Assembly: GCF_023276375.1 (NCBI RefSeq)
Contig: NZ_JALLPK010000001.1
Coordinates: 248,001-312,000, forward strand
Direction: 5' to 3'
Length of the DNA stretch: 64,000 nucleotides
Origin: Halocatena marina
GTDB lineage: Archaea; Halobacteriota; Halobacteria; Halobacteriales; Haloarculaceae
The position numbers and the translations under genes are program-made. The notes beneath the pieces were generated by a model, which saw nothing but the letters and a program-made list of their open reading frames with translations, was not told the origin of the DNA and searched no databases. Below are positions 1-64,000 of this stretch, piece by piece (within the stretch, counting starts at the first letter, position 1; the number at the start of each line of letters is the position of its first letter).

Positions 1-751
1 CTCCCAACTGTGCCTTTTCGCGTGTATATCGAGAGAGGTTGGTAATGTACTCTCGAATGGCGTCTTCAACACGCACACGAGAGACAGTCTGTCGAGCCGA
101 CCGGAGATCCTCGATGGCCGCAACAGGCGTCAACGAATCGATCGGATGGTCACCGACAACGCGGGCAAGTACCTGTGACTCTTCATCCTCGCCCGGATAT
201 CCGAGGTGAAGCTTTTTCATGAACCGATCGATTTCGGCGATCGGAAGATCATAGGTACGGTTACGCTCGACCGAGTTTTGTGTGGCGATGACAGTGAACG
301 GATCCGGCATCCGGCGTGTCTTGCCATCGACTGTCACCTGCTTTTCTTCCATCGCCTCCAGCAGCGCGCTCTGTGTCTTTGGAGGCGCACGGTTGATCTC
401 GTCGGCGAGCACAACGTTTGCGAATATCGGCCCGTTTCGGAAGTCGAACTCTCGTGTCTTCTGATTGAAGACGTTCACGCCGGTCACGTCGCTCGGAAGA
501 AGGTCTGGCGTGAACTGAATCCGCTTGAATATCCCGTCGATCGACCGGGCAATGGACCGTGCGAGCATCGTCTTTCCAACGCCCGGTACGTCTTCAAGGA
601 GCACATTCCCCTGTGCTAATAACGACGTTACAAGATGCTCGACGGTATCGTGGTGACCAACGATAACTCGCTCTACGTTCGTCATCACGCTCTGTGCTAA
701 CTCCTTTGGCTGCTCTACGTCGATAGTCTCTGCAGTGATATTGTCTGTCAT
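1..751 (-). CDS. MoxR-family AAA+ ATPase (C-terminus beyond window)
   Basis: This is a MoxR-type AAA+ ATPase, a chaperone-like ATPase that usually works with a von Willebrand factor A protein and a DUF58 protein encoded next to it. The reading frame is open from the ATG at 749-751 to the window edge, so about 250 N-terminal residues are visible. Walker A (GVGKT) lies near residues 57-61, Walker B (VLADEIN) near 114-120, followed by the MoxR-typical stretch RAPPKTQSALLEAMEE and the sensor-1 motif VIATQN. The frame ends at the edge without a stop, so the lid domain is missing only because the window stops. Its expected partners would lie to the left, outside the window. The gene to the right is divergent. 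The family is clear; the client protein is unknown. Confidence 0.93.
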   Translation of the reverse strand, partial: MTDNITAETIDVEQPKELAQSVMTNVERVIVGHHDTVEHLVTSLLAQGNVLLEDVPGVGKTMLARSIARSIDGIFKRIQFTPDLLPSDVTGVNVFNQKTREFDFRNGPIFANVVLADEINRAPPKTQSALLEAMEEKQVTVDGKTRRMPDPFTVIATQNSVERNRTYDLPIAEIDRFMKKLHLGYPGEDEESQVLARVVGDHPIDSLTPVAAIEDLRSARQTVSRVRVEDAIREYITNLSRYTREKAQLG

Positions 752-1070
752 AACTCGCGCCTACTACAAGTGACTCTCACAAGCGTACATACGGCTTCTC
801 GATGCAGAGTATAGGTCGAGCTCACATTCCGCTTGTCGGGCCGAAGCGTAGTAACTCTGCTGGGTTACATTGTCGGTAAAAAACACGGATTCGAACATCC
901 TTGCCACAGTATTATCGGTAAAAAATAATGATAAAAGGCTAAAAACGTTCGAATAATCGTTCGAACTGTTCAATCCCTATACTGCAGTCGCCTCTAAAAC
1001 AGTGAAACCCACTGAAAACCACCGGAACTATTCTCCCCTTTTATGAGATTTGCTGTGTTCTTTCGGTTCG
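752..1070. other. Divergent intergenic region
   Basis: About 320 bases separate the divergently transcribed MoxR and DUF7344 genes. The stretch is AT-richer than its flanks, with runs of A around 875-950, and should hold both promoters. I could not single out a convincing TATA box, and no RNA gene or repeat was seen. Confidence 0.5.
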
Positions 1071-1733
1071 ATGAGTACACGTGCATCCCCATCGGAACAG
1101 TCTGGGATTTCCCCGCCCGCCTCCGCTGAAGAAATCACACCACCAACACTTGAACGAGATGACGTCTTCCATCTGCTACAGAACCAGCGGCGGCGGTCGG
1201 TACTCCGGTATCTTTTCGAAAATCCAGCGATCGACTCCGTCGAAATGCGAGTCGTCACAGAACAAGTTGCAGCATGGGAGAATAACACGACAGTCACGAA
1301 GCTAACATCGAACGCACGGCAGCGAGTCTACATCGCACTGTATCAGTCTCATCTCCCCAAACTCGACGATGCTGGCGTCATTGCGTACGATCAAAACCGT
1401 GGGACGATCGAGCCTTGTTCGCTACTGGACGAACTCGAACCGTATCTTTTCACAGATACGACGCCCGACAGTGGTGCTTCTGAGACAGTCGAAGAGTCAG
1501 CAGACGAAACAACACAACAGGAGACCGAATCAGAGATGACGTCCGAAACAGAGAGCGAAGCTGGCTGGTCCGTTTCGTGGAACGACTACTATCTCGGTTT
1601 ATCGGTACTCAGTCTTCTCTTGGTCGTTGCAGTAACACTACTTTTCCCGACTCTGAGTGCAGGCCCGTGGCCGTTGCTCAGCGCTATTATCGGGAGTGTC
1701 TTCGGTCTGAGCGCGCTAATTCAGCGGTCCTAA
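1071..1733 (+). CDS. DUF7344 domain protein with two C-terminal membrane helices
   Basis: A 220-residue haloarchaeal protein. The N-terminal third (about residues 30-120) resembles the DUF7344 winged-helix-like domain: FHLLQNQRRRSVLRYLFE, then EQVAAWEN, then a YQSHLPKLDDAGVIAYD segment typical of this family. A Thr/Glu-rich acidic linker follows, then two hydrophobic segments near the C-terminus (about 172-190 and 198-215). The layout suggests a membrane-anchored DNA-binding protein. I chose the ATG at 1071 because the only upstream in-frame start is a TTG at 1050 that adds seven non-acidic residues. It is divergent from the MoxR gene. The target is unknown, and the regulatory role is inferred from the domain. 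Confidence 0.8.
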   Translation: MSTRASPSEQSGISPPASAEEITPPTLERDDVFHLLQNQRRRSVLRYLFENPAIDSVEMRVVTEQVAAWENNTTVTKLTSNARQRVYIALYQSHLPKLDDAGVIAYDQNRGTIEPCSLLDELEPYLFTDTTPDSGASETVEESADETTQQETESEMTSETESEAGWSVSWNDYYLGLSVLSLLLVVAVTLLFPTLSAGPWPLLSAIIGSVFGLSALIQRS

Positions 1734-1777
1734 AGGAATAGTGTGTAATACGTTCGGGGGAGCGTCGTTCTGCTCCG

Positions 1778-2797
1778 CTACTCCAACCCGAGCGGTTTCG
1801 ACATCTTCTCATCGACATGCATATTCATCATCACGTCCGCATCCGCGGTTACCACGTTTGCGTTCGTGCTTGATTGTGTAGTCGTCGATTCCGTAGGTGT
1901 GTTCGTTGTGTCTGTGCTACTTGCCGTTTCGTTCACCGAGTCGCTCGCTGTCTGAGTGCTACTTGTCTGCGTTTCCGCCGGTTCCGTCGAATTAGAAGTA
2001 GTCTGGGTTTCCGTACCAGTTGCTTCTGACGTGTTTGTGGCGGATTCAGGCGTTTGGGTAGAGTTGTTCGCTACAGTGTCTGTGGGTGTGGGCGTGGCTG
2101 TGTCGTTAGCCGTCGTGTTGTTGATTGTCGGGGCCTCGTTATCGCTGACGACCCACTCTCCCGAACTGTTGTTCAACAGACTGTCAGTGAGATCTGACGA
2201 GTTGTTGTAACCGATATCTTGGGGAGATGTGTTGGTCGTTTCGAGTACCGTCTTGAGCGACGGACCATCCGCTTCTGGTGGGTCTCCACCGGATGTAACC
2301 CTCGTACCCTGTGTTTCTAAGTTATCGACACCAAGCCAGTAGGCTTCGAGTGTCGTTGGCATCGGGTTCGGGACTCCTGGTGGGAGACAGACTCCCAGCA
2401 GCGAAAGCGTGTTGACCAACATGTTTTCACCGTTTGTGTACAACACGAGTGCGCCGTTCACTTCGCCGGAGGGGAAACTAACGTGGGCTTTGACACCACC
2501 CTCCTTACCGAGGTATATATCGACGTCCTTCAGTTTCGAATCCGTGACGGTGACTTTGTTCACACCACCGTCGATCTTTTCGGCACAGATCTGCCCACCA
2601 TCAGTCGCGTGTGGGAAGATCCCGCCAGTTCGGACCGTAAACGTCGCTTCATCATCGATACCGTCAGGCGCAGCAGCGGCGGGATTGAATAGTGCGAGAC
2701 TGCCGCTCGACACGACCAGTAACGCAAGCACACACGTGAGTGCTGCTCGCATCGTCAATAGTGCCCTCAATCGTCGACGGAGTCGATATTTCGACAT
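1778..2797 (-). CDS. Secreted Thr/Ser-rich protein of the DUF6230/DUF6114 cassette
   Basis: A 339-residue protein with an N-terminal export signal: a basic start (RLRRRLRALLTMRAA), a hydrophobic core, and the likely cleavage region NPAAAAPDG near residue 43. A globular part of about 130 residues follows, with one Cys near 71 and one near 137. A long low-complexity region (about 190-310), dominated by Thr, Ser, Asn and Glu, contains several N-X-S/T sequons and looks like a glycosylated stalk. The last 20 residues are more ordered (VMMNMHVDEKMSKPL) with no membrane anchor. It is the last gene of a minus-strand trio, 4 bp after the DUF6114 gene. I do not recognise the globular domain. A cell-surface or secreted role is inferred from signal and composition. 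Confidence 0.75.
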   Translation of the reverse strand: MSKYRLRRRLRALLTMRAALTCVLALLVVSSGSLALFNPAAAAPDGIDDEATFTVRTGGIFPHATDGGQICAEKIDGGVNKVTVTDSKLKDVDIYLGKEGGVKAHVSFPSGEVNGALVLYTNGENMLVNTLSLLGVCLPPGVPNPMPTTLEAYWLGVDNLETQGTRVTSGGDPPEADGPSLKTVLETTNTSPQDIGYNNSSDLTDSLLNNSSGEWVVSDNEAPTINNTTANDTATPTPTDTVANNSTQTPESATNTSEATGTETQTTSNSTEPAETQTSSTQTASDSVNETASSTDTTNTPTESTTTQSSTNANVVTADADVMMNMHVDEKMSKPLGLE

Positions 2798-2801
2798 TCT
2801 T

Positions 2802-3275
2802 TTATCGCCACTTACTCACAAGCCCAGAGACACCATCGTCGTCTGATTCGTCCGAATCTGCATTGGGACCCCAGTCGAACGGGTTTGTCTCCTCTACCTC
2901 ATCTGATTCCCACGCGATACAGAGATTTGAGCCGATCAGACCCAGCAACATCCCGATGAACAGACCACCAAGTGTTCCCATGAGAGAGATGATCGACAGT
3001 GCCCCGCCGACGTAACCGATCATCGTCGAGAACTCGGGCTTCGTGAGCGCGAATACGCCAGTCAGGAAGACGAGCGATGAACTCACAAGGCCGAGGAAGG
3101 CAGTTGAACTTCCGACAAGGATGAGGTCCTTCCCGTAGCTGATCGCCACGTAGGCCATGAACACGCTTCCAAGGAGCAGTAACGAGCCGCCAAGGAACGG
3201 ACGACGGGCTCGCCAGTCTCCGAACCGCTGTCGACGTTCGCTCATGAAACCGCGATTTGAATTTGACATATTCAC
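2802..3275 (-). CDS. DUF6114-like four-helix membrane protein
   Basis: A 157-residue protein with the pattern of DUF6114: a basic leader with FGDWRARRPFLGG, then four hydrophobic segments (about 27-47, 50-73, 80-101 and 103-123), then an acidic tail. In Actinobacteria DUF6114 genes sit beside DUF6230 genes, and the same order is seen here. Alternative starts exist at residue 3 and residue 11 (MSERRQRF); the later one would remove a Ser/Asn-rich leader. It lies 47 bp after the DUF6230 gene and 4 bp before the Thr-rich gene, so one transcript is likely. Function is unknown. The family call comes from memory of the family pattern. Confidence 0.7.
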   Translation of the reverse strand: MNMSNSNRGFMSERRQRFGDWRARRPFLGGSLLLLGSVFMAYVAISYGKDLILVGSSTAFLGLVSSSLVFLTGVFALTKPEFSTMIGYVGGALSIISLMGTLGGLFIGMLLGLIGSNLCIAWESDEVEETNPFDWGPNADSDESDDDGVSGLVSKWR

Positions 3276-3322
3276 TTCCAGGGATGCAATTGTGTCTTAA
3301 TAGAGGTTCCTACTCGTCCCCT

Positions 3323-3970
3323 CTACTCGCTGTAATTCCCGTCGCCGTCGTTATCGTATTGGACTTGAAGATGAAGTCCTGGAATACTGATTGAACTCGA
3401 CGCGAGATAGTGTGCCGTAATGTTGGCGTTCTCCAAGTTCTGGGCCGGACCATCGTTGCTCGTGTCAACGAGCCGTCCGTCCTCTAGCTTCTTTTGTGAC
3501 TCAGATGCATCACCCGACCAAATACCGAATGACTCGGACGGATTGTCCGAGTTGGATTCATCGATAACCTGCTGGTTGAAGGTGGCTTTGTCAGCCTTCA
3601 GGTCACTGATTTTGACCATCTGCTGATCCGCCGTGACATCTCCATTAGATGTCATGACGATCCGAGCGTTCCCGTTGAGTCCGGGCATGCTGGCGACGTT
3701 GATCTCCTTCATGAGCTTCATGCCTTTGATCGTGACGCCTTTCTGTTCGACAACGGCCATGGGGTAAGCATCCTCACTGCTGGTATCATCAGCACCTGGG
3801 TAGATGAGGGCTGATTCAGCGGTGAGCTGGTCAGCCTGGATGGTGAATCCTCCAATCCCGGCGAGAGGGACGGCGTATGCGGTTCCCGTTGAAAGAACGA
3901 GTAACCCAATTGCCGCCAATACCGCGAACGATGCACCCATGCCCTTTCCGAATGTGCGCTTGTTGTACAT
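3323..3970 (-). CDS. DUF6230-like secreted protein
   Basis: A 215-residue protein. Residues 1-33 form a signal peptide (KGMGASFAVLAAIGLLVLST, then AYA-V cleavage region). The mature part starts with PLAGIGGFTIQADQL, resembling the DUF6230 opening, and it has the repeated 'GVTIKGMKL... INVASMPGL' segments expected of the family. Some actinobacterial members have been labelled cholesterol esterase, but I see no GxSxG serine-hydrolase motif here, so I would not transfer that name. It is the first gene of the trio and carries the promoter for all three. The role is probably extracytoplasmic and is otherwise unknown. Confidence 0.7.
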   Translation of the reverse strand: MYNKRTFGKGMGASFAVLAAIGLLVLSTGTAYAVPLAGIGGFTIQADQLTAESALIYPGADDTSSEDAYPMAVVEQKGVTIKGMKLMKEINVASMPGLNGNARIVMTSNGDVTADQQMVKISDLKADKATFNQQVIDESNSDNPSESFGIWSGDASESQKKLEDGRLVDTSNDGPAQNLENANITAHYLASSSISIPGLHLQVQYDNDGDGNYSE

Positions 3971-4562
3971 AGCTACCGTATTAAGTCCGCGTACGATTAC
4001 GGTCGATGTAGTCTAGCCCTATATGTTTACCGAATTGCATGCATGTCGTACAATATGCCTGTTGTGTTCGAATAAGGACTATACGTACCGCTTACGAGGG
4101 AAATGCTTTCCCGTTGTCCCGCTTCGCTACCGAATGCTCACGGGCTTTCATCGACCTGGTCTCTGTTGCGTGTCTCTCTGTTAGAGTTTTTGCCCCGGAT
4201 ATACGTGGCTATTTAATAGAATTGTTAGCTGTAGTGGATGTAATATCTATTGTCATTTTTGTCCTGTCGTTCTCTTCTGACGTTCGATGATCAAGTGCGA
4301 AACATAAGTATAGGGGGAACAATAACGTGGAAATAGCGAAACTATCGATAGCCGCTCTATTGACTCTCTAGAACGTGCTTTCGCTTGGTCGGCATTCTCT
4401 GAACGGGTCGCAATTCGGTGATCATCACGACGCAGTCGATCGTGATCACACGATGATGAGCTTCCCACGTATCGAACGGATCGAAAACACAATCATACAG
4501 TCTCGAAAAGAGTCCGGAAATTCTCAGTTGTTCGGATAGCGTCCTTGATTGTAACCGAACAC
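3971..4562. other. Intergenic region, no gene recognised
   Basis: Nearly 600 bases between two minus-strand genes. Short open frames on both strands have poor haloarchaeal codon character and basic, Cys-rich translations, so I regard them as noise. AT-rich stretches near 4010-4035 and 4190-4270 probably include the promoter of the DUF6230 trio. No tRNA, repeat or insertion-sequence end was seen. Confidence 0.45.
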
Positions 4563-5120
4563 TCACCGTTCCATAATCACGCCGTAAACGAGACCCATCA
4601 TTCCACCGTAGGTCATCCAGGCAAACAGGGGGATCAGTCCAAGAGAGGGAAGCGCGTATGCACCGCTGTAACCAATGAGCGAGAGCCACAGGGGAACTCC
4701 GAATCCGTAGAAGACGACCCCAACGGCGAGACCATAGACCTGCCCGAGAGCGAAAAGAGTCACACCGAGCGCAGAAATGTTGAGGAGTGGAACGAGAAGC
4801 TTCTGCAACAGTGTGCTCTTACTCGACAGCGCGATGATTGTCGTAACGAACGAGTTGACTGATCCGGAGGCAAACGCGAGAAATGGAAGTCCAAGCAGTA
4901 CTCCACATACGAAAAGCAGTAGTGCTCCTCCGGTCAGTGTCGGCTCACGCACCGTCGCACCGAGCATCTTGACTGCTTCGAGACCATCGGGATGAAAATG
5001 GAGGATAAGGTTGGCTTGCAACGCTCCGAACAGGCTGGCCCCGATTATTCCTTCGATCTCGTCGATACCGATATCGAACGAGAACAGCGACCGTATGTTA
5101 CGTTCCATATCCTCTCCCAT
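4563..5120 (-). CDS. Haloarchaeal membrane protein, unknown function
   Basis: A 185-residue protein with an amphipathic, acidic N-terminus (about residues 1-40) and four to five hydrophobic segments (about 60-85, 95-110, 112-135, 137-158 and 160-182), rich in Gly and Leu. A start at residue 5 (MERNIRSL, position 5108) is equally plausible. It is followed, on the same strand upstream, by another small membrane protein (5238-5708), suggesting a pair. I recognise no catalytic motif or named family. Confidence 0.65.
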   Translation of the reverse strand: MGEDMERNIRSLFSFDIGIDEIEGIIGASLFGALQANLILHFHPDGLEAVKMLGATVREPTLTGGALLLFVCGVLLGLPFLAFASGSVNSFVTTIIALSSKSTLLQKLLVPLLNISALGVTLFALGQVYGLAVGVVFYGFGVPLWLSLIGYSGAYALPSLGLIPLFAWMTYGGMMGLVYGVIMER

Positions 5121-5237
5121 TCCTCATGTGGTAAAAGTCTCTTGCAGGAATGGCTGGGTGATTTATTATGGCTGGTCGCTGAGGAACCTGCCACGCCGAC
5201 AGCTCATTCGGCACGCACTCTGAATCCTGAAACATGA

Positions 5238-5708
5238 TCAGCGTCTGAACGCGGAATTGACGACTGTCCGTAGCAGGGCGCCAATCATCCCGCCGATAAT
5301 GCTATCGACAACGATGAAACCGGCAATCCCGAGGATAATGAGCAGCGAGCCTATCGTCCCCATCCCGCTGAACTGCGGAGCGATGATCCCGACAGCGTCC
5401 TGCATCAGCGATGGAGGTTCGATGATACCGAATAACTGACCGACGAGTACAGCGTTCGTCCCGCCGACGAGCCCCGCGATGATCCCGGCGATAATTCCGT
5501 GCAGCCATCCACGCGGCCCACCGACGATGTACGCAGCTACGAAGCCTGCGATGACGCCGCCACCGACGTAGTTGAGGACTGGAATCAACAGTGCGCTCAT
5601 ATTGACAAGGATCCCGAGCGTCGCCCCTGCAAGAATTGCCCTTTTGCTTATCGAGAGATCGAGTAAGTCGATCTTCGTTTCAAATACTGTCGTGTTACTC
5701 CCGCTCAT
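5238..5708 (-). CDS. DUF5518-like membrane protein
   Basis: A 156-residue protein starting at the ATG at 5706-5708 (MSGSNTTVFETK). The longer frame to 5789 adds a leader that looks untranslated. Four Gly/Ile-rich hydrophobic segments are visible, with the pattern NYVGGGVIAGFVAAYIVGG typical of the haloarchaeal DUF5518 family and a Gly-zipper-like GIIAGIIAGLVGGTNAVLVG segment. Function is unknown; such proteins are small integral membrane proteins that may oligomerise. The family call is by pattern. Confidence 0.7.
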   Translation of the reverse strand: MSGSNTTVFETKIDLLDLSISKRAILAGATLGILVNMSALLIPVLNYVGGGVIAGFVAAYIVGGPRGWLHGIIAGIIAGLVGGTNAVLVGQLFGIIEPPSLMQDAVGIIAPQFSGMGTIGSLLIILGIAGFIVVDSIIGGMIGALLRTVVNSAFRR

Positions 5709-5856
5709 ACGTCGTGTTATTACCCCAACCCCGTAATAAATCCTCGGAGATATATCTTCGTATCCTATGTGATCGTGCCTCAAAAACACTGCAGTCTCAC
5801 GATTAGCGGTGGTTCCTCAGACAACAGTAACGACGATATGTGAAGTGTTTCTATCG

Positions 5857-8445
5857 TTATGTGTACTCGCTCCCAACGATTTCCCTGATCCGGTCCGCAG
5901 TCACTTCTCCAACACCTGATACGTCCATGAGCTCTTCTTCGGAAGCACTCATGACGGTCTCAACACTGCCGAAGTGCTCAAGCAGCGCACGCGCCGTCAC
6001 CGGACCGATCTCTGCGACCGAGCTAACCACGTACTCCTGCTGTTCTGCGAGCGTCTTCGCGCTTTTTTCCCCGTGAACACTCACTTCACGGTCCGAATCC
6101 GTTTGCTCACGGCGCGCAATGACCTCAAGCATCTCTGTCGTCTCTTGCTCATCACGCGTTTGAAGAACGCTTGCGCCAAAATCGGTGGCGAGCGACGCCA
6201 ACGCACCCCGGATTGCGTTCGGGTGTACGTTCCGTCGTTCGTACAGTCTGTCACCTTCGAGGACGACGACTGGTCGGGAGTAGTTTCGCGCGGCGTCTCG
6301 GACCTGCTCAAACAACGAACGGTCGCTCCCCACGAGCGTGTCGAGGAAATCCTCAACGGTTTTACGCTCCACGACGGCCCGATCCGAAAGGACGTAATCG
6401 CCCACGGAGAGCGTTTCGAGTCGTGTCGTGATATCCTCGCGTTTCGAAAGTTCACGAGCGATGGTCGCATCGAGCTCTCGCTGATCGATAACGATTTCGA
6501 CCGCATCGGCCTCTCCAGCGGATGGGACAGGGGTCTCTGTTTCACTCCCTTTGGCGTCCGACTCGTCATCCGGACCCGACGAGACGAATGCGTCTAACCC
6601 GGATTGTCCCGCTTGTTGTGCGTTGTTTTGTGTGGTCTCTCTTTGCTCGCTTTCGCCATTTCGTCCGGCGCTTTCTTTCTCACGCTTTGCAGCAGCGTGG
6701 TCGGATTCTGAGCCAGTCATTTCGTCCGTTTGTTCTTCCTCCGTGCCATCGAGCGCCGATTGTCCGAGTTCGCTGTTCACCTCGTTGACGACGCCTTTGA
6801 GCGCCCGTAACTCCTCTTCCATTCGTTTTTCTTCCCGTCGGGAGATCCAGAAGAACGCCTCATCACGTGTGTCTTCTGCGAGGAGCACCACCACGTGTCC
6901 CTCGCGTCCGCGTCCAGTTCGTCCCTTGCGTTGAATGGAGCGAATGCCCTTTGGCACCGGCTCGTAGAACAACACGAGATCGACCTCTGGAACGTCAAGA
7001 CCTTCTTCTGCGACCGATGTCGAGACGAGCACCTCGAACTCTCCAGCGCGGAACGCATCGAGCGTTTCCTGCTGTTCGGTCTGTGTCATCCCGTCCGATC
7101 CCTCCGTGTCGCTCTGTCCGACGAACTTCCGGGTCGAAAAGTGATCAGAGAAGAAATCGGTCAGCGTCTCTGCTGTGTCACGAGATTCGGTGAAGACGAT
7201 GATACGCTCACCATCCTCGACGCCGAGCGTCTGTGCCAGGAGAATACGTGCACGCCGGAACTTCGGGTGCAGATCGTCGTACTCCTCGACGCGACGCATT
7301 GACTCTTTCACTTTGGGATCACTAACAAATCGCTGTGCGGCTTTCGACGCTCCAGACGAGCGCGCAGCGTTGCGCTGTCGTTCGAAGTACCGCCGAAGCG
7401 ACTCGACGCTCTGAGTCTCGACAAGTTCGACCGCACGCCGGAGTTTCATGATCTCCGCGTGGGCGGACATCCCTTTGTATCCCTCAGACTTTCCCGAATC
7501 GATCAGTCGCTGGAGTTTCGCTCGTATCCGGTTCAAGTCTTTCTGTGACATCCCCGGTCTGGTCGTGTCCGTCACACCGAGCTGTTTCAGCCGTTCGAGA
7601 CGGTCGCCGATCACCGATTTCAACGAATCACGAATCGTGAGTATCTCTTCGGGGAGTTCGATATGCTCCCACTCCACCTCAGTCTGATACGTGAATGTAC
7701 TCACGTCCGAGTCCGTCTCAGTCATTACCTCGACCTCTCTGAGACCGAGATTCGAACACACAGTCAGAATCTCCGCTTTGTCGCCACCGGGTGAGGCACT
7801 CATCCCTGTCACGAGCGGGTCCGCAGCATCCTGATGATACCGCTCTGCAATGTAGTTGTACGAGTAATCACCAGTCGCACGGTGACACTCATCGAATGTG
7901 AGGTGGACAACGTCATGAAGAGAGATTCGGCTGCCGACGAGATCGTTTTCAACGACTTGCGGCGTTGCAACGACAATTCGCGCTTGGTCCCAGAGCTCCG
8001 AACGATCATCCGGGCTGACCGCTCCTGTGAAGACGACAATCTCGTCGTCAGGAACGCCGAGTGCCTCGCGGTAGAACGTTGCGTGCTGCTGGACGAGTGG
8101 CTTCGTCGGAGCGAGCAACAACGACTTGCGTTTTTGCCCCGATTCAGAATCCTCGGCTACGGCATCCGACCGAGAGTCAGACGTAGACGTGGAGGTGGAG
8201 GTGGACGTAGAATCGGTGGAGGAGTCCAACGCAGCGGGATTTGAAACACGTATCCCACTGTCGTGCAGTCGGTGGGCAGTGACGAGCAGGCTCACTGTTG
8301 TCTTCCCCAGCCCGGTCGGGAGACAGACGAGTGTATGGTCTCCGGTTGCCGTCGCAGCCAGCTGAAGTTGGTATTCGCGGCGCTCAAGCAGTCCGGGCGT
8401 CAGCAACGGGTGATCGAGATTGGGTCCCTCGTCGACAGCCGCCAT
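5857..8445 (-). CDS. hef: Hef: archaeal FANCM/XPF-type helicase-nuclease
   Basis: An 862-residue Hef protein that processes stalled replication forks and branched DNA. Order of domains: an SF2 helicase with Walker A PTGLGKT (residues 43-49) and DECH box (LTFDECHRATG, near 190), then the second RecA domain with the TSVAEEGLDVPEVD and QRKGRTGRGREG motifs. An acidic, Ser/Glu-rich linker follows. The XPF/ERCC4 nuclease domain carries GDYVLSDRAVVERKTVEDF near 680, retaining the ERKxxxD catalytic core. A tandem helix-hairpin-helix forms the C-terminus (EIGPVTARALLEHFGS, VSGVGEVTADRI). Length fits the euryarchaeal family. An unusual run of Ser/Thr-Asp dipeptides (about residues 73-105) interrupts the first RecA domain between motifs I and Ia. 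The gene stands alone. Confidence 0.96.
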   Translation of the reverse strand: MAAVDEGPNLDHPLLTPGLLERREYQLQLAATATGDHTLVCLPTGLGKTTVSLLVTAHRLHDSGIRVSNPAALDSSTDSTSTSTSTSTSDSRSDAVAEDSESGQKRKSLLLAPTKPLVQQHATFYREALGVPDDEIVVFTGAVSPDDRSELWDQARIVVATPQVVENDLVGSRISLHDVVHLTFDECHRATGDYSYNYIAERYHQDAADPLVTGMSASPGGDKAEILTVCSNLGLREVEVMTETDSDVSTFTYQTEVEWEHIELPEEILTIRDSLKSVIGDRLERLKQLGVTDTTRPGMSQKDLNRIRAKLQRLIDSGKSEGYKGMSAHAEIMKLRRAVELVETQSVESLRRYFERQRNAARSSGASKAAQRFVSDPKVKESMRRVEEYDDLHPKFRRARILLAQTLGVEDGERIIVFTESRDTAETLTDFFSDHFSTRKFVGQSDTEGSDGMTQTEQQETLDAFRAGEFEVLVSTSVAEEGLDVPEVDLVLFYEPVPKGIRSIQRKGRTGRGREGHVVVLLAEDTRDEAFFWISRREEKRMEEELRALKGVVNEVNSELGQSALDGTEEEQTDEMTGSESDHAAAKREKESAGRNGESEQRETTQNNAQQAGQSGLDAFVSSGPDDESDAKGSETETPVPSAGEADAVEIVIDQRELDATIARELSKREDITTRLETLSVGDYVLSDRAVVERKTVEDFLDTLVGSDRSLFEQVRDAARNYSRPVVVLEGDRLYERRNVHPNAIRGALASLATDFGASVLQTRDEQETTEMLEVIARREQTDSDREVSVHGEKSAKTLAEQQEYVVSSVAEIGPVTARALLEHFGSVETVMSASEEELMDVSGVGEVTADRIREIVGSEYT

Positions 8446-8577
8446 TATCTGTATCCTGTCGTCTCTACCGCATAAACGTTCTCGTACCGGTGTGGAAGTG
8501 AAATAGTATAGTGAATATCTAACATGAATAAAAGCATTGTGTCGAAATGATGCGGATGAAATTTCCAGGGTCGATTC

Positions 8578-9162
8578 TCAGCCAATCGGTGGAAGAGATA
8601 CCAACAGGTGATGGCTCCCGGCGATTGCCAGTGCTGCTACCATTGGGATCGTGAGGTTGTCGTCGATGACGTATCCAGCGATAATTGGCTTTGCCCCGTC
8701 GGCTGCTGTTGCAGCGATAGCTCCACAGACTGCTGGGATAATGTCCACGAACGGGAGAGCAATGAGCGTACAGATGCCGAACATCGAAAACAGGATGTAT
8801 GCCGGTTTCACAGTTGCTGGTTCACTGGAGCTGAGGAGACCGATCACGGGATCAGCAATCATGAGCATCAATAACGCGGGAAGCGCCACAGACGGATGGA
8901 ATATGAGTGCAACGACGGTCGAGCTGAACATGTACAGCGCGTATCCCGCAAGATGGTCGCGTTCGTACTCACGAGTGAGCGTCTCGAAGATGCTCCACTC
9001 GATCAGACCAGAGAGCCGGAGAGCTTCGAGCGTCAGTGTAAGGAGCGTTCCGAGCACAAAACACATCCGTACCTGATCCCACGTGAAAAGTCCAATGACG
9101 TACGCAAGTGGGAGGGACACCCCAGATGCGTGAACGAGACGACGCTCAACCTCCGGCTGCAT
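8578..9162 (-). CDS. Dolichol-kinase / CTP-transferase-like membrane protein
   Basis: A 194-residue polytopic membrane protein resembling the haloarchaeal dolichol-kinase-like / phosphatidate-cytidylyltransferase-like group. It opens with the family-like EVERRLVHASGVSLPLAYV and closes with the diagnostic segment AATAADGAKPIIAGYVIDDNLTIPM, which corresponds to the E-A...DDNLTIP nucleotide-binding region. About six hydrophobic segments are visible. Such proteins phosphorylate or activate polyprenols used in S-layer and lipid glycosylation. The gene starts one base after the glyS stop on the same strand, so it is likely co-transcribed with glyS. The kinase activity is an inference from family. 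Confidence 0.75.
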   Translation of the reverse strand: MQPEVERRLVHASGVSLPLAYVIGLFTWDQVRMCFVLGTLLTLTLEALRLSGLIEWSIFETLTREYERDHLAGYALYMFSSTVVALIFHPSVALPALLMLMIADPVIGLLSSSEPATVKPAYILFSMFGICTLIALPFVDIIPAVCGAIAATAADGAKPIIAGYVIDDNLTIPMVAALAIAGSHHLLVSLPPIG

Positions 9163-10884
9163 CTACGTATCCGTCTGATCGGACAGTCGCGCTGTCAAGT
9201 GCGCGCTTAGTTCATCGACCGAAACACGCTCTTGCTCGGTCGAGTCGCGCTCGCGGACGGTGACGGTGTCATCGTCGAGTGAATCGTAATCCACCGTGAC
9301 GCAGTAGGGCGTACCGATCTCGTCCTGTCGCCGGTAGCGTCGACCGATCGCGCCCGAGTCGTCGTAGGTTACCTCGAATCCAGCGTTGCGAAGGTACTGT
9401 ACGATCTCTTGGGCTCGGTCTGCCAGGCCATCTTTGGCCATCAGTGGGAAGACACCGACTGTGGTCGGTGCGATATCGGGACGAAGCGCCAGCGAGGTCC
9501 GCTCTTCACCGTCGACCTCATCCTCCTGGTATGCGTGCTCAAGCACGGTGTAGATGAGTCGGTCGATACCAAACGACGGCTCGATGACGTGTGGCGTGAT
9601 ATGCTCGCCCGATTCTGTCACCTCTTCGACGGCGAATCCTGTCGCGTCAACTGGAACCGCGTACTCTTCGCCGTCGACAGAGACAGTCACCTGCTCTGTA
9701 TCGAACGCATCGGGGCGTTCCTGTGCGAGCCGTTCCAACTCGTCGGTGATAGCCGCGGCTGCACTACCGAATTCGGGACCGAGAACGCTCATGTCTGGGT
9801 CGACCGTTGGTCGCTCGACAGTAATCGGTTCGTCGTACTGTTTGAAGATGGTGAACTCCTCATCGGAGTACGACCCGTGTTTTGAGAGATCGTAATCACT
9901 TCGGTAGGAAAAGCCGGTGAGTTCGATCCAGTTGCCGTCGAGTTCAACCTCTGCGTCCCAGCAGTCGCTCGAATAGTGCGAAAGCTCGTTCGGTCGGTGC
10001 TGGCGGTAGCGGAAGCGATCCATATCGACACCGATCCGATCGTACCAGTTCGCTGCCACGCCGAGGTAGTAGGCGATCCACTCATCGACAACGCCTTCCT
10101 CGACGGCATCTCCGATCGACCACATTTCGATTTCACCACTACTGTCGCTCTCCTGTGCTGTTGCGGAGTACAACGGTACCTCAACGTCTGCCACTTCGGA
10201 CAACGATGGTTCGTCCGTTTCCGGATCGATGAAATGTTCCAGTTCGGCTTGGGTGAACTCCCGTACTCGAATAATCGATCGTCGCGGACTGATCTCATTT
10301 CTGTATGCTCGTCCGATTTGTGTGACGCCGAACGGTAACTGATTGCGCGCGTACTCCTTCAGGCGGGGGAATTCGACGAAGATGCCTTGTGCTGTCTCGG
10401 GACGGAGGTAGCCCGGTGAGGACGAGCCAGGGCCGATGTTCGTACCGAACATGAGGTTGAACGCCGACACTTCGACGCCTGCGAGTGACGAACCGCAGTT
10501 CGGGCACTGGAGATCGTCCTCGGCGATCAGCTCTTCTATCTCGGGAATCGGGATGCTTTCTGCGTCCTCGATCTCTGTCGCATCCTCGACGAGGTGGTCT
10601 GCGCGGTGGCTCGCTTCGCACTCGGGACACTCGACGATCATATCATCGAAGCCGTCAAGATGGCCAGAGGCTTCGAAGACTGCTTCGGGCATAACCGTCG
10701 GCGCGTCGATCTCCATGTGGCCCTCCTGTGTAACGAAACACTCACGCCACGCATCCGTTAGATTGCGCTTCAGTGCTGCACCCTGTGGGCCGTAGACGTA
10801 GAAGCCAGCTGTACCGCCGTATGCGCCAGAAGCTGGGAAGAAGTAACCACGGCGCTTTGCGAGTTCGACGAGTTCTTTGCTCAT
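9163..10884 (-). CDS. glyS: Glycyl-tRNA synthetase
   Basis: A 573-residue class II glycine-tRNA ligase of the dimeric archaeal/eukaryotic type, charging tRNA-Gly with glycine. The N-terminus (LVELAKRRGYFFPASGAYGG) is characteristic. Motif 2 appears as QIGRAYRNEISPRRSIIRVREFTQ and motif 3 as PHVIEPSFGIDRLIY. An inserted zinc-ribbon-like element has paired CxxC (CPECE near residue 86 and CPNC near 130). The C-terminal anticodon-binding domain (APTTVGVFPLMAKDGL onward) is complete. The start overlaps the stop of the CBS gene by 4 bp, and the dolichol-kinase-like gene follows directly. Confidence 0.97.
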   Translation of the reverse strand: MSKELVELAKRRGYFFPASGAYGGTAGFYVYGPQGAALKRNLTDAWRECFVTQEGHMEIDAPTVMPEAVFEASGHLDGFDDMIVECPECEASHRADHLVEDATEIEDAESIPIPEIEELIAEDDLQCPNCGSSLAGVEVSAFNLMFGTNIGPGSSSPGYLRPETAQGIFVEFPRLKEYARNQLPFGVTQIGRAYRNEISPRRSIIRVREFTQAELEHFIDPETDEPSLSEVADVEVPLYSATAQESDSSGEIEMWSIGDAVEEGVVDEWIAYYLGVAANWYDRIGVDMDRFRYRQHRPNELSHYSSDCWDAEVELDGNWIELTGFSYRSDYDLSKHGSYSDEEFTIFKQYDEPITVERPTVDPDMSVLGPEFGSAAAAITDELERLAQERPDAFDTEQVTVSVDGEEYAVPVDATGFAVEEVTESGEHITPHVIEPSFGIDRLIYTVLEHAYQEDEVDGEERTSLALRPDIAPTTVGVFPLMAKDGLADRAQEIVQYLRNAGFEVTYDDSGAIGRRYRRQDEIGTPYCVTVDYDSLDDDTVTVRERDSTEQERVSVDELSAHLTARLSDQTDT

Positions 10885-11729
10885 AGTGCACTCAGAAGGT
10901 CCATATCGTGGACGATGCCGACGAGCTCGCCACCACTCACGAGCGGAATCTGTTCGATGTCGTGTCGGAGCATGAGCCGCGCAGCATCGCGCGCTGTCTT
11001 CGCGCGCGAGACTGTGATCAGATCCTCACTCATGAAGTCCGCCGCAGTTCCCTCGGGGAACTCAACGTTCCGCGTCGGATAATAGCGGTTGCCAACCGTC
11101 TTGATGCTCTCCCACATCCATTCTTCGTCGTCGCCCGCAATGGCGCCTCCTGTCTCCTCTTCTCCCTCGACGATTTCAGCGATGGCGATTAGATCCGCGT
11201 CGGTGAGAATGCCGGTGACCTCTGCCTCGTCGTCGAGCACCATCGCGTAGGGAACACCGGCGTAGCGCAACTCTCGCTCTGCGACGTGCAACGGCGTGTC
11301 GCTGTAGATCGCGTTGATCGACTGCGTTGCGAGGTCTCCGACCGACTTCTCGCCATCGACGTTACTCTCAGCAATGGCTCGGATGACATCGGTAATCGTG
11401 ATGATGCCGTTGAGACTGTTGCCGTTGACGACCGGCACTCGTCGCGCGCGCGTCTCGCGCATCAGTGAAGCCAACTCCTCGAGACTCGTCCCAACCGTGG
11501 TCGTCGGACCTTCCTCGACGAGGAGTGCGAGCTGATCTTCATCGGGGTTTTCGATCAATGCCTCTCTGGAAATGAGTCCACGAAACGCTTCATCACCGTC
11601 CTCGTGCTTCACGACGGCAACCGAGGAGAACTCACGACTTCGAAGGTGTTCGAGTGCGTCATCGCGCGTACCCGGAACTGACACCGTGACCAGGTCCTCG
11701 CGCGGTGTCATCACGTCAGTTACGTCCAT
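10881..11729 (-). CDS. Protein with four CBS domains
   Basis: A 282-residue protein made only of two CBS pairs. The repeats begin VMTPREDLVTV, TVGTSLEELASLMRE, LATQSINAIYSDTPLH and FMSEDLITVSRAKTA, and the canonical ends RRVPVVNGNSLNGIITITDVIRA and IPLVSGGELVGIVHDMDLL are present. CBS pairs bind adenine nucleotides and act as energy or ionic-strength sensors. The ATGA overlap with glyS suggests coupling with tRNA charging. No DNA-binding or enzymatic domain is attached. The ligand is unknown. Confidence 0.9.
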   Translation of the reverse strand: MDVTDVMTPREDLVTVSVPGTRDDALEHLRSREFSSVAVVKHEDGDEAFRGLISREALIENPDEDQLALLVEEGPTTTVGTSLEELASLMRETRARRVPVVNGNSLNGIITITDVIRAIAESNVDGEKSVGDLATQSINAIYSDTPLHVAERELRYAGVPYAMVLDDEAEVTGILTDADLIAIAEIVEGEEETGGAIAGDDEEWMWESIKTVGNRYYPTRNVEFPEGTAADFMSEDLITVSRAKTARDAARLMLRHDIEQIPLVSGGELVGIVHDMDLLSAL

Positions 11730-11845
11730 ATCGCACCGTAGCCGTCAGACTACAAAGGCCTTACACATGCGGGAAGACCGTCCGGCACGCACAGCTCCCA
11801 TCCGGCTTGGGCGTCTTCGCCGTGTTGTGCTATTTAGACTCCGTG

Positions 11846-12391
11846 TTATTCATCCAGCCGTTGTCTCGCGTTCGGGAAGAAGTGTTCCCAGCCTTCGTGT
11901 TGGAAGCTCCCGAGAGCCGTCTGATCGAGTGTTTGGACATGGGTGAACATTGCCCCCTGATCGAGGGCCGCGCGCATCAGATCCTGTGCGTTAATCAGTT
12001 CGTACGATCCAGCGAGCAAGATGGCGTTCGCTGTCGGCTCGTCGTAGAGGACCGTTACTTGGAACACGTGCTCTCCGACTTCAGATCTGTACACCTCGTA
12101 CTCCTGGAATTCGCCTCCTTCTTCGTGTCCTCTATCGAATACGTCTACGAACTGATCAGCGAAATTGTCTGGGATCACGTAAACGAACCCGAATCGATCG
12201 GGGTTACCAACTTCCGGGGAGTTCGGCGCAGTATCCACGGCCGCGATCGCTGTCGTCGACCAGCCTCCCTCTTCGAGCTCTGCTGCCATCCCTTTCATAT
12301 CCTGAATAGTGGCCTCCCACGCGTTCTTGGCCTGCTCGGACGAGCCAGCGAATCTTTCAGCATAGCTTTCGTTTTCACCCATTTCGGTCAT
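11846..12391 (-). CDS. Conserved haloarchaeal protein (DUF7529-like)
   Basis: A 181-residue acidic soluble protein with no signal or membrane segment. It opens with an amphipathic helical part (AKNAWEATIQDMKGMAAELEEGGWSTT), followed by an alpha/beta-looking core (FGFVYVIPDNFADQFVDVF, HVFQVTVLYDEPTANAILLA) and a C-terminus ending in GWEHFFPN. From memory it resembles the DUF7529 family. It lies between the CBS protein and the DUF7555-like gene, on the same strand. I cannot name a function. Confidence 0.7.
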   Translation of the reverse strand: MTEMGENESYAERFAGSSEQAKNAWEATIQDMKGMAAELEEGGWSTTAIAAVDTAPNSPEVGNPDRFGFVYVIPDNFADQFVDVFDRGHEEGGEFQEYEVYRSEVGEHVFQVTVLYDEPTANAILLAGSYELINAQDLMRAALDQGAMFTHVQTLDQTALGSFQHEGWEHFFPNARQRLDE

Positions 12392-12432
12392 ACTGACATC
12401 TGTAGTGTTCAGGCACTAAAGTCCTCCCCACT

Positions 12433-12840
12433 TCAGCGCGCAACACTGAAGAAAACCTCAAGCGCGAATGATACAATCAAAATAAGAATGCTTGCAAAAA
12501 GTATCTTCACGCCGTCAGAGATCCGGTCATTCGGCTGAAGGCCGTACTGATCGAGTGGTGGAATCTGTTCGATACGCATCTGTATCCACGACGCTCGATC
12601 GCTGTCTGTCGATACCAGCTCGCTGTCGCGCCACGGCGCTGTCGGTCGGAGTTTGAACGTTCCGACACCAAATAGACCGATCCCAACGATGAATAGGATG
12701 TATTTCACACCAATCCATCCTCCGCCGAGGGTGAAACTGACCACAATCGAACCGATCACGACGATCACCGTGACGACGATCGCGTAGACGATCGCGTCTA
12801 ATGCCTGTCGTCTCCAAAGCACCCCCTCGCCGGTAGTCAT
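12433..12840 (-). CDS. Small membrane protein (DUF7555-like) at the end of the dpp operon
   Basis: A 135-residue protein with three hydrophobic segments (about residues 15-38, 42-62 and 113-133) and a soluble loop between the second and third. The pattern resembles the haloarchaeal DUF7555 family. Its start codon overlaps the stop of the preceding peptide-transport ATPase gene by 1 bp, so it is translated from the same message. A role in transporter assembly is only a guess based on position. Confidence 0.7.
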   Translation of the reverse strand: MTTGEGVLWRRQALDAIVYAIVVTVIVVIGSIVVSFTLGGGWIGVKYILFIVGIGLFGVGTFKLRPTAPWRDSELVSTDSDRASWIQMRIEQIPPLDQYGLQPNDRISDGVKILFASILILIVSFALEVFFSVAR

Positions 12841-14477
12841 CAGTCGAGTATCCGTTCGAACACCGGTTCTGGTTCTTCGTATTCCGGTTGATGTCGGTGA
12901 CAGAAGCTCGTTCGACCCGTTTCACTCACGGAGTGGTGTTTGGGCTTCTCCTGGGTGCAGCTGGTGTCGAACTCCGAAGCGAGGAGCGCACTGGCTTGTT
13001 GCTCCTTGTCGTTCCTAATGAGTTCGACTGCACGTTCGATGTGTGTTCGAACCTCCGGGGGAACGCCATCAAGCGCAGCATCGAGTCGTTCCGATGTTCC
13101 CATCTCGTTCCCGTCTTGTTCTCCAGCTTCGTCGCTCACTGTGACCTCCGTGTCCCGGACGAACACCTCTTCGACGACCTCGATGATGTCATCAAAGCGC
13201 GTTTTCATCCCCAACAGTTCCTTCGTCCGATCACGAAGCCCTGTCTCTGCCCGCTCGCGCTCACGAAGGATTTCGCGCAGGAGTTCAATTCCCTCCCACA
13301 CGTTGTCATCGATATCTGCGTACGCTTCCGGACGGATCTTCACCGGACATCGCGTACTGAACGGGCAGCCAGTCGGCGGATCGCGCGGACTGGGTGGTGT
13401 TCCTCGCAGCGTAACGCGTCGACGCGTCGATGTTGGATCCGGATCCGGAATTGCCGACAACAGCGAGTACGTGTAGGGGTTTTTCGGGTTTTGGAACAGC
13501 TCTTCGGTCTCTCCGATCTCCATAATATGCCCGAGATACATCACAGCGACTCGGTCACAAATATGACGAACGACAGAAAGATCGTGGGCGATGAACAGAT
13601 ACGTCAGTCCGAACTCTTCTTGGAGATCTTCGAGGAGATTCAGGATTTTCGCCTGAACGGACACATCCAGCGCGCTCACTGGCTCATCGAGCACAACAAA
13701 CTCCGGTTCGAGTGCGAGTGAGCGCGCAATCCCGACGCGTTGGCGCTGTCCTCCCGAAAATTGGTGTGGGTACCGGAAGTAGTGTTCTTCTCGAAGACCG
13801 ACCGTCTGTAACAATTCTCGAACACGCGCGCGTCGGAGTCGATTTTTCGATTTAGTGACAGAGACGGATACTTTCAGTGAGTCATTCGAATCGGTGACCG
13901 AGACCTCCACGTCTTCTTCGGTCATTGGAAGCGCCTCACGAACGCTGACTGTCGGCCCGTCCGGGGTGACAATAATATCGACCGATCGGTCGTCTTCCTC
14001 GGCGAGTGTTCCATCGCCGGTAACGGTCACCGACCGATTACGGCTGTCCTCGACGCTGACAGTGAAGTTCGGCCACCCGTGGACATCGAGCGGCTCTCTG
14101 ATGATCTCACCAATCGTCATCCGGTGATTGAGGCTCGATTCTGGGTCTTGGAAGACGATCTGGGCGTCCCGTCGCCACGTCTTTAGTTCTGTTCCGGAGA
14201 GTGTTGTGACATCGCGCCCATCGAACAGCACGTCTCCCGCTGTTGCGCGTTCGAGTTGGACCAGCGTTCGCCCAAGCGTGGTTTTTCCACAGCCTGATTC
14301 ACCAACAAGGCCGAGTGTCTCGCCGCGGTCGATCGTGAAATCGACCCCGTCGACTGCCTTGACGGGTTGTGAGCCGAGCAATCCACCCGTATCGTAGTAC
14401 GTTTTCAATCCCCGTACCTCGACCAGTGGCTCACCTTCGTCAGTGCGTTGTTGCTGTGTGAGTAGTTCTTCGCTCAT
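12840..14477 (-). CDS. Peptide ABC transporter ATPase, DppF/OppF type, with large insertions
   Basis: A 545-residue ATP-binding subunit of a dipeptide/oligopeptide importer; typical members are 320-350 residues. Walker A GESGCGKT (near 58-65), Q-loop [12 protein letters not shown] (near 109), signature [15 protein letters not shown], Walker [14 protein letters not shown] and the switch histidine (YLFIAHDLS) are intact. Two insertions explain the length. About 80 acidic residues lie between the Q-loop and the [13 protein letters not shown] helix. About 130 residues split the C-terminal Cys motif, with CPFSTRCP separated from the later Cys pair (SCTQEKP... FCHRHQPE). The gene overlaps the partner ATPase gene by 4 bp. 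It energises uptake through the two permeases encoded upstream. Confidence 0.9.
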
Positions 14478-15841
14478 TGCTGATCCCCTCCGTTGGCGTC
14501 ACCGTTACCGAGCGTTCGGTGATGTTCGACAGCATCTTCTTTTGACATGTTGTCGGGATAGAGTAGACAGGCTGCCGTATGATCCGCTGTGGTCTCACTT
14601 ACGTCCACGTTCGATGGATGGACGGTATCGCAGGCATCGAATGCCTTCGGGCACCGGGGCGCGAACCGACAGTACGTCGGCTCTTCGTTCGGTGTTGGAA
14701 CGTCGCCCTCGATCGTTCGGAGCCGGTCTTCGTCCGTGTTCCGCCCCGGTATCGATTCGAGCAGCCCCTGCGTGTAGGGATGTTTCGGATTCGCGAACAG
14801 TTCCTCAACGGGTGCTTTCTCGATCAACTCGCCCGCGTACATCACGTTCACGCGGTCTGCGATTTCGGCGATAACACCCATATCGTGCGTGATGAACATG
14901 ATTGCGAGATCACGCTCTTCTTGAATGTCCATCAGGAGTTCAAGTATCTGGGCTTGAATCGTTACATCGAGCGCGGTCGTCGGCTCGTCGCAGATGAGCA
15001 AATCGGGTTTGCACGCGAGCGCCATCGCAATGATAGCGCGCTGGCGCATCCCGCCGGAAAATTCGTGGGGATACTCGCTGACGCGTCGTCGTGCATCAGG
15101 GATCGAAACGTCTTCGAGCAGACGAATGGTCTCTTTGTGCGCTTCGCTTCCTCGCAAGCCCTGATGGAGTCGGAGTGCCTCTTTAATCTGGTTTCCAACC
15201 GTGTACACCGGGTTCAACGAGGTGAGCGGATCCTGAAAGATCATCGCGATTCCGTTCCCTCGGATCATTCTGAGGGCATCTTCGGGCGCGTGTGTCGTAT
15301 CGACGTACCCACCGTCCTCAGAACGAACGATGAAGTCGTTCCCGTCCGTTATCCCGAGCTGTTCGGTGAATCGACGCTCAACGAGGGTGCGCATCGTGAC
15401 TGCGTTCTCTCGCACCAATTCGACTGCATCCACGTCTGCAGTACTCCGATTCCGGTAGTCTTTATCGTTTGTTAGCTTTGCTGGTGAAACGCCCTGATCG
15501 AACAGGCGTTCGATGAGGGTTTCCACGTCGTGCTCGTTTCGGAGTTCGTCGATATCGACCGTCCGTTTTGGAAATCGATTGGCGAGTCGTTCGACTGTCC
15601 GCTCGTGACCGAACCGAACGCTTCCACCGACAACCCGACCGGGTGAATCGATCAGTCCCATGATCGACCGGGCAGTCACGCTCTTTCCCGAGCCAGATTC
15701 ACCGACGATACCGACGGTCTCTCCCCGTTGAATTTCGAAATTGATGGTGTCAACCGCTCGGATCGTCTCCTTGTCAGTGAAAAACGACGTTTGGAGATTC
15801 TCAATGGCGAGTAGTGGTTGCTCTGTGATCTGAACACTCAT
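14474..15841 (-). CDS. Peptide ABC transporter ATPase, DppD/OppD type, with an insertion
   Basis: A 455-residue ATP-binding subunit. Walker A GESGSGKS lies at about residues 47-54, but the Q-loop ([15 protein letters not shown]) comes only near 200. This leaves about 100 extra residues between Walker A and the Q-loop, where the family has roughly 45. The signature [15 protein letters not shown], Walker [15 protein letters not shown] and switch IMFITHDMG are intact. The C-terminal oligopeptide-transporter Cys motif is compact ([16 protein letters not shown]). It starts 2 bp after the permease stop and overlaps the second ATPase by 4 bp. The insertion is at a different place from that in its partner. 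Confidence 0.92.
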
Positions 15842-15843
15842 GC

Positions 15844-17367
15844 TTACGCACCTCCTCCAGCTGCTGCGGCTGCTTCATTGGCCGAGTCTTCGCCCTCGCT
15901 CTCCGGATCGAGCACGTCACGGATTCCGTCACCGAGTGCGTTGAATCCCGTCACGACGATCACGATGAGGACTCCCGGAATGAGTGCCATGTGCCACGCT
16001 GGGCCTGTTACATAGTCCTGTCCTGCAGCGATAGCGCGTCCCCACTCCGGTGTTGGTGGGTTGATACCGAGGCCGAGATACGACAGCGCAGCAACGCCGA
16101 TGATGATGCCACCAATCGTCATCGATCCGTAGATCAAGAGATAGCCGAGGATGTATGGGAGCATGTGCTTTCGCATTGTCGTCGTCGAACGCTGACCGTA
16201 GCTCTTTGCGGCGTCGACCCATTCTTGTTCTGACACTTGGAATGCCGGACCACGAATCGATCGCCACAGGCTCGGCCAGTAGATCACTCCGAACGCGACC
16301 GCGATCACGAATCCGCCGTTGTAAATCTGCCCTAACCAGTGGCTCTGAAACACCACTGAGACGAGGATGAGCAGGAGAATCCCCGGGAGCGACTGGATCG
16401 AGTCGCTCACGAGGACGACCGAGAGATCGATCGCACCCTTGTAGTACGCTGTGAGCATCCCGAAGCCAGCGGCCATAACACCACTAATACTGACGGCAAG
16501 CAACCCGATAACCAGCGATAGCCGCGCACCGTATGCCATGAAGGTGAATAAGTCCGCACCGGGATTCGACAGTGTTCCGAACGGATGGAATCGATCGTAC
16601 TCATCGTACTGCCAGAATCCGATGTTCGTCGAACCGGCTCCCTGAGATGCCGACGCAAGATTCGCGTTGAGCACGGAGATCTCGTCTACTTCTCCATCAT
16701 CGGCATCGTAGTACTCGATTTGATGGGAGGTCATCTCGTAGATGTTCTGTTCGGCCGTCGCTGGACTAATCGTCGGGGCGAAAATCGCCATCCCGACGAA
16801 CAGCAAGACGATAACCAGCCCGAACTGACCCCAGCGATGGGTCCGCATCCGACGAACCATATCGTCGCGCGGCGTCCAGTCTGCGAGTCGATAGGCGTTG
16901 ACGTAGGTGTCAAACCCTCTCCAGATCCACCAAAGAAGGACGAACATGTAGGTATACACTAATACGACACGGATGAGCCACGCAAGCATCGGCTCCAGTC
17001 CGAGGAACGTTCCATGCCACGCGCCATTGGGCGTCTGGTATCCTTGATTCGGAATGAAATTCCGAGACAGTAGTGATGGGAGACTGTCAGCAGCACCTGC
17101 CGCTGCGTTGAGCGAACCTGCGATGGCGCTCCCGACTGAGGGGAGGACCGGACCGCCCAACAACCCGTTTGCAACGCCCGCGATACTCCCTGTAAGACCA
17201 GAAAGCGCCATGACGGTCACCGACGCAATCGCACCGATCTGCAGTGCGAGTAGCGCGATCAGCACGACTCCCCAGACGAGTGCTGGCTGAGGGTTCGCCC
17301 GAACACGCTGTACGAATGGGACCTCTTCAGTTACGGTCGCAGTCGTTGATGTAGATGTGTCACTCAT
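15844..17367 (-). CDS. Peptide ABC transporter permease, DppC type, long form
   Basis: A 507-residue permease; bacterial DppC proteins are about 300. The C-terminal half holds the BPD-transport domain with the EAA-like loop VDAAKSYGQRSTTTMRKHMLP. The N-terminal half adds two further hydrophobic regions (about residues 28-75 and 130-155) with a Gly/Ala/Ser-rich stretch between, and then the family-typical MRTHRWGQFGLVIVLLF segment. A periplasm-facing loop of about 60 residues (about 205-265) separates the first canonical helix from the rest. The tail is acidic and Ala-rich. It is 4 bp downstream of the DppB-type gene. Confidence 0.92.
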   Translation of the reverse strand: MSDTSTSTTATVTEEVPFVQRVRANPQPALVWGVVLIALLALQIGAIASVTVMALSGLTGSIAGVANGLLGGPVLPSVGSAIAGSLNAAAGAADSLPSLLSRNFIPNQGYQTPNGAWHGTFLGLEPMLAWLIRVVLVYTYMFVLLWWIWRGFDTYVNAYRLADWTPRDDMVRRMRTHRWGQFGLVIVLLFVGMAIFAPTISPATAEQNIYEMTSHQIEYYDADDGEVDEISVLNANLASASQGAGSTNIGFWQYDEYDRFHPFGTLSNPGADLFTFMAYGARLSLVIGLLAVSISGVMAAGFGMLTAYYKGAIDLSVVLVSDSIQSLPGILLLILVSVVFQSHWLGQIYNGGFVIAVAFGVIYWPSLWRSIRGPAFQVSEQEWVDAAKSYGQRSTTTMRKHMLPYILGYLLIYGSMTIGGIIIGVAALSYLGLGINPPTPEWGRAIAAGQDYVTGPAWHMALIPGVLIVIVVTGFNALGDGIRDVLDPESEGEDSANEAAAAAGGGA

Positions 17368-17371
17368 TATT

Positions 17372-18415
17372 CTAACTCTCGTACCCGATTCGTGGATCGA
17401 TCACTGTGTACAGGAAGTCTTGTAGGATGTTCACTATCTGTAAGAAGACGGCGAAGATGAACAGGAGCGCCCCCGCCAAGGGCATATCTCCTTGGTTGAT
17501 CGCTTGGAACGAGAGCTTCCCGAGTCCGTTGAGACCGAACACGTACTCTACGAGCACAGAGCCACCGATGAGGAGGAACGCTTCGGCCGAAATGACCGGC
17601 ACGAGTGGGATGAGTGCGTTCCGGAAGATGTGCTTCCAGACGATGACCCTGTTCGTCAGTCCCTTTGCGCGTGCCGTTTCGACGTAGTTTGAGTTGATCG
17701 TTTCGAGGACTGCCGTCCGCCCGATCCGCATCTCGTTCCCCATCGACGCCGATCCGAGCACGATCGCGGCTGGAAGAATCCACTTGATCGCCGCGATCAG
17801 CCGGGTCGGATCGCCCAAATCAGTGAGCTCTGGCGTCCCAATGACGCCCGTTTCGACGATAAACGTCTGCCACGTGAACGTGATACCGAGTATCTCTTGA
17901 GATAGCTGTGTCGAGTTCGCGAGAACGCTCGCCAGGATGACTGCGAGCCAGAAGTTCGGCATCGCTCGCCAGATGATACCACTGAACGACGCGGTGTAAT
18001 CAGACAGCGTGTTGGGATTCAATCCCGCGTAGAATCCTAGTGGAATCCCGACGAATAGTGCAATGAGGATCGACCAGAACCCGAGCCAGATCGTCACCGG
18101 AGCGCGCGCCGCGATCAGATCGAGCGCATTCGTACCGCGGTTGATGACCCACGTTTGGCCGAAGTTGAATGTAACGAGGTCAGTCATAAATTTAATATAC
18201 TGCTCCCAGAGTGGCACTGGGGTCCCGTCGGGACGGACGAGACCGATCTGGACCCTCATTTGGTGTGCTACCTGTGGGTCTTGATTCTGTCCGAGGATCG
18301 CCGCGACGGGATCGAGCGGCCCGGCGCGAATGATCAGGAAGATGATCGACATCGCAAAGAAAAGCACTGGGATGGCGAGCACCAACCGTCGAAGGAAGTA
18401 ACTCCACCGACTCAC
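17372..18415 (-). CDS. Peptide ABC transporter permease, DppB type
   Basis: A 347-residue inner permease with the standard six helices. The N-terminus MSRWSYFLRRLVLAIPVLF matches the family. The EAA loop is ETARAKGLTNRVIVWKHIFRNALIP, preceded by RIGRTAVLETINSNYV. Length is close to bacterial DppB. It is the first gene of the four-gene transport operon and is separated by 142 bp from the substrate-binding protein gene upstream, which probably has its own strong promoter. Confidence 0.95.
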   Translation of the reverse strand: MSRWSYFLRRLVLAIPVLFFAMSIIFLIIRAGPLDPVAAILGQNQDPQVAHQMRVQIGLVRPDGTPVPLWEQYIKFMTDLVTFNFGQTWVINRGTNALDLIAARAPVTIWLGFWSILIALFVGIPLGFYAGLNPNTLSDYTASFSGIIWRAMPNFWLAVILASVLANSTQLSQEILGITFTWQTFIVETGVIGTPELTDLGDPTRLIAAIKWILPAAIVLGSASMGNEMRIGRTAVLETINSNYVETARAKGLTNRVIVWKHIFRNALIPLVPVISAEAFLLIGGSVLVEYVFGLNGLGKLSFQAINQGDMPLAGALLFIFAVFLQIVNILQDFLYTVIDPRIGYES

Positions 18416-18557
18416 GGGCGTTCACCCTTCAGTGCGCGTGGGAGTCTCAAAGTCATACGTTGCAGCATTTCTGTTTGTGGCAATTGTCTCTTTCGTTTAG
18501 GTGGTTATCCGCACTTCGAAAAACGACCGGAAGCGATGCGTTAGAACGCTACCGTGT

Positions 18558-20402
18558 CTAGCTTTGTTCTTTCCAAGTATCGTTGAATTTACCACGCGAC
18601 CGACCCATTCCACCGAACTTCTTGTAGTTGGTGTTGTCGTAGTAGAACTGCTCTGTCGCGCTGTGATGCGTCATGAGAACCATCGCATCCTCCCAGTTCG
18701 CCTCCTCCATCTTGACGTACGCTTGCTCTCGTTTCTTCGTAGCTTGCTCGGTCGGTTGGAGATTATTCTGAACCGTTTCGAACGCCGTTTTGGCCTTCTT
18801 CGAGGCCTTCGTTGGTGAATCACGGCCCCAGTTCAGGTACGTATAGGAAGCTGGGTTACCGGTGTGGGTGTTCGGTGGGTACAGAAGCTTCATGAAGTTG
18901 TCTGGTCTCGGCCAGTCGGCGATCCATCCGAGCGAATACAGCTCGTTGTTGCCGTTTTCTGCGCTCTGGATCAGCGTCTGGAACTTCGCTTGCTTGATTG
19001 ACAGATCGATGAACGCACCTTTGAGCTGCTGTTGGAGGATTTTCCCAATCTGGCTGTACACTTCCGACTCGTAGTGGGTGAACTTGAGCTTGAAACGCTT
19101 GTTCGAGCCGTATCCAGCCTCCTTCATCACCTTCTTTGCGTTTTCGATATCGCTCTCTCCGGCGCTGTAGGGGTACTTATTTTCGACGTGCTTATCGTAC
19201 GCCTCCTTCCCACCGGGATAGATGAGTTCCGGCATGAGATGGTAGGCTGCTGGCGATCGCTTTTTCCTGACCTGCTCGCGAATCGCTTCCGGATTTAGGA
19301 CGTATGCGACCGCTTGTCGGACAGGCTTTGGCACGTTCCGTGCGTTGAACGCAATGTAGAAGGTCCCGACTTCTGGGATCTTCATGTAGTTGACCGTCTC
19401 GCCGTTCTGAATCGGTCCGTACGTTCCGGTTTTTCGCTGTTTATCGTCCGTGTTTTCGACGGAAACCTTCCCTGGGTCGTACTTTGCAGTCGGAATACTG
19501 AAAATGTCGGCCTTCTTCTCAATCGCGTAATTGAATGCCGCCGAGTCCTTCTCGATTACCTGCCAGTGGACGCCATCGACGTACGGACCTTCCCCGTAGT
19601 AGTCTTCGAACCGAGTGACTGCTGCGTCCTCCTGTTTGTTCCAGTGTTTGAATTTGAAGGGGCCAGCACCAACCGGATTGTTGTTGGCGAATTCATTGTA
19701 CTGCTTGCTCGGTTTGTCCACCGTCCCTTCTTCCTTAAGCGAGCCGACGATACCCTCTGGTACCACAGAAAATGAACTGTACGCGAGGAGCTCGAGTGCC
19801 GCGTGGAACGGCCGTTCGAGCTTCATTTCGACCGTTTTGTCGTCTTTCGCGCTGACACCGAGCGATCCCGGTTTGTAGTTGTCTTCGGAGTCGGTTTCGT
19901 GGGTCACACCCATCGAACCGAGAATGAAGTCTGCGCGGACAGTGTGTGGCGATCCGGCGAGCCGTTCGAAGGAGTAGACAACGTCCTTCGCAGTGACGTC
20001 GCTGCCGTCGTGGAACTTCGCTCCCTCCCGGAGCGTGAACGTGTATGTCGTGTTGTCTTCGTTCGTTTCCACCTTTTCGGCGAGCAGTGGTTTCGTTTCG
20101 ACTTGCCCGTTGGGGTAGTTAATCAGTGGGTCGAAAACCTGCTGAATGACTTCTCCGGACGCGGTATCGGCAGCTGCAACCGGATCGAACGTATCAATCG
20201 TTCCCGTGCTGATTAGGTTCAGGGTCCCACCCTTCTGCGGTTCTTGGTTACCGCCACCGTCGGTCCCACCGTCAGTCCCGCTTTCGTTCCCGTCACCCGA
20301 ACCGCCGTCTCCGCCGAGACATCCTGCAAATGAAACCGCAGCGGCGGCTCCACCGGTTGCCTGCAAAAACTTCCGTCGTGAAAGCCCGGTATCGTCTGTC
20401 AT
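18558..20402 (-). CDS. Peptide-binding lipoprotein, DppA/OppA type (Tat-exported)
   Basis: A 614-residue extracytoplasmic solute-binding protein family 5 member. The N-terminus has a twin-arginine signal (SRRKFLQATGG) and a lipobox (SFAGC, Cys near residue 28), so it is exported folded and lipid-anchored, as is common in haloarchaea. An acidic Gly/Asp linker follows. Family 5 landmarks include FTLREGAKFHDGSDVTAKDVVYSFERL and VRQAVAYVLNPEAIREQV. It delivers peptides to the DppB/C permeases encoded just downstream. Substrate specificity cannot be read from sequence alone. Confidence 0.95.
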   Translation of the reverse strand: MTDDTGLSRRKFLQATGGAAAAVSFAGCLGGDGGSGDGNESGTDGGTDGGGNQEPQKGGTLNLISTGTIDTFDPVAAADTASGEVIQQVFDPLINYPNGQVETKPLLAEKVETNEDNTTYTFTLREGAKFHDGSDVTAKDVVYSFERLAGSPHTVRADFILGSMGVTHETDSEDNYKPGSLGVSAKDDKTVEMKLERPFHAALELLAYSSFSVVPEGIVGSLKEEGTVDKPSKQYNEFANNNPVGAGPFKFKHWNKQEDAAVTRFEDYYGEGPYVDGVHWQVIEKDSAAFNYAIEKKADIFSIPTAKYDPGKVSVENTDDKQRKTGTYGPIQNGETVNYMKIPEVGTFYIAFNARNVPKPVRQAVAYVLNPEAIREQVRKKRSPAAYHLMPELIYPGGKEAYDKHVENKYPYSAGESDIENAKKVMKEAGYGSNKRFKLKFTHYESEVYSQIGKILQQQLKGAFIDLSIKQAKFQTLIQSAENGNNELYSLGWIADWPRPDNFMKLLYPPNTHTGNPASYTYLNWGRDSPTKASKKAKTAFETVQNNLQPTEQATKKREQAYVKMEEANWEDAMVLMTHHSATEQFYYDNTNYKKFGGMGRSRGKFNDTWKEQS

Positions 20403-20816
20403 TCCACCACCATCTCAATGATCCTTGGTGATAAATTTGCCGTTGTTCTTCTGACATTGTGTCTGGTATGTGATTTTTCCATTGTAGTCCTCTTTCGGCG
20501 ATGCAGGGATGCTACACAGAGTTCTCTCGATATGTGTGGCATATACATGCACATCCCATCAATAAACCAGCATCCAGTTAATAACTAGCTATAAGTGAAA
20601 ATGCCGTTTCACTCACACACTAATGGGCTGTAAACACCTTGGTGCTGCGTGACGTGGACAGGAGAGACACACACAATGTGTCTATATTAATCCACTATCT
20701 TCGGTCAATCGTGGTCTCGTGCGGACCGACAACCGTCGGCCCAATGGCTTCACGTCGTGCGACCATGGACGGCCCGTTTCGTTACGTTTATATCGTTGTG
20801 GTAACAATTACTCGAC
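20403..20816. other. Divergent promoter region
   Basis: About 410 bases between the peptide-binding lipoprotein gene (minus) and the DUF7556-like small gene (plus). The part near 20403-20600 is AT-rich and should carry the lipoprotein gene promoter. Another AT-rich patch near 20785-20800 (gtttatatcg) lies about 25 bases before the ATG of the small gene and fits a haloarchaeal TATA box for a leaderless transcript. Confidence 0.5.
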
Positions 20817-20975
20817 ATGGTTCCAGACTCGGCCCCGGCGTCGGATACGCGCGGCGACAGTGAGGTGATGGTGTCTGTCGATTCTGACCAGCTCGTCATT
20901 GCCGACGTTTCCCGGGATGGAGCTTGGCTTACGATGCCAGTTTCCGAGGCAGCGGTTCTTCAAGACTGGCGATAA
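20817..20975 (+). CDS. Small acidic protein, DUF7556-like (52 aa)
   Basis: A 52-residue acidic protein below common ORF cut-offs: ATG at 20817, TAA at 20973-20975. The core DQLVIADVSRDGAWLTMP and the ending AAVLQDW(R) fit the small haloarchaeal DUF7556 pattern, where a conserved 'IADV..DGAW' and a final W are recalled. A TATA-like gtttatat about 25 bases upstream suits a leaderless mRNA. It precedes the aminotransferase gene by 104 bp on the same strand. Function is unknown. Confidence 0.65.
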   Translation: MVPDSAPASDTRGDSEVMVSVDSDQLVIADVSRDGAWLTMPVSEAAVLQDWR

Positions 20976-21044
20976 CTTCCGCGATCTCTTTGAGCAGGGA
21001 GCGTACGCTCAATTGATAACAGTACGTTCATAGTTGGTGAGAAT

Positions 21045-21056
21045 CCGTATATACGG
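21045..21056 (+). promoter_or_regulatory. TATA box inside a perfect 12-bp palindrome
   Basis: The sequence ccgtatatacgg is a perfect palindrome centred on a TATA-like core, 23 bases before the ATG of the aminotransferase gene. That is the distance expected for a leaderless haloarchaeal promoter. The symmetry may be chance or may provide a repressor site overlapping the TATA box. Confidence 0.5.
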
Positions 21057-21079
21057 ATGTTTTTCTACTCCTTCAACGA

Positions 21080-22162
21080 ATGGCCAGCATGGATATCGAG
21101 CCATTCACGCTGGAGCGTTGGTTTGCCGCCCACGAGCACGAAGCCGACATTATGCTTGCCGAAAGCGGTATCCGAAGTCTTCCTGCATCTCGATTTGACC
21201 TCGATCCCGGTAATCTCGGATATGTGATACCGACCAACGGCGAGCCTAAACTCCGTGCTGAGGTTGGGGCACGGTACGGCCGTACTGCGGACGAGGTGTT
21301 GTTCACGTGCGGAGCACAAGAAGCCAACTTCCTCGTGTTTCTCTCCCTTTTGAACGATGACGATCACGCTGTCGTCGTCACGCCGACCTACCAGTCGCTT
21401 CACTCGGTGCCGGAGTCACTTGCCGATGTCACGTGCGTCGACTTGGAACCACCAGAATGGACGCTCGATCCGGACGCAGTCGCCAAAGCCATACGTCCTG
21501 ACACATCGCTTATCGTCGTAAACAATCCAAACAATCCGACAGGACGATATCACTCTCAAGAGACCATCGAAGCACTGTATGAGATTGCAGCCGACCACGG
21601 CGCGTATCTGCTGTGTGATGAGGTGTATCGACTGCTCGCGGAGGATCCAATTCCCCCAGTAGCCAGTATGGGTCAGTACGGAATTTCGACGACGAGTTTG
21701 ACGAAGGCCTATGGCTTGGCCGGTCTCCGGTTCGGGTGGCTCGCTGGGCCACCGGAGATCATCAACGCAGCGTGGAACTGGAAAGACTACACCACGATCT
21801 CACCATCGCCCCTCAGTCAACACATCGCCCAGCAGGCACTCGACACCGAGAACGAACGCGAGATCCTCACCACGAACCGTACACTTGCCCATAAGAATAG
21901 GCAAACCACGCGCGCGTTTCTGGACCGACACGGCCTCGACTGGTATGATCCCGTCGGTGTAAACGGATTCGTGACCGTCCCAGACGGATTTGCGACGGGG
22001 ATGTCGTTCTGTGAGCGCGTCGTCCGCGAGGAAAGCGTGGTCCTCGCGCCGGGTGATGCATTCGGCTATCCCAATCGCTTCCGTATCGGATTTGGATTAC
22101 CGAGCGAAGCATTGACTGCGGGGCTCTCACGGCTCGATACATTCTTCGATCGGCACTCATAG
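21080..22162 (+). CDS. Class I/II PLP-dependent aminotransferase
   Basis: A 360-residue fold-type I aminotransferase. The PLP lysine lies in [15 protein letters not shown], the substrate-facing NNPNNPTG motif is near residue 151, and LLCDEVYR supplies the cofactor Asp. The C-terminal Arg-containing segment is [12 protein letters not shown]. The N-terminus is short, starting directly before the [12 protein letters not shown] helix; a second in-frame ATG three codons later is possible. The substrate is not determinable; the family includes aspartate and aromatic aminotransferases and specialised enzymes. It ends 48 bp before the eIF5A gene, which has its own TATA box. Confidence 0.9.
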
Positions 22163-22180
22163 CCTCCGTGTTCCAAACCG

Positions 22181-22188
22181 TTTATACC
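22181..22188 (+). promoter_or_regulatory. TATA box of the eIF5A gene
   Basis: tttatacc preceded by an A-rich BRE-like element (aaaccg), centred about 25 bases before the eIF5A ATG at 22210. This spacing indicates a leaderless transcript and supports the 22210 start over an upstream in-frame start. Confidence 0.6.
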
Positions 22189-22209
22189 AGCACACCTGAT
22201 ACACGCGAT

Positions 22210-22584
22210 ATGGCGAGACAACAGACCGAAGTTCGTGATCTACAGGAAGGTAGCTACGTGATGATCGACGATACGCCGTGTCAAATCAACGCGTACAGCA
22301 CGGCAAAACCAGGCAAACACGGGAGTGCGAAAGCACGTGTCGAGGGTCGTGGTGTCTTCGATGAGCGAAAGCGCAATTTCACCCAGCCCGTCGACGCGAA
22401 GGTGTGGGTGCCGATCGTCGACCGCAAGCAAGGACAAGTCATCAATATTGACGGCAGTGACATGCAGGTCATGGACCTCGAGACCTACGAGACGTTCCCG
22501 ATGCGCATTCCTGATGGGATGGACCCATCACCAGACGACGAGATCGAGTATCTCGAATACGAAGACCAGCGGAAGGTCGTCTAA
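22210..22584 (+). CDS. eif5A: Translation factor aIF5A
   Basis: A 124-residue archaeal initiation factor 5A, which relieves ribosome stalling and is active only after hypusine modification. The modification loop is [12 protein letters not shown] with the target lysine at residue 36. The N-terminal SH3-like domain is followed by the OB-fold domain ([23 protein letters not shown]). The start at 22210 ([11 protein letters not shown]) is chosen because a TATA box lies 22 bases upstream. The next gene, 16 bp downstream, encodes an agmatinase-like enzyme, and deoxyhypusine synthase is encoded 2 kb further on, so factor and modifying enzymes are clustered. Confidence 0.97.
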
Positions 22585-22600
22585 ACCGGTTCGATCTCCG

Positions 22601-23554
22601 ATGTTTCCTGGCGCAGCAGCCGATCGGAACGTTGCGGATTACGTACTCCTTGGTGCGCCACTCGACGTTTCGACGACGTTCCAGCCCGGTACTCGATTTG
22701 GGCCGGATCGTATTCGACAGCATGCCCGAACGTTCGATGACTTTGATCACCACACAGGACTCCGGTTTTCTGATCTTGGTGTGCACGACGGCGGAGACCT
22801 CCACGCGTGGGATGACGCTGCCGAATACATCGGATTCCTCGAAGGAATGCTCTCTGACGTGCGTGACGACGGAGCACTCGGAATACCCATCGGTGGTGAA
22901 CACACAGTCTCACTCGCTGGGGTGCGCGCGTTCGATCCGGACGTTTTCGTCTGTCTCGACGCCCACCTCGATCTCCGATCGGAGTACGACGGTAACCCGA
23001 TGAGCCACGCGACCATTACGCGTCAGGCTCTCGACGTTGCCGACAGAGCGATCATCGTGGGCGCACGCACCGGAAGCGAAGACGAATGGGAACGAGCGAG
23101 TGAGAACGATGTAACAGTCATCCCACCCGACGAAGTGACAGCATGGACATCTGAACTACAAGTACAATCCAACCGTATACTGGATCAAAAGCCAGCCCCA
23201 GCGTCAAATCCGGTGTCAACATCAGACTTAGACTTAGACTCAGACTCCGATTCCGACTCAGATTCAAATTCCGATTTAAATTTGAATTTTGATTGGGGGT
23301 CGGTATTTGGCGGTGATGTCTACTTGAGTGTCGATATTGACGGTGCAGATCCCGCATTTGCGCCAGGGACAGGGACGATGGAGCCGTTCGGTCTCATGCC
23401 ACGGGAAATGCATGACGTGGTACGAGCACTTGCGCCCCACTGCACTGGCTTTGATGTGGTTGAGGTAAACGACCGTGATGATGGGCAGGCAGCAGCGCTC
23501 GCTGGGAAACTCCTTCGGGCGTTCGTCTACGAACACGCTGCACGCTCAGAGTGA
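22601..23554 (+). CDS. speB: Agmatinase-family ureohydrolase (hypusine pathway)
   Basis: A 317-residue member of the arginase/agmatinase family. The metal ligands are present: GGEH (98-101), DAHLD (120-124) and SVDIDGADP (243-251). In Haloferax volcanii the agmatinase-like gene beside eIF5A is required for hypusination, where deoxyhypusine synthase uses agmatine and the hydrolase then removes urea. The same arrangement here supports that role. The start at 22601 places it 16 bp after the eIF5A stop. Residues of about 197-232 form an odd low-complexity insert of alternating Asp/Ser and then Asn/Leu (DLDSDSDSDSDSNSD), located between the core strands just before the DxDxxDP metal motif. Confidence 0.92.
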   Translation: MFPGAAADRNVADYVLLGAPLDVSTTFQPGTRFGPDRIRQHARTFDDFDHHTGLRFSDLGVHDGGDLHAWDDAAEYIGFLEGMLSDVRDDGALGIPIGGEHTVSLAGVRAFDPDVFVCLDAHLDLRSEYDGNPMSHATITRQALDVADRAIIVGARTGSEDEWERASENDVTVIPPDEVTAWTSELQVQSNRILDQKPAPASNPVSTSDLDLDSDSDSDSDSNSDLNLNFDWGSVFGGDVYLSVDIDGADPAFAPGTGTMEPFGLMPREMHDVVRALAPHCTGFDVVEVNDRDDGQAAALAGKLLRAFVYEHAARSE

Positions 23555-23574
23555 CGTGAAACGCCCTGTCACAT

Positions 23575-23673
23575 CTACCGTCGGATCAGTTTTCGTGCTT
23601 TCTTGATGATGCGTCGTTTTACGCTCGATGGCAACTTGTGCCACACGCGACGAGCTGTTTTCAGTTTACTCAT
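23575..23673 (-). CDS. Candidate 32-residue basic microprotein
   Basis: A short frame on the minus strand: ATG at 23671-23673, stop TAG at 23575-23577. It encodes MSKLKTARRVWHKLPSSVKR followed by RIIKKARKLIRR, strikingly Lys/Arg-rich and amphipathic in a proteome that is otherwise acidic. It fills most of the 190-bp gap between the agmatinase and NIF3 genes. No Shine-Dalgarno or TATA box is obvious. It may be a real nucleic-acid- or ribosome-binding microprotein or a chance frame; I do not recognise a family. Confidence 0.35.
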   Translation of the reverse strand: MSKLKTARRVWHKLPSSVKRRIIKKARKLIRR

Positions 23674-23745
23674 GGGTTATCTGTCTGATAGACACCCGCA
23701 TTTCGATCGCAGTGGTTGTTAGTCTGGTGGTCAATACAGCCATAC

Positions 23746-24507
23746 ATGGATCTCTGTGAGCTTTGTTCACGACTCGACACTCGTCTCCGAACGACTGCGT
23801 ACGCCGACCTCGATGCGAGCGCGAACGGTCTTCAGGTTGGCCCGCGCGAACAGGAAATCGAACGGGCGGCATTCGCGGTTGATGGCGCTGTTGCAACGAT
23901 TGAACGAGCGGCTGCGTTCGATGCTGATCTCCTTCTCGTCCACCATGGTCTCTCGTGGGGCGGATTCGAGCGAGTAACCGGTCAGGACTACGATCGTATC
24001 GCACCGCTCATCGAGGATGACATCGCGCTATACGTCTCGCATCTCCCACTCGACGGGCATCAGGAACTCGGCAACGCGGCGGGACTTGCCGATCATCTCG
24101 CGCTCGATGATCGTGTTCCGTTCGGGACACTCGGAAGCGAGCATATCGGCCAGCGTGGGCGGCTTTCGACCCCGCTTGCGACCGAGAAACTGGCGAAACG
24201 GCTCACAACACTCGAGGGTGAATCCGAAGTACAGACCCTTCCATTCGGTCCCGAGACGATCGAGGATGTGGCGATCGTTACTGGGAGCGGTGTCGACTGG
24301 CTCGATGAAGCGCGCGCTGCTGGTGTGGACGCGTTCATCACCGGTGAAGGAAAACAACAGGCGTACCACGAGGCGCGCGAGGCAGGTATCAACGTCTATC
24401 TCGCCGGGCACTACGCAACGGAGACGTTCGGTGTGCGAGCGCTCAAGACGCTCGTCGAAGAGTGGGGGATTGAGACGACGTACATCAGCCATCCGACCGG
24501 GTTGTGA
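23746..24507 (+). CDS. NIF3-like dinuclear-metal protein
   Basis: A 253-residue NIF3/YbgI-family protein. Metal-binding motifs are visible: LLLVHHGLSW (two His), VSHLPLDGHQELGN, and the C-terminal LAGHYATETFGV. Members form a hexameric toroid with a dinuclear metal site; some are annotated GTP cyclohydrolase 1 type 2, but the reaction is unsettled. The start at 23746 (MDLCELCSRLD) is preferred over an upstream start at 23716 that adds ten unrelated residues. It sits between the agmatinase and deoxyhypusine synthase genes, with 87 bp before the latter. Confidence 0.9.
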   Translation: MDLCELCSRLDTRLRTTAYADLDASANGLQVGPREQEIERAAFAVDGAVATIERAAAFDADLLLVHHGLSWGGFERVTGQDYDRIAPLIEDDIALYVSHLPLDGHQELGNAAGLADHLALDDRVPFGTLGSEHIGQRGRLSTPLATEKLAKRLTTLEGESEVQTLPFGPETIEDVAIVTGSGVDWLDEARAAGVDAFITGEGKQQAYHEAREAGINVYLAGHYATETFGVRALKTLVEEWGIETTYISHPTGL

Positions 24508-24594
24508 GCGTGGTTGAGCCGGCTCCGAGAGCGTCGCATCCGAACGAGTATCGTAGATCGCGTCGTTCAAACCCTCGCCACCCACAGGGTACGC

Positions 24595-25608
24595 ATGAGC
24601 GAGGATTCCAGTCACGGGCACGACACTCCCCGAGAGGAGTTTCAGCACGATCCTATCGGACACACGACGGTTGGCGCTGGAATGACGGTTGCAGATCTAA
24701 TCGATGAGTACGGGAAGGCGGGCATTGGAGCGGCAGATCTCCACAAAACTGTCGATGTCGCCGCGGAGATGTTTGCGGACGATGTCACCGTTTTCTTCGG
24801 TCTCGCGGGCGCGATGGTCCCCACTGGGATGCGCGCCATCGTCACGGATCTCATTCGACGCGGGCATATCGACGTGCTCGTCACCACAGGCGCGAACCTC
24901 ACTCACGATGCTATCGAGGCAATCGGCGGTAAACACCACCACGGCCGAGTCTGTGACGACCAGCGCACAGAGCGAGAACACGACGAGCAGCTTCGTGACG
25001 AGGGAGTTGACCGGATCTACAACGTCTATCTTCCACAGGAACATTTCGCTCAGTTCGAGTCACACCTTCGTGATGAGGTGTTTCCAGCGTTCGACGAACC
25101 AGTGAGCATTCGCGCGTTCACAGCGGAACTCGGGCGTGCAAACGCCGACGTCAATGAACGCGAGGCGATCGAGGAAGATGCGGGTATCGCTGCTGCTGCC
25201 TACGCGAACGATGTACCTGTCTATGTACCAGCGATTCAAGATTCTGTGCTCGGTCTCCAAGCGTGGCTTCGTTCACAGGTTCAACCGTTCTCATTGGACG
25301 CACTCTCGGATATGTCTGAGTTAAATGATTTTGCATATGACGCTGACAGCTCCGGCGCGTTTGTCGTCGGTGGAGGCGTTCCGAAGAACTTCGTTCTACA
25401 GACGATGCTCGTCGCACCAGACGCCTACGACTATGCGGTCCAACTGACGATGGACCCTCCACAAACTGGCGGTCTGTCCGGTGCAACGCTCGATGAAGCC
25501 CGCTCGTGGGGTAAATTGGAGAAAGACGCGCGTAACGCATCGATCTATGCCGACGCGACGATAACACTGCCGCTCGTCGTTGCAGGTGCATTGGATCGAA
25601 TCGAGTGA
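24595..25608 (+). CDS. dhs: Deoxyhypusine synthase
   Basis: A 337-residue NAD-dependent synthase that installs the precursor side chain on the target lysine of aIF5A. It has VTTGANLTHD, the GGKHHHG segment and FVVGGGVPKNFVLQ. The catalytic lysine is in DEARSWGKL (Lys 307). The start at 24595 (MSEDSSHGHD) follows the family; the frame is open further upstream but that part is basic and unrelated. The clustering with aIF5A and the agmatinase-like gene supports an agmatine-based hypusine route. Confidence 0.95.
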   Translation: MSEDSSHGHDTPREEFQHDPIGHTTVGAGMTVADLIDEYGKAGIGAADLHKTVDVAAEMFADDVTVFFGLAGAMVPTGMRAIVTDLIRRGHIDVLVTTGANLTHDAIEAIGGKHHHGRVCDDQRTEREHDEQLRDEGVDRIYNVYLPQEHFAQFESHLRDEVFPAFDEPVSIRAFTAELGRANADVNEREAIEEDAGIAAAAYANDVPVYVPAIQDSVLGLQAWLRSQVQPFSLDALSDMSELNDFAYDADSSGAFVVGGGVPKNFVLQTMLVAPDAYDYAVQLTMDPPQTGGLSGATLDEARSWGKLEKDARNASIYADATITLPLVVAGALDRIE

Positions 25609-25719
25609 GCTGCTGTCTGACATACTGTTAGTATTCAAGTCTCTCCAGTGACTTGTTAGCGATTGAAGGGGACCACGTGGGAATCCACGGTCTCAGTAGT
25701 AGTCGTGAGGAGCGTGCGT

Positions 25720-26808
25720 TCAGTAGGATTCTTCTTCGACGAAACGTTCTGCGATGCGTTGTGCACCCCGTGCAGCGGCCGTAACGGGTTCTTCAGGCGC
25801 TGTGACTTTGACTTCATGTTGGAGTTCCTCACTGAGTCGATCTTCGAACTCTTCGACCAGTCCGGGGATGCACGCCATTCCTCCGGTCAGGACGATCGGT
25901 TCATCTAAGGTCTGTTTGTAGATCTTGATGTAACGGTTCGCCAGTTGTGGCAGGAAGTTGTTGGCGATTTCATCGACTGCGTCATCGACATATCGGTCGA
26001 GTGCGTCCGTCACACTGCGTTCGATGGTGAATTCGTGAGTGCCGCCACCAGGCTGTTGGATAATATCGGTGAACGGCTCGAAGTCGTTGAAGTCACCGTG
26101 TTGCTCTTTGTACTCTCGTGCAGTCGTCTGATCGATGTTTACCCGACCTTGTGTCTCTTCTTCGACGTAGTTAGAGATCCAGCGATCGACTTCATTACCT
26201 GTGACAGCACCGGTCGAAAAGCGCGAGAGTTGTTCACCCCGGCGGTACGCACAGGCTTCGAGATTCGTCGAACCCATGTTGATCGCGATGAAGATGCGTC
26301 CGATTGCGTCCAACCCGGTACCGATCGCCGGAATCGAACCACAGAGTGACTCGGGATAGCTCCGGATAAGCTTTGTACCAATGCCACTCTCTTCGATGAC
26401 GTTCGCCAGATTTGACAGCCCACGCTCGTTGTCAATCGTTGGGATTGCATAGACAACGACGCTGTCCTCCGAAACATCATTCGCTTGGATGAATTTATTG
26501 AAGAACGTCGCAGCTGCTTCTGCCCGCTCGTCGTCTTCTGGGAGGCCAGAACGGAGCATGAATTGGACTCGCTCGGGATACTCGTTCGCTGCCTCCTCTC
26601 CGTAGATGGCGCGTCGCTTACCGGTCAAAACGTCCTGATAGGTTGCGAGACACGTGAGTGCCTCGTGTGTTCGTATAACACTTCCCTGTGGTTGAACAAC
26701 AACCGTTCGGGTACTGCCAAGCTTAACGCCCACTGGAGAGAGGTTCGTTTCAGTTGTTTCCTCCTCCTCCTCCAATTCCTCATCGAGCATATCGTGCGAC
26801 TGTTTCAT
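25720..26808 (-). CDS. Actin/MreB-superfamily protein, volactin-like
   Basis: A 362-residue member of the actin-Hsp70-MreB fold. An acidic leader (about residues 7-20) precedes strand 1 (VGVKLGSTRTVVV), the phosphate-1 loop. The phosphate-2 region is IFIAINMGSTNLEACAY and the adenosine region is PIVLTGGMACIPGLVEEFEDRL, followed by AARGAQRI. It is long enough for a full filament-forming actin. Haloarchaea carry such homologues; volactin of Haloferax volcanii is linked to cell shape and motility. The next gene upstream on the same strand encodes an ArlD/E-domain protein. The volactin assignment is by overall pattern. Confidence 0.75.
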   Translation of the reverse strand: MKQSHDMLDEELEEEEETTETNLSPVGVKLGSTRTVVVQPQGSVIRTHEALTCLATYQDVLTGKRRAIYGEEAANEYPERVQFMLRSGLPEDDERAEAAATFFNKFIQANDVSEDSVVVYAIPTIDNERGLSNLANVIEESGIGTKLIRSYPESLCGSIPAIGTGLDAIGRIFIAINMGSTNLEACAYRRGEQLSRFSTGAVTGNEVDRWISNYVEEETQGRVNIDQTTAREYKEQHGDFNDFEPFTDIIQQPGGGTHEFTIERSVTDALDRYVDDAVDEIANNFLPQLANRYIKIYKQTLDEPIVLTGGMACIPGLVEEFEDRLSEELQHEVKVTAPEEPVTAAARGAQRIAERFVEEESY

Positions 26809-26978
26809 CTCCTGGTACTTAGCATCATCCGTCTAGTTCTGAATTTTTCGATCTTTTACACATACAGGTGTATGTATGAGAAATGCATCTATAACTATGA
26901 AAACAATAAAATTTCATATAGTATTAGAATGTGTGAGTAACGTACAATAACGTAAGAAAACCCCCGCGGATCGACCCG
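26809..26978. other. AT-rich spacer before the actin-like gene
   Basis: A 170-bp, strongly AT-rich gap between two minus-strand genes. It contains several TATA-like stretches (around 26880-26935), so the actin-like gene probably has its own promoter rather than depending on the ArlD/E-like gene. Confidence 0.4.
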
Positions 26979-28148
26979 TCAGTAGAAGACCATCCCCTCG
27001 GAGTTGACTGAGGCGATCTTAGCGATGTAAGCAAAACTCAGTAGGTGGTCACCACGGTCGAATACTTTGTATCCGTTGCCGTCGTAGTGGTCGTTCCAGC
27101 GTATTCGGTTTTGGAGGTCCTCTTCGACGCTTTTAGTGAACCAACCAATTTCGTGGTAGCGTTCGATTGCGTTGATCGCTCCTTCAGTTCCAGCTTCGTG
27201 TGTGAGAAACTCGAGCCAATCGCTGATAAACGCTCCTGCTGCCTCGGTCGAAATTCGCGTAAGGTAGGGCTTCTCACCGACCATCTCTGGGTCGATTCCT
27301 TCGAGTGTAAGCAATCGTTGATGTTGTTCTGGGGTCGGGTCCTCTATGCGTGACCGATGTTCTTCGGGGGGGTCGGACCAAACGAATCCGTGGACTTCGG
27401 TCTCTAACTCGTTCGAGAGATGATCGACGATATCACAATCAGAAATCGCTTGAAGCTCCGATATATCATAGTTAATCGGATCGATAGCAGTTTTGGCGTA
27501 CTGTTGTTCCTGTCCTCCATCATCCCCGTTTACGACGGATTGTTTGCCGGTTGTGTTTTCAGCAGATTGCCCATCAGCTGTGGTTTCAGTGTGTTGTTGT
27601 GTTGAACTGTCGCTGTTATGCGTTTCTGTATCCGATTGGATATCGTTGTTCAAGCCATTGTCATCCCACTTTTCGAACTTCGAGTCATTACTGTCCCACC
27701 CTTCGAACGATTCTGTTGGCTTTTCCTGCAATTGTGACTCTGATTCAGTCTCGGACAACGACTGTGACTGGGCTTCCGAGGCGGATTCATTGGTTGTGTT
27801 ACTCCACTGGAACCCAGGGCCGTTGTCTCCTGTCTGTTCCGATCTCTGATATGTAAACCCGCCATCAGAACTGTGTGTCGTTTGGTTCGATGCAGTATTT
27901 TTATCTAAATCAGTAATTTTCTCACCAGTGTTTTGAGATTGTGGCTTTTCTTTCGATTGTGTGTCTGATTGAGAAGATGTTGTGTTCTTGGTATCCTGCT
28001 GATGATCGGCGTCGTCTCCCTGACTTTCTGCCTCTGTCTCGTTTCTCACCCAAACGAATCCATGATTGTCGTCTCCGCTGTTCGACGTATCATCGATGCT
28101 CCTTTCACGGAGGTCCGACACGTCGTATCTGCTCGGATCGACGACCAT
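26979..28148 (-). CDS. ArlD/E (FlaD/E)-domain protein with long disordered repeat region
   Basis: A 389-residue protein. The C-terminal 100 residues match the archaellar protein D/E domain: KPYLTRIS (about 293), WLEFLTHEAGTEGAINAIER (311-330), YHEIGWFTKSVEEDL and the final DHLLSFAYIAKI. In archaella this domain belongs to ArlC/D/E adaptor proteins that link the motor to the chemotaxis switch. The rest is Ser/Thr/Gln/Asn/Asp-rich and probably disordered. Two related segments, DPSRYDVSDLR...HGFVW (4-33) and DPINYDISELQ...HGFVW (223-257), flank the disorder, with shorter GFTYQRS and GFQWSN elements in between. The ATG at 28148 is preferred to a GTG at 28151. No other archaellum gene is visible in the window. 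Confidence 0.78.
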   Translation of the reverse strand: MVVDPSRYDVSDLRERSIDDTSNSGDDNHGFVWVRNETEAESQGDDADHQQDTKNTTSSQSDTQSKEKPQSQNTGEKITDLDKNTASNQTTHSSDGGFTYQRSEQTGDNGPGFQWSNTTNESASEAQSQSLSETESESQLQEKPTESFEGWDSNDSKFEKWDDNGLNNDIQSDTETHNSDSSTQQHTETTADGQSAENTTGKQSVVNGDDGGQEQQYAKTAIDPINYDISELQAISDCDIVDHLSNELETEVHGFVWSDPPEEHRSRIEDPTPEQHQRLLTLEGIDPEMVGEKPYLTRISTEAAGAFISDWLEFLTHEAGTEGAINAIERYHEIGWFTKSVEEDLQNRIRWNDHYDGNGYKVFDRGDHLLSFAYIAKIASVNSEGMVFY

Positions 28149-28856
28149 CACCTTTCAAAGATAGTGGGTAACAACAGCACAACAATCTTTCTCCATCGAC
28201 TGACGAAGAATCCTTCATATCACAACTAATTAGTCAGTGGCTGTTATAATCTTACACCACCTTCGTATCGTGCCGAGTACTGTAGATGATGGCTGATGAC
28301 GATGAATACGACCCGAGCCGGATTCGGCACCCGGTGATGACGAACCCTATGAGTGCCGAGGCCATACCCCATGCTTTGATAGACTAATCGATTGTTCTCA
28401 ATTGATAATATGTATCCGTTCTTCTATAGGAGGATATATATCGTATCTATTTTGTATTTGTTCATTTTATTGTCAAATCAGTTCTGATGTCTTTGGTGAA
28501 TGTCTGGTCCGGAGTGGAAACGATCGAATCGGTGGATGTGTGGTTCTGGACACCGGAGGCGTTACTCACTGGATATACAGATACGACAAAAAACGGATCC
28601 GTCACAGCCTGCCAACACAGCTTTGAGGAGGGCTACGGATCATCACTATCGAACTGTTCGGTAAAAGTCCCGCGAACGTACTCGTTTTTCATTTCTATAT
28701 TCTCTATTGACCGAAGCTGACAGCCAGTACACGCCGCGATCCCCACTCACAACAGAAGATCGTCTCGTCGGCACTAGTGATTTGAACTGAGCTGTATCGT
28801 AGCAATTGAAAAAACAGTAACTATCGAACAATCCACAGACCGTTCGAATTTGGAAC
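28149..28856. other. AT-rich intergenic region with one tiny frame
   Basis: About 700 bases, AT-rich in 28150-28260 and 28385-28490, between the ArlD/E-like gene and the His/Lys repeat gene. It holds one short haloarchaeal-looking frame (28289-28387, listed separately). A plus-strand frame at 28487-28720 has no family resemblance and is treated as noise. No RNA gene was recognised. Confidence 0.4.
28289..28387 (+). CDS. Candidate 32-residue acidic microprotein or gene remnant
   Basis: ATG at 28289 (a second ATG lies one codon upstream), TAA at 28385-28387. The product begins MADDDEYDPSRIRHPVMTNP. The Asp-rich start and GC-rich codons stand out from the AT-rich surroundings, as a real haloarchaeal N-terminus would. 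It shares DPSR with the start of the divergent ArlD/E-like protein, which may be coincidence. It could be a microprotein or the stump of a lost gene. Confidence 0.3.
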   Translation: MADDDEYDPSRIRHPVMTNPMSAEAIPHALID

Positions 28857-29819
28857 CTAACAGTCTTCCTTATCTCGCTTTTTGTCGTGTTTCCGGTCGT
28901 CGTGTTTTTTGTCCCGCTTTTTGTCGTGTTTCCAATCGTCGTGTTTTTCGTCCCGCTTTTTGTCGTGTTTCCAATCGTCGTGTTTTTCGTCCCGCTTTTT
29001 GTCGTGTTTCCAATCGTCGTGTTTTTCGTCCCGCTTTTTGTCGTGTTTCCAATCGTCGTGTTTTTCGTCCCGCTTTTTGTCGTGTTTCCAATCGTCGTGT
29101 TTTTCGTCCCGCTTTTTGTCGTGTTTCCAATCGTCGTGTTTTTCGTCCCGCTTTTTGTCGTGTTTCCAATCGTCGTGTTTTTCGTCTCGCTTCTCGTCGT
29201 GTCTCACGTCAAGCTCTTCATTGCTTGCGTCGTGATCTTTGCCGTCTTTGCTGTCCCACTTCTTATCGTGTTCCCGGTCGTGTTTTTTGTCGTGCTTCCA
29301 GTCGCGATTACCGCTATCGCTGTTCGGACACCGGATGCGGAACCAGCAGATTCTCTTCTTTTCTCGCTTGTCTGCTTTAATTGTAGCACAGTAGGTACTA
29401 TCGACTGGCTCAGCGACGACTGGCTTGCGCTTTTTACAATGTTTGAACTTATCGCGCCAATCGTGGTCTGATTCTTCATCGTGTCGCTTCTTCTTGTGGG
29501 TCGCATACGAGACAGCGAATGGGAAATGTGCGTAGATTTTTACTTTCTTTTTATCTCCTTTGATCCGGAATCTGTCCGGTTTGGAATCATTGGTATCATT
29601 CCCGTTATCGTTGAGCACGTGATGGTTCCATTCCCCATCTTTGCGCACGTAAACGATGTCGAGATCCTTTGGGCACTTTTTCGTGTTAGTATCGTTGTCG
29701 TTATCCTCGCCATCGGTTGCAACGGTGACGCCTGTACCAATGCCACCGAGAGTAATGCCGGATACACCGAGCGCCTTTATCAAGTCTCTACGACTAACAG
29801 ATCGTTTGATACCCCTCAT
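28857..29819 (-). CDS. Tat-exported His/Lys/Asp repeat protein
   Basis: A 320-residue protein with a twin-arginine signal (SRRDLIKALGVSG, then a hydrophobic stretch to about residue 33). A globular part of about 130 residues follows, with five Cys (KKCPKD, FKHCKKR, TYCATI, RICWFRIRC). From about residue 205 the protein is tandem copies of the 13-residue unit HDKKRDEKHDDWK: seven nearly identical and one variant (KKHDDRK) before the end RDKEDC. The mature protein is rich in Lys, His and Asp and far more basic than haloarchaeal neighbours, which suggests metal, polyanion or DNA binding at the cell surface. I do not recognise the globular domain. The gene lies between AT-rich spacers and looks accessory. 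Confidence 0.75.
   Translation of the reverse strand: MRGIKRSVSRRDLIKALGVSGITLGGIGTGVTVATDGEDNDNDTNTKKCPKDLDIVYVRKDGEWNHHVLNDNGNDTNDSKPDRFRIKGDKKKVKIYAHFPFAVSYATHKKKRHDEESDHDWRDKFKHCKKRKPVVAEPVDSTYCATIKADKREKKRICWFRIRCPNSDSGNRDWKHDKKHDREHDKKWDSKDGKDHDASNEELDVRHDEKRDEKHDDWKHDKKRDEKHDDWKHDKKRDEKHDDWKHDKKRDEKHDDWKHDKKRDEKHDDWKHDKKRDEKHDDWKHDKKRDEKHDDWKHDKKRDKKHDDRKHDKKRDKEDC
28888..29199. repeat. 39-bp minisatellite, eight tandem units
   Basis: Eight head-to-tail 39-bp units lie inside the Tat-exported repeat gene. Seven are nearly identical at the DNA level, and the 3'-most one (in coding direction) has diverged. Because 39 is a multiple of 3, frames on both strands stay open through the array, producing long spurious ORFs opposite the gene. 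The identity at silent positions points to recent expansion by slippage or unequal recombination. Confidence 0.92.
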
Positions 29820-30156
29820 GGTACACCGTCACACAAAATGCCGTTTCGACTTTGTTATGGATAACTTTAAACTGATACTATATCGTAGGAACATATTATT
29901 GAATACGGGCGATGAATATTGTCAAAATATGTATGTTAACGTTATATATGTTAGAATATATTATTTTATAGTTGTGACTATTTGCACGAGAGTGTAGCTA
30001 TAGTTATTTTCTATTTGTGGCTTCCATAGCGATTGCCACGCTAAAGACAATTCACAACGAATCTCCAGTACTCGCTTTTGCTAAAATCCTCAAAGGAAAC
30101 AGGTCTGGGGGATGCTAGTGGTAGTAGACTTCGACTGATCACCGTGACGTTCACTG
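29820..30156. other. AT-rich intergenic region
   Basis: About 340 bases between two minus-strand genes, very AT-rich from 29860 to 30010 (including repeated tatatta-type stretches), probably containing the promoter of the repeat-protein gene. No gene recognised. Confidence 0.45.
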
Positions 30157-30552
30157 TTAAGTGGACGATTCGAGATCGTGGTGGTCTGTCCAGACACCCA
30201 AATACCAGAACATCGGCGCAAGATCCTGTGCTTTGTCTGTTGATTCGTACTCCACCCGTGGTGGTATCTCATCGTACGATTGGCGGGTTAGTAACCCTGC
30301 TTCGGTCAGTTCCCGCAGACGGTTTGAGAGTGTGTTCGGTGCGATGTCGATCATCTCCTCAAGATCGGAGAATCGTAGAGGATCGTCAGCACATGAAAAC
30401 CGATGGAGAATAGCAATCGTGTGCTTTTTTCCGAGCAAATTGAGAAGCACAGCCATCGTTTTATTTGTTTCTCGTGCGAGGTCACTCCCTGGTTCCCTCG
30501 TCGAATCGTCAGCGAGGATCGTCTCGGCAAACTCCTCGGCAATAGGCTTCAC
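30157..30552 (-). CDS. HxlR-family winged-helix regulator
   Basis: A 131-residue transcription factor. The HxlR core is clear: LLNLLGKKHTIAILHRF, LRFSDLEEMIDIAPNTLSNRLRELTEAGLL (helix-turn-helix), and the wing YDEIPPRVEYESTDKAQDL. The first 30 residues are an acidic extension. The first Cys of many redox-sensing HxlR proteins is absent; the single Cys is in FSCADDP before the recognition region. It stands alone; the targets are unknown. The divergence from conserved neighbours suggests a local regulator. Confidence 0.9.
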   Translation of the reverse strand: MKPIAEEFAETILADDSTREPGSDLARETNKTMAVLLNLLGKKHTIAILHRFSCADDPLRFSDLEEMIDIAPNTLSNRLRELTEAGLLTRQSYDEIPPRVEYESTDKAQDLAPMFWYLGVWTDHHDLESST

Positions 30553-30730
30553 GTGTTCTGCTATCGTTTCTGAAGTATAAAACTTGTTTTGGCGAAGCTA
30601 AAGATGGAGTACAGTTCTAGAGGTGGTGTGACTAATTCGTAGCAACAACTAAGAAACCGTCCAGAAACCGAACAGATGATCTGACTGAGCTGCGTTCCGG
30701 ATGCTAACACCCAACGTGATAGAGGTATCG

Positions 30731-32488
30731 TCAGGAGTCGTTCGTGTTTCGAAAGAATACCACGAGCGTTCTGTCACCAATTTCGTCAAGTCGGTACCGT
30801 TTGGCGGTGTAGCTCTGTCCAAGCTTCTGTGCAACAGCGGAACGATTGGCCGCTGTTGTAATCACCACCGGCGGTGGTTCGGATCCAATGTCATCAGCAA
30901 CGGCCACACTTGTCACATCGGCACCGATCGTTTCGGTATACCATGGGACTGGGATCCGACGGAACCACGCTGCTGTTGCTGGTGGAGCAGTACGGGAAGA
31001 CTCGTTCGACACGAGCGAACGGCCAACGTACAGCACATCCGTATCGTTTCCGCCAGTTGCAGCCGCGTGGTCGATGGCGGTGATGACGGTCTGCAGTTCT
31101 TCCGGTGCCTGTGCATAGTAGACGATCTCGTTGCCGTCTCCTCCGTTTCTTGGGCTGTCGTATGGATTGAGATAGCTCGTCTCTATAGCTGTGAGGCCAG
31201 AAGAGACCACCAGAGTCCCCAGTAGCACAGTCGCACCACCTGCTTTGACCATCGCTCGCGTGCGCTCGCTTGCGATGGTACTCCCGTCGGAACGTGCAGT
31301 CTCCTGTGAAGACAGCTGGCTCTGCCCCCATCGATAGACGACGCCGACACCAACCGCTGCTGGAATCGAAAGTGCCACGACAGCGTGCACCGTTGACCAC
31401 GGCACCGGAACGCTGTTTGCGAGTGGATATCCAACCGTTGCGGCAACTCCGCAGTAGAAACTGAACTCCACCAGATCGCGGGTACTACCAGCGTAGCGAT
31501 CATAAAGAAAGCCAACGATTGCTAACAAGCAGACGCCCATCGCGCCCATTGCCAATGTCCAGAGGGTGTCCAGAAGATATGGAAGATACGGATGACTCTG
31601 AATTGACCCACCAGCCCAGTGTTCAATGGCCTTTTGGTAGGAGCCAAGCGTCGCTCGCTCGATGACAGCGGGAAGCATCTCAAACTTACCACCCACCGCT
31701 TTCCAGAGACCGGGCGCTCTCGCCTCGGGACTACGAGGTGCATAAAAGAAGATCACAATAAGAAAAAAGAGCAGGATCGCTCCCACCAAATGAGTCGCCC
31801 ACGTACGAAAGCCAGCCACAGCGTGCACAGTGAGCGACCGGACAAACGAGACCGGTCCGGATCCCTCCTCACGGACTCGAAGCAACCGACGATCGAACAC
31901 GAGCAAGGCCGCACCGCCCCACGTCAGCAACCACAGCAGGACGCTCTCTTTGGTGGTAAACGCGATTCCGAGCGCGATCGTCATTCCGTAGAGATACCGC
32001 GGCGCACGCGTATCGTACGCCCGAACCAACAACCCGAGTGCGACGAGCATGAACGCCGCAAGCGGAAGGTCGTTTCGCATAAAGCGCGAGTAGTAGAGCA
32101 ACAGCGGATTGATCGCAAGGATGAATGCGAGCGCAACGATCTCCTCGTTTCGGAGACGGTCGCGGAACAACCACGCTGATAAGGGAAGTAACCCACCAAT
32201 GACTGCCACGACCAACCGAGCAGTAAACTCGGTCGCTCCGAACACCGAGAAGACTACCGAATTAACTCGCATAAAAAACGGCCCGTGGAGAATCGGACGA
32301 TACTGCCAGCTACCGTGTTCAAGAAATTTCAGCACCCAATAGCCGACCCACGCCTCATCGTAGTAGAACACTCGATGCCCAAGAGCGTACAAACGGAGGA
32401 TGAGAGCACCGAACGCGGTCGCGATAACTGCAAGCGGTACCCACCGATCAGCGAGTAATGCACGGAAATCAGCCGCTGTGGAAGGCAT
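30731..32488 (-). CDS. Agl23/TIGR03663-like polytopic membrane protein
   Basis: A 585-residue membrane protein with a glycosyltransferase-39-like N-terminal half. The FYYDEAWVGYWVLKFLEHG and YRPILHGPFFM segments and FYDE-type acidic loop resemble the ArnT/PMT fold, and LLLYYSRFMRNDLPLAAFM follows. About ten to twelve hydrophobic segments reach to residue 430, with a soluble, extracytoplasmic C-terminal part of about 140 residues. The pattern fits the haloarchaeal TIGR03663 family, annotated flippase activity-associated protein Agl23. It would act in transfer or flipping of lipid-linked sugars for N-glycosylation. It stands alone here. Confidence 0.8.
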   Translation of the reverse strand: MPSTAADFRALLADRWVPLAVIATAFGALILRLYALGHRVFYYDEAWVGYWVLKFLEHGSWQYRPILHGPFFMRVNSVVFSVFGATEFTARLVVAVIGGLLPLSAWLFRDRLRNEEIVALAFILAINPLLLYYSRFMRNDLPLAAFMLVALGLLVRAYDTRAPRYLYGMTIALGIAFTTKESVLLWLLTWGGAALLVFDRRLLRVREEGSGPVSFVRSLTVHAVAGFRTWATHLVGAILLFFLIVIFFYAPRSPEARAPGLWKAVGGKFEMLPAVIERATLGSYQKAIEHWAGGSIQSHPYLPYLLDTLWTLAMGAMGVCLLAIVGFLYDRYAGSTRDLVEFSFYCGVAATVGYPLANSVPVPWSTVHAVVALSIPAAVGVGVVYRWGQSQLSSQETARSDGSTIASERTRAMVKAGGATVLLGTLVVSSGLTAIETSYLNPYDSPRNGGDGNEIVYYAQAPEELQTVITAIDHAAATGGNDTDVLYVGRSLVSNESSRTAPPATAAWFRRIPVPWYTETIGADVTSVAVADDIGSEPPPVVITTAANRSAVAQKLGQSYTAKRYRLDEIGDRTLVVFFRNTNDS

Positions 32489-32757
32489 GTCGGGGCTGGT
32501 TTGCTGATCGTAATATATCTTTTGTCAGAAGTGGAATTGTTTACGGACAAAATATACCCGCGAGGTATCAGCTGCGGTTCCAACTTGCCTGCTGCGTTAC
32601 GGTGACATTCAATCTTTGAACCCATCAATGAGCGATCGATTGGGCGTGAGACGCGTGTATCCCCGCCTGTGTCCCTCACTGAGACGAAAAGCCACAAAAT
32701 CTATGGCATCGCCGCGTGAATAAGCAGTTCCGGAACACGTTCAGACCCATCCACGCT

Positions 32758-33528
32758 ATGTTTGAGGCTACCATCGAAATTGTACTTGAAAACCCCGTGA
32801 CGGTTATCGCGCTGTTGCCAGCCCTCTACTTCACAGCCACGACGCTCTGGGGCGTCCGAAAGCCATTGGTGTCGATCCTTATGGCCACCACCGCGATTGG
32901 GTTATCTCCCATCTTCCTTCTCTTTGTGGTCGGTGAATTCACCGGATCATCCGTATGGATGTCGCTCGGAAACAGTGTCTTTCAAATCGAGGCGTCAGTG
33001 GTGGCTGGTGTCGTGCGGGTGTACGATGGGTTGATAGCGGCGTGGCTCCGCCTCTTCGCGTTGGTGTTCGATAGCCTGCTCTCGATTCGACTCCTCCCAG
33101 CGGATATGAGTGTCCGAGGGGTACCGGTAAACGAGGTGCTTCCGGTGTGGGTATCGGTGTTTGTGCTCCACGTAGCTGGCGGAGTGATGCTAGTGTATGG
33201 ACTATACCGAGGAAACGAGAGTTCGTCTATGGATACGCTGTTGCGCGGCGGCGGTGTCGCGTTCTTGATCGCGGGGTTGTTCGTGGTTGTGCTCCAGTCC
33301 CGTGTTGTCGCATTCGACGCTTCCGCTATTGGTGTGTTGTTGATGGCGGTAGTCGGACTAGAGATCGGTGTTGCCGTCGTGCTGTTAGGCGTCCGCCCGG
33401 ACTTTTCTGGTGGAGACAATGATGAGTTCGACGATGCTAGCTCCGCTATGAAAGACGTTCGTGATTCATTGCTGTCTCGTCTCACGATGTATATGAATCG
33501 GCTCCAGTCGGACGTGAACGAAGAGTGA
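32758..33528 (+). CDS. Haloarchaeal membrane protein, unknown function
   Basis: A 256-residue protein from the ATG at 32758 (MFEATIEIVLENP); an in-frame GTG at 32716 would add 14 basic residues. About six hydrophobic segments (about 12-28, 33-55, 62-85, 135-155, 170-190 and 195-215) precede an acidic tail of about 35 residues. No catalytic motif was seen. It is divergent from the Agl23-like gene and could share a role in surface glycosylation, but that is only a guess from position. Confidence 0.65.
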   Translation: MFEATIEIVLENPVTVIALLPALYFTATTLWGVRKPLVSILMATTAIGLSPIFLLFVVGEFTGSSVWMSLGNSVFQIEASVVAGVVRVYDGLIAAWLRLFALVFDSLLSIRLLPADMSVRGVPVNEVLPVWVSVFVLHVAGGVMLVYGLYRGNESSSMDTLLRGGGVAFLIAGLFVVVLQSRVVAFDASAIGVLLMAVVGLEIGVAVVLLGVRPDFSGGDNDEFDDASSAMKDVRDSLLSRLTMYMNRLQSDVNEE

Positions 33529-34290
33529 ACTGTGGCTGTTGACGAGAACTCTGAATCGTCCACCGTGTCGCTGGTCGAACCGAGGACAAAGCCTGCGACG
33601 CGAGAATGCTCGTTCGATTCGTGAATCCTGCATACATCAGCAAAACTGAGACTTCCCTCGTAGGAAGCCCCTCCTTTTAGGGTGAGGATGTCACAACTTG
33701 TGAGCACCGCCAATAGCTCGTCGGCCTCGTGCTTTCGTTCGATATCACGAACCGTCTCGGGACACACCGATTCAGCGCTGCACAGGACTGTCAAAAGCCT
33801 CGTCCGCTGTCATGCTGTCGCCGTTCGTTCCATAGACGCCGCTCCCTATCCGTCGATCTGGCTCACTACTCTATCGACTGACCGCCGAGAGAAGAGTCGT
33901 CTTGCAATATCCATAAGTAACCTCCAATCATACGCGTTTTCTATGAGCAGTTTTCGTGATCTGTCGTGTGCACGATTCCCGAATCACCCGTCCCAAATCA
34001 ATCCGAGAAAGCGAGGCTCGTAGCATGCAGAACGTCTTGGCTTCCGGTACGGTCCGAACTTCGGGTCTGATTTCGTCGTTCGGTTCGGCCACAATGGATA
34101 GTTCGGCTTCGCTCGTGATGACGAACATGCCATCGAGCGAGTATCAAAAGACACCGAGACATCGATCGAACTGTGCGCTTGTTCCTGTGATCGGAACACG
34201 ATCGACCGACAGTCCAGTCTCAATCCCCGGTCGTCGTTGCCGAGCTAGATTGCTCGAACGAGACCAACAGAACACGAGGAAACTCTGAAC
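33529..34290. other. Intergenic region with a possible transposon end
   Basis: About 760 bases without a convincing gene. A long minus-strand frame crosses it but is the shadow of the membrane protein gene plus read-through. The part near 33652-33693 has paired hairpins reminiscent of an IS200/IS605-type element end (separate entry). Frames in 33930-34290 on either strand resemble degraded coding sequence but match nothing I know. Confidence 0.4.
33652..33693. mobile_element. Possible IS200/IS605-type right-end remnant
   Basis: Two adjacent small hairpins: cttcc/ggaag (33652-33656 with 33663-33667) and ccct/aggg (33669-33672 with 33679-33682). They are followed by the string gtgaggatgtcaca. 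Haloarchaeal TnpB-only (IS1341-type) elements commonly end in a GC hairpin followed by 'gaggatgtca'. No transposase or TnpB gene is left nearby, so at best this is a solo end or decayed copy. Recognition is by memory of such ends. Confidence 0.35.
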
Positions 34291-36213
34291 ATGGTTGGTC
34301 TCTGTGGCTCGATCGGACAAGACGCTCTCCCCGAGGCAATGGCTGAGTACATCAGCTGGGGCGACGATGAGGAGACCGTCTCATACAGCGATGATCGCAT
34401 TGATCTGCAGGCGTCATTGCATTCGTTGATCGCTGGCGATCAGCCGGTTGCAGTTGAGGATGAGGATGTCCTCCTCTGGATTTGGGGTGACGTGTACGGC
34501 TACGGATCGAGATCGAACTACGTCCCACGGCGGGGGCCACCCGACGGAAGCGCGGAGTTCTGTGCGCATCTCTATGAGGTGTTCGGGATGGATTTCGTCT
34601 CTGGACTGAACGGCAATTTCGCGCTCGTCATCTACGATCAAACGGAAAACGCCGTGTCGTTTGTGACTGACCGGTTCGCGACCCGGCCGCTCTACTACGC
34701 ACAACCGACCGACGACACTCTCATCGTTTCCTCACAGTCTCAATCGCTCACGCTTCATCCCGACATCGAACCAGCGTTCGATCTCCCATATCTTTACGAG
34801 TATCTCGATCTCAGGCGCGTGTTCGGTGTGAAAACGCCGATTGCAGGTGTCGAACAGTTCCCACCTGGATCGATTATCACGGTCGATCTCGACGACCTGA
34901 CGATGACAACGACCAGCTACTGGTCTCCCACGTACGATCCAATCGATAAGCCGTACTCGTACTTCCAAGAGCAGTTTGTCGAGACAATCCAACAGGTGTT
35001 CTCGGACTGGACGTATGATGATCTCTCGTATGGCCTGCTCCTGTCGGGTGGAAGCGACTCGCGGCTCGGGCTCGCAGCGATTGACCAACCGGTCACGACA
35101 TTCCATAATGCTGACTGGATGAGCCGAGAGGCGAAGATCGCACGGCGTGCGGCAAATGCGACAGATAATACGTTCAAGCTGCTGGAACGCGGACCAGATT
35201 ACGACGCCGGACTCCTCGAAAACGCGTCACCGTTGTCGAATTTCAGTGGCTGGTTCGATCAGGCATACTTCCTTGGATTCGAAGAGGAGGTCACAGCAGA
35301 AGTCGACGTTCTCGTCTCAGGGTTGTATGCCGATACGCTGCTCGGTGGCGGACAGCTCGAAACACCCACCGTCTCTCTCGATCCGCTCGGGAACCTCACG
35401 ATACCCACTGCACAGTCGGTCAATTCGATCGATGAGTACATCGACTCTCAGATAAGTGAGGGAATCGAACCGCTTCCGTATTTCTCTGATGACTGGTCTC
35501 TTTCGAGCGTTTTATCCGACAACATTCACGAGACACGTGACGGTATTGTCAGCCACGGTATCCATTACGATTCGATCGAAGATCTGGTGATGTACGGCGG
35601 CTACTACCCGCTAAGCTCGGACACCGACGCTATCTTTTCGGAGAGTCTGGCACAAATGCGGCCGTACCGAACGCCGTTCCTTGACAATCGGATCGTCGAT
35701 CTCCAACAACAGATCCCGAAGCGGTTCTTCCTTCGCCGTAACTTCGTCAATAAGGCAGTCGAACAGATCGATCCAGCACTCGCTGAGATACCACACGCCC
35801 ACACCGGCGTCCCACTCAAGTACCCGTTCATTGTCGAGTATCTCGGGACGAATCTCAATGGACTCTGGTGGAAACACGTCGCCGATACCAGTGTACCAGA
35901 ACCGTACCTCGACCACACACCATGGCCAAACAGAGAGGAACTCATCCGTGCTCGACCGTTCACCACCGAGACGCTGAACGAATGCAGTGAATATCTATCG
36001 GATCTGTCATTCCTCGATGTCGATGGCGCATGGCAATGCTATCACGAACATCTCGACGGAGAGGACAATACGACGATATTATATTCTTTGTTGACGTTCC
36101 TCCGAATGCGGGCCACAGAAGCGGTCCATCATTCATCTCAAACAGAGAATACCGACCGGTCCACGCCGGTCATCGAACCAAATTCGACCGCATCAGAAGG
36201 AAAAACGCGATGA
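34291..36213 (+). CDS. Asparagine-synthetase-like protein I
   Basis: A 640-residue protein with the two-domain AsnB layout. The N-terminal Ntn-type glutaminase-like domain (LNGNFALVIYDQ, FVTDRFATRPLYY) is followed by a synthetase domain with the PP-loop LLLSGGSDSRLGL near residue 250. Classical AsnB needs Cys at residue 2. Here the protein starts MVGLCGSIG, so the aligned Cys is residue 5 and would need extra processing to become N-terminal. The C-terminal part keeps MRPYRTPFLDNRIVDLQ, typical of haloarchaeal relatives found in surface-polysaccharide loci. It overlaps the next, related gene by 4 bp. It probably amidates a sugar or small molecule rather than aspartate, which is an inference. 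Confidence 0.8.
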   Translation: MVGLCGSIGQDALPEAMAEYISWGDDEETVSYSDDRIDLQASLHSLIAGDQPVAVEDEDVLLWIWGDVYGYGSRSNYVPRRGPPDGSAEFCAHLYEVFGMDFVSGLNGNFALVIYDQTENAVSFVTDRFATRPLYYAQPTDDTLIVSSQSQSLTLHPDIEPAFDLPYLYEYLDLRRVFGVKTPIAGVEQFPPGSIITVDLDDLTMTTTSYWSPTYDPIDKPYSYFQEQFVETIQQVFSDWTYDDLSYGLLLSGGSDSRLGLAAIDQPVTTFHNADWMSREAKIARRAANATDNTFKLLERGPDYDAGLLENASPLSNFSGWFDQAYFLGFEEEVTAEVDVLVSGLYADTLLGGGQLETPTVSLDPLGNLTIPTAQSVNSIDEYIDSQISEGIEPLPYFSDDWSLSSVLSDNIHETRDGIVSHGIHYDSIEDLVMYGGYYPLSSDTDAIFSESLAQMRPYRTPFLDNRIVDLQQQIPKRFFLRRNFVNKAVEQIDPALAEIPHAHTGVPLKYPFIVEYLGTNLNGLWWKHVADTSVPEPYLDHTPWPNREELIRARPFTTETLNECSEYLSDLSFLDVDGAWQCYHEHLDGEDNTTILYSLLTFLRMRATEAVHHSSQTENTDRSTPVIEPNSTASEGKTR

Positions 36214-37925
36214 GCCATACTCTCGAAAAGTATCAAAGTAGTGAACTATCGAGTCGACAGATGAACAAAGAGTTGTTTGGTATCTTCGGTGACAGAGATC
36301 AGTTCGACGAGTGTCGATCTGAGGACGAATTTGATGAAATACTTTCAGGTGATCAGGTTACTGTTGGTATTCGTGATCCGGGCCTCGGTGTGAAAGGACG
36401 GAGTGCGAGTCATTCGGACGATCATGGTCTCTGTTTCATCTGGGGTGAGGTGTACGCTGCGGACAGTAACGCGACGAATGAAGCTGATAATAATATCGCA
36501 CAGTGGCTCTTTGAGGAGTATACGAGTCGCGGCGTAGCTGCTCTCTCTGATCTAAATGGATCGTATGTCGTTGCTCTCGAACACGATGGTGAAGCGATCG
36601 TTTCGACAGATCAAATCCGTTCGTGGGAATGCTTTTACGCTAATTCAAACGGCTGTAGGGTGTTCAGCACGGACTTTTCTGTAATCCACAGTTTTCTCGA
36701 TGATCCACAGTATCATCGACCATCGTTGCTTGAATATATCCACCTCGGAACGGTGCTCGGTGATCGAACGATTATTAAGAATGTTCATCGAGTCCCGTTC
36801 GACGCCTATCTGACGTCGGACTCCGTCGAGTCGTTGTCTCGATTTGTATACAAACCGCGACCGTTCGATTACGTCACCGAACTGACACAGCGACTCTTAC
36901 GAGCTGTTGATCGTCGAGCAAACCTCCCCGGCCCGAAGGGACTACTCCTTTCAGGTGGGAACGACTCTCGGATCTTTCTTTCTCGGATACCTGATATCGA
37001 GCAGTGTTATACGATCGGCAATCCGAACTCGCGGGAAGTCAAGGTCGCCCAAAAGGTAGCAGCGCAGTACGGGTCGAAACACACGGTATTGCTTCCGGAC
37101 GATGGCTATCTCATGCCGACCGATGAGAAAAGTCGGTACTCACAAGGAATCAAGGAATCATTGCACATCCACCACGCCGGTTTCGATGATGCATTCGAGA
37201 TGAAGACTATCTATCACGGAACGCTGTTCGATACGCTCCTTAAAGGCTACTTTCTCGAACGTGATGGTCTCGAACTGTTTGGAACGAAGCTTCCTTCGAC
37301 GAAGCTCGTTTCGAACCCACGTCCGATCAAATCGTTGCTCGGGACGCTCGGGTTTTTCCCTGAAGACAGCGAGTCAGTCGGCGTGGCGACTGAAGAGCTC
37401 TTTGAGGAGGATCTCACCCTCGACTCACCGTACGAATTCCTTCGTGGACAGTTCGAGAAAGAACTGGAGACGTGTTGGGAACGCACCGATTCGGTTCACA
37501 ACGCTATGGACCTCCTCGTCATCAAAAACCAACCCGTCTTACCATCGCATACACACCTCGCGGACAACTACTACGAGGCGTTCGTCGCCGCTGACCGCGA
37601 ACTCGTCGAATGGCACCTGATGACGCCGCCAGAATATCGACGGTATGAGACATTCCGGAAGGCAATCGAACGGATCGATTCCGATATCCTCAAACATCGG
37701 CCACAGAGCCAGCCACTCCCCTCCGTCCGGCTGAATCAGATCGAACGGTTCCTCCGACGCAAGCTCCCATTTCTCGAACCGTTCGAACCGGCATGGCCCG
37801 ATCGAGACGAGATTTACGACCAACATGCCATGGACCAAAGACTGTTCCCCGATGAGTACGCAATCCGGCGACTCCCCGCACGACTGAAGCTCCGAATCCA
37901 CGACGCCCGCTGGTGGCTATCGTAG
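36210..37925 (+). CDS. Asparagine-synthetase-like protein II
   Basis: A 571-residue paralogue of the preceding protein, starting at the ATG at 36210 that overlaps the upstream stop; an ATG at 36261 (MNKELFGIFGD) is an alternative. The PP-loop (LLLSGGNDSRIFL) is present near residue 250, so ATP-PPi chemistry is plausible. The region aligned with the MCGIFG start reads LFGIFG, so the glutaminase Cys is replaced by Phe and the N-terminal domain cannot use glutamine in the normal way. LNGSYVVALEHDGE keeps the fold. The C-terminal 150 residues are charged and family-specific. The pair is co-transcribed. Confidence 0.78.
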   Translation: MSHTLEKYQSSELSSRQMNKELFGIFGDRDQFDECRSEDEFDEILSGDQVTVGIRDPGLGVKGRSASHSDDHGLCFIWGEVYAADSNATNEADNNIAQWLFEEYTSRGVAALSDLNGSYVVALEHDGEAIVSTDQIRSWECFYANSNGCRVFSTDFSVIHSFLDDPQYHRPSLLEYIHLGTVLGDRTIIKNVHRVPFDAYLTSDSVESLSRFVYKPRPFDYVTELTQRLLRAVDRRANLPGPKGLLLSGGNDSRIFLSRIPDIEQCYTIGNPNSREVKVAQKVAAQYGSKHTVLLPDDGYLMPTDEKSRYSQGIKESLHIHHAGFDDAFEMKTIYHGTLFDTLLKGYFLERDGLELFGTKLPSTKLVSNPRPIKSLLGTLGFFPEDSESVGVATEELFEEDLTLDSPYEFLRGQFEKELETCWERTDSVHNAMDLLVIKNQPVLPSHTHLADNYYEAFVAADRELVEWHLMTPPEYRRYETFRKAIERIDSDILKHRPQSQPLPSVRLNQIERFLRRKLPFLEPFEPAWPDRDEIYDQHAMDQRLFPDEYAIRRLPARLKLRIHDARWWLS

Positions 37926-38060
37926 CTGTCATGGCCCGTCGTCGGTGATCAGAGCCGCCCTCGCATCAATTCGATAGTAACACACAATTCGGAGGTATTC
38001 AAACACATTAGGTAATTAATCGTATCTTATCTATTTTGCGAATAATACCGATTCCCACAG

Positions 38061-38068
38061 TATTTAAC
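38061..38068 (+). promoter_or_regulatory. TATA box of the FAD/Fe-S dehydrogenase gene
   Basis: tatttaac lies 23 bases before the ATG at 38092, the spacing of a leaderless haloarchaeal promoter. It supports the annotated start. Confidence 0.5.
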
Positions 38069-38091
38069 ATCAACAATCGCTCAGAGAGAAT

Positions 38092-41000
38092 ATGGCCGTC
38101 GAGGACAACTATCACGAAGCCGAGAGTCTCGACACATCGGTGGATTCACTCGGGTACGACCATCCGGACGCATCCCAATACCGAGAGCTGGCTGTCGACT
38201 TGCGCAGCCGACTCGATGGCGGCGTACAGTTCGATGAATACGCACAGATTCTGTACGCAACTGATGGCAGTATCTATCAGGCCCGACCGGCGGGTGTCGT
38301 CTTCCCAAAACACACAGCAGATGTGCAAGCAGCTGTGCGGACTGCTGCAGAGCACGATGTTCCGGTGCTTCCTCGTGGGGCTGGTTCGTCACTCGCCGGA
38401 CAGGCCGTCGGTCCGGGGTGTGTCGTTCTCGATCTCTCTCGGCACATGGACGCCATCCAGGACGTCGATCCCGACGCTCAGACAGTATCTGTCCAACCGG
38501 GTGTCGTTCAGGATCATCTCGACGCCCACCTCGAACAGTGGGGGTTGAAGTTCGCTCCCGACCCCGCATCCTCAAACCGGGCGACGATAGGCGGTGGCAT
38601 TGGCAACAACTCCACAGGGGCACACTCCGTTCGGTACGGCATCACCGATGCTTACACTGAGGAACTTTCGGTCGTTCTCTCGGACGGCTCGTACATTCAC
38701 ACCCGAGAGATCGTCCTCGACAGCGAGGAGTGGGACGATATCGTCTCGAACGACGACCTCGAAGCCGAGATTTACCGCACTGTTCGTCAGCTCGTCGAGG
38801 AGCACGAAGCGGAGATCGAACACCGGTATCCAACGCTAAAACGCAGCGTTAGTGGATACAATCTCCACAAGGCTATCTACGAGAACAGCGAGGGAGAGAC
38901 GGTCATCAACCTCTCGAAGCTCTTTGTTGGCGCCGAGGGCACGCTTGGTGTCGTCGTCGAAGCCACGCTCGAACTGGTTTCTGTCCCCGAGCAAACAGCA
39001 CTCGCGCTGTACTGCTTCGATGATCTCGTTCAAGCGATGGAAGCCGTTCCAGAGGCGCTCTCGTTCGACGTGAGCGCGGTCGAATTGATGGATGACGAGG
39101 TCATCCGACTGGCGCTCGAATCGACACAGTACGCCCAGTACGCCGAACCGATCCCGGACGGCACCGAGGCAGCACTCATGTTGGAGTTCGATTCTGAACT
39201 CCACAGCGACTTCGAGGCGGCCATCGAAGAGACGAACGGTCATTTTGTCGATTCCGGAGCAGCGTTCGATGTGCTCAAAGCGTACAGTTCTGAGGCACAG
39301 GCGAAGCTCTGGAAGCTCCGAAAGGCAGCGATTCCGCTGTTGATGAGCCTTGAGGGCGACCCGAAGCCGTATCCGTTCATCGAGGACGCGACGGTTCCAC
39401 CAGAGGAATTGGCCGAATACGTCCAACAGTTCGAGACCGTTCTCGACGAACACGATACATCCGCTGCGTACTTCGCGCACGCGGGGAGCGGAACACTCCA
39501 CATCCGCCCGATCCTCAACCTCAAAACCGAACAGGAAATCGAGACGATGCACTCCATCACAGAGGACGTGACCGATCTCGTGCTCGAACATCACGGGTCG
39601 TTCTCGGGCGAGCACGGTGACGGAATGGCCCGGACGGAGTTCACTCCGAAGATGTACGGCCCGAAGCTGTGGCACGCATTCAAAACGCTCAAGACCGCGT
39701 TCGATCCCGAGTGGCTCATGCACCCGGGAAACGTCGTCTATCGGGATACATCGGAGGATATTGGGCCAGACACGAAGCGAGGAACGGGTGCGGACATGCG
39801 CGAACACCTCCGGTACGGAGCTGCCTACTCGTCGGTCGAACCACAGACCGAACTCGATTATTCCGACGGATTCTCACATCTCGTCGAGCTGTGTAACGGG
39901 TGTGGCACCTGTCGACAGACCGACTCGGCCACAATGTGTCCGACGTACCGCGCATCACGCGAGGAAATTCAAGCCACCAGAGGACGGGCAAACATGCTCC
40001 GGGCGGCGATCAGTGGTGAGCTCTCCGAAGATGAGTTGTACTCCGAACGGTTCCAAGAAGAGGTGCTCGATTTGTGCGTCGGCTGTAAGGGATGTGCGAG
40101 TGACTGCCCGACTGGTGTCGACATGGCGAAGCTCAAAACCGAGCTGAAACATCACTACCATCAGAAGGAGGGAGTTTCGCTGCGCGAGCACCTGTTCGCG
40201 GATATCGACCGTCTGTTCGCGCTCGGGAGTACGTTTGCTCCGCTTTCGAACTGGCTGACGCAGATTCCTGGTGCACGACGTGTCTTAGAGCAGATCGGAA
40301 TCGCGCCTGATCGAGCGCTTCCACCGTTCACCAGAGAATCATTCGAAGACTGGTTTGAAGCTCGCGGTGGGTCGCACGTCCCACCCTCTCAGGCCGACGC
40401 GAGGGTCGTGCTGTTTCCCGATACGTACACGAACTACTGCTATCCCGAACCGGGGATTGCAGCTGTCAAAACCCTTGAGGCGGCGGCTGTCCACATCGAG
40501 CTTTTCAGTGACAATCCGAGTGGTCGTCCATCGTACTCGAAAGGACTGCTCGATGTGGCAAAACGGCGGGCCGATCGCAACGTCGATGCGCTGCTCCCGT
40601 ACGTCGAAGACGGATATGACGTTGTGTTCATCGAACCGTCGGACGCCGTGATGTTCCAAGACGAGTATCTCGATTTACTCTCTGGAACTGCTGTCGAACG
40701 CGTGAGTGAAAACGCGTACGGCGTGCTGGAGTACCTCGACAAACAGCGACTCGACGATGTCTTGAACGTTGAGCCGACAGATGAGCAGCTCACGTACCAC
40801 GGTCACTGCAACCAGAAAGCAATGAATAAGGATCACCACGCAGTGGGCGTGCTGCGGCGGGTGGGTTACACTGTCGATCCGCTCGACAGCGGCTGCTGTG
40901 GAATGGCCGGTAGTTTCGGCTACGAAGCAGAGCACTACGATATCTCACAAGCCATTGGTCGCATTCTCTTCGGACAAGTCGAAAACAGTCCCGGTGAGCA

Positions 41001-41103
41001 GGTAACTGCCCCTGGTGCATCCTGTCGATCGCAGCTCGGAGATCGTGATGGAGGTGAACGACCACCACACCCAATCGAAAAGGTCGTCGAAGTGCTCGAA
41101 TGA
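38092..41103 (+). CDS. FAD-linked oxidase fused to Fe-S/CCG reductase (D-lactate dehydrogenase-like)
   Basis: A 1003-residue fusion. The N-terminal FAD-binding PCMH domain has LPRGAGSSLAGQAVGPG (near 100) and ATIGGGIGNNSTGAHSVRYG; the FAD-linked oxidase C-terminal domain contains SGEHGDGMART. Two 4Fe-4S ferredoxin motifs follow (CNGCGTC near 601 and CVGCKGCASDCP near 662), then a CCG domain with HGHCNQKA (Cys 906) and DSGCCGMAG (Cys 935-936). The architecture is that of GlcD-GlpC/YdiJ-type 2-hydroxyacid dehydrogenases feeding electrons to the respiratory chain, often annotated D-lactate dehydrogenase. Haloarchaea use such enzymes for lactate, glycolate or D-2-hydroxyglutarate; the substrate is not readable here. 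It is a single gene with its own promoter. Confidence 0.93.
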   Translation: MAVEDNYHEAESLDTSVDSLGYDHPDASQYRELAVDLRSRLDGGVQFDEYAQILYATDGSIYQARPAGVVFPKHTADVQAAVRTAAEHDVPVLPRGAGSSLAGQAVGPGCVVLDLSRHMDAIQDVDPDAQTVSVQPGVVQDHLDAHLEQWGLKFAPDPASSNRATIGGGIGNNSTGAHSVRYGITDAYTEELSVVLSDGSYIHTREIVLDSEEWDDIVSNDDLEAEIYRTVRQLVEEHEAEIEHRYPTLKRSVSGYNLHKAIYENSEGETVINLSKLFVGAEGTLGVVVEATLELVSVPEQTALALYCFDDLVQAMEAVPEALSFDVSAVELMDDEVIRLALESTQYAQYAEPIPDGTEAALMLEFDSELHSDFEAAIEETNGHFVDSGAAFDVLKAYSSEAQAKLWKLRKAAIPLLMSLEGDPKPYPFIEDATVPPEELAEYVQQFETVLDEHDTSAAYFAHAGSGTLHIRPILNLKTEQEIETMHSITEDVTDLVLEHHGSFSGEHGDGMARTEFTPKMYGPKLWHAFKTLKTAFDPEWLMHPGNVVYRDTSEDIGPDTKRGTGADMREHLRYGAAYSSVEPQTELDYSDGFSHLVELCNGCGTCRQTDSATMCPTYRASREEIQATRGRANMLRAAISGELSEDELYSERFQEEVLDLCVGCKGCASDCPTGVDMAKLKTELKHHYHQKEGVSLREHLFADIDRLFALGSTFAPLSNWLTQIPGARRVLEQIGIAPDRALPPFTRESFEDWFEARGGSHVPPSQADARVVLFPDTYTNYCYPEPGIAAVKTLEAAAVHIELFSDNPSGRPSYSKGLLDVAKRRADRNVDALLPYVEDGYDVVFIEPSDAVMFQDEYLDLLSGTAVERVSENAYGVLEYLDKQRLDDVLNVEPTDEQLTYHGHCNQKAMNKDHHAVGVLRRVGYTVDPLDSGCCGMAGSFGYEAEHYDISQAIGRILFGQVENSPGEQVTAPGASCRSQLGDRDGGERPPHPIEKVVEVLE

Positions 41104-41130
41104 ACTGAGTTCGAACAGTGGCGACAGCAC

Positions 41131-42300
41131 TCAGACCCCCCCGGGAATATCGGTTTCATCAGCTGCTTTAGACCACAATCCCTGAGACACGTCCATAAAG
41201 AGCACCACAATAACATGTGGGAGTGTAAGTATAGATATAAATACAAGATACATCGAAATGAGTTCTAATGTAGATGTCAGGGTCACAGGAACGAGTATGA
41301 CGACCACTGAGAGTAATCCAAACGATAGTATCGTAAGTGGGGCTGCTTCTCGTCCAAACCGGATCAGAACCTGTACTGTATCACCTCGGACGAGTGCGGC
41401 TTGAGCGCCTGTATCGACAGCCAATAACCGAATAATGTGCCGAAGAGAATGCCAGAAGCAAAAATATACGCCAACTGCTATGAGGGGAGGTACGACAAGG
41501 AAATATACATAGAGAAGAACTGTTTCACCGACATCTATCCACCAAACATCGACGGGATGAATGTCTAGTTTCTCGTCGGCGGTTTGACTGACCTTGCCAT
41601 TCCAAGCTGTTCGAGTACCGGACGCTGCTTCGGATGCGCTCCAGTAGTCGGATACCATGGTCACGAGAATGAGAAGCGAGAATACCATTCCAAACCCTGC
41701 ACGAACAGGAGCTGAAAAGAGCCACATGAGCTCGAAATTCGACCCGAATAACGCTACCCACGCTGAGACGATAGTTCGATAGTCATCTGGAAAGGCGAGC
41801 AGTGGGACCAGCATCGGTAGACCGCCCCGGATCACGACGGTAGCTACCCGTCGCAAACGCGAATCGAGATATTGAGCACCCAGCAGTGCCAGTGCGTAGA
41901 GATCTCCCTGTCCCCAATGAAACCACGTGAGCGCGATAAACATCACTGCCGAGGTCTCTGGATAAAACGACCAAAGTATCCCATATACTCCACCAAAGAT
42001 GGTGTACAGGAGGCCAATCGCTATGAGTCCCCGATATGTTACTTGTAGGCCCGCTGTTCGAGCAGGAGCGAGGTGGTCGACAGCGCCGTGGGGCAACCCG
42101 AGGATAACGACGCTTGAGAGTAGGGGGATGTATTGTACCCATACCGGAACTGCCAGATTGAGCTCACTACTAGCGAGCGTTACTGTAATGAGACCAACGA
42201 GGAGTATCCAAACTGGCCGAGCTGCAACTCGACAGTAAAACCGTCGAACTGCTTGTGATGCTGTGGGTGCATCGATCACGCCCACCGAGTGATCACCCAT
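41131..42300 (-). CDS. blh: Brp/Blh-type beta-carotene 15,15'-dioxygenase
   Basis: A 389-residue polytopic enzyme that cleaves beta-carotene into two retinals. The conserved histidine motifs are present: LGLPHGAVDH, LTWFHWGQGD, FCFWHSLRHIIR and LTLPHVIVV. About nine hydrophobic segments are visible. It overlaps the lycopene cyclase gene by 25 bp, so the two steps that turn lycopene into retinal are translated together. A hydrophilic loop near residues 220-245 (TAWNGKVSQTADEKL) is longer than I remember in relatives. The two opsin genes that need the product lie upstream on the same strand. Confidence 0.92.
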   Translation of the reverse strand: MGDHSVGVIDAPTASQAVRRFYCRVAARPVWILLVGLITVTLASSELNLAVPVWVQYIPLLSSVVILGLPHGAVDHLAPARTAGLQVTYRGLIAIGLLYTIFGGVYGILWSFYPETSAVMFIALTWFHWGQGDLYALALLGAQYLDSRLRRVATVVIRGGLPMLVPLLAFPDDYRTIVSAWVALFGSNFELMWLFSAPVRAGFGMVFSLLILVTMVSDYWSASEAASGTRTAWNGKVSQTADEKLDIHPVDVWWIDVGETVLLYVYFLVVPPLIAVGVYFCFWHSLRHIIRLLAVDTGAQAALVRGDTVQVLIRFGREAAPLTILSFGLLSVVVILVPVTLTSTLELISMYLVFISILTLPHVIVVLFMDVSQGLWSKAADETDIPGGV

Positions 42301-43031
42301 CGGTAGAGTATGAGGCCTTGTACGACAAAGAGATTCGTGACAAAAAAGAAAATAGCCTCTTCGATCGGCAGTCCGGCCAGCGTTATCCCGGTTGTGTACG
42401 TATCAGCTAGTGTCCAAATGCCGACCGCAATCGCAACGCGATCAGCACCCCACAGGTAGATTGTTGGAACTAATGTTCCGAAGAGGACGACTCGGTAGTG
42501 GTACAACAGCTGACAGGGTCCAACTGTCCACTGGAGGGTCAGAACAGGTGCAGCCCAAACGAGAATCGCTCCGAGATAGAACGTATCGAGGCCCTGTAGA
42601 CAATACAATCCAATACAACCAACAAGCACACCGGTCGTGCAGCCAATAAGTCGTGGAACCGGTCGTAACTGTTGAGAAACATTCGGCCATCCTTCCCGAA
42701 GAGGCAGCTGTGCGAGCCAAAATGCGGTCATGAGCGGTTGGACGAGGATAAACAAGTACTCCTCAATTGGGGCATGCCCAACAGTTCTCAGCACTCGTCC
42801 TTCTCCGTACTCCCAAACTCCGCGTGCGATAAGGTAGTTATCCCACGGCGTCGTGTACAACAGCGCTACGAGCATGAGGGCCACAACGACGAGCCAATAG
42901 ATGTGCCCACGATCGTTCGACCTAACTGAATTCCCTTCTGGTCTAATTGCCATCGCTGAGGCTGCTAACACGAGAGTAGCTGGTAGGAGAAATACAATAT
43001 GAAACTGTAAGTAAGAAATTTGTGGCAACAT
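42276..43031 (-). CDS. crtY: Lycopene beta-cyclase (archaeal CrtYcd fusion type)
   Basis: A 251-residue membrane enzyme that closes both beta-rings on lycopene to give beta-carotene. The two lycopene-cyclase domains are fused as in other haloarchaea. The first has YTTPWDNYLIARGVWEYGEG and GHAPIEEYLFILVQ; the second has AGLPIEEAIFFFVTN. Seven hydrophobic segments are visible. The ATG at 43029-43031 lies 6 bp after the stop of the extended bacteriorhodopsin frame, and the gene overlaps blh. The product feeds blh and then the two opsins. Confidence 0.94.
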   Translation of the reverse strand: MLPQISYLQFHIVFLLPATLVLAASAMAIRPEGNSVRSNDRGHIYWLVVVALMLVALLYTTPWDNYLIARGVWEYGEGRVLRTVGHAPIEEYLFILVQPLMTAFWLAQLPLREGWPNVSQQLRPVPRLIGCTTGVLVGCIGLYCLQGLDTFYLGAILVWAAPVLTLQWTVGPCQLLYHYRVVLFGTLVPTIYLWGADRVAIAVGIWTLADTYTTGITLAGLPIEEAIFFFVTNLFVVQGLILYRWVITRWA

Positions 43032-43037
43032 CGGTAG

Positions 43038-44462
43038 TTAGGTACCAACCGGGGGTGATCGCATCGTATTCAGTGGCGCTGTCTTGAAACCACGCATCCA
43101 GCTGAACAGACACCGTCTCAAGTGAGACGACTTACTGAAGGCTACTACTGGTTTTGTTCGGTACGCCCCTCGGCAACACATCCGAAATAAGAACGATGGT
43201 TTCTGAGAGGACGTCGGTGGTGATCTCTCCGAATATGTCGTCGCATCGCTAGACGGTAGACGTTCGCATGATTCCACGGACGATTCGTGACTGAAACAGA
43301 TATTCACGCGAGTGGCAAATGCCGCTATGTCGCTTTCATCGAAATCGTCTGCCCGAAACACCGTTTGCAAACTGGCGAGCAAGGACTGTTCTGTTCTGTG
43401 GGTATCAATTACTCTCCTCAAGACGAGCGAGGAATCCGTGAGTTGTGTATCTCGGGAGGAGATATCCGGATCACTGCCTTCCGTCTTATCAGGCTGGAAA
43501 GTGGTACTGACGCTTCGCGCTTTTCCCGTTATAATTCCAATAAGATGTCTGCTCGTAGAAGCTAATATTCGACAAATTTGTTTCTGGTGGGTATGGCTGT
43601 CGGTGCTATCGTAGTTAGGCATCGTTGAGTATACTGTTTTGTTTGTACATTGGAATGATGTGGTAGAGAGGGCCGAAAGCTGACGACACTCTTGCCGCGA
43701 TATATTAGATGTGTGGGTCGGTGGGCTGTGCACCTGTTTTGATTGCTTCAGTTGCCGCATCAAGCACGTCATGGCTCGACAGAAGATGAGACCGATCCCG
43801 ACTTTCGCTATCAGGTCCAGTACCGTGAAGCCAGCTGTCTCGATGTAGAGACTGACTGTCCCAAGACCTTCCGTTCCGAACAGCCACCAGATTGGATAAA
43901 TGAGCCAGACGATTATCAGTAGCGTCCGAAGAGTCTCGAATGTGGATTTTGTATCACTGCTAAGACGCTGTGATTCCTCTTCAAGCGTTCTGTAGAGAAT
44001 ATAAAGCAGGACGAGGAGAAAACCTGTGGATATTCCCCACCAAATGAGGCGGTGGGCATCCGCCGAGAGGAATCCGCTCCCGCTGAACAGCGTGGCCAAT
44101 GCACCAGCCCCAAGCATAAGCATGTCTACCCCAACAAGGGTTGTCAACTGAGTCCAATTCGCGCCCACGAGCAGTCCAAGGTCAATCAGTAGTAGGGGGA
44201 TGGTAAAGAACCAATCTGTGTATCGGGCCCAATAAATAGGCATTTGTCCCCCACCGACCGTCACTATCGCCAACACAAATTCTATTGATATCAAAAGATA
44301 ATTGATAAATACGGTGGTGATGACGAATATTGTCACAATATCGAACTTCTGTCGGTGGTTGTTTTTTACACCCCATCCGCGAGCGATGAAATACAGCATA
44401 CCCAGTAGCATCCCCGTTGTCCCGGTCCAAAGCCATATCTGCTCTCTGATTGGTGCTGGCAT
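43038..44462 (-). CDS. bop: Bacteriorhodopsin with an unusually long C-terminal reading frame
   Basis: Residues 1-235 are a seven-helix light-driven proton pump. The pump triad matches bacteriorhodopsin Asp85/Thr89/Asp96 as Asp83, Thr87 and Asp94 (ARYTDWFFTIPLLLID). The retinal lysine is Lys220 (TVLDLIAK) with counter-ion Asp216, and proton-release Glu198 and Glu208 are kept (LFGTEGLG, YIETAGF). From about residue 240 (position 43742 downward) the frame stays open for some 235 more codons. That tail is Ser/Thr/Arg-rich and not acidic, with codon third positions not GC-biased. The stop is only 6 bp before crtY. The extension could be a real cytoplasmic tail, a decayed fused gene, or read-through of a frameshifted end. 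A TATA box lies about 25 bases upstream. Confidence 0.85.
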   Translation of the reverse strand: MPAPIREQIWLWTGTTGMLLGMLYFIARGWGVKNNHRQKFDIVTIFVITTVFINYLLISIEFVLAIVTVGGGQMPIYWARYTDWFFTIPLLLIDLGLLVGANWTQLTTLVGVDMLMLGAGALATLFSGSGFLSADAHRLIWWGISTGFLLVLLYILYRTLEEESQRLSSDTKSTFETLRTLLIIVWLIYPIWWLFGTEGLGTVSLYIETAGFTVLDLIAKVGIGLIFCRAMTCLMRQLKQSKQVHSPPTHTSNISRQECRQLSALSTTSFQCTNKTVYSTMPNYDSTDSHTHQKQICRILASTSRHLIGIITGKARSVSTTFQPDKTEGSDPDISSRDTQLTDSSLVLRRVIDTHRTEQSLLASLQTVFRADDFDESDIAAFATRVNICFSHESSVESCERLPSSDATTYSERSPPTSSQKPSFLFRMCCRGAYRTKPVVAFSKSSHLRRCLFSWMRGFKTAPLNTMRSPPVGT

Positions 44463-44484
44463 AAAAATGAGATCGAGTCGGATG

Positions 44485-44493
44485 GTAATAAAC
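44485..44493 (-). promoter_or_regulatory. TATA-like element of the bacteriorhodopsin gene
   Basis: On the minus strand gtttattac lies about 23-31 bases before the ATG at 44462, consistent with a leaderless promoter. It suggests that bop can be transcribed separately from the halorhodopsin gene 267 bp upstream. Confidence 0.45.
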
Positions 44494-44729
44494 AGCGTAC
44501 ACAGCTAGTAGGGCTTGCTGCTCGAGAGGCACAATTTTGTAAGATAGATGACTTGACTATAGAAGTATTTATGAATAGTCAAAAATTCATCCCCTCAATC
44601 CTCAGCAGTAGTAGGTATTCGACATCTCGAAGCATTATTTCCAAGACTCACACGCATTTAGAATAGTGGCAGATGGCAGCCACGCTAGCAATGTTTTTCC
44701 GCTCACCCTCAAGAAATTCAAATCGGTGA

Positions 44730-45566
44730 TCAGTCGTCAACTGTTGCCGACTCGGTGGCCAACTCCCGCCCTGTCATAGACACTATCCGCTCGTTCGAAG
44801 CAATCCACCGGAGAAGTAGGAATGCAAACACGTACTTTGCAAGAATATCGAGGACAGAGTAGCCCCACGAGGTAAGTCCTGGCGACTGGACGAGTGCGAG
44901 TCCTTCAACACCAACTGCCCAGATAATCGGGTAGCCGAGCCACAGGACGATTGTTAGCGTGCGGAGGAGTCTAAAGATATCACTGGTACCTGCTTCGACT
45001 GCAAACGTTGGCCACTCAATCACCAACGCATAGAGGACGACGATAAAGAACGTGCAGCCGACAGCGTAGAATAGCCAGCGGAACAGATAGGAGGACGTAA
45101 CTAAGGCTGCCGCGAGCCCTGTCATACACATTCCTATATCAGCCGTAATAACGGTGAAGAGACTTCCCAAGTTGGCGTCAGCGAGGAGCCCAAGCGCAAG
45201 CAAAATCAAAGGCGTTGAGAGTGTCCACGTGAGGTATCGTCCCCACTGGCTCATTACTTCCTCTCCCGCCAATGCGTGGCCCGCTGGCATCTCGATAAAA
45301 CTGGCTGTCAGTCCAGAAGCCAGCCCGAGATAGCTCGAGATTGAGACGAGCGGTATCATCAGTGTCGCTCCCCAAATGAGGCGAGCGCGGTTGCTCGCAA
45401 TTCCTCGACCCATGTATACGAATAGCAGTGCCGACAGACCAGCCAGCGCGATATTGACCCACAATGAGGAACTCAACAACACATCGTTCTGTATCTGCGA
45501 GAATGCGTCAGCTTGCGTTGCTTGGAGTAGAATCCCGCTCACGACAATTTGACCAATCGGTGACAT
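44730..45566 (-). CDS. hop: Halorhodopsin, light-driven chloride pump
   Basis: A 278-residue seven-helix opsin very close to Halobacterium halorhodopsin (LLSSSLWVN, RLIWGATLMIPLVSISSYLG, EMPAGHALAGE). The anion-pump triad Thr113, Ser117 and Ala124 (GRYLTWTLSTPLILLA) replaces the Asp/Thr/Asp of proton pumps. The retinal lysine is Lys244 (VLDILAKYVF). The start at 45566 is chosen because the TATA box at 45591-45600 lies just upstream; the longer frame to 45614 would begin before the promoter. It is followed by the proton pump, lycopene cyclase and beta-carotene cleavage genes on the same strand. Light-driven chloride uptake supports osmotic balance in brine. Confidence 0.96.
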   Translation of the reverse strand: MSPIGQIVVSGILLQATQADAFSQIQNDVLLSSSLWVNIALAGLSALLFVYMGRGIASNRARLIWGATLMIPLVSISSYLGLASGLTASFIEMPAGHALAGEEVMSQWGRYLTWTLSTPLILLALGLLADANLGSLFTVITADIGMCMTGLAAALVTSSYLFRWLFYAVGCTFFIVVLYALVIEWPTFAVEAGTSDIFRLLRTLTIVLWLGYPIIWAVGVEGLALVQSPGLTSWGYSVLDILAKYVFAFLLLRWIASNERIVSMTGRELATESATVDD

Positions 45567-45590
45567 ACGTATCCGGTTTGGTGCGCTGAG

Positions 45591-45600
45591 TATATAAAAT
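45591..45600 (-). promoter_or_regulatory. TATA box of the halorhodopsin gene
   Basis: Minus-strand attttatata lies about 25-34 bases before the ATG at 45566. The spacing fits a leaderless haloarchaeal promoter and decides the start codon of hop. Confidence 0.6.
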
Positions 45601-45966
45601 ACATCCGAGACCATAATACAATAAATTAATGATCTTATTGAATATTACAAACTCACCGTCTGTGTCGAGTTTTTATTGGTTTCTTCGTGTGCTCGATTTG
45701 TCGTATCCGTATCGATTATCGAGCAGTTCTGAGACACAGCAACCTCATCAAATAAATGAAATTTATATATTGGTCATATATAAGTTGAATCATTGGTCTT
45801 TTGTGGTATTGTACGGCCAAAGCCATCCACTCCAAACATTCTATCGGTTATTTGAAGATATATCTTGCTCCATTGGCGTTTGAATATTTGTAATTATGAC
45901 CGAAAACAATATTATGTGTGATGTTAAATCACAACATTATCGGCCCACGAGTGGTCGAGAGGATCA
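45601..45966. other. AT-rich divergent region between hop and the Nramp-like gene
   Basis: About 370 bases, strongly AT-rich, between divergent genes. It should contain regulatory sites for the rhodopsin cluster and the promoter of the Nramp-like gene. A plus-strand frame at 45629-45883 is Leu/Tyr-rich and looks like chance. No clear inverted repeat or RNA gene was found. Confidence 0.45.
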
Positions 45967-47712
45967 ATGACAGGACAATCAGAGAAGGGAGCGGAGACAG
46001 AGTCTGACGGCGGTGTCGTCGACGACGTCTACGCTAGTGCAGAGGTTGGAGAACAGTATCGAGATTCGATGTATCGAGAGGTGAATTACGAGGTTCTTGA
46101 AACAGCTCCCGACACCACGGATTATCCGAAAGCCGATGGGAAAGGCGGTTACAAGCTGACCGATTTACCGAAGGTACCGAAGGTTAGTCACATCGTCGGA
46201 CCGAGTGCGATCATGCTCGGAGCGGCACTCGGTAGCGGTGAGACGATGTTCTGGCCGGCAATCATCGCTCAGGATGGGTGGGCGCTCTATTGGGCGTTCT
46301 GGGTCGGCGTACTCACGCAGTTTTTCATTAACACCGAGCTTCAGCGGTGGGCGATGGCCACCGGAGAAAGCATTTTTCGTGGATTCGATCGCTTGAATGG
46401 GCTTTGGCCGTGGTTTTTCCTATTTGCCGGATTCGTCCAGCTCGGCTGGCCGGGCTGGGCTGCAAGCGGCGGAAAGGTGTTTGCCGCATGGACAGGTCTC
46501 ATTCCACTGAATCAATGGTATTGGGTCGGACTTGCAACGATGATCGTCATCTGGCTGTCGTATCAGGCGGGTCCGGTGGTGTACAACATCATCGAAAAGG
46601 CTCAACTCGTAATGATGGTCCTCGCGATCGTCGGTGCCGTCGTGTTGGTTTTCCTCGTCGGTTCGATCGGTGAACTGGCGAACTTGCCTGCTGGCGCAGT
46701 GAGTTTCGGGACGCTCCCTGCCGACGTTGAGATTGCGACGTTCCTCGGTGGGTTGGCGTACGCCGGTGCTGGCGGATACACCAATCTCTCACAGGGGGTT
46801 TGGGCCCGTGAGAAGGGCTTCGGAATGGGTATCTATCAGGGCCGTGTGAAAAATCCTCTCCGTGGGGATAGTGAGCCCGAGACGGTTCACGACGGATATT
46901 CGTTCGAGCCGACCGAAACGAATCTGAAACGCTGGAAAGCGTGGTGGAAAGTGACCCAACAGGAGCACTTTTTGACGTTTGTGGTTGGACTGCTTGTCAT
47001 TGCAACTGGTGCAATGACAATTACGGCACAGTACGTCCCAAGCGGGCAGACCGTAACAGGCAACGCTGTTTCCATGTGGCTCAACATCGTTATTCCACAG
47101 TTGGGGAGCGCCAACGCGTTCTTGATGTATATGGTGTTGTTCATCGCGCTGTTTAGCACCCAGTACGCCATCGTTGAGGCGTTCACCCGCAACACCGTCG
47201 ACATCATCTATCAGGTCTACGGACGAGAACACGGTATGAACGTGAGTCGCGTCTTCCTTGGAGCACTTACTGTGTTCGTGCTGTGGGGGATGGCGATCAT
47301 CGGAGCGAACGCCGTAACCAATATCACGACGCCGTGGATCTTCTTGGTGCTCGGTGCAGCGATGGCCGGCGTGATGATGTGGCCGTACAACGCACTCACA
47401 ATCATCCTCAACACCACCCGACTGCCCGAACACACCCAACCGGGATGGGTCCGCGTCATCGCCATGTGGTGGGCAACCGGCTTCTTCGGGTACTTCAGCA
47501 TCCTGTTGATCGGGGATCTCCTGTCAAGCAGCTTCGGGCTAAGTGTCTTCAGCACGACTGTAGATATCGTGAGTAGTGGTGTTGGCGGCTACGTCCTGTG
47601 GCTGATCGCGCTTGCTGTTCAGGTGTACACGATGTACCGGTCGGGCCAAGCGAAGCTCGAAACGAACGATACAGTCGAGAACGCCGAGGAAGCAGCAGGA
47701 TTCCTCGCCTAA
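45967..47712 (+). CDS. Nramp-related membrane transporter
   Basis: A 581-residue protein with 11 to 12 hydrophobic segments in the Nramp/LeuT-like arrangement. An acidic N-terminal tail of about 75 residues precedes helix 1, HIVGPSAIMLGAALGSGETMFW. At this place classical Nramp metal transporters have the DPGN motif, which is absent here. Helix 6 (LGGLAYAGAGGYTNLSQGVW) also lacks the A-x-x-M metal motif. A hydrophilic insertion of about 55 residues (near 280-335) separates helices 6 and 7. Haloarchaeal homologues are usually annotated Nramp family, but the missing metal ligands leave the substrate open. It is divergent from hop. Confidence 0.78.
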   Translation: MTGQSEKGAETESDGGVVDDVYASAEVGEQYRDSMYREVNYEVLETAPDTTDYPKADGKGGYKLTDLPKVPKVSHIVGPSAIMLGAALGSGETMFWPAIIAQDGWALYWAFWVGVLTQFFINTELQRWAMATGESIFRGFDRLNGLWPWFFLFAGFVQLGWPGWAASGGKVFAAWTGLIPLNQWYWVGLATMIVIWLSYQAGPVVYNIIEKAQLVMMVLAIVGAVVLVFLVGSIGELANLPAGAVSFGTLPADVEIATFLGGLAYAGAGGYTNLSQGVWAREKGFGMGIYQGRVKNPLRGDSEPETVHDGYSFEPTETNLKRWKAWWKVTQQEHFLTFVVGLLVIATGAMTITAQYVPSGQTVTGNAVSMWLNIVIPQLGSANAFLMYMVLFIALFSTQYAIVEAFTRNTVDIIYQVYGREHGMNVSRVFLGALTVFVLWGMAIIGANAVTNITTPWIFLVLGAAMAGVMMWPYNALTIILNTTRLPEHTQPGWVRVIAMWWATGFFGYFSILLIGDLLSSSFGLSVFSTTVDIVSSGVGGYVLWLIALAVQVYTMYRSGQAKLETNDTVENAEEAAGFLA

Positions 47713-47819
47713 GAGTATTCAGGTGCAGAATCGCATCTCACATCGCATTATTTCCTCTTCGTGCGGTACTGTATTGGTATTCCAAAACACAACAGTACAA
47801 TCGCATTCCCCATCATTCC

Positions 47820-48221
47820 ATGATTCAGACGATTCAAAACTCCGGTGCGGTCCAATCACTGTTGGTTCGCTATCGATTGGCGATCTACATCCTCGGACTG
47901 TTCGCTATATCGGCTCCAATCGTACTCGATCGGTTTGGTATCTCGGTATCGTCCGAAATTCGAACAGTCATTGTTCTCGCAAGCCTCTTCGTGATGGTAC
48001 TCACCTACGTCGCCGAGCGACAGTCCTTCGAACGTGCGGATGAGGAGCCCACGCGAAAGCAGAACTACTCTCGACAAGCACGCACCGCCATCGCGTTTGC
48101 ACTCATCGGCGTCGCAATCGGTGGTTACGTCTGGTTTACGATCGACCCAGTGACTGGATTACTGTTCGTCCTCGGTGCGTTGTTGTTCGTCCGAATCGCT
48201 TACGCGGGGTCAATTCGATGA
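47820..48221 (+). CDS. Small haloarchaeal membrane protein
   Basis: A 133-residue protein from the ATG at 47820 (MIQTIQNSGAVQ); the frame is open far upstream but that part lies over the end of the transporter gene and is basic. Four hydrophobic segments (about 18-35, 43-60, 86-105 and 108-125) and one central charged loop are seen. Its stop overlaps the next start by 4 bp, so the two are coupled. Function is unknown. Confidence 0.7.
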   Translation: MIQTIQNSGAVQSLLVRYRLAIYILGLFAISAPIVLDRFGISVSSEIRTVIVLASLFVMVLTYVAERQSFERADEEPTRKQNYSRQARTAIAFALIGVAIGGYVWFTIDPVTGLLFVLGALLFVRIAYAGSIR

Positions 48222-48736
48222 GCGAAAACATCGATTCCGACGCGTTCGATGATCTACCGAGCACGGATATCGAGGTTGAGGCTCACGTTCATTTTGGCAT
48301 GACGGGTTCATTCCCGCTCCGTATCGCGGAACTGTTTTTTGCCAGTGACGGTCTCCACATCGTCGAATACGCGTATATCACGCCGCTGTTCGGCCTGGGA
48401 ACGCGAAAACACAAGCGAGAGGCAAAGACGATGCGGTCGATCTACGACGTTCACGGTCTCGATGAAGTGTTGCTTCACGGTGACTCGGTGACTTGGCTCA
48501 ACTACGACACCCTCGATCGGATCGCCGTTCACGATGGTGGATGGATGGGACGTCCGAAAATCACCATCTCGACTGATGGGCCGACGTACGCCTACCGACT
48601 TCATGGTGACCCAGATACTGAATCACTCATCGCAGACATAGATGACTCCGCCGAGCGTCACGGATTCTCGGTTGAGTTGGTTTCTGGTGTCGGATTCGCT
48701 CCGCGCGAGAACATCCGTCAATTTTTTAGTCGGTAA
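48218..48736 (+). CDS. Conserved haloarchaeal soluble protein, unknown function
   Basis: A 172-residue acidic protein with alternating beta-like segments (DIEVEAHVHFGMTGSFPLRI, FFASDGLHIVEYAY, DTLDRIAVHDGG, PKITISTDGPTYAYRLHG), suggesting a PH-like or beta-sandwich fold. It is coupled by a 4-bp overlap to the small membrane protein upstream and converges with the CFI-box gene, the two 3' ends overlapping by about 11 bp. The pairing suggests the soluble protein works at the membrane with its partner. Confidence 0.7.
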   Translation: MSENIDSDAFDDLPSTDIEVEAHVHFGMTGSFPLRIAELFFASDGLHIVEYAYITPLFGLGTRKHKREAKTMRSIYDVHGLDEVLLHGDSVTWLNYDTLDRIAVHDGGWMGRPKITISTDGPTYAYRLHGDPDTESLIADIDDSAERHGFSVELVSGVGFAPRENIRQFFSR

Positions 48737-49328
48737 CAGAACCAGAAGACTCGGAGAGACGGATCCAACCGTGACTGAGTGCTGCACAGCAAAGACCGAT
48801 GATGTACAGCGCAGTCAGTACGATCGATAGCACTGACTGCACGATGGATGAATGGCTCGCCGTCCGGTGGTGAGCCAGAGACGCACAGCGTTCGATCAAC
48901 CAACGGACGAATCGGGTAGTCCTCGCGTGGGGATGCCGGGCCAGCGTCGCTGCAATGGGAGGACTCACAATTTCGTAGAGATGAACCAGCGCACGCCCCG
49001 GTGGTGATCGGATGAGTGCGTCGTCTCGAAACGCTCGAAGCGCATCGAGCGTCGGACCGTCACCCGCCGTTGCCGTCGTGATGAAACACGCCGAATGGTG
49101 CTGGGTTACTTCCACCCGTCTAGTAGTATCTTTCGCGTATCGCTCTGTCTCCTCGTCCGGAAAGGCTGAATCCGAAGAAACGACGAACGCTGTTTCGGAG
49201 TGACGGAGGTAGACGTTCCCGTGATCTCTGTGTTCGCCCTCGTTCGTAATGGCTGTCACGTGCTTCTCTCTGTTATCACCGATTTCGACTGGCGTATCGC
49301 TGTCCTCGTCACGTTCCATGATCGGCAA
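48726..49328 (-). CDS. CFI-box protein with C-terminal membrane helix
   Basis: A 200-residue protein. An acidic N-terminal part (about 1-75) precedes a CFI-box: CFITTATAGDG at 81-91, followed by LDALRAFRDDALIRSPPGRA and LYEIVSPPIAATLARHP, the usual continuation of this motif (CFIATA..G, LR.FRD..L, GR, SP). A hydrophobic segment near residues 163-185 probably anchors the protein. The CFI-box occurs at the C-termini of diverse proteins and its Cys is thought to be important, but the function is not established. A second start at position 49319 (MERDEDS) is possible. A single gene, convergent with its left neighbour. Confidence 0.75.
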   Translation of the reverse strand: MPIMERDEDSDTPVEIGDNREKHVTAITNEGEHRDHGNVYLRHSETAFVVSSDSAFPDEETERYAKDTTRRVEVTQHHSACFITTATAGDGPTLDALRAFRDDALIRSPPGRALVHLYEIVSPPIAATLARHPHARTTRFVRWLIERCASLAHHRTASHSSIVQSVLSIVLTALYIIGLCCAALSHGWIRLSESSGSVTD

Positions 49329-49440
49329 TCGAAGTCAATCCGGTTAAAACACACCGTAGAATAACGATTTCCGAAGTGGTTACCCCTGTCGAGACGATAG
49401 TACCGGTGGTGATTGAGCTATCCTTTCACTCGGAGGCATC

Positions 49441-49581
49441 TTGTTCTGGACGATTCTCGTCAGTGCTGTCCTCCTCGTCGTAGCCTTCATCATCAGCGGG
49501 CAGTACCTCCTCGCACTTTCTCTTGTTGTCCCTTTATTGCTGTTTGCCTATCTCGTGGATAATGCTGCGCCGTTACAGTAG
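49441..49581 (+). CDS. Candidate 46-residue membrane microprotein (TTG start)
   Basis: The frame runs from a TTG at 49441 to TAG at 49579-49581. A GGAGG Shine-Dalgarno-like sequence lies a few bases before the TTG. The product is two hydrophobic stretches: FWTILVSAVLLVVAFIISG, then YLLALSLVVPLLLFAYLV, separated by QY, with a short tail DNAAPLQ. This is the look of a small two-helix membrane protein. A stop codon lies just upstream in frame and no ATG is available. I do not recognise a family. Confidence 0.45.
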   Translation: MFWTILVSAVLLVVAFIISGQYLLALSLVVPLLLFAYLVDNAAPLQ

Positions 49582-50078
49582 CTCCCATGAGCGCTGCTCA
49601 ATACATCCTGCCGTTCAATTTTGAAAACTGAGGCAGCTTTGCTAGTGAGAGTGACAGTCCAAAGTCCGTAATGATGTGAGTGTGTTTCAGTCCGATCGCA
49701 ACGGACACGGACTATGTCATTTCTAATGGATATCGATATTTAATAATTGAATAGAACTGTTGCAACAGAGTGTCAGTGACAAATTCTTATGTGCAAATAC
49801 TTTGGCTGATCGCGACCACCAATCTCGACCAGTATTGTCCACTTACTGGGTAGGAAAGCAACTTCCTCACAACACCGTTTTTGGTTTGTTTGTGTGTGTG
49901 GATCCCCCAGAAACAGGAGTCAGATACGGGATAGGCAAGACTCTGTTAATAGCCGGTTACCCCGGTAAGAGACGCGTATCCGTACAGAGCAAGCATCTCG
50001 CCGAGGTCGTCAATAAGGGAGGCAAAGAACGAGTAACTGTAGTCTAACCGACGAACGAACAGTTACTCTAACAAAAAA

Positions 50079-50098
50079 GAAACTCGAAATCGAGTTTC
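50079..50098. other. Perfect 8-bp hairpin in an orphan region
   Basis: gaaactcg-aaat-cgagtttc forms a perfect 8-bp stem with a 4-base loop, preceded by an A-run. It could be a terminator-like structure or binding site, but no clear gene ends just before it. Confidence 0.3.
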
Positions 50099-50341
50099 CT
50101 GAAAACATATCTGTTCAATCAATCAACTGTTTCCTCCCTGATCAGTTACCAGATCCTAGGATAGATATAACCGCTATCGACATAATTTAGGAACATCCTT
50201 ATAACCGTTCGAACTAGTAATGTACACAAGGAACCGGACGACCGTTGGATGGGTAGTTAGAATGACGGTTTCGAAGAAGCGTTCCAGTCGTCGTGTATCG
50301 AGCGTGGCTGGTTGTTCGTCCGGTCGCCACAACGATACTCC

Positions 50342-50488
50342 ATGGAAGAAAAATCACGCACACGGACTGATGGTCGGTACGACAAATACGGACTCTTCGA
50401 AACCCGTGATGGACGCCTCGTCGTGTACGAGCGTGAAAATCCGAACGCGTGGATCCGTTCGGATGCCATCTCGGTGCTGGAAGAGTAA
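50342..50488 (+). CDS. DUF7331-like small protein (48 aa)
   Basis: ATG at 50342, TAA at 50486-50488; 48 residues, below usual cut-offs. The sequence has YDKYGLFETRDGRLVVYERE followed by NPNAWIRSDA, which fits the small haloarchaeal DUF7331 family as I remember it (YDxYGLYE...G.LVIYD..NP.AWIQSD). A mixed acidic/basic, beta-rich product. It converges with the HAD hydrolase gene. Function is unknown. Confidence 0.7.
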   Translation: MEEKSRTRTDGRYDKYGLFETRDGRLVVYERENPNAWIRSDAISVLEE

Positions 50489-50591
50489 ACCGATACGGCA
50501 GCTGTGATGGGTGTAATCGATTCGGTTACATCCTCCAACTCCCACTTTTGTTGACCGAAGTGGTGGATGATGAGGGCGTTGTGTCTATCGA

Positions 50592-51245
50592 TTATGAGAC
50601 GAGTGCTTCGAGTTCCCACAGATCGTCGATCTCGTACGTCGGCTCGGTCGAGAGGAGAGTATCGCTCCGGTGTGAACGACGGATGAACGCCGAATCAATA
50701 CCAGAGTTTTCCGCCGCTCTGATATCGCTCTCGCTGTCTCCGACGTACAGTGCGTTTTCGCTTTCCAGATCGGCCATTGCCCGCTCGATGAAGTACGGAT
50801 TTGGTTTTTTCTTCCTAACGTGTTCAATCGTCGGCTTTCTCCCGTAGTACGTCTCGAATCGCCCATCGAGTTCGAAATGATCGATGATACACTCGATCGT
50901 CGCGTGCTGATTCGAACTAACGATGCCACGCGGATGTTCGAGCGACCAGACAGCTTCGATGTCGTCGTACAGCGGCTTTCGCCCTGCACGGATTTCGGCT
51001 TGCTGTGCGCGTGAACTGTTCGTGTCCCGCTGCTCCCAGAACGCAGTCGGAGACAGATCATATTCGCTGCAGACACGCTCGAGGCGATCGATGGTAACGC
51101 CGATCGACAACGCTGCAACGTGTTCGTCGGAGGGATTCGTCACATCGAACGCTTCGAACGCCTTACAGACCGCATCCCGAATGACGGTTCGGTCGGTCAA
51201 CTCAGTCAGCACGCCATCGTTATCGAAAATAATCGCGTCATACAT
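50592..51245 (-). CDS. HAD-superfamily hydrolase
   Basis: A 217-residue HAD hydrolase with motif I FDNDGVLTE (the first Asp nucleophile is residue 8), motif II GIVSSNQ, motif III lysine in RKKKPNPYFIERA and motif IV ALYVGDSESDIRAAE. A four-helix cap (about residues 15-90) places it in the subfamily I phosphatases such as phosphoglycolate phosphatase-like enzymes. It overlaps the peptidase-like gene upstream by 8 bp, implying one transcript. The substrate is unknown. Confidence 0.9.
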   Translation of the reverse strand: MYDAIIFDNDGVLTELTDRTVIRDAVCKAFEAFDVTNPSDEHVAALSIGVTIDRLERVCSEYDLSPTAFWEQRDTNSSRAQQAEIRAGRKPLYDDIEAVWSLEHPRGIVSSNQHATIECIIDHFELDGRFETYYGRKPTIEHVRKKKPNPYFIERAMADLESENALYVGDSESDIRAAENSGIDSAFIRRSHRSDTLLSTEPTYEIDDLWELEALVS

Positions 51246-52410
51246 CGAATCGGATCACGTTATCGTCCAGTTCACGCGGAAAATACGTGAGCTGTTCGGT
51301 CCCATCGTCAGTGATTGCGACGGTGTCGGAGTGACGATAGCCGGCTGTTTCCGTGTAGAGTCCAGGTTCGATGGTGTAGACGTGGCCCGGTTCCATCTCG
51401 CTTTCTTCGTCCCACCCACGGTCGATGTACGGTGGCTCGTGGGCTCCGAGACCAATGTTATGTCCAACGTGGTGTTGGGCGAGATCAGCGACGCCTTGCT
51501 CTTCGAAGTAGTTCCACACCGCCTGATCGACGGATGCGACTGTCACGCCGGGTCCAAGCGCATCGATAGCGATGGACTGGGCTTCGAGCATGAGTTCGAA
51601 GTAGTGGATCTGTTCGTCTGTCGGTTCTCCCACGAACATCGTTCGTTCGAGTTCCGAAAAATAGCCATCGACGTTTGCTGTCGCACCAGTGATCAGCACG
51701 TCTCCCTCCGTCAATCGACGGTTGGCTGTGTGTCCGTGCGGGAGTGCGGTCTGCTGTCCGCTGATGAACCCTGCCGATACAGGCCCGTCGCCCCGAACAC
51801 GCGCCACGTAGCGCTCACCGAGTGTATCGAGCATCGCCCGGGATGCGTCCATTGACGCACGCTGACTCACCGTTGCTGGGTGCGCGCCCGGCTCTGTGTA
51901 TTCAGTGAGATATCGGTGACCGAGATTAGCCCACCGCGCTGATTCACGGATGAGATCGACCTCGGCAGCCGATTTCGCCCACCGCATTCGATCGACCCAG
52001 TGTTGTGTGTCTACTTCAAGGAACTCTGATAGCTCCGGGCCGTCGTATCCCATCGTGGCAGGTGCCCCATCACTGTCGGCGACAACTGAATCCGCATCGA
52101 GGTCACGCAACATCGTAACCGCTGTTTCGATCGGAGCACCGCCTGGATAGTCGAAATAATCGTATACGGCGTCGATGCGTGGATTGGACGTGACACGCTC
52201 GACTTCCAGTCGGGGGACAGTGATCGAACAGCGATCGTTCGTGACTGCGAGGACGACCGGTCGCTCGGTCTGGATGTGGTCGAAGCCGCTCACGTACTCG
52301 ATACTCGTCGCACCAAACCAGACAGCAGCGTCTGCGTCGGTTTCTGTAAGCCGATCGCGGACAGCCGCGAGTCTCGATCGATACTCCGAGGGAGGAAGTG
52401 TGGTCGCCAT
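51238..52410 (-). CDS. M24-family (Xaa-Pro peptidase/creatinase-like) protein
   Basis: A 390-residue protein with a creatinase N-terminal domain (about 1-135) and a pita-bread M24 domain. The His of the active site is present (HHVGHNIGLGAHEPPYIDRG) and one Glu ligand is in VYTIEPGLY. The two aspartate ligands of metallo-aminopeptidases are not where expected: the usual DxG and SDxTRT read ITGATANVDGYFSELERT, and the last Glu is in GYRHSDTV rather than RxE. It may therefore be a creatinase-like, metal-independent relative. It is coupled to the HAD hydrolase gene. Confidence 0.82.
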   Translation of the reverse strand: MATTLPPSEYRSRLAAVRDRLTETDADAAVWFGATSIEYVSGFDHIQTERPVVLAVTNDRCSITVPRLEVERVTSNPRIDAVYDYFDYPGGAPIETAVTMLRDLDADSVVADSDGAPATMGYDGPELSEFLEVDTQHWVDRMRWAKSAAEVDLIRESARWANLGHRYLTEYTEPGAHPATVSQRASMDASRAMLDTLGERYVARVRGDGPVSAGFISGQQTALPHGHTANRRLTEGDVLITGATANVDGYFSELERTMFVGEPTDEQIHYFELMLEAQSIAIDALGPGVTVASVDQAVWNYFEEQGVADLAQHHVGHNIGLGAHEPPYIDRGWDEESEMEPGHVYTIEPGLYTETAGYRHSDTVAITDDGTEQLTYFPRELDDNVIRFDV

Positions 52411-52492
52411 GGAATCTGCTTGTGCGGATGAATCAAAAGCGTTCGCCTCATCGAAAACTGATCACGACGCCACGAACTGGTCGATACGTGGT

Positions 52493-53209
52493 CTATGACA
52501 CGTCGCCAACTGTGTTCCGGAGCGTTCCAATTCCCTCGTAGGTAATTTCGATCGTATCACCTGATTCGAGGAGCCCGGGATTTGCGGGGCTACCGAATGA
52601 GATGACATCGCCCGGACGGAAGGTAAACCGTTCGGAGAGGAAGGAGACGACTGCATCGGGTTTGATGAACATCTGATCGGTGTTGTCGGATTGTCGTCGG
52701 TCGCCATTGATGAGCGTCTCCATCTCGATTCCGACAGGATCGATATCGGTTTCGATCCACGGACCGAGTGGTGCGCTCCCGTCGAAGGCTTTTCGTGCCG
52801 TACGCCGAGGCTGATCGAGCGCATCGAGATCATTCAGGATTGTGTATCCGCGCACGACGTCCTCGACCTCGTCTCTCGAGACGTGTGAGCACTCTCGATC
52901 GATGACTGCCGCCAGTTCGCCAGCGTACGTGAGTTCTTCGGTGAATCCGGGATACCGAATCGGTGTTTCTGGCGGATGCACCGAAATGGGTGGTTTGATG
53001 AAAAAGTCAGGTTCGTCAGGCACGTCATAATCCATCTGTGAGACCTTCTCGCCGAAGTTACGCCCGACGCAGAAACACGCCGAGGGTTCGCAAGGTGCGA
53101 GAAGCTCGTACTCATCCGGTTCGTACTGATCGGTGTCTGTGGTGACCGTCCCGTCGACGTACTCACCGGTTTGGATGCCCGCAGCCGTTTCGATGCGCGC
53201 GATCTTCAT
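52493..53209 (-). CDS. Fumarylacetoacetate hydrolase-family protein
   Basis: A 238-residue member of the FAH fold. The core includes FCVGRNFGEK, DFFIKPPISVHPPETPI and ELTYAGELAAVIDREC with the metal-binding Glu pair, then VRGYTILNDL and AFDGSAPLGPWI. Members are hydrolases, isomerases or decarboxylases acting on 2-oxo acids or acylpyruvates. The ATG at 53207-53209 (MKIARIETAAG) is chosen; the frame is open to 53350 but that leader is basic and Ser/Asn-rich. It stands upstream of the M24 gene on the same strand with an 82-bp gap. Confidence 0.9.
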   Translation of the reverse strand: MKIARIETAAGIQTGEYVDGTVTTDTDQYEPDEYELLAPCEPSACFCVGRNFGEKVSQMDYDVPDEPDFFIKPPISVHPPETPIRYPGFTEELTYAGELAAVIDRECSHVSRDEVEDVVRGYTILNDLDALDQPRRTARKAFDGSAPLGPWIETDIDPVGIEMETLINGDRRQSDNTDQMFIKPDAVVSFLSERFTFRPGDVISFGSPANPGLLESGDTIEITYEGIGTLRNTVGDVS

Positions 53210-53444
53210 ACTGACGGGAGTTGCGCGCGTGGAATAGTCGTTGTTATTTGAGAAAGATTCGAGGAGCGAGAGAGAACACGAATCCCTGGCTATTCTGTGA
53301 TCAGACTTGGGGGACATCCTGAATAATCGACACTCATTTTTCTTATGCACACGGTAATATTATCGTGTGCACAAACGTCGTCAATCGAGAACGAGAATTT
53401 GAATCCCTTGATAACCGATTTACAACCTCTCTGTTCGTGAACTG

Positions 53445-53669
53445 ATGGTCCGCGCCTCCCTCGTCGAACGGTATATAGAATTAGAACAATGGGTTCAAAA
53501 TCTCTCCCCTGCTCGGAATGCGTTCTTGCACGGACTCATGTGGGCCGTAATGTGGACGACGCTTACGGCGGTGTTCGGTTCGCAGTCGATTCTGAGGGCA
53601 GTGGGTATCGGGGTCGCTGGTGGGGTTTTCTACGGCTGGCTGTGTTACTCGTGGGGAATTCCTTCGTAA
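53445..53669 (+). CDS. Small two-helix membrane protein (74 aa)
   Basis: A 74-residue protein with a charged amphipathic N-terminus (VERYIELEQWVQNLSP) and two hydrophobic segments (about 27-45 and 49-70). Aromatic residues at the helix ends (MWAVMWT, YGWLCYSWG) support membrane insertion. It converges with the SRAP gene, 8 bp apart. Comparable small haloarchaeal membrane proteins are common; no function is known. Confidence 0.65.
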   Translation: MVRASLVERYIELEQWVQNLSPARNAFLHGLMWAVMWTTLTAVFGSQSILRAVGIGVAGGVFYGWLCYSWGIPS

Positions 53670-53677
53670 GCCGATCT

Positions 53678-54379
53678 CTACCCAGCCAGATCGATCTCTT
53701 CGACCACGCTCGGCGAGTCGTTCGAGGGGTTGTTCACAGCTGTCGAGACTGGATACCCGCGCAGTGCATCCGCCGGTGTCGGTTCGAGCTCGTCCACCTC
53801 CACGCCGTCTAACCACGCTGATTCCGCTTCTCGTGAAAGCATGACCGCCATCCGGTCGTGATACTCGCGCACAGTAGCGTTCGGCTCGCGGGTCAGGATG
53901 GTGAACGTCACCAGTGGTTCGGGCTTCGAATCGTCGACGCTCCCTTCTTCTGTGAAATCTCCCAACCCAGTCTGGGTCTGTGGTGGCGTCCACGTCTCCC
54001 ACAATCCAGCGAGGGCAAACGGCTCTCCATCCGTTCGGGTGATCCGATACGGCTGTTTGGAGCCATTCGTTGTGGCCCATTCGTAAAATCCGTCGGCGGG
54101 AACGAGACACCGCCGATTGTGGTAGGCATCGCGGAACGCAGACTTCTCATCGACCGTCTCCGAACGGGCGTTGATCAGATTCGTGCTCGCTTCGTCGGCC
54201 CACGACGGGACCAACCCCCACCGGCTCTGGGTGATCGAGTCGCGCGAATCGTCGCGGACGACCGGAAGCTGCTGTCCCGGCGCAGCGTTGTACCGAGGCT
54301 CGAAATCAAACGCGAACCGAGCCCCAAAGCGCTCCTCGACCTCGTCGGGCTGAATGAACAGGCTATAACGTCCGCACAT
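53678..54379 (-). CDS. SRAP/HMCES-family protein (YedK-like)
   Basis: A 233-residue SOS-response-associated peptidase family protein. The catalytic Cys is residue 2 (MCGRYSLF), exposed after Met removal. PRYNAAPGQQLPVV holds the conserved Asn, PADGFYEW the Glu, and REYHDRMAVML the His. The family forms a thiazolidine crosslink with abasic sites in single-stranded DNA and so protects replicating DNA. The MLSREAESAWL C-terminal helix is present. Length is typical. It stands alone between divergent and convergent neighbours. Confidence 0.95.
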   Translation of the reverse strand: MCGRYSLFIQPDEVEERFGARFAFDFEPRYNAAPGQQLPVVRDDSRDSITQSRWGLVPSWADEASTNLINARSETVDEKSAFRDAYHNRRCLVPADGFYEWATTNGSKQPYRITRTDGEPFALAGLWETWTPPQTQTGLGDFTEEGSVDDSKPEPLVTFTILTREPNATVREYHDRMAVMLSREAESAWLDGVEVDELEPTPADALRGYPVSTAVNNPSNDSPSVVEEIDLAG

Positions 54380-54467
54380 ACCTTACAGACGGTCTCCAAC
54401 GCGATAAAGTCAACCTCTCTGTCCCGACGGACAATGATTTAAACCACATGGCGAACAACCCACCGTC

Positions 54468-54848
54468 GTGGCAGACGACCCGTCGTTCGAGATCCCCGAA
54501 CGCCCAAAGCGTCAGTACTCTCGACGAACGGTTCAGTACGACGGTGATGTGAATTTCACACTCACACCGGCACACGACCGGGACACCGACCAACTCGAAG
54601 CCCTCGTCATCGACGTGCTCGACACCGGTCCGTACCGATACGGCGAGTGGTTCGATCTCCCGATGACACTGTTTCTGGTTCACGACGACCAGACCAACGA
54701 CACCTTTCGCGTGTCGATCCGTGACGGGTCGGTCACGCTACACGTCCTTCCAAAAACCGACTCGGCGGGGCTGAAAGCGCTTTATGAACGGATCGTTGCG
54801 GCGAGCAACTGTGGCTGGTCTGTCGATCGGCACGTCGAGGTAGCGTGA
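54468..54848 (+). CDS. Conserved haloarchaeal protein, GTG start
   Basis: A 126-residue acidic protein beginning at GTG 54468 (ADDPSFEIPERPKRQYSRR). No in-frame ATG occurs before residue 60. Beta-rich segments (DVNFTLTPAHDRD, LPMTLFLVHDDQTNDTFRVS, GSVTLHVLPKTDS) precede a C-terminal helix and CGWSVDRHVEV. From memory it may belong to the DUF7538 group. It lies 73 bp before the LOR/SDH-domain gene on the same strand. No function can be given. Confidence 0.7.
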   Translation: MADDPSFEIPERPKRQYSRRTVQYDGDVNFTLTPAHDRDTDQLEALVIDVLDTGPYRYGEWFDLPMTLFLVHDDQTNDTFRVSIRDGSVTLHVLPKTDSAGLKALYERIVAASNCGWSVDRHVEVA

Positions 54849-54921
54849 AGCATCTTTCGCGTCGGTAACTCGAACACATCCGAGACAAAACCGATTTCTC
54901 TCGGCCACTCGATCCAGATGT

Positions 54922-56163
54922 ATGACAGTCTCTCGCGCAGTTGAATTGGAGGGCCACATCATCGACTCGGGGATGATGCAGTCGTGCTTTGGCGTCATCA
55001 TGGACATGGGCGGATCGTTCGAGGTCGAAGCGTTCGACATCGGTCGTTCGAAGACCGATGCGTCGTACGCTCGGCTTGTCGTGAGCGCGGACACCCAGAG
55101 TGATCTCGAAACGATCATTCACGAACTCCACCAGAACGGTGCAAATCCTGTCGACCCGAGGGACGCAACGCTCGATCCTGCGCCTGCTGATCGAGTCGTC
55201 CCAACAGGATTTTACTCGACAACGAACCATCCGACGGATATCAGATTCGAGGGGGAGTGGGTACCGGTCGAGAAGATCGAGATGGACTGTGCTGTGGTCG
55301 TTGAGCTCGACGGCAACGACCAACCGGTTCACGCCCAGGCGAAAGTGCTGACCGCCATCGAGGAGGGGGATCTCGTTGTCACGGGCGAGACCGGAATCCG
55401 TGTACGCCCGCCCGAGCGTCCGCGGGAGAGTGCTGGTGCGTTCGGATTCATGCAAGGTGGCGTCTCCAGCGAACGGCCATCACAATCGACGATTTCGACG
55501 ATTGCGGATGCGATCGTTGAAACGAAGAGCGAAGGCGGGTCGGTCCTTGCCGTTTGTGGCCCTGCGCTTGTCCACTCCGGTGCGCGTGAGGACCTCGCGC
55601 GGCTCGTTCGAGACGGCTATATCGATATGCTTTCGGCTGGTAACGGCTTTGCCGTTCACGACATTGAACGTGACCTCTACGGCACCTCACTCGGAATGAA
55701 CACCGAAACCCTCGATCACCCTCGACGAGGTCACAAACACCACATCTACGCGATCAGTGAAGTCATCCGCGCGGGTAGTATCGAGCAGGCCGTCGAGAAT
55801 GGTCTCATCGAATCGGGTGTGATGTACGAATGCATCAAAAACGATGTGCCATTCGTTCTCGCGGGCTCGATCCGTGACGATGGACCGTTACCCGATACGA
55901 TCACCGACACCCTCGAAGCCCAGAACGCCATCCGAGAACAAGCTCACGAAGCCGATATGGTGCTCATGCTCTCGACGCTGTTACATTCGGTCGCTGTCGG
56001 TAACTGTCTCCCATCGACAACACGCGTTGTCTGTGTTGATATCAATCCGGCGACCGTCACACAACTACTGGACCGTGGTAGCGCACAAGCTGTCGGAATG
56101 GTCACCGACATCGGCACCTTCATCCCAATGCTCGCAGAGCAAATCCTCGATAGCGACGAGTAA
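54922..56163 (+). CDS. TIGR00300 LOR/SDH-domain protein (archaeal ornithine cyclodeaminase candidate)
   Basis: A 413-residue protein. The N-terminal half is the LOR/SDH domain (VELEGHIIDSGMMQSCFGVIMDMGGSF), the C-terminal half a Rossmann-like NAD region (SVLAVCGPALVHSGAREDLA, GNGFAVHDIERDL, HHIYAISEVIRAGSI). This is the TIGR00300 family. Some archaeal members have been described as ornithine cyclodeaminases that make proline from ornithine. The active-site Cys-containing SGMMQSCFG and CIKNDVPFVLAGSIRDDG stretches are intact. That activity is an inference from the family. Confidence 0.85.
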   Translation: MTVSRAVELEGHIIDSGMMQSCFGVIMDMGGSFEVEAFDIGRSKTDASYARLVVSADTQSDLETIIHELHQNGANPVDPRDATLDPAPADRVVPTGFYSTTNHPTDIRFEGEWVPVEKIEMDCAVVVELDGNDQPVHAQAKVLTAIEEGDLVVTGETGIRVRPPERPRESAGAFGFMQGGVSSERPSQSTISTIADAIVETKSEGGSVLAVCGPALVHSGAREDLARLVRDGYIDMLSAGNGFAVHDIERDLYGTSLGMNTETLDHPRRGHKHHIYAISEVIRAGSIEQAVENGLIESGVMYECIKNDVPFVLAGSIRDDGPLPDTITDTLEAQNAIREQAHEADMVLMLSTLLHSVAVGNCLPSTTRVVCVDINPATVTQLLDRGSAQAVGMVTDIGTFIPMLAEQILDSDE

Positions 56164-56251
56164 CAGAGGACACTCGGACGCTGCACCCGAAACAGTAACA
56201 AACTAATCGAATCGGTGGGTTAATAATACTCTAGAAAATTTTATTAATAAG

Positions 56252-57112
56252 ATGGGTCTCACGGATTCAATGCAGATTCGAGAGCGTTTTAGTCGGTCAT
56301 CACCGGTCGGTGTCGGCGCCTTGCTCGTGTTGGTCTGTCTTTCGGTGATCGGCGTGGCAGGTGGCTATTGGAAAATATTCATCATCTCGTGGGTCGGGTT
56401 CATGGCGATGGCTGGTGGGGCAATCCCTGGTGCGCGGGCTGAGACGATCAGTGCTGATCGGTTGGTTTGGGGGTACGGACTCGCCAGCGGTGCAATGATA
56501 ATGAGCGCCGCTATTTTTCTCGTTCCGGAAGCCATCGGATATTCGCCGACAATCGGTGGAGTTGGGATCGCCGCCGGTATCCTCGTGGGCTACGGTGCTC
56601 ACACAATTGGCCATCGACTCTCACACATCGAGTCATTCGATTCGACCTCCATTCAACTCAGTGCTCATTCGTTGGCCGACGGTGCAATCATTGGACTCGT
56701 CTATGCGACGCTCCCCGATCTTGGACTGTTACTCGGGTTGGGTATCGTCTCACACAAGGGGCCAGCAGGGTACGCTGCTGCTCGTCAGCTCTCTCAGACT
56801 GGAAAACCGGTGTCCCTTCTGCTTCTCCCAGCTGCTGGCGTCGGGCTGGCAGCCTTCCCAATAGCGTTGGTGGACCTGGGCGGGTCATCTAGCATCAACG
56901 CAGTGATCTTTGGATTCGCCACCGGGACGTTTCTTCACGTTGCTATGGACTTTCTCCCGCAGTGTGAGATCGGAAACGAGATCGGTGATGCGGTCGGACA
57001 GAACGAAAGCGACGATGTCCACGCCGAACTCGATCGACTCCGGGTGCACGCCGTCGTGAGCACAATCCTCGGTGCGGGTGCGGTCGCCATTGCGTGGGCA
57101 CTACTCGCGTAA
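56252..57112 (+). CDS. ZIP-family metal transporter
   Basis: A 286-residue divalent-metal transporter of the ZIP group. Eight hydrophobic segments are seen. Metal-site motifs are present in helix 4 (QLSAHSLADGAIIGLVY) and helix 5 (GIVSHKGPAGYAAARQL), and FLHVAMDFLPQCE carries further His/Glu ligands. The usual His-rich loop between helices 3 and 4 is short (HTIGHRLSHIES). An ATG at codon 7 is an alternative start. Substrate is probably Zn or Mn/Fe. Confidence 0.88.
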   Translation: MGLTDSMQIRERFSRSSPVGVGALLVLVCLSVIGVAGGYWKIFIISWVGFMAMAGGAIPGARAETISADRLVWGYGLASGAMIMSAAIFLVPEAIGYSPTIGGVGIAAGILVGYGAHTIGHRLSHIESFDSTSIQLSAHSLADGAIIGLVYATLPDLGLLLGLGIVSHKGPAGYAAARQLSQTGKPVSLLLLPAAGVGLAAFPIALVDLGGSSSINAVIFGFATGTFLHVAMDFLPQCEIGNEIGDAVGQNESDDVHAELDRLRVHAVVSTILGAGAVAIAWALLA

Positions 57113-57407
57113 TGATCGAAATTGAGAAAAGTAAGGAAAGGAGGAAGAACGATCCTCAATGTAACATTGCTTCGCAGTGGGGACAGATTTTCATCCGAAT
57201 TGGAATTTCCCTGTTGCACCACGGGCACCGCATCTCGTCTGATGATCCTTCATCAATGAATACGACCATCTGTGTGCGATTTCTGTATGCGTGGTGTTAA
57301 CTATACCGCCATTACTTCGAATTCGATTCGGTTAGTGTGATGAATTCAGCACCTGAGTCTTCAGTTCCGTACTGTTCGAAAAAAGCCACGTCTAGACTAG
57401 GAAGATG

Positions 57408-57914
57408 TCAAAGCTCGACTTTCGTCGTTGGATCATCGAGATTCCAGAGCACACGGGGGAGAAACGCATCAAGATGGTCGATGACGTGCCGATCGGAGAC
57501 ATTCAGCCCTTCGCAGTATGTGTGTGCCTCATCACGGACAGAGACGTGGATATCATCGTCTTCGACGTGGACTTCGAGCGGGAACACAGAGCATCGCGTT
57601 GGCTTCCAGTCGTGTTCGGCGTGGAGCGAACAGCGACCGTCGTCACGGAGGAAATAGCAGGCGTGTTCGTCGATATCGATGTGTTCGTCCCGGTCTTTTT
57701 CCTCGCGTCGGACGAAATCACGTCCACGAATCTGCTTGACGGACTCGTTGATATTCTCACGCTGTGCAAGTTCAAGGAGGTCTTTACCATACAAAAGCAC
57801 GCCGTGGTGACAACACCACGTGCATTCGGGAACGCACTCGAACGTGAGGTCCGGATCGAACTCGACAACGGCCTCACAGCCGGGATACACTTCGATGCGT
57901 TGGTCGTCGGTCAC
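57408..57914 (-). CDS. YkgJ-type cysteine-cluster protein
   Basis: A 168-residue acidic protein with the YkgJ/Zn-Fe-cluster pattern: CVPECTWCCHHGVLLY near residue 27, then ACYFLRDDGRCSLHAEHDWKPTRCSVFPLE near 86, and a late Cys in YCEGLNVSD. The spaced Cys residues form a metal or Fe-S binding site. The biochemical role of the family is unknown. A single gene. Confidence 0.88.
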   Translation of the reverse strand: MTDDQRIEVYPGCEAVVEFDPDLTFECVPECTWCCHHGVLLYGKDLLELAQRENINESVKQIRGRDFVRREEKDRDEHIDIDEHACYFLRDDGRCSLHAEHDWKPTRCSVFPLEVHVEDDDIHVSVRDEAHTYCEGLNVSDRHVIDHLDAFLPRVLWNLDDPTTKVEL

Positions 57915-57974
57915 GGTAACACATCACGGCGCGTGGCGTGATACGTCCTTCGTCCCTCACACATTGATGGCAGC

Positions 57975-58298
57975 TTAGCTGTATCCACGCCAGCGATGTC
58001 CACACTCCATACATTTGAAAAAGCGCGTTGGTGGCTCGTCAGCCGACGCTGTTTGTTTGATCGTATACCACGCTCGGTCGTGGCCGCAGTCCTCGCAGAT
58101 CGCTTCGGTGGTAGGGAGTCCCTCTTCGGCGGCTCCTTCTTCGGTTTCGATCACATCATCGAACGTCTGTGATTCAGTGCTGACGAATTCCGCAGCGCGT
58201 TCTTCGTCCTTCTGGACGCGAGCGTCACAGTTCGAACAGACCATCTCGCTGTCGCTATCAGTGTGCATCAGCGAACCGCACTCATCGCAAAATTGCAT
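57975..58298 (-). CDS. tfs: Transcription factor S (TFIIS/RPB9-like)
   Basis: A 107-residue archaeal transcription factor S, which stimulates transcript cleavage by backtracked RNA polymerase. The N-terminal zinc ribbon is FCDECGSLMHTD...VCSNCDARV. The C-terminal ribbon is CEDCGH...FFKCMECGHRW, with the catalytic acidic pair in ADEPPTRF. The start at 58298 (MQFCDECG) is preferred; five residues further upstream are in frame. The linker is acidic as in haloarchaea. A single gene. Confidence 0.94.
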   Translation of the reverse strand: MQFCDECGSLMHTDSDSEMVCSNCDARVQKDEERAAEFVSTESQTFDDVIETEEGAAEEGLPTTEAICEDCGHDRAWYTIKQTASADEPPTRFFKCMECGHRWRGYS

Positions 58299-58356
58299 GC
58301 TTGATGTAGTCACTCGATGCCTAAAAGCGGATCACCTCTGTCCGATCACAAGACAG

Positions 58357-59316
58357 TTAGAGGATCTCCATGCCGTGATTTCGAGGCGTGCTCACGTGGA
58401 CAGTGCCGTCGATGTCGAGTGCATCGAGTGCGTCTCTGGCTGTCGCTCGGGCTGACTCTATGTGGTCTTTGTCGGTTACCCCATACACAGCAGGACCCCA
58501 CGAAGACTGTCCGGTCCCCATGATCGCAGACGACTCTCGTAGTCGTTCGATGAGCTCACCAGCTGGTGGCCGGTAAACGCCACCCTGCTCGTCAGCGTAC
58601 CACGCCCCATTGAGTCGGCCAAGCGTTTCGATTGCGCGGCCGAACGGTTCGAGTCGCTCCTCGACGACTGCTGGCAGCAGTTGGTGGGTGAGGACGACTG
58701 CGAGTTCGTCACTGATGGAGGGGTCAGCCCGCTCGACGACCGAGCGTATCTGCTCATCCTCACGCTCGCCGTGTTCGCCGGTGATGTCTGCAGGAACAAC
58801 GACGACAAACCGCCACTCGTCGGGAACAGCGTGTCGAGCGACGACAGGCGGGACAGTCCACTCGCCGGTCGCGGGCGGTGCGGTTGTGAACCGGTCTGTG
58901 GGATGTCCGGCGTCGACCACGAACCCACCGGATTCGAACGTCGCAACGCCGATTCCACTACGACCGCCCCGACCGAGCGCGGGTGCGTACTCACGGACAG
59001 TCGCGGTGCTATCGTACGCCCGTGCAATCGCCGCAAACGTTGCGAGCGCGTGCTGGGTGCCGCTGCCAAGCCCGACGTGTCGGGGCAACGATTCGAGAAG
59101 ACGCACTTTCGCACCGGGAACGTCGAGCAGCGAGACAGCTCGCTGTGCAGAGGCGCGAATCATCGGATCGGCCGAAAGATCATCGGCTCGTTCTGCCTCG
59201 ACGACGACGCGCGGCTCAGTCAATGCCACCCCAACACCACCATAGAGGCGCTCACGAGCCAACGAGAGGTTCTGAAAACCGATGTGAAGGCGTGCCCCCG
59301 TACATACCCGAACCAT
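58357..59316 (-). CDS. GHMP-family protein, beta-RFAP synthase-like
   Basis: A 319-residue member of the GHMP superfamily closest to beta-ribofuranosylaminobenzene 5'-phosphate synthase, which in methanogens begins tetrahydromethanopterin synthesis. The start TGARLHIGFQNLSL, the glycine-rich PRHVGLGSGTQHALATFAAIA and RGGRSGIGVATFESGGFVVDAGH are typical. The C-terminal IMGTGQSSWGPAVYG is the third GHMP motif. Haloarchaea are not known to rely on methanopterin, so the actual pterin or other substrate is open. A single gene with its own promoter region. Confidence 0.85.
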   Translation of the reverse strand: MVRVCTGARLHIGFQNLSLARERLYGGVGVALTEPRVVVEAERADDLSADPMIRASAQRAVSLLDVPGAKVRLLESLPRHVGLGSGTQHALATFAAIARAYDSTATVREYAPALGRGGRSGIGVATFESGGFVVDAGHPTDRFTTAPPATGEWTVPPVVARHAVPDEWRFVVVVPADITGEHGEREDEQIRSVVERADPSISDELAVVLTHQLLPAVVEERLEPFGRAIETLGRLNGAWYADEQGGVYRPPAGELIERLRESSAIMGTGQSSWGPAVYGVTDKDHIESARATARDALDALDIDGTVHVSTPRNHGMEIL

Positions 59317-59458
59317 ATGCTATTCTGTCGAGGTACGAGTATCCCGGTTTCGACACCGGAGATGTCTACCAAACCAGCAACTCAAGCTTACGAATACAGC
59401 CGCTCGAAAAGCTCGACAGAGAGCGAACCAACGCGGTGTCGTCAAGCGACCAGTAACG

Positions 59459-59659
59459 TCATCCGATGCTTTTCCAGAGCGTGTACAGAACGAACGTCGA
59501 GAGATACCCGACCGCGAGCGCAGTCGTCAGTGGCGAGCGCCCGAGCAGGGCAATCACGACAATCAGCAGGGGACCGCACAGGATGAGGGTGTCGTAGACA
59601 GTGTCACGACCATCGAACTGAAAGAGCGTCCCGACGATCGGGAGGTCTGCCGGTGTCAC
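59459..59659 (-). CDS. Small membrane protein coupled to trkH (66 aa)
   Basis: A 66-residue protein with two hydrophobic segments (TLILCGPLLIVVIALLG and TALAVGYLSTFVLYTLW). It starts within the 3' end of trkH, overlapping by 4 bp, so translation is coupled. The link suggests an accessory subunit of the potassium transporter, but no biochemical evidence is readable from sequence. Confidence 0.65.
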   Translation of the reverse strand: MTPADLPIVGTLFQFDGRDTVYDTLILCGPLLIVVIALLGRSPLTTALAVGYLSTFVLYTLWKSIG

Positions 59660-61188
59660 GGACGATCACCCCGCAGGAGTATACTCCGGAGCAAAACGAG
59701 CACTGGAATGATTTCGAGCCGACCGATCCACATGTTGAACATGAGCAACACCTTCGCGGCTGTCGACATCGTTGGTCCTGTGATACCGGTCGAGATCCCG
59801 ACATTACCCTGTGCGCTTGCAATTTCGAAAATAACGTTTCCGAGCGTGAACCGTTGTGGCACGAGGAGCAACAGCCCAACGAGACCGATGACGAGAAACA
59901 CCAGCCAGAGGAGCGTAATGATGGCTGCCTCCTCGAATTCGCGTGAGAGTTCGACATCCGATAGCGTTCGTCCGTCGATCTCGAACCGACGAACCGCAGA
60001 CGCCGGGTAGAACACACTCATGATTCGGTATGCTGTCCCTTTTCCGAGCGTGAGAAGACGGATGAGTTTGATCCCACCGACAGTCGATCCCGCAGCAGCG
60101 CCGACAAACATCCCGAACGTCATCGTCAACTGAGTGATGGGTGCCCACGTCTGACCGATAGCAGCGGTTTGAAATCCGGTGCAGGATGCCGCAGAGACGA
60201 ACTGAAACAGTCCAGACCGGAACGATTGAAAGAGCGTCTGGTACGGTCCTGTGTGATAGAGTAACACTGTGAGCACGGTGCTCCCGACGCCGAAAAAGAT
60301 GAACACCCACCGGGTCTGGAGATCACGATAGAGATTCCGGAGATCTCCCTGCAGTATGAGGTAGTGGACGGGAAAGGCGATGCTGCCGAGAATCATGACC
60401 GGAATGAGCGCGAATTCGATAACAGCATTTTGATATGTTCCGATGCTGTTGTCGGTGACGCTGAATCCACCGGTTGCGAGCCCTGTCATGGCATGATTGA
60501 TGGCGTCCCATATCGGCATCCCCGCGAGCCAGAGGAGGGCGATCGAGACGAACGTAAAGAGAACGAAGATCCACCAGATGGTCCGCACAGTCGAAACGAT
60601 GCTAGGATGAATTTTCTCTGAGCGTGCTTCACTCTCATAGAGCGTAAGGGAACCACTCCCTGGCCGCGAGAGAATCGCCGTCGTGAGAACGATAACACCG
60701 ACACCACCGACCCACTCTGTGAACGAGCGCCACCACTGGAGCGTACGCGGTAACTCGTTTTCGTGGACCGTCATCGTGAGACCGGTCCCCGTGAATCCGC
60801 TCATACTCTCGAAAACACCGTTGAGCGGGGCACGAAACGCCGCAAGCGTCGCCGTATCAGCATCTGTCGGCACGGCCAGCCACGACGGATCGAGGCGCAC
60901 CGTCCACGCGATAAGCACGAACGGGAGTGAACCAAGCAGCGCAACGAAGAACCATCCCGAAGCGGCGATCATCATCCCGTGGAGCTTTCCCGGCTCACCG
61001 GCTTCGCCGATCCATTCACAGATTACAATCCCAAGACCGAGCGCAAGTCCGCCCGAAATGAGGAGGCTCGGAATGGTGTAGTACTCTCCCCAGACGATCG
61101 GAACGGCTACTGAGAGAAACATCATGCCGGATAAAGCCTGCAAAATGCGTCCGAGATCGAAAAGAATCGTACGGAGCCGGGGATTCAT
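59656..61188 (-). CDS. trkH: TrkH-type potassium uptake protein
   Basis: A 510-residue TrkH/KtrB-family potassium translocator. Pore-loop selectivity regions with the key glycines are recognisable (FESMSGFTGTGLT, AMTGLATGGFSV, VSAASCTGFQTAAIG and ISTGITGP), between about ten membrane segments. Haloarchaea accumulate molar K+, and this pore works with a TrkA subunit that gates it by nucleotide binding. The trkA-like gene lies 128 bp upstream on the same strand, and the 66-residue membrane protein gene follows with a 4-bp overlap. Confidence 0.95.
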   Translation of the reverse strand: MNPRLRTILFDLGRILQALSGMMFLSVAVPIVWGEYYTIPSLLISGGLALGLGIVICEWIGEAGEPGKLHGMMIAASGWFFVALLGSLPFVLIAWTVRLDPSWLAVPTDADTATLAAFRAPLNGVFESMSGFTGTGLTMTVHENELPRTLQWWRSFTEWVGGVGVIVLTTAILSRPGSGSLTLYESEARSEKIHPSIVSTVRTIWWIFVLFTFVSIALLWLAGMPIWDAINHAMTGLATGGFSVTDNSIGTYQNAVIEFALIPVMILGSIAFPVHYLILQGDLRNLYRDLQTRWVFIFFGVGSTVLTVLLYHTGPYQTLFQSFRSGLFQFVSAASCTGFQTAAIGQTWAPITQLTMTFGMFVGAAAGSTVGGIKLIRLLTLGKGTAYRIMSVFYPASAVRRFEIDGRTLSDVELSREFEEAAIITLLWLVFLVIGLVGLLLLVPQRFTLGNVIFEIASAQGNVGISTGITGPTMSTAAKVLLMFNMWIGRLEIIPVLVLLRSILLRGDRP

Positions 61189-61316
61189 CTACGTCGTCAG
61201 TATCCTCGATAGTGCTAAATAAGCCGTGATTTCATAGCGTGAACTCGATTATCGATCGCGTGACACGGATGGCATTGCCTGCGAGCTCCCTCAAAAAGTA
61301 TCAGCTGTGAGGTTCA

Positions 61317-62018
61317 TCACTTCCCTTCTGAGATCGTCCTGTGGTCTTTGAACTGACCGAAAATGTCCGTCACGTTCGGGACAGCGCCTTGTTCTGAATA
61401 GACCGTCACGAGATCACCGGGTTCGATGTGGGTGTTCCCACGCGGTGTGATGGGGTCTTCGTTTCCATTTCGCTCGATCGCAACGATGAGCATATCGTCT
61501 GCGATGATCTCTTCAGATGCCGCCTCAGAGAGCGTCTTCTCGGCGATCGGAGCATCCGTCCCGACGCGAATCTCGAAGACTTCAGCCGTCTCTCCGATGT
61601 GCATGTAATCGACGACACTGGGACGTTCGACGGCTCGATAGAGATTTTCGGCGATGAGTCGCTGTGGGTTCTGCATCGTGTTCGCGCCGATTCGTTCGAA
61701 CACACTCATGTGGTCGGGATCGTGAACGACCGAGACGATGTTTGGAACGTCGAACTCGCCAGCGAGGAGACAGATCATTATATTGGTCGCATCTCGGTCT
61801 GTCGTTGAGATAATCGCATTAGCTTGATCGATACCAGCGTCGACCAACGTATCTTGGACAGTTGCGTCGTCGTTGAGGACGAGACAGTCGAACTGACTAG
61901 CGGCGGTTTCGGCTCGCTCTCGATCGCGTTCGATAACGACGACTTCGTTACCGCTTTGGGTAGCGATGTCTATGAGCTGTGTCCCGATATTTCCCGCGCC
62001 AACGACGATGAGATACAT
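61317..62018 (-). CDS. trkA: TrkA potassium-uptake regulatory subunit
   Basis: A 233-residue protein with an RCK N-terminal NAD-binding domain (YLIVVGAGNIGTQLIDIA with GxGxxG, VVVIERDRERA) and a C-terminal TrkA-C domain (FEIRVGTDAPIAEKTLSEA, GNTHIEPGDLVTVYSEQG). This is the standard one-RCK layout. It gates the TrkH pore encoded downstream on the same strand. Confidence 0.94.
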   Translation of the reverse strand: MYLIVVGAGNIGTQLIDIATQSGNEVVVIERDRERAETAASQFDCLVLNDDATVQDTLVDAGIDQANAIISTTDRDATNIMICLLAGEFDVPNIVSVVHDPDHMSVFERIGANTMQNPQRLIAENLYRAVERPSVVDYMHIGETAEVFEIRVGTDAPIAEKTLSEAASEEIIADDMLIVAIERNGNEDPITPRGNTHIEPGDLVTVYSEQGAVPNVTDIFGQFKDHRTISEGK

Positions 62019-62057
62019 ACTGTGAAATTTTCTCAGACGGCACGAAAACCTACCGTT

Positions 62058-62420
62058 CTACACGCGCACAGCTCTCAGTTCGTAATCCTCGTCCAGTTCG
62101 TATATCCGTCGAAAGACGCGTTCGACGAAATCGGCTGTGTGTTTCGGATCGGCGAGAGCCGAGATATGGACGGTTGCATCGGGAGCCTTCCGTGTGGCTG
62201 GCTGCTCAATCTTGAACACCGGGAACGATTCGAAGAGTGATTCGAGGCGCTCGCGCTCCGTATCAGTCAGATCAAGCGTGATCGTTCGGTCGGCGTACGT
62301 GAGTCGTCCGGCATCGGTTTCGAGAACCACGCGCTTGCTGTTACGCGAACGGTGGGCCGTGATCGCCTCGGCAACGAGCGTCAGCCGATCGTGTGCTGTG
62401 TGTGCCTCGAAACGAGTCAT
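62058..62420 (-). CDS. Conserved haloarchaeal protein, 120 residues
   Basis: A 120-residue protein from the ATG at 62418-62420 (MTRFEAHTAHDRLTLVAEAI); the frame is open further upstream but that part overlaps the methyltransferase gene and looks spurious. Beta-strand-like segments (RVVLETDAGRLTYADRTITLDL, DATVHISALAD) and two helices are visible. It lies 41 bp after the methyltransferase gene and 39 bp before trkA. I do not recognise a family. Confidence 0.65.
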   Translation of the reverse strand: MTRFEAHTAHDRLTLVAEAITAHRSRNSKRVVLETDAGRLTYADRTITLDLTDTERERLESLFESFPVFKIEQPATRKAPDATVHISALADPKHTADFVERVFRRIYELDEDYELRAVRV

Positions 62421-62461
62421 GTGTACGCTGCTGTCGGTGAGCACCGACAAAAAGCGCGCGC

Positions 62462-63052
62462 CTACGCCTTTGCGATGAACTGCAGCCACCCGTCGGTGGT
62501 GACGGATGAATCATCGACGGTGAAGCCAGCGTTTCGCAACCGCTCGTTGAGATCATCGAGAGTGTAGAAAACGAACTGCCGTTCGTCAGATTCGTATACC
62601 GACCCGGTCTGTTCACCTTCTCCCTGTTTGACGGCGAGAGCGAGCGTCCCATCGGAGCGGAGAACGCGCTGAAACTCTCTAAGCGTCGACTGCGCATCGG
62701 ATCGGGGAACGTGCAGAAATGATGCACACGCCCAGAGACCGTCCATCGATTCGTCCGCGAAACCGAGTCGGCGCATATCCATTCGAGCAACGGAGACAGA
62801 CGGTGCGGTGTCTTGTATCATCTGGAGAAACGCCGGTGTGAGATCGATACCGACGGTATCGAAGCCGTGTTCTGAGAACGCTGTCGACTCCCAACCGGGA
62901 CCACAGCCGATGTCGAGCACACGATTGCCCGCAAGCGCGCTGATGAACTGATCGACGAACTCCTCAACGACGCTCCGATCGGCGTTGCGAGTACGGTACT
63001 GTTCGGCGGCGGATTCGTACGTGTCAATGGTTGACGCGACGCAATCGTCCAT
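62462..63052 (-). CDS. Class I SAM-dependent methyltransferase
   Basis: A 196-residue methyltransferase. Motif I is VLDIGCGPGWES, the acidic motif II end is TVGIDLTPAF, motif III VARMDMRRLGF, and motif IV MDGLWACASFLHVP. The post-core LRSDGTLALAVKQGEGE segment completes the fold. It is a small-molecule-type (methyltransf_11/25) enzyme with an unknown substrate. It is divergent from adk and upstream of the 120-residue gene on the same strand. Confidence 0.9.
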   Translation of the reverse strand: MDDCVASTIDTYESAAEQYRTRNADRSVVEEFVDQFISALAGNRVLDIGCGPGWESTAFSEHGFDTVGIDLTPAFLQMIQDTAPSVSVARMDMRRLGFADESMDGLWACASFLHVPRSDAQSTLREFQRVLRSDGTLALAVKQGEGEQTGSVYESDERQFVFYTLDDLNERLRNAGFTVDDSSVTTDGWLQFIAKA

Positions 63053-63123
63053 AAATGATGATAATTGTAGGTGGAACGAAAGTGTTTCTACAAACTTTTA
63101 GGGATGCACGTTAGGATGAACGT

Positions 63124-63759
63124 ATGGAACGTCCTCGAATCCTCCTGCTCGGCCCACCTGGAGCCGGGAAGGGTACCCAGAGCGAAAATATCGTCGACGA
63201 ATTCGATATCGAGCACGTCACGACCGGCGATGCGCTGCGTGCGAATAAGGACATGGAAACGGAGTACGGCACGCCTCGAGAGTTCATGCAGAAAGGTGAA
63301 CTCGTCCCGGATCCGGTCGTCAACGAAATCGTCGCACAAGCGCTCTCTGATGCCGAGGGATTCGTCTTGGATGGCTATCCACGAAATCTTTCGCAAGCAG
63401 AGTATCTCGATGACATCACTGAGCTCGACTGTGTGCTCTCACTCGCGGTGCCCCGCGATGAACTCATTGCCCGACTGACTGGGCGACGGGTGTGTCCAAA
63501 CTGTGGCGCGACCTACCACGTCGAATTCAATCCACCGGAGACGGACGGCGTCTGTGATGCGTGTGGGAGTGAACTGACCCAGCGCGAAGATGACTCCGAA
63601 TCGGTCGTCAGCGAACGACTGGAAGTGTACGAAGAGACGACAAAACCAGTCATCGAATTCTACCGCGAACGAGGCGAACTCGTCGAGATTGACGGTGAAC
63701 AATCGCCGGATGAGGTTTGGAACGATCTCCAACTCGCGATCGAAGACGAACTGAACTGA
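63124..63759 (+). CDS. adk: Adenylate kinase
   Basis: A 211-residue adenylate kinase interconverting AMP, ADP and ATP. The P-loop is [10 protein letters not shown] (residues 10-19), the AMP site includes TTGDALRA and [14 protein letters not shown], and the LID contains a zinc site (CPNC ... CDAC near residues 125-145). The length and LID form match the long adenylate kinases of haloarchaea. A TATA-like aactttta lies about 25-30 bases upstream. It is followed by a DUF106 gene, a recurrent haloarchaeal arrangement. Confidence 0.97.
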
Positions 63760-63868
63760 AACGGGCGCAGGGAGACTATTTTTGTCGATCGTAGTAGGGG
63801 GATGGCTGTACGATCACAGTCGTCGATAGAAGACAGGGTTGATAACGAGGGATGGCCTAAACCCATCA

Positions 63869-64000
63869 ATGGCACGTGCAGAACAGAAGGTGAACGATCT
63901 CCTTGCGGAAGATTCCGACATGGACGACGCGTTGTCGACCGTGCTCACTCGGGCGGACGCGAACGATGGCACGGTAGAGTGGTCTGACGTTAAGGGAGAC
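63869..64000 (+). CDS. DUF106 (EMC3/TMCO1-like) membrane protein, 5' part
   Basis: The first 44 codons of a gene cut by the window edge, starting at the ATG at 63869 (MARAEQKVNDLLAEDSDMDD, later NDGTVEWSDVKGD). This acidic start is typical of the haloarchaeal DUF106 proteins encoded after adk. They are related to the EMC3/TMCO1/Get1 insertase superfamily and probably help insert membrane proteins. The membrane part lies beyond the window. Confidence 0.8.
   Translation, partial: MARAEQKVNDLLAEDSDMDDALSTVLTRADANDGTVEWSDVKGD

Follow-up and report, generated by a model that had tools for sequence, protein, structure and literature searches.

The window analysed here, a 64,000-nucleotide stretch of the Halocatena marina genome (5.3 Mb, 7 contigs), carries two neighbouring genes on its minus strand: an ArlD-like gene (26979..28148, 389 aa) and, with its upstream end 170 bp from this gene, a salactin gene (25720..26808, 362 aa). 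The gap between them (26809..26978), read directly from the sequence, is A+T-rich. A whole-genome search also located a second, unlinked salactin at C1:988544-989548. The same pair is intact in 7/7 genomes of the window's genus. A GTG at 28151 gives a longer, 390-aa reading of the ArlD-like gene; members of the genus share the ATG at 28148 as its start. They also share the reading frame ahead of the probable start of salactin (26809-26870; TDDAKYQE[LM]K), which is either a longer salactin start or a conserved leader. Nearby, a minus-strand gene (28857-29819) contains 8.4 copies of a 39-bp unit (28876-29202, 97% matches); its product is Tat-signal-like and His/Lys/Asp-rich, has KHDDWKHDKKRDE repeats and gave no Pfam match.

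The first-pass annotation had described the actin as volactin-like. We found instead that it matches the salactin profiles PF25229 (609 bits, cut-off 27.1, positions 2-335 of 335) and NF053533 (595 bits, cut-off 400), scores by which it is classed as a full-length, high-scoring salactin. Volactin (PF25216) was rejected as its identity at 31.9 bits, under the cut-off of 35. With the actin assigned to salactin and not to volactin, the shape and motility effects of volactin are not transferable to it. Salactin filaments are anchored at the pole and dynamically unstable, and in Halobacterium they extend out of the cell poles; the actin subfamily closest to it is, according to the same paper, MamK (PMC10746226).

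The ArlD-like product, a salactin-linked protein of the kind that we term type 2, combines a disordered N-terminal part with a C-terminal ArlD/E module, and is thus related to the protein through which the archaeal swimming motor is linked to its steering system. That the C-terminal part of this 389-residue protein matches ArlD/E is borne out by a significant PF04659 (Arch_fla_DE) match (27012..27275, minus strand) that spans residues 293-380 when the 390-aa reading is used (E=3.8e-15; 56 bits, cut-off 21), compared with about 105 bits for canonical ArlD in Haloarcula. Ahead of the domain, the alignment contains a conserved stretch (27378..27485) in which the ArlD N-terminal motif, IDPINYDISEL, is followed by GFVW, and a copy of this stretch, VDPSRYDVSDLRERS ... 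GFVW, can be read from the translation close to the N-terminus (28050..28142). Compact type-2 proteins (L094, L098) present [IV]DP..YD..ELR, GF[LV]W, [IV][EQ]DPT.EQ and the domain in this order. The C-terminal module of the window protein has the same motif order, while the first two motifs recur once at its N-terminus, joined through the disordered arm. The GFxW elements noted in the first-pass annotation are copies of the GF[LV]W motif, which the compact relatives carry once. The P, Y and L of the ArlD motif are invariant in the alignment, and the motif is not specific to salactin-linked genes, since it is also found in the ArlD of Halobacterium and Natrialbaceae.

In the full-length AlphaFold2 model, 208/388 residues have a pLDDT below 50, so that the model is usable for the C-terminal module only, where the PF04659 domain is all-helical; the N-terminal region has low confidence and is variable within the genus. 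A sequence search returned no solved structure related to the ArlD/E domain, and a fold search gave no credible match (best E 0.9). Between two closely related members of the genus, we obtained a dN of 0.021 and a dS of 0.82 for the C-terminal module, 0.013 and 0.45 for salactin, and 0.117 and 0.28 for the ArlD-like N-terminal part. Across genus comparisons the dN/dS of the C-terminal module is about 0.03 to 0.16 (Nei-Gojobori, with dS saturated in the widest comparisons). The C-terminal module is under strong purifying selection.

Conservation of the pair across haloarchaea

The adjacency extends well beyond this locus. Of 80 named salactin loci, 61, representing 34/41 genus labels, have an ArlD-type gene immediately upstream of salactin and in the same orientation, a count that is slightly low because Halobium salinum, which is linked, was filtered out of it. 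In the order-wide survey table a PF04659 gene takes this position at 47/73 salactin genes. As the genera are not independent and these two samples partly overlap, with some genus labels being MAG names, the counts show persistence, not probability. The same order in 61/80 salactin loci places the adjacency far above chance, and this recurrence rules out a local accident. The commonest neighbour family after it, a CheW protein, reaches 13/41 genus labels, and a ParA/MinD ATPase reaches 8/41. Furthermore, of the 561 pairings between linked genus labels, 147 have another neighbour family in common and 414 have none. The flanks thus mostly differ among linked genera, and what has been conserved is the pair. 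Its intergenic gap has a median of 78 bp across haloarchaea, with a 4-bp overlap in Halorubrum, and the pair is co-conserved across Haloarculaceae and Haloferacaceae.

Linkage is not universal. Salactin and ArlD genes lie apart in Halobacterium, several Natronomonas and some other genomes, and Natrialbaceae have ArlD within arl clusters without salactin, which indicates that neither protein always needs the other. The authors who discovered salactin described its synteny as poor, with no function readable from the neighbourhood (PMC10746226), and probably missed this context because Halobacterium is a lineage in which the two genes are apart.

None of the salactins retrieved from elsewhere in the phylum has a PF04659 gene next to it, which leaves a deep origin of the pairing unsupported; the pairing probably arose within haloarchaea. 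In one such non-haloarchaeal locus (L207:6270-8808, with L209 and L211 similar), salactin is followed by a coiled-coil gene and then by a MinD/ParA ATPase. Some other non-haloarchaeal salactins adjoin an archaeal prepilin peptidase, as in a family f25 genome where an archaeal type IV prepilin peptidase (PF06847) comes directly after salactin (L202:6968-8988).

In a weak domain tree of 95 columns, the window gene falls apart from canonical ArlD, in the type-2 group (support 70/96). The other members, Natrinema gelatinilyticum, Haloglomus, the second pair of Haloplanus LUM.53 and some MAGs, all lie beside salactin, one of the type-2 genes (G167) adjoining it on the opposite strand. The salactin tree also groups the type-2 loci, with Halobacterium among them (93/97), and without Halobacterium the type-2 salactins are monophyletic in roughly half of the bootstrap replicates. 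The two gene trees agree for the type-2 group, the grouping in the domain tree being weak. Natrinema gelatinilyticum, a member of a different family, is nonetheless nearest to the window's genus in the salactin tree (98/95), a placement that points to transfer of the pair. Its genome contains no PF04659 gene besides the linked one and therefore no ArlCE. Haloplanus LUM.53 has two different pairs (L097, L163).

Relation to the archaellum and its loss in the genus

Across the order, salactin occurs together with archaellin. Among 243 genomes, salactin scores over the cut-off in 81 and archaellin is present in 174; 78/81 salactin genomes have archaellin (Fisher p=4e-11, uncorrected for relatedness). 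The three without it are an incomplete MAG and the two members of the window's genus in the sample.

Archaellated Haloarculaceae usually have two PF04659 genes, a short one beside salactin and a long ArlCE. A Haloarcula arl cluster (L077) runs from CheD to ArlCE with no separate ArlD between them, and accordingly the salactin-linked gene is the archaellum's ArlD, its only ArlD. The order in Haloferax larsenii is cheC-cheD-arlD-salactin. In SHR40 the salactin genes lie inside the arl cluster among ArlCE copies. Halobacterium salinarum carries its ArlD gene within the arl cluster and its salactin gene at another site.

Several further arrangements were observed around these loci. In SHR40 (L138:7446-15865), and also at L167, Halovenus carboxidivorans, two salactins alternate with several ArlCE copies within the arl cluster. 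The pair of Haloarculaceae has as divergent neighbours a ParA/MinD ATPase and a CheW protein whose N-terminus is long and acidic (L119:7241-9156). A family with no Pfam match (L119:11406-13016) recurs downstream of salactin at 26 loci under 9 genus labels. A further short PF04659 paralogue, which forms its own group, is found about 4 kb beyond salactin in Haloferax larsenii and relatives (L151:14937-15488).

Searching the whole window genome, we found no archaellin, no match to CheF (PF04283) and no PF04659 gene other than the one in the window. The first-pass annotation had seen no other archaellum gene in the window, and for these families the statement extends to the whole genome; its companion statement on chemotaxis genes holds for the neighbourhood and fails for the genome, where CheW is present elsewhere, as it is in 4/7 genomes of the genus. 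In Halocatena/Actinarchaeum as a whole, archaellin is found in 0/7 genomes, and each of the seven has a single PF04659 gene and no partner ArlCE. The ArlD/E protein is thus not a paralogue serving next to an archaellum, since this is the only PF04659 protein left in a genus whose archaellum is gone.

Salactin relatives place the genus with Halocatena pleomorpha and Actinarchaeum halophilum YIM 93972. According to Tang et al. 2023, this clade forms hyphae, has lost the archaellum, PilB3 pili and CetZ, and has expanded one MreB-like family (PMC10067837). In our view this expanded family is probably salactin. No retained ArlD is mentioned in the searched passages of that article. A hyphal link of the pair is circumstantial, and hyphae are known from members of the genus rather than from the window species.

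Interpretation of the pair and comparison with known systems

A functional linkage of salactin and the ArlD-type protein is well supported. An ArlD (FlaD)-GFP fusion in Haloferax volcanii is polar, with mobile foci, and independent of chemosensory arrays (PMC6509185). A polar ArlD, conserved beside a polar filament and retained after loss of the motor, is best explained as an adaptor or anchor of the filament. We therefore hypothesize that the ArlD-type protein forms a functional pair with salactin and is most likely its binding or polar-fixing adaptor, a reading that we hold with moderate confidence, with binding and anchoring themselves inferred. Salactin would polymerise out of the cell poles, where the adaptor would bind the actin or its polar base and fix, nucleate or couple the filament. 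In archaellated relatives the same ArlD is also part of the archaellum switch complex, and the actin would thus help to place or connect the motor at this site. The window's genus has lost the archaellum and kept the ArlD-like subunit alone, which would be a dedicated salactin adaptor, able to act without an archaellum and equipped with a long flexible N-terminal arm carrying extra copies of short motifs. What the data show is gene linkage, co-inheritance and selection; physical binding, polar anchoring and a part in hyphal growth or DNA partition are proposed.

The idea in the first-pass annotation of an adaptor tied to a polar or cytoskeletal filament keeps its functional tie, through the PF04659 match and the co-conservation, and gives up the identity of its actin, which is salactin. 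Its link to motility is unlikely in the window organism, whose archaellum is gone; a function at the pole or in the cytoskeleton is the better fit. The strongest published counter-argument to the adaptor comes from Halobacterium salinarum, where deleting salactin leaves motility and shape unchanged in rich medium (PMC10746226); the genes are unpaired there. A wider form of the adaptor reading would have ArlD-type proteins anchor salactin at the pole in all haloarchaea as a rule, with motor and filament on one polar base, and in Halocatena/Actinarchaeum would have this base freed to organise actin at poles or hyphal tips. We offer this extension tentatively and consider it unlikely as it stands.

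Alternatively, ArlD and salactin may share the pole without direct contact, being co-expressed because the motor and the filament both serve it, so that their adjacency reflects co-regulation only. The position of the Haloarculaceae pair, divergent from the ParA/MinD ATPase and CheW, and that of the Haloferax pair in a che cluster would fit such a polar or motility regulon. However, co-regulation with the archaellum fails to explain why an archaellum-less genus kept the pair and no other tested archaellum gene, nor why the pair is present in Natrinema gelatinilyticum without ArlCE, and we regard this explanation as rather improbable.

A role in chromosome partition is still less probable. It was proposed for Halobacterium that salactin moves DNA at low ploidy, and its deletion disturbs DNA distribution under low phosphate (PMC10746226). 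The ArlD-like protein would then be a polar landmark or cargo adaptor, and motility would be irrelevant in this lineage. The ParA-type ATPase that is a conserved neighbour in Haloarculaceae, the MinD/ParA ATPase encoded after salactin and a coiled-coil gene in several genomes outside haloarchaea, and the expected need of hyphae and spore chains for DNA partition are all consistent with it. However, the ParA gene adjoins CheW, which makes placement of chemoreceptors at least as likely as that of DNA, a Pfam search found no DNA-binding domain in the ArlD-like protein, and the corresponding gene of motile relatives is the archaellum's ArlD.

The notion that the ArlD-like gene is a decaying left-over of the lost archaellum, beside salactin by chance, could draw on its PF04659 score below that of canonical ArlD and on its long, variable N-terminus, but it is strongly disfavoured by a gene intact throughout the genus, by the low dN/dS of the C-terminal module and by compact, intact type-2 versions elsewhere. 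Equally remote is a passive ancestral gene order persisting through slow rearrangement alone: whole neighbourhoods are indeed conserved within Haloarcula, but across genera the pair stays while the flanks differ in most comparisons, Haloplanus LUM.53 has its two different pairs, and the pair occurs in a Natrialbaceae genome whose nearest salactins belong to another family.

Taken together, the conserved ArlD-salactin pair names a candidate partner for salactin, an actin without a known one, and links an actin of archaea with the polar machinery of archaellum and chemotaxis, with a bearing on the nature of the polar cap and on motor positioning. The retention of one switch-complex subunit in an archaellum-less lineage that includes hyphal species is a natural experiment separating its two roles. 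We found no report of an ArlD/FlaD-actin/salactin pair in the openly accessible literature searched, and the conserved actin-adaptor gene pair, with its archaellum-free version in the window, is apparently unreported there.

Among known systems, magnetotactic bacteria pair the actin filament of MamK with a dedicated adaptor. The likeness to salactin and the ArlD-like protein is one of working principle alone, and homology of the adaptors is not claimed. Volactin of Haloferax volcanii (PF25216) is, like the window actin, a haloarchaeal actin homologue, but its profile score against that of salactin makes it an unsuitable comparison. With the haloarchaeal ArlD (FlaD) of the ArlCDE switch complex, the window protein has in common PF04659 and the motif [IVL][ND]P..YD..ELR; it differs in the GF[LV]W before the domain and in an N-terminal disordered arm of about 200 residues with the second motif copy, and its gene is tied to salactin in a genome without ArlCE, CheF and archaellin. 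Salactin of Halobacterium salinarum (VNG0153C) belongs to the same family as the window actin (PF25229, NF053533). However, VNG0153C is an orphan with no ArlD-type neighbour, whereas the window salactin has such a neighbour and, in addition, a second, unlinked copy in its genome.
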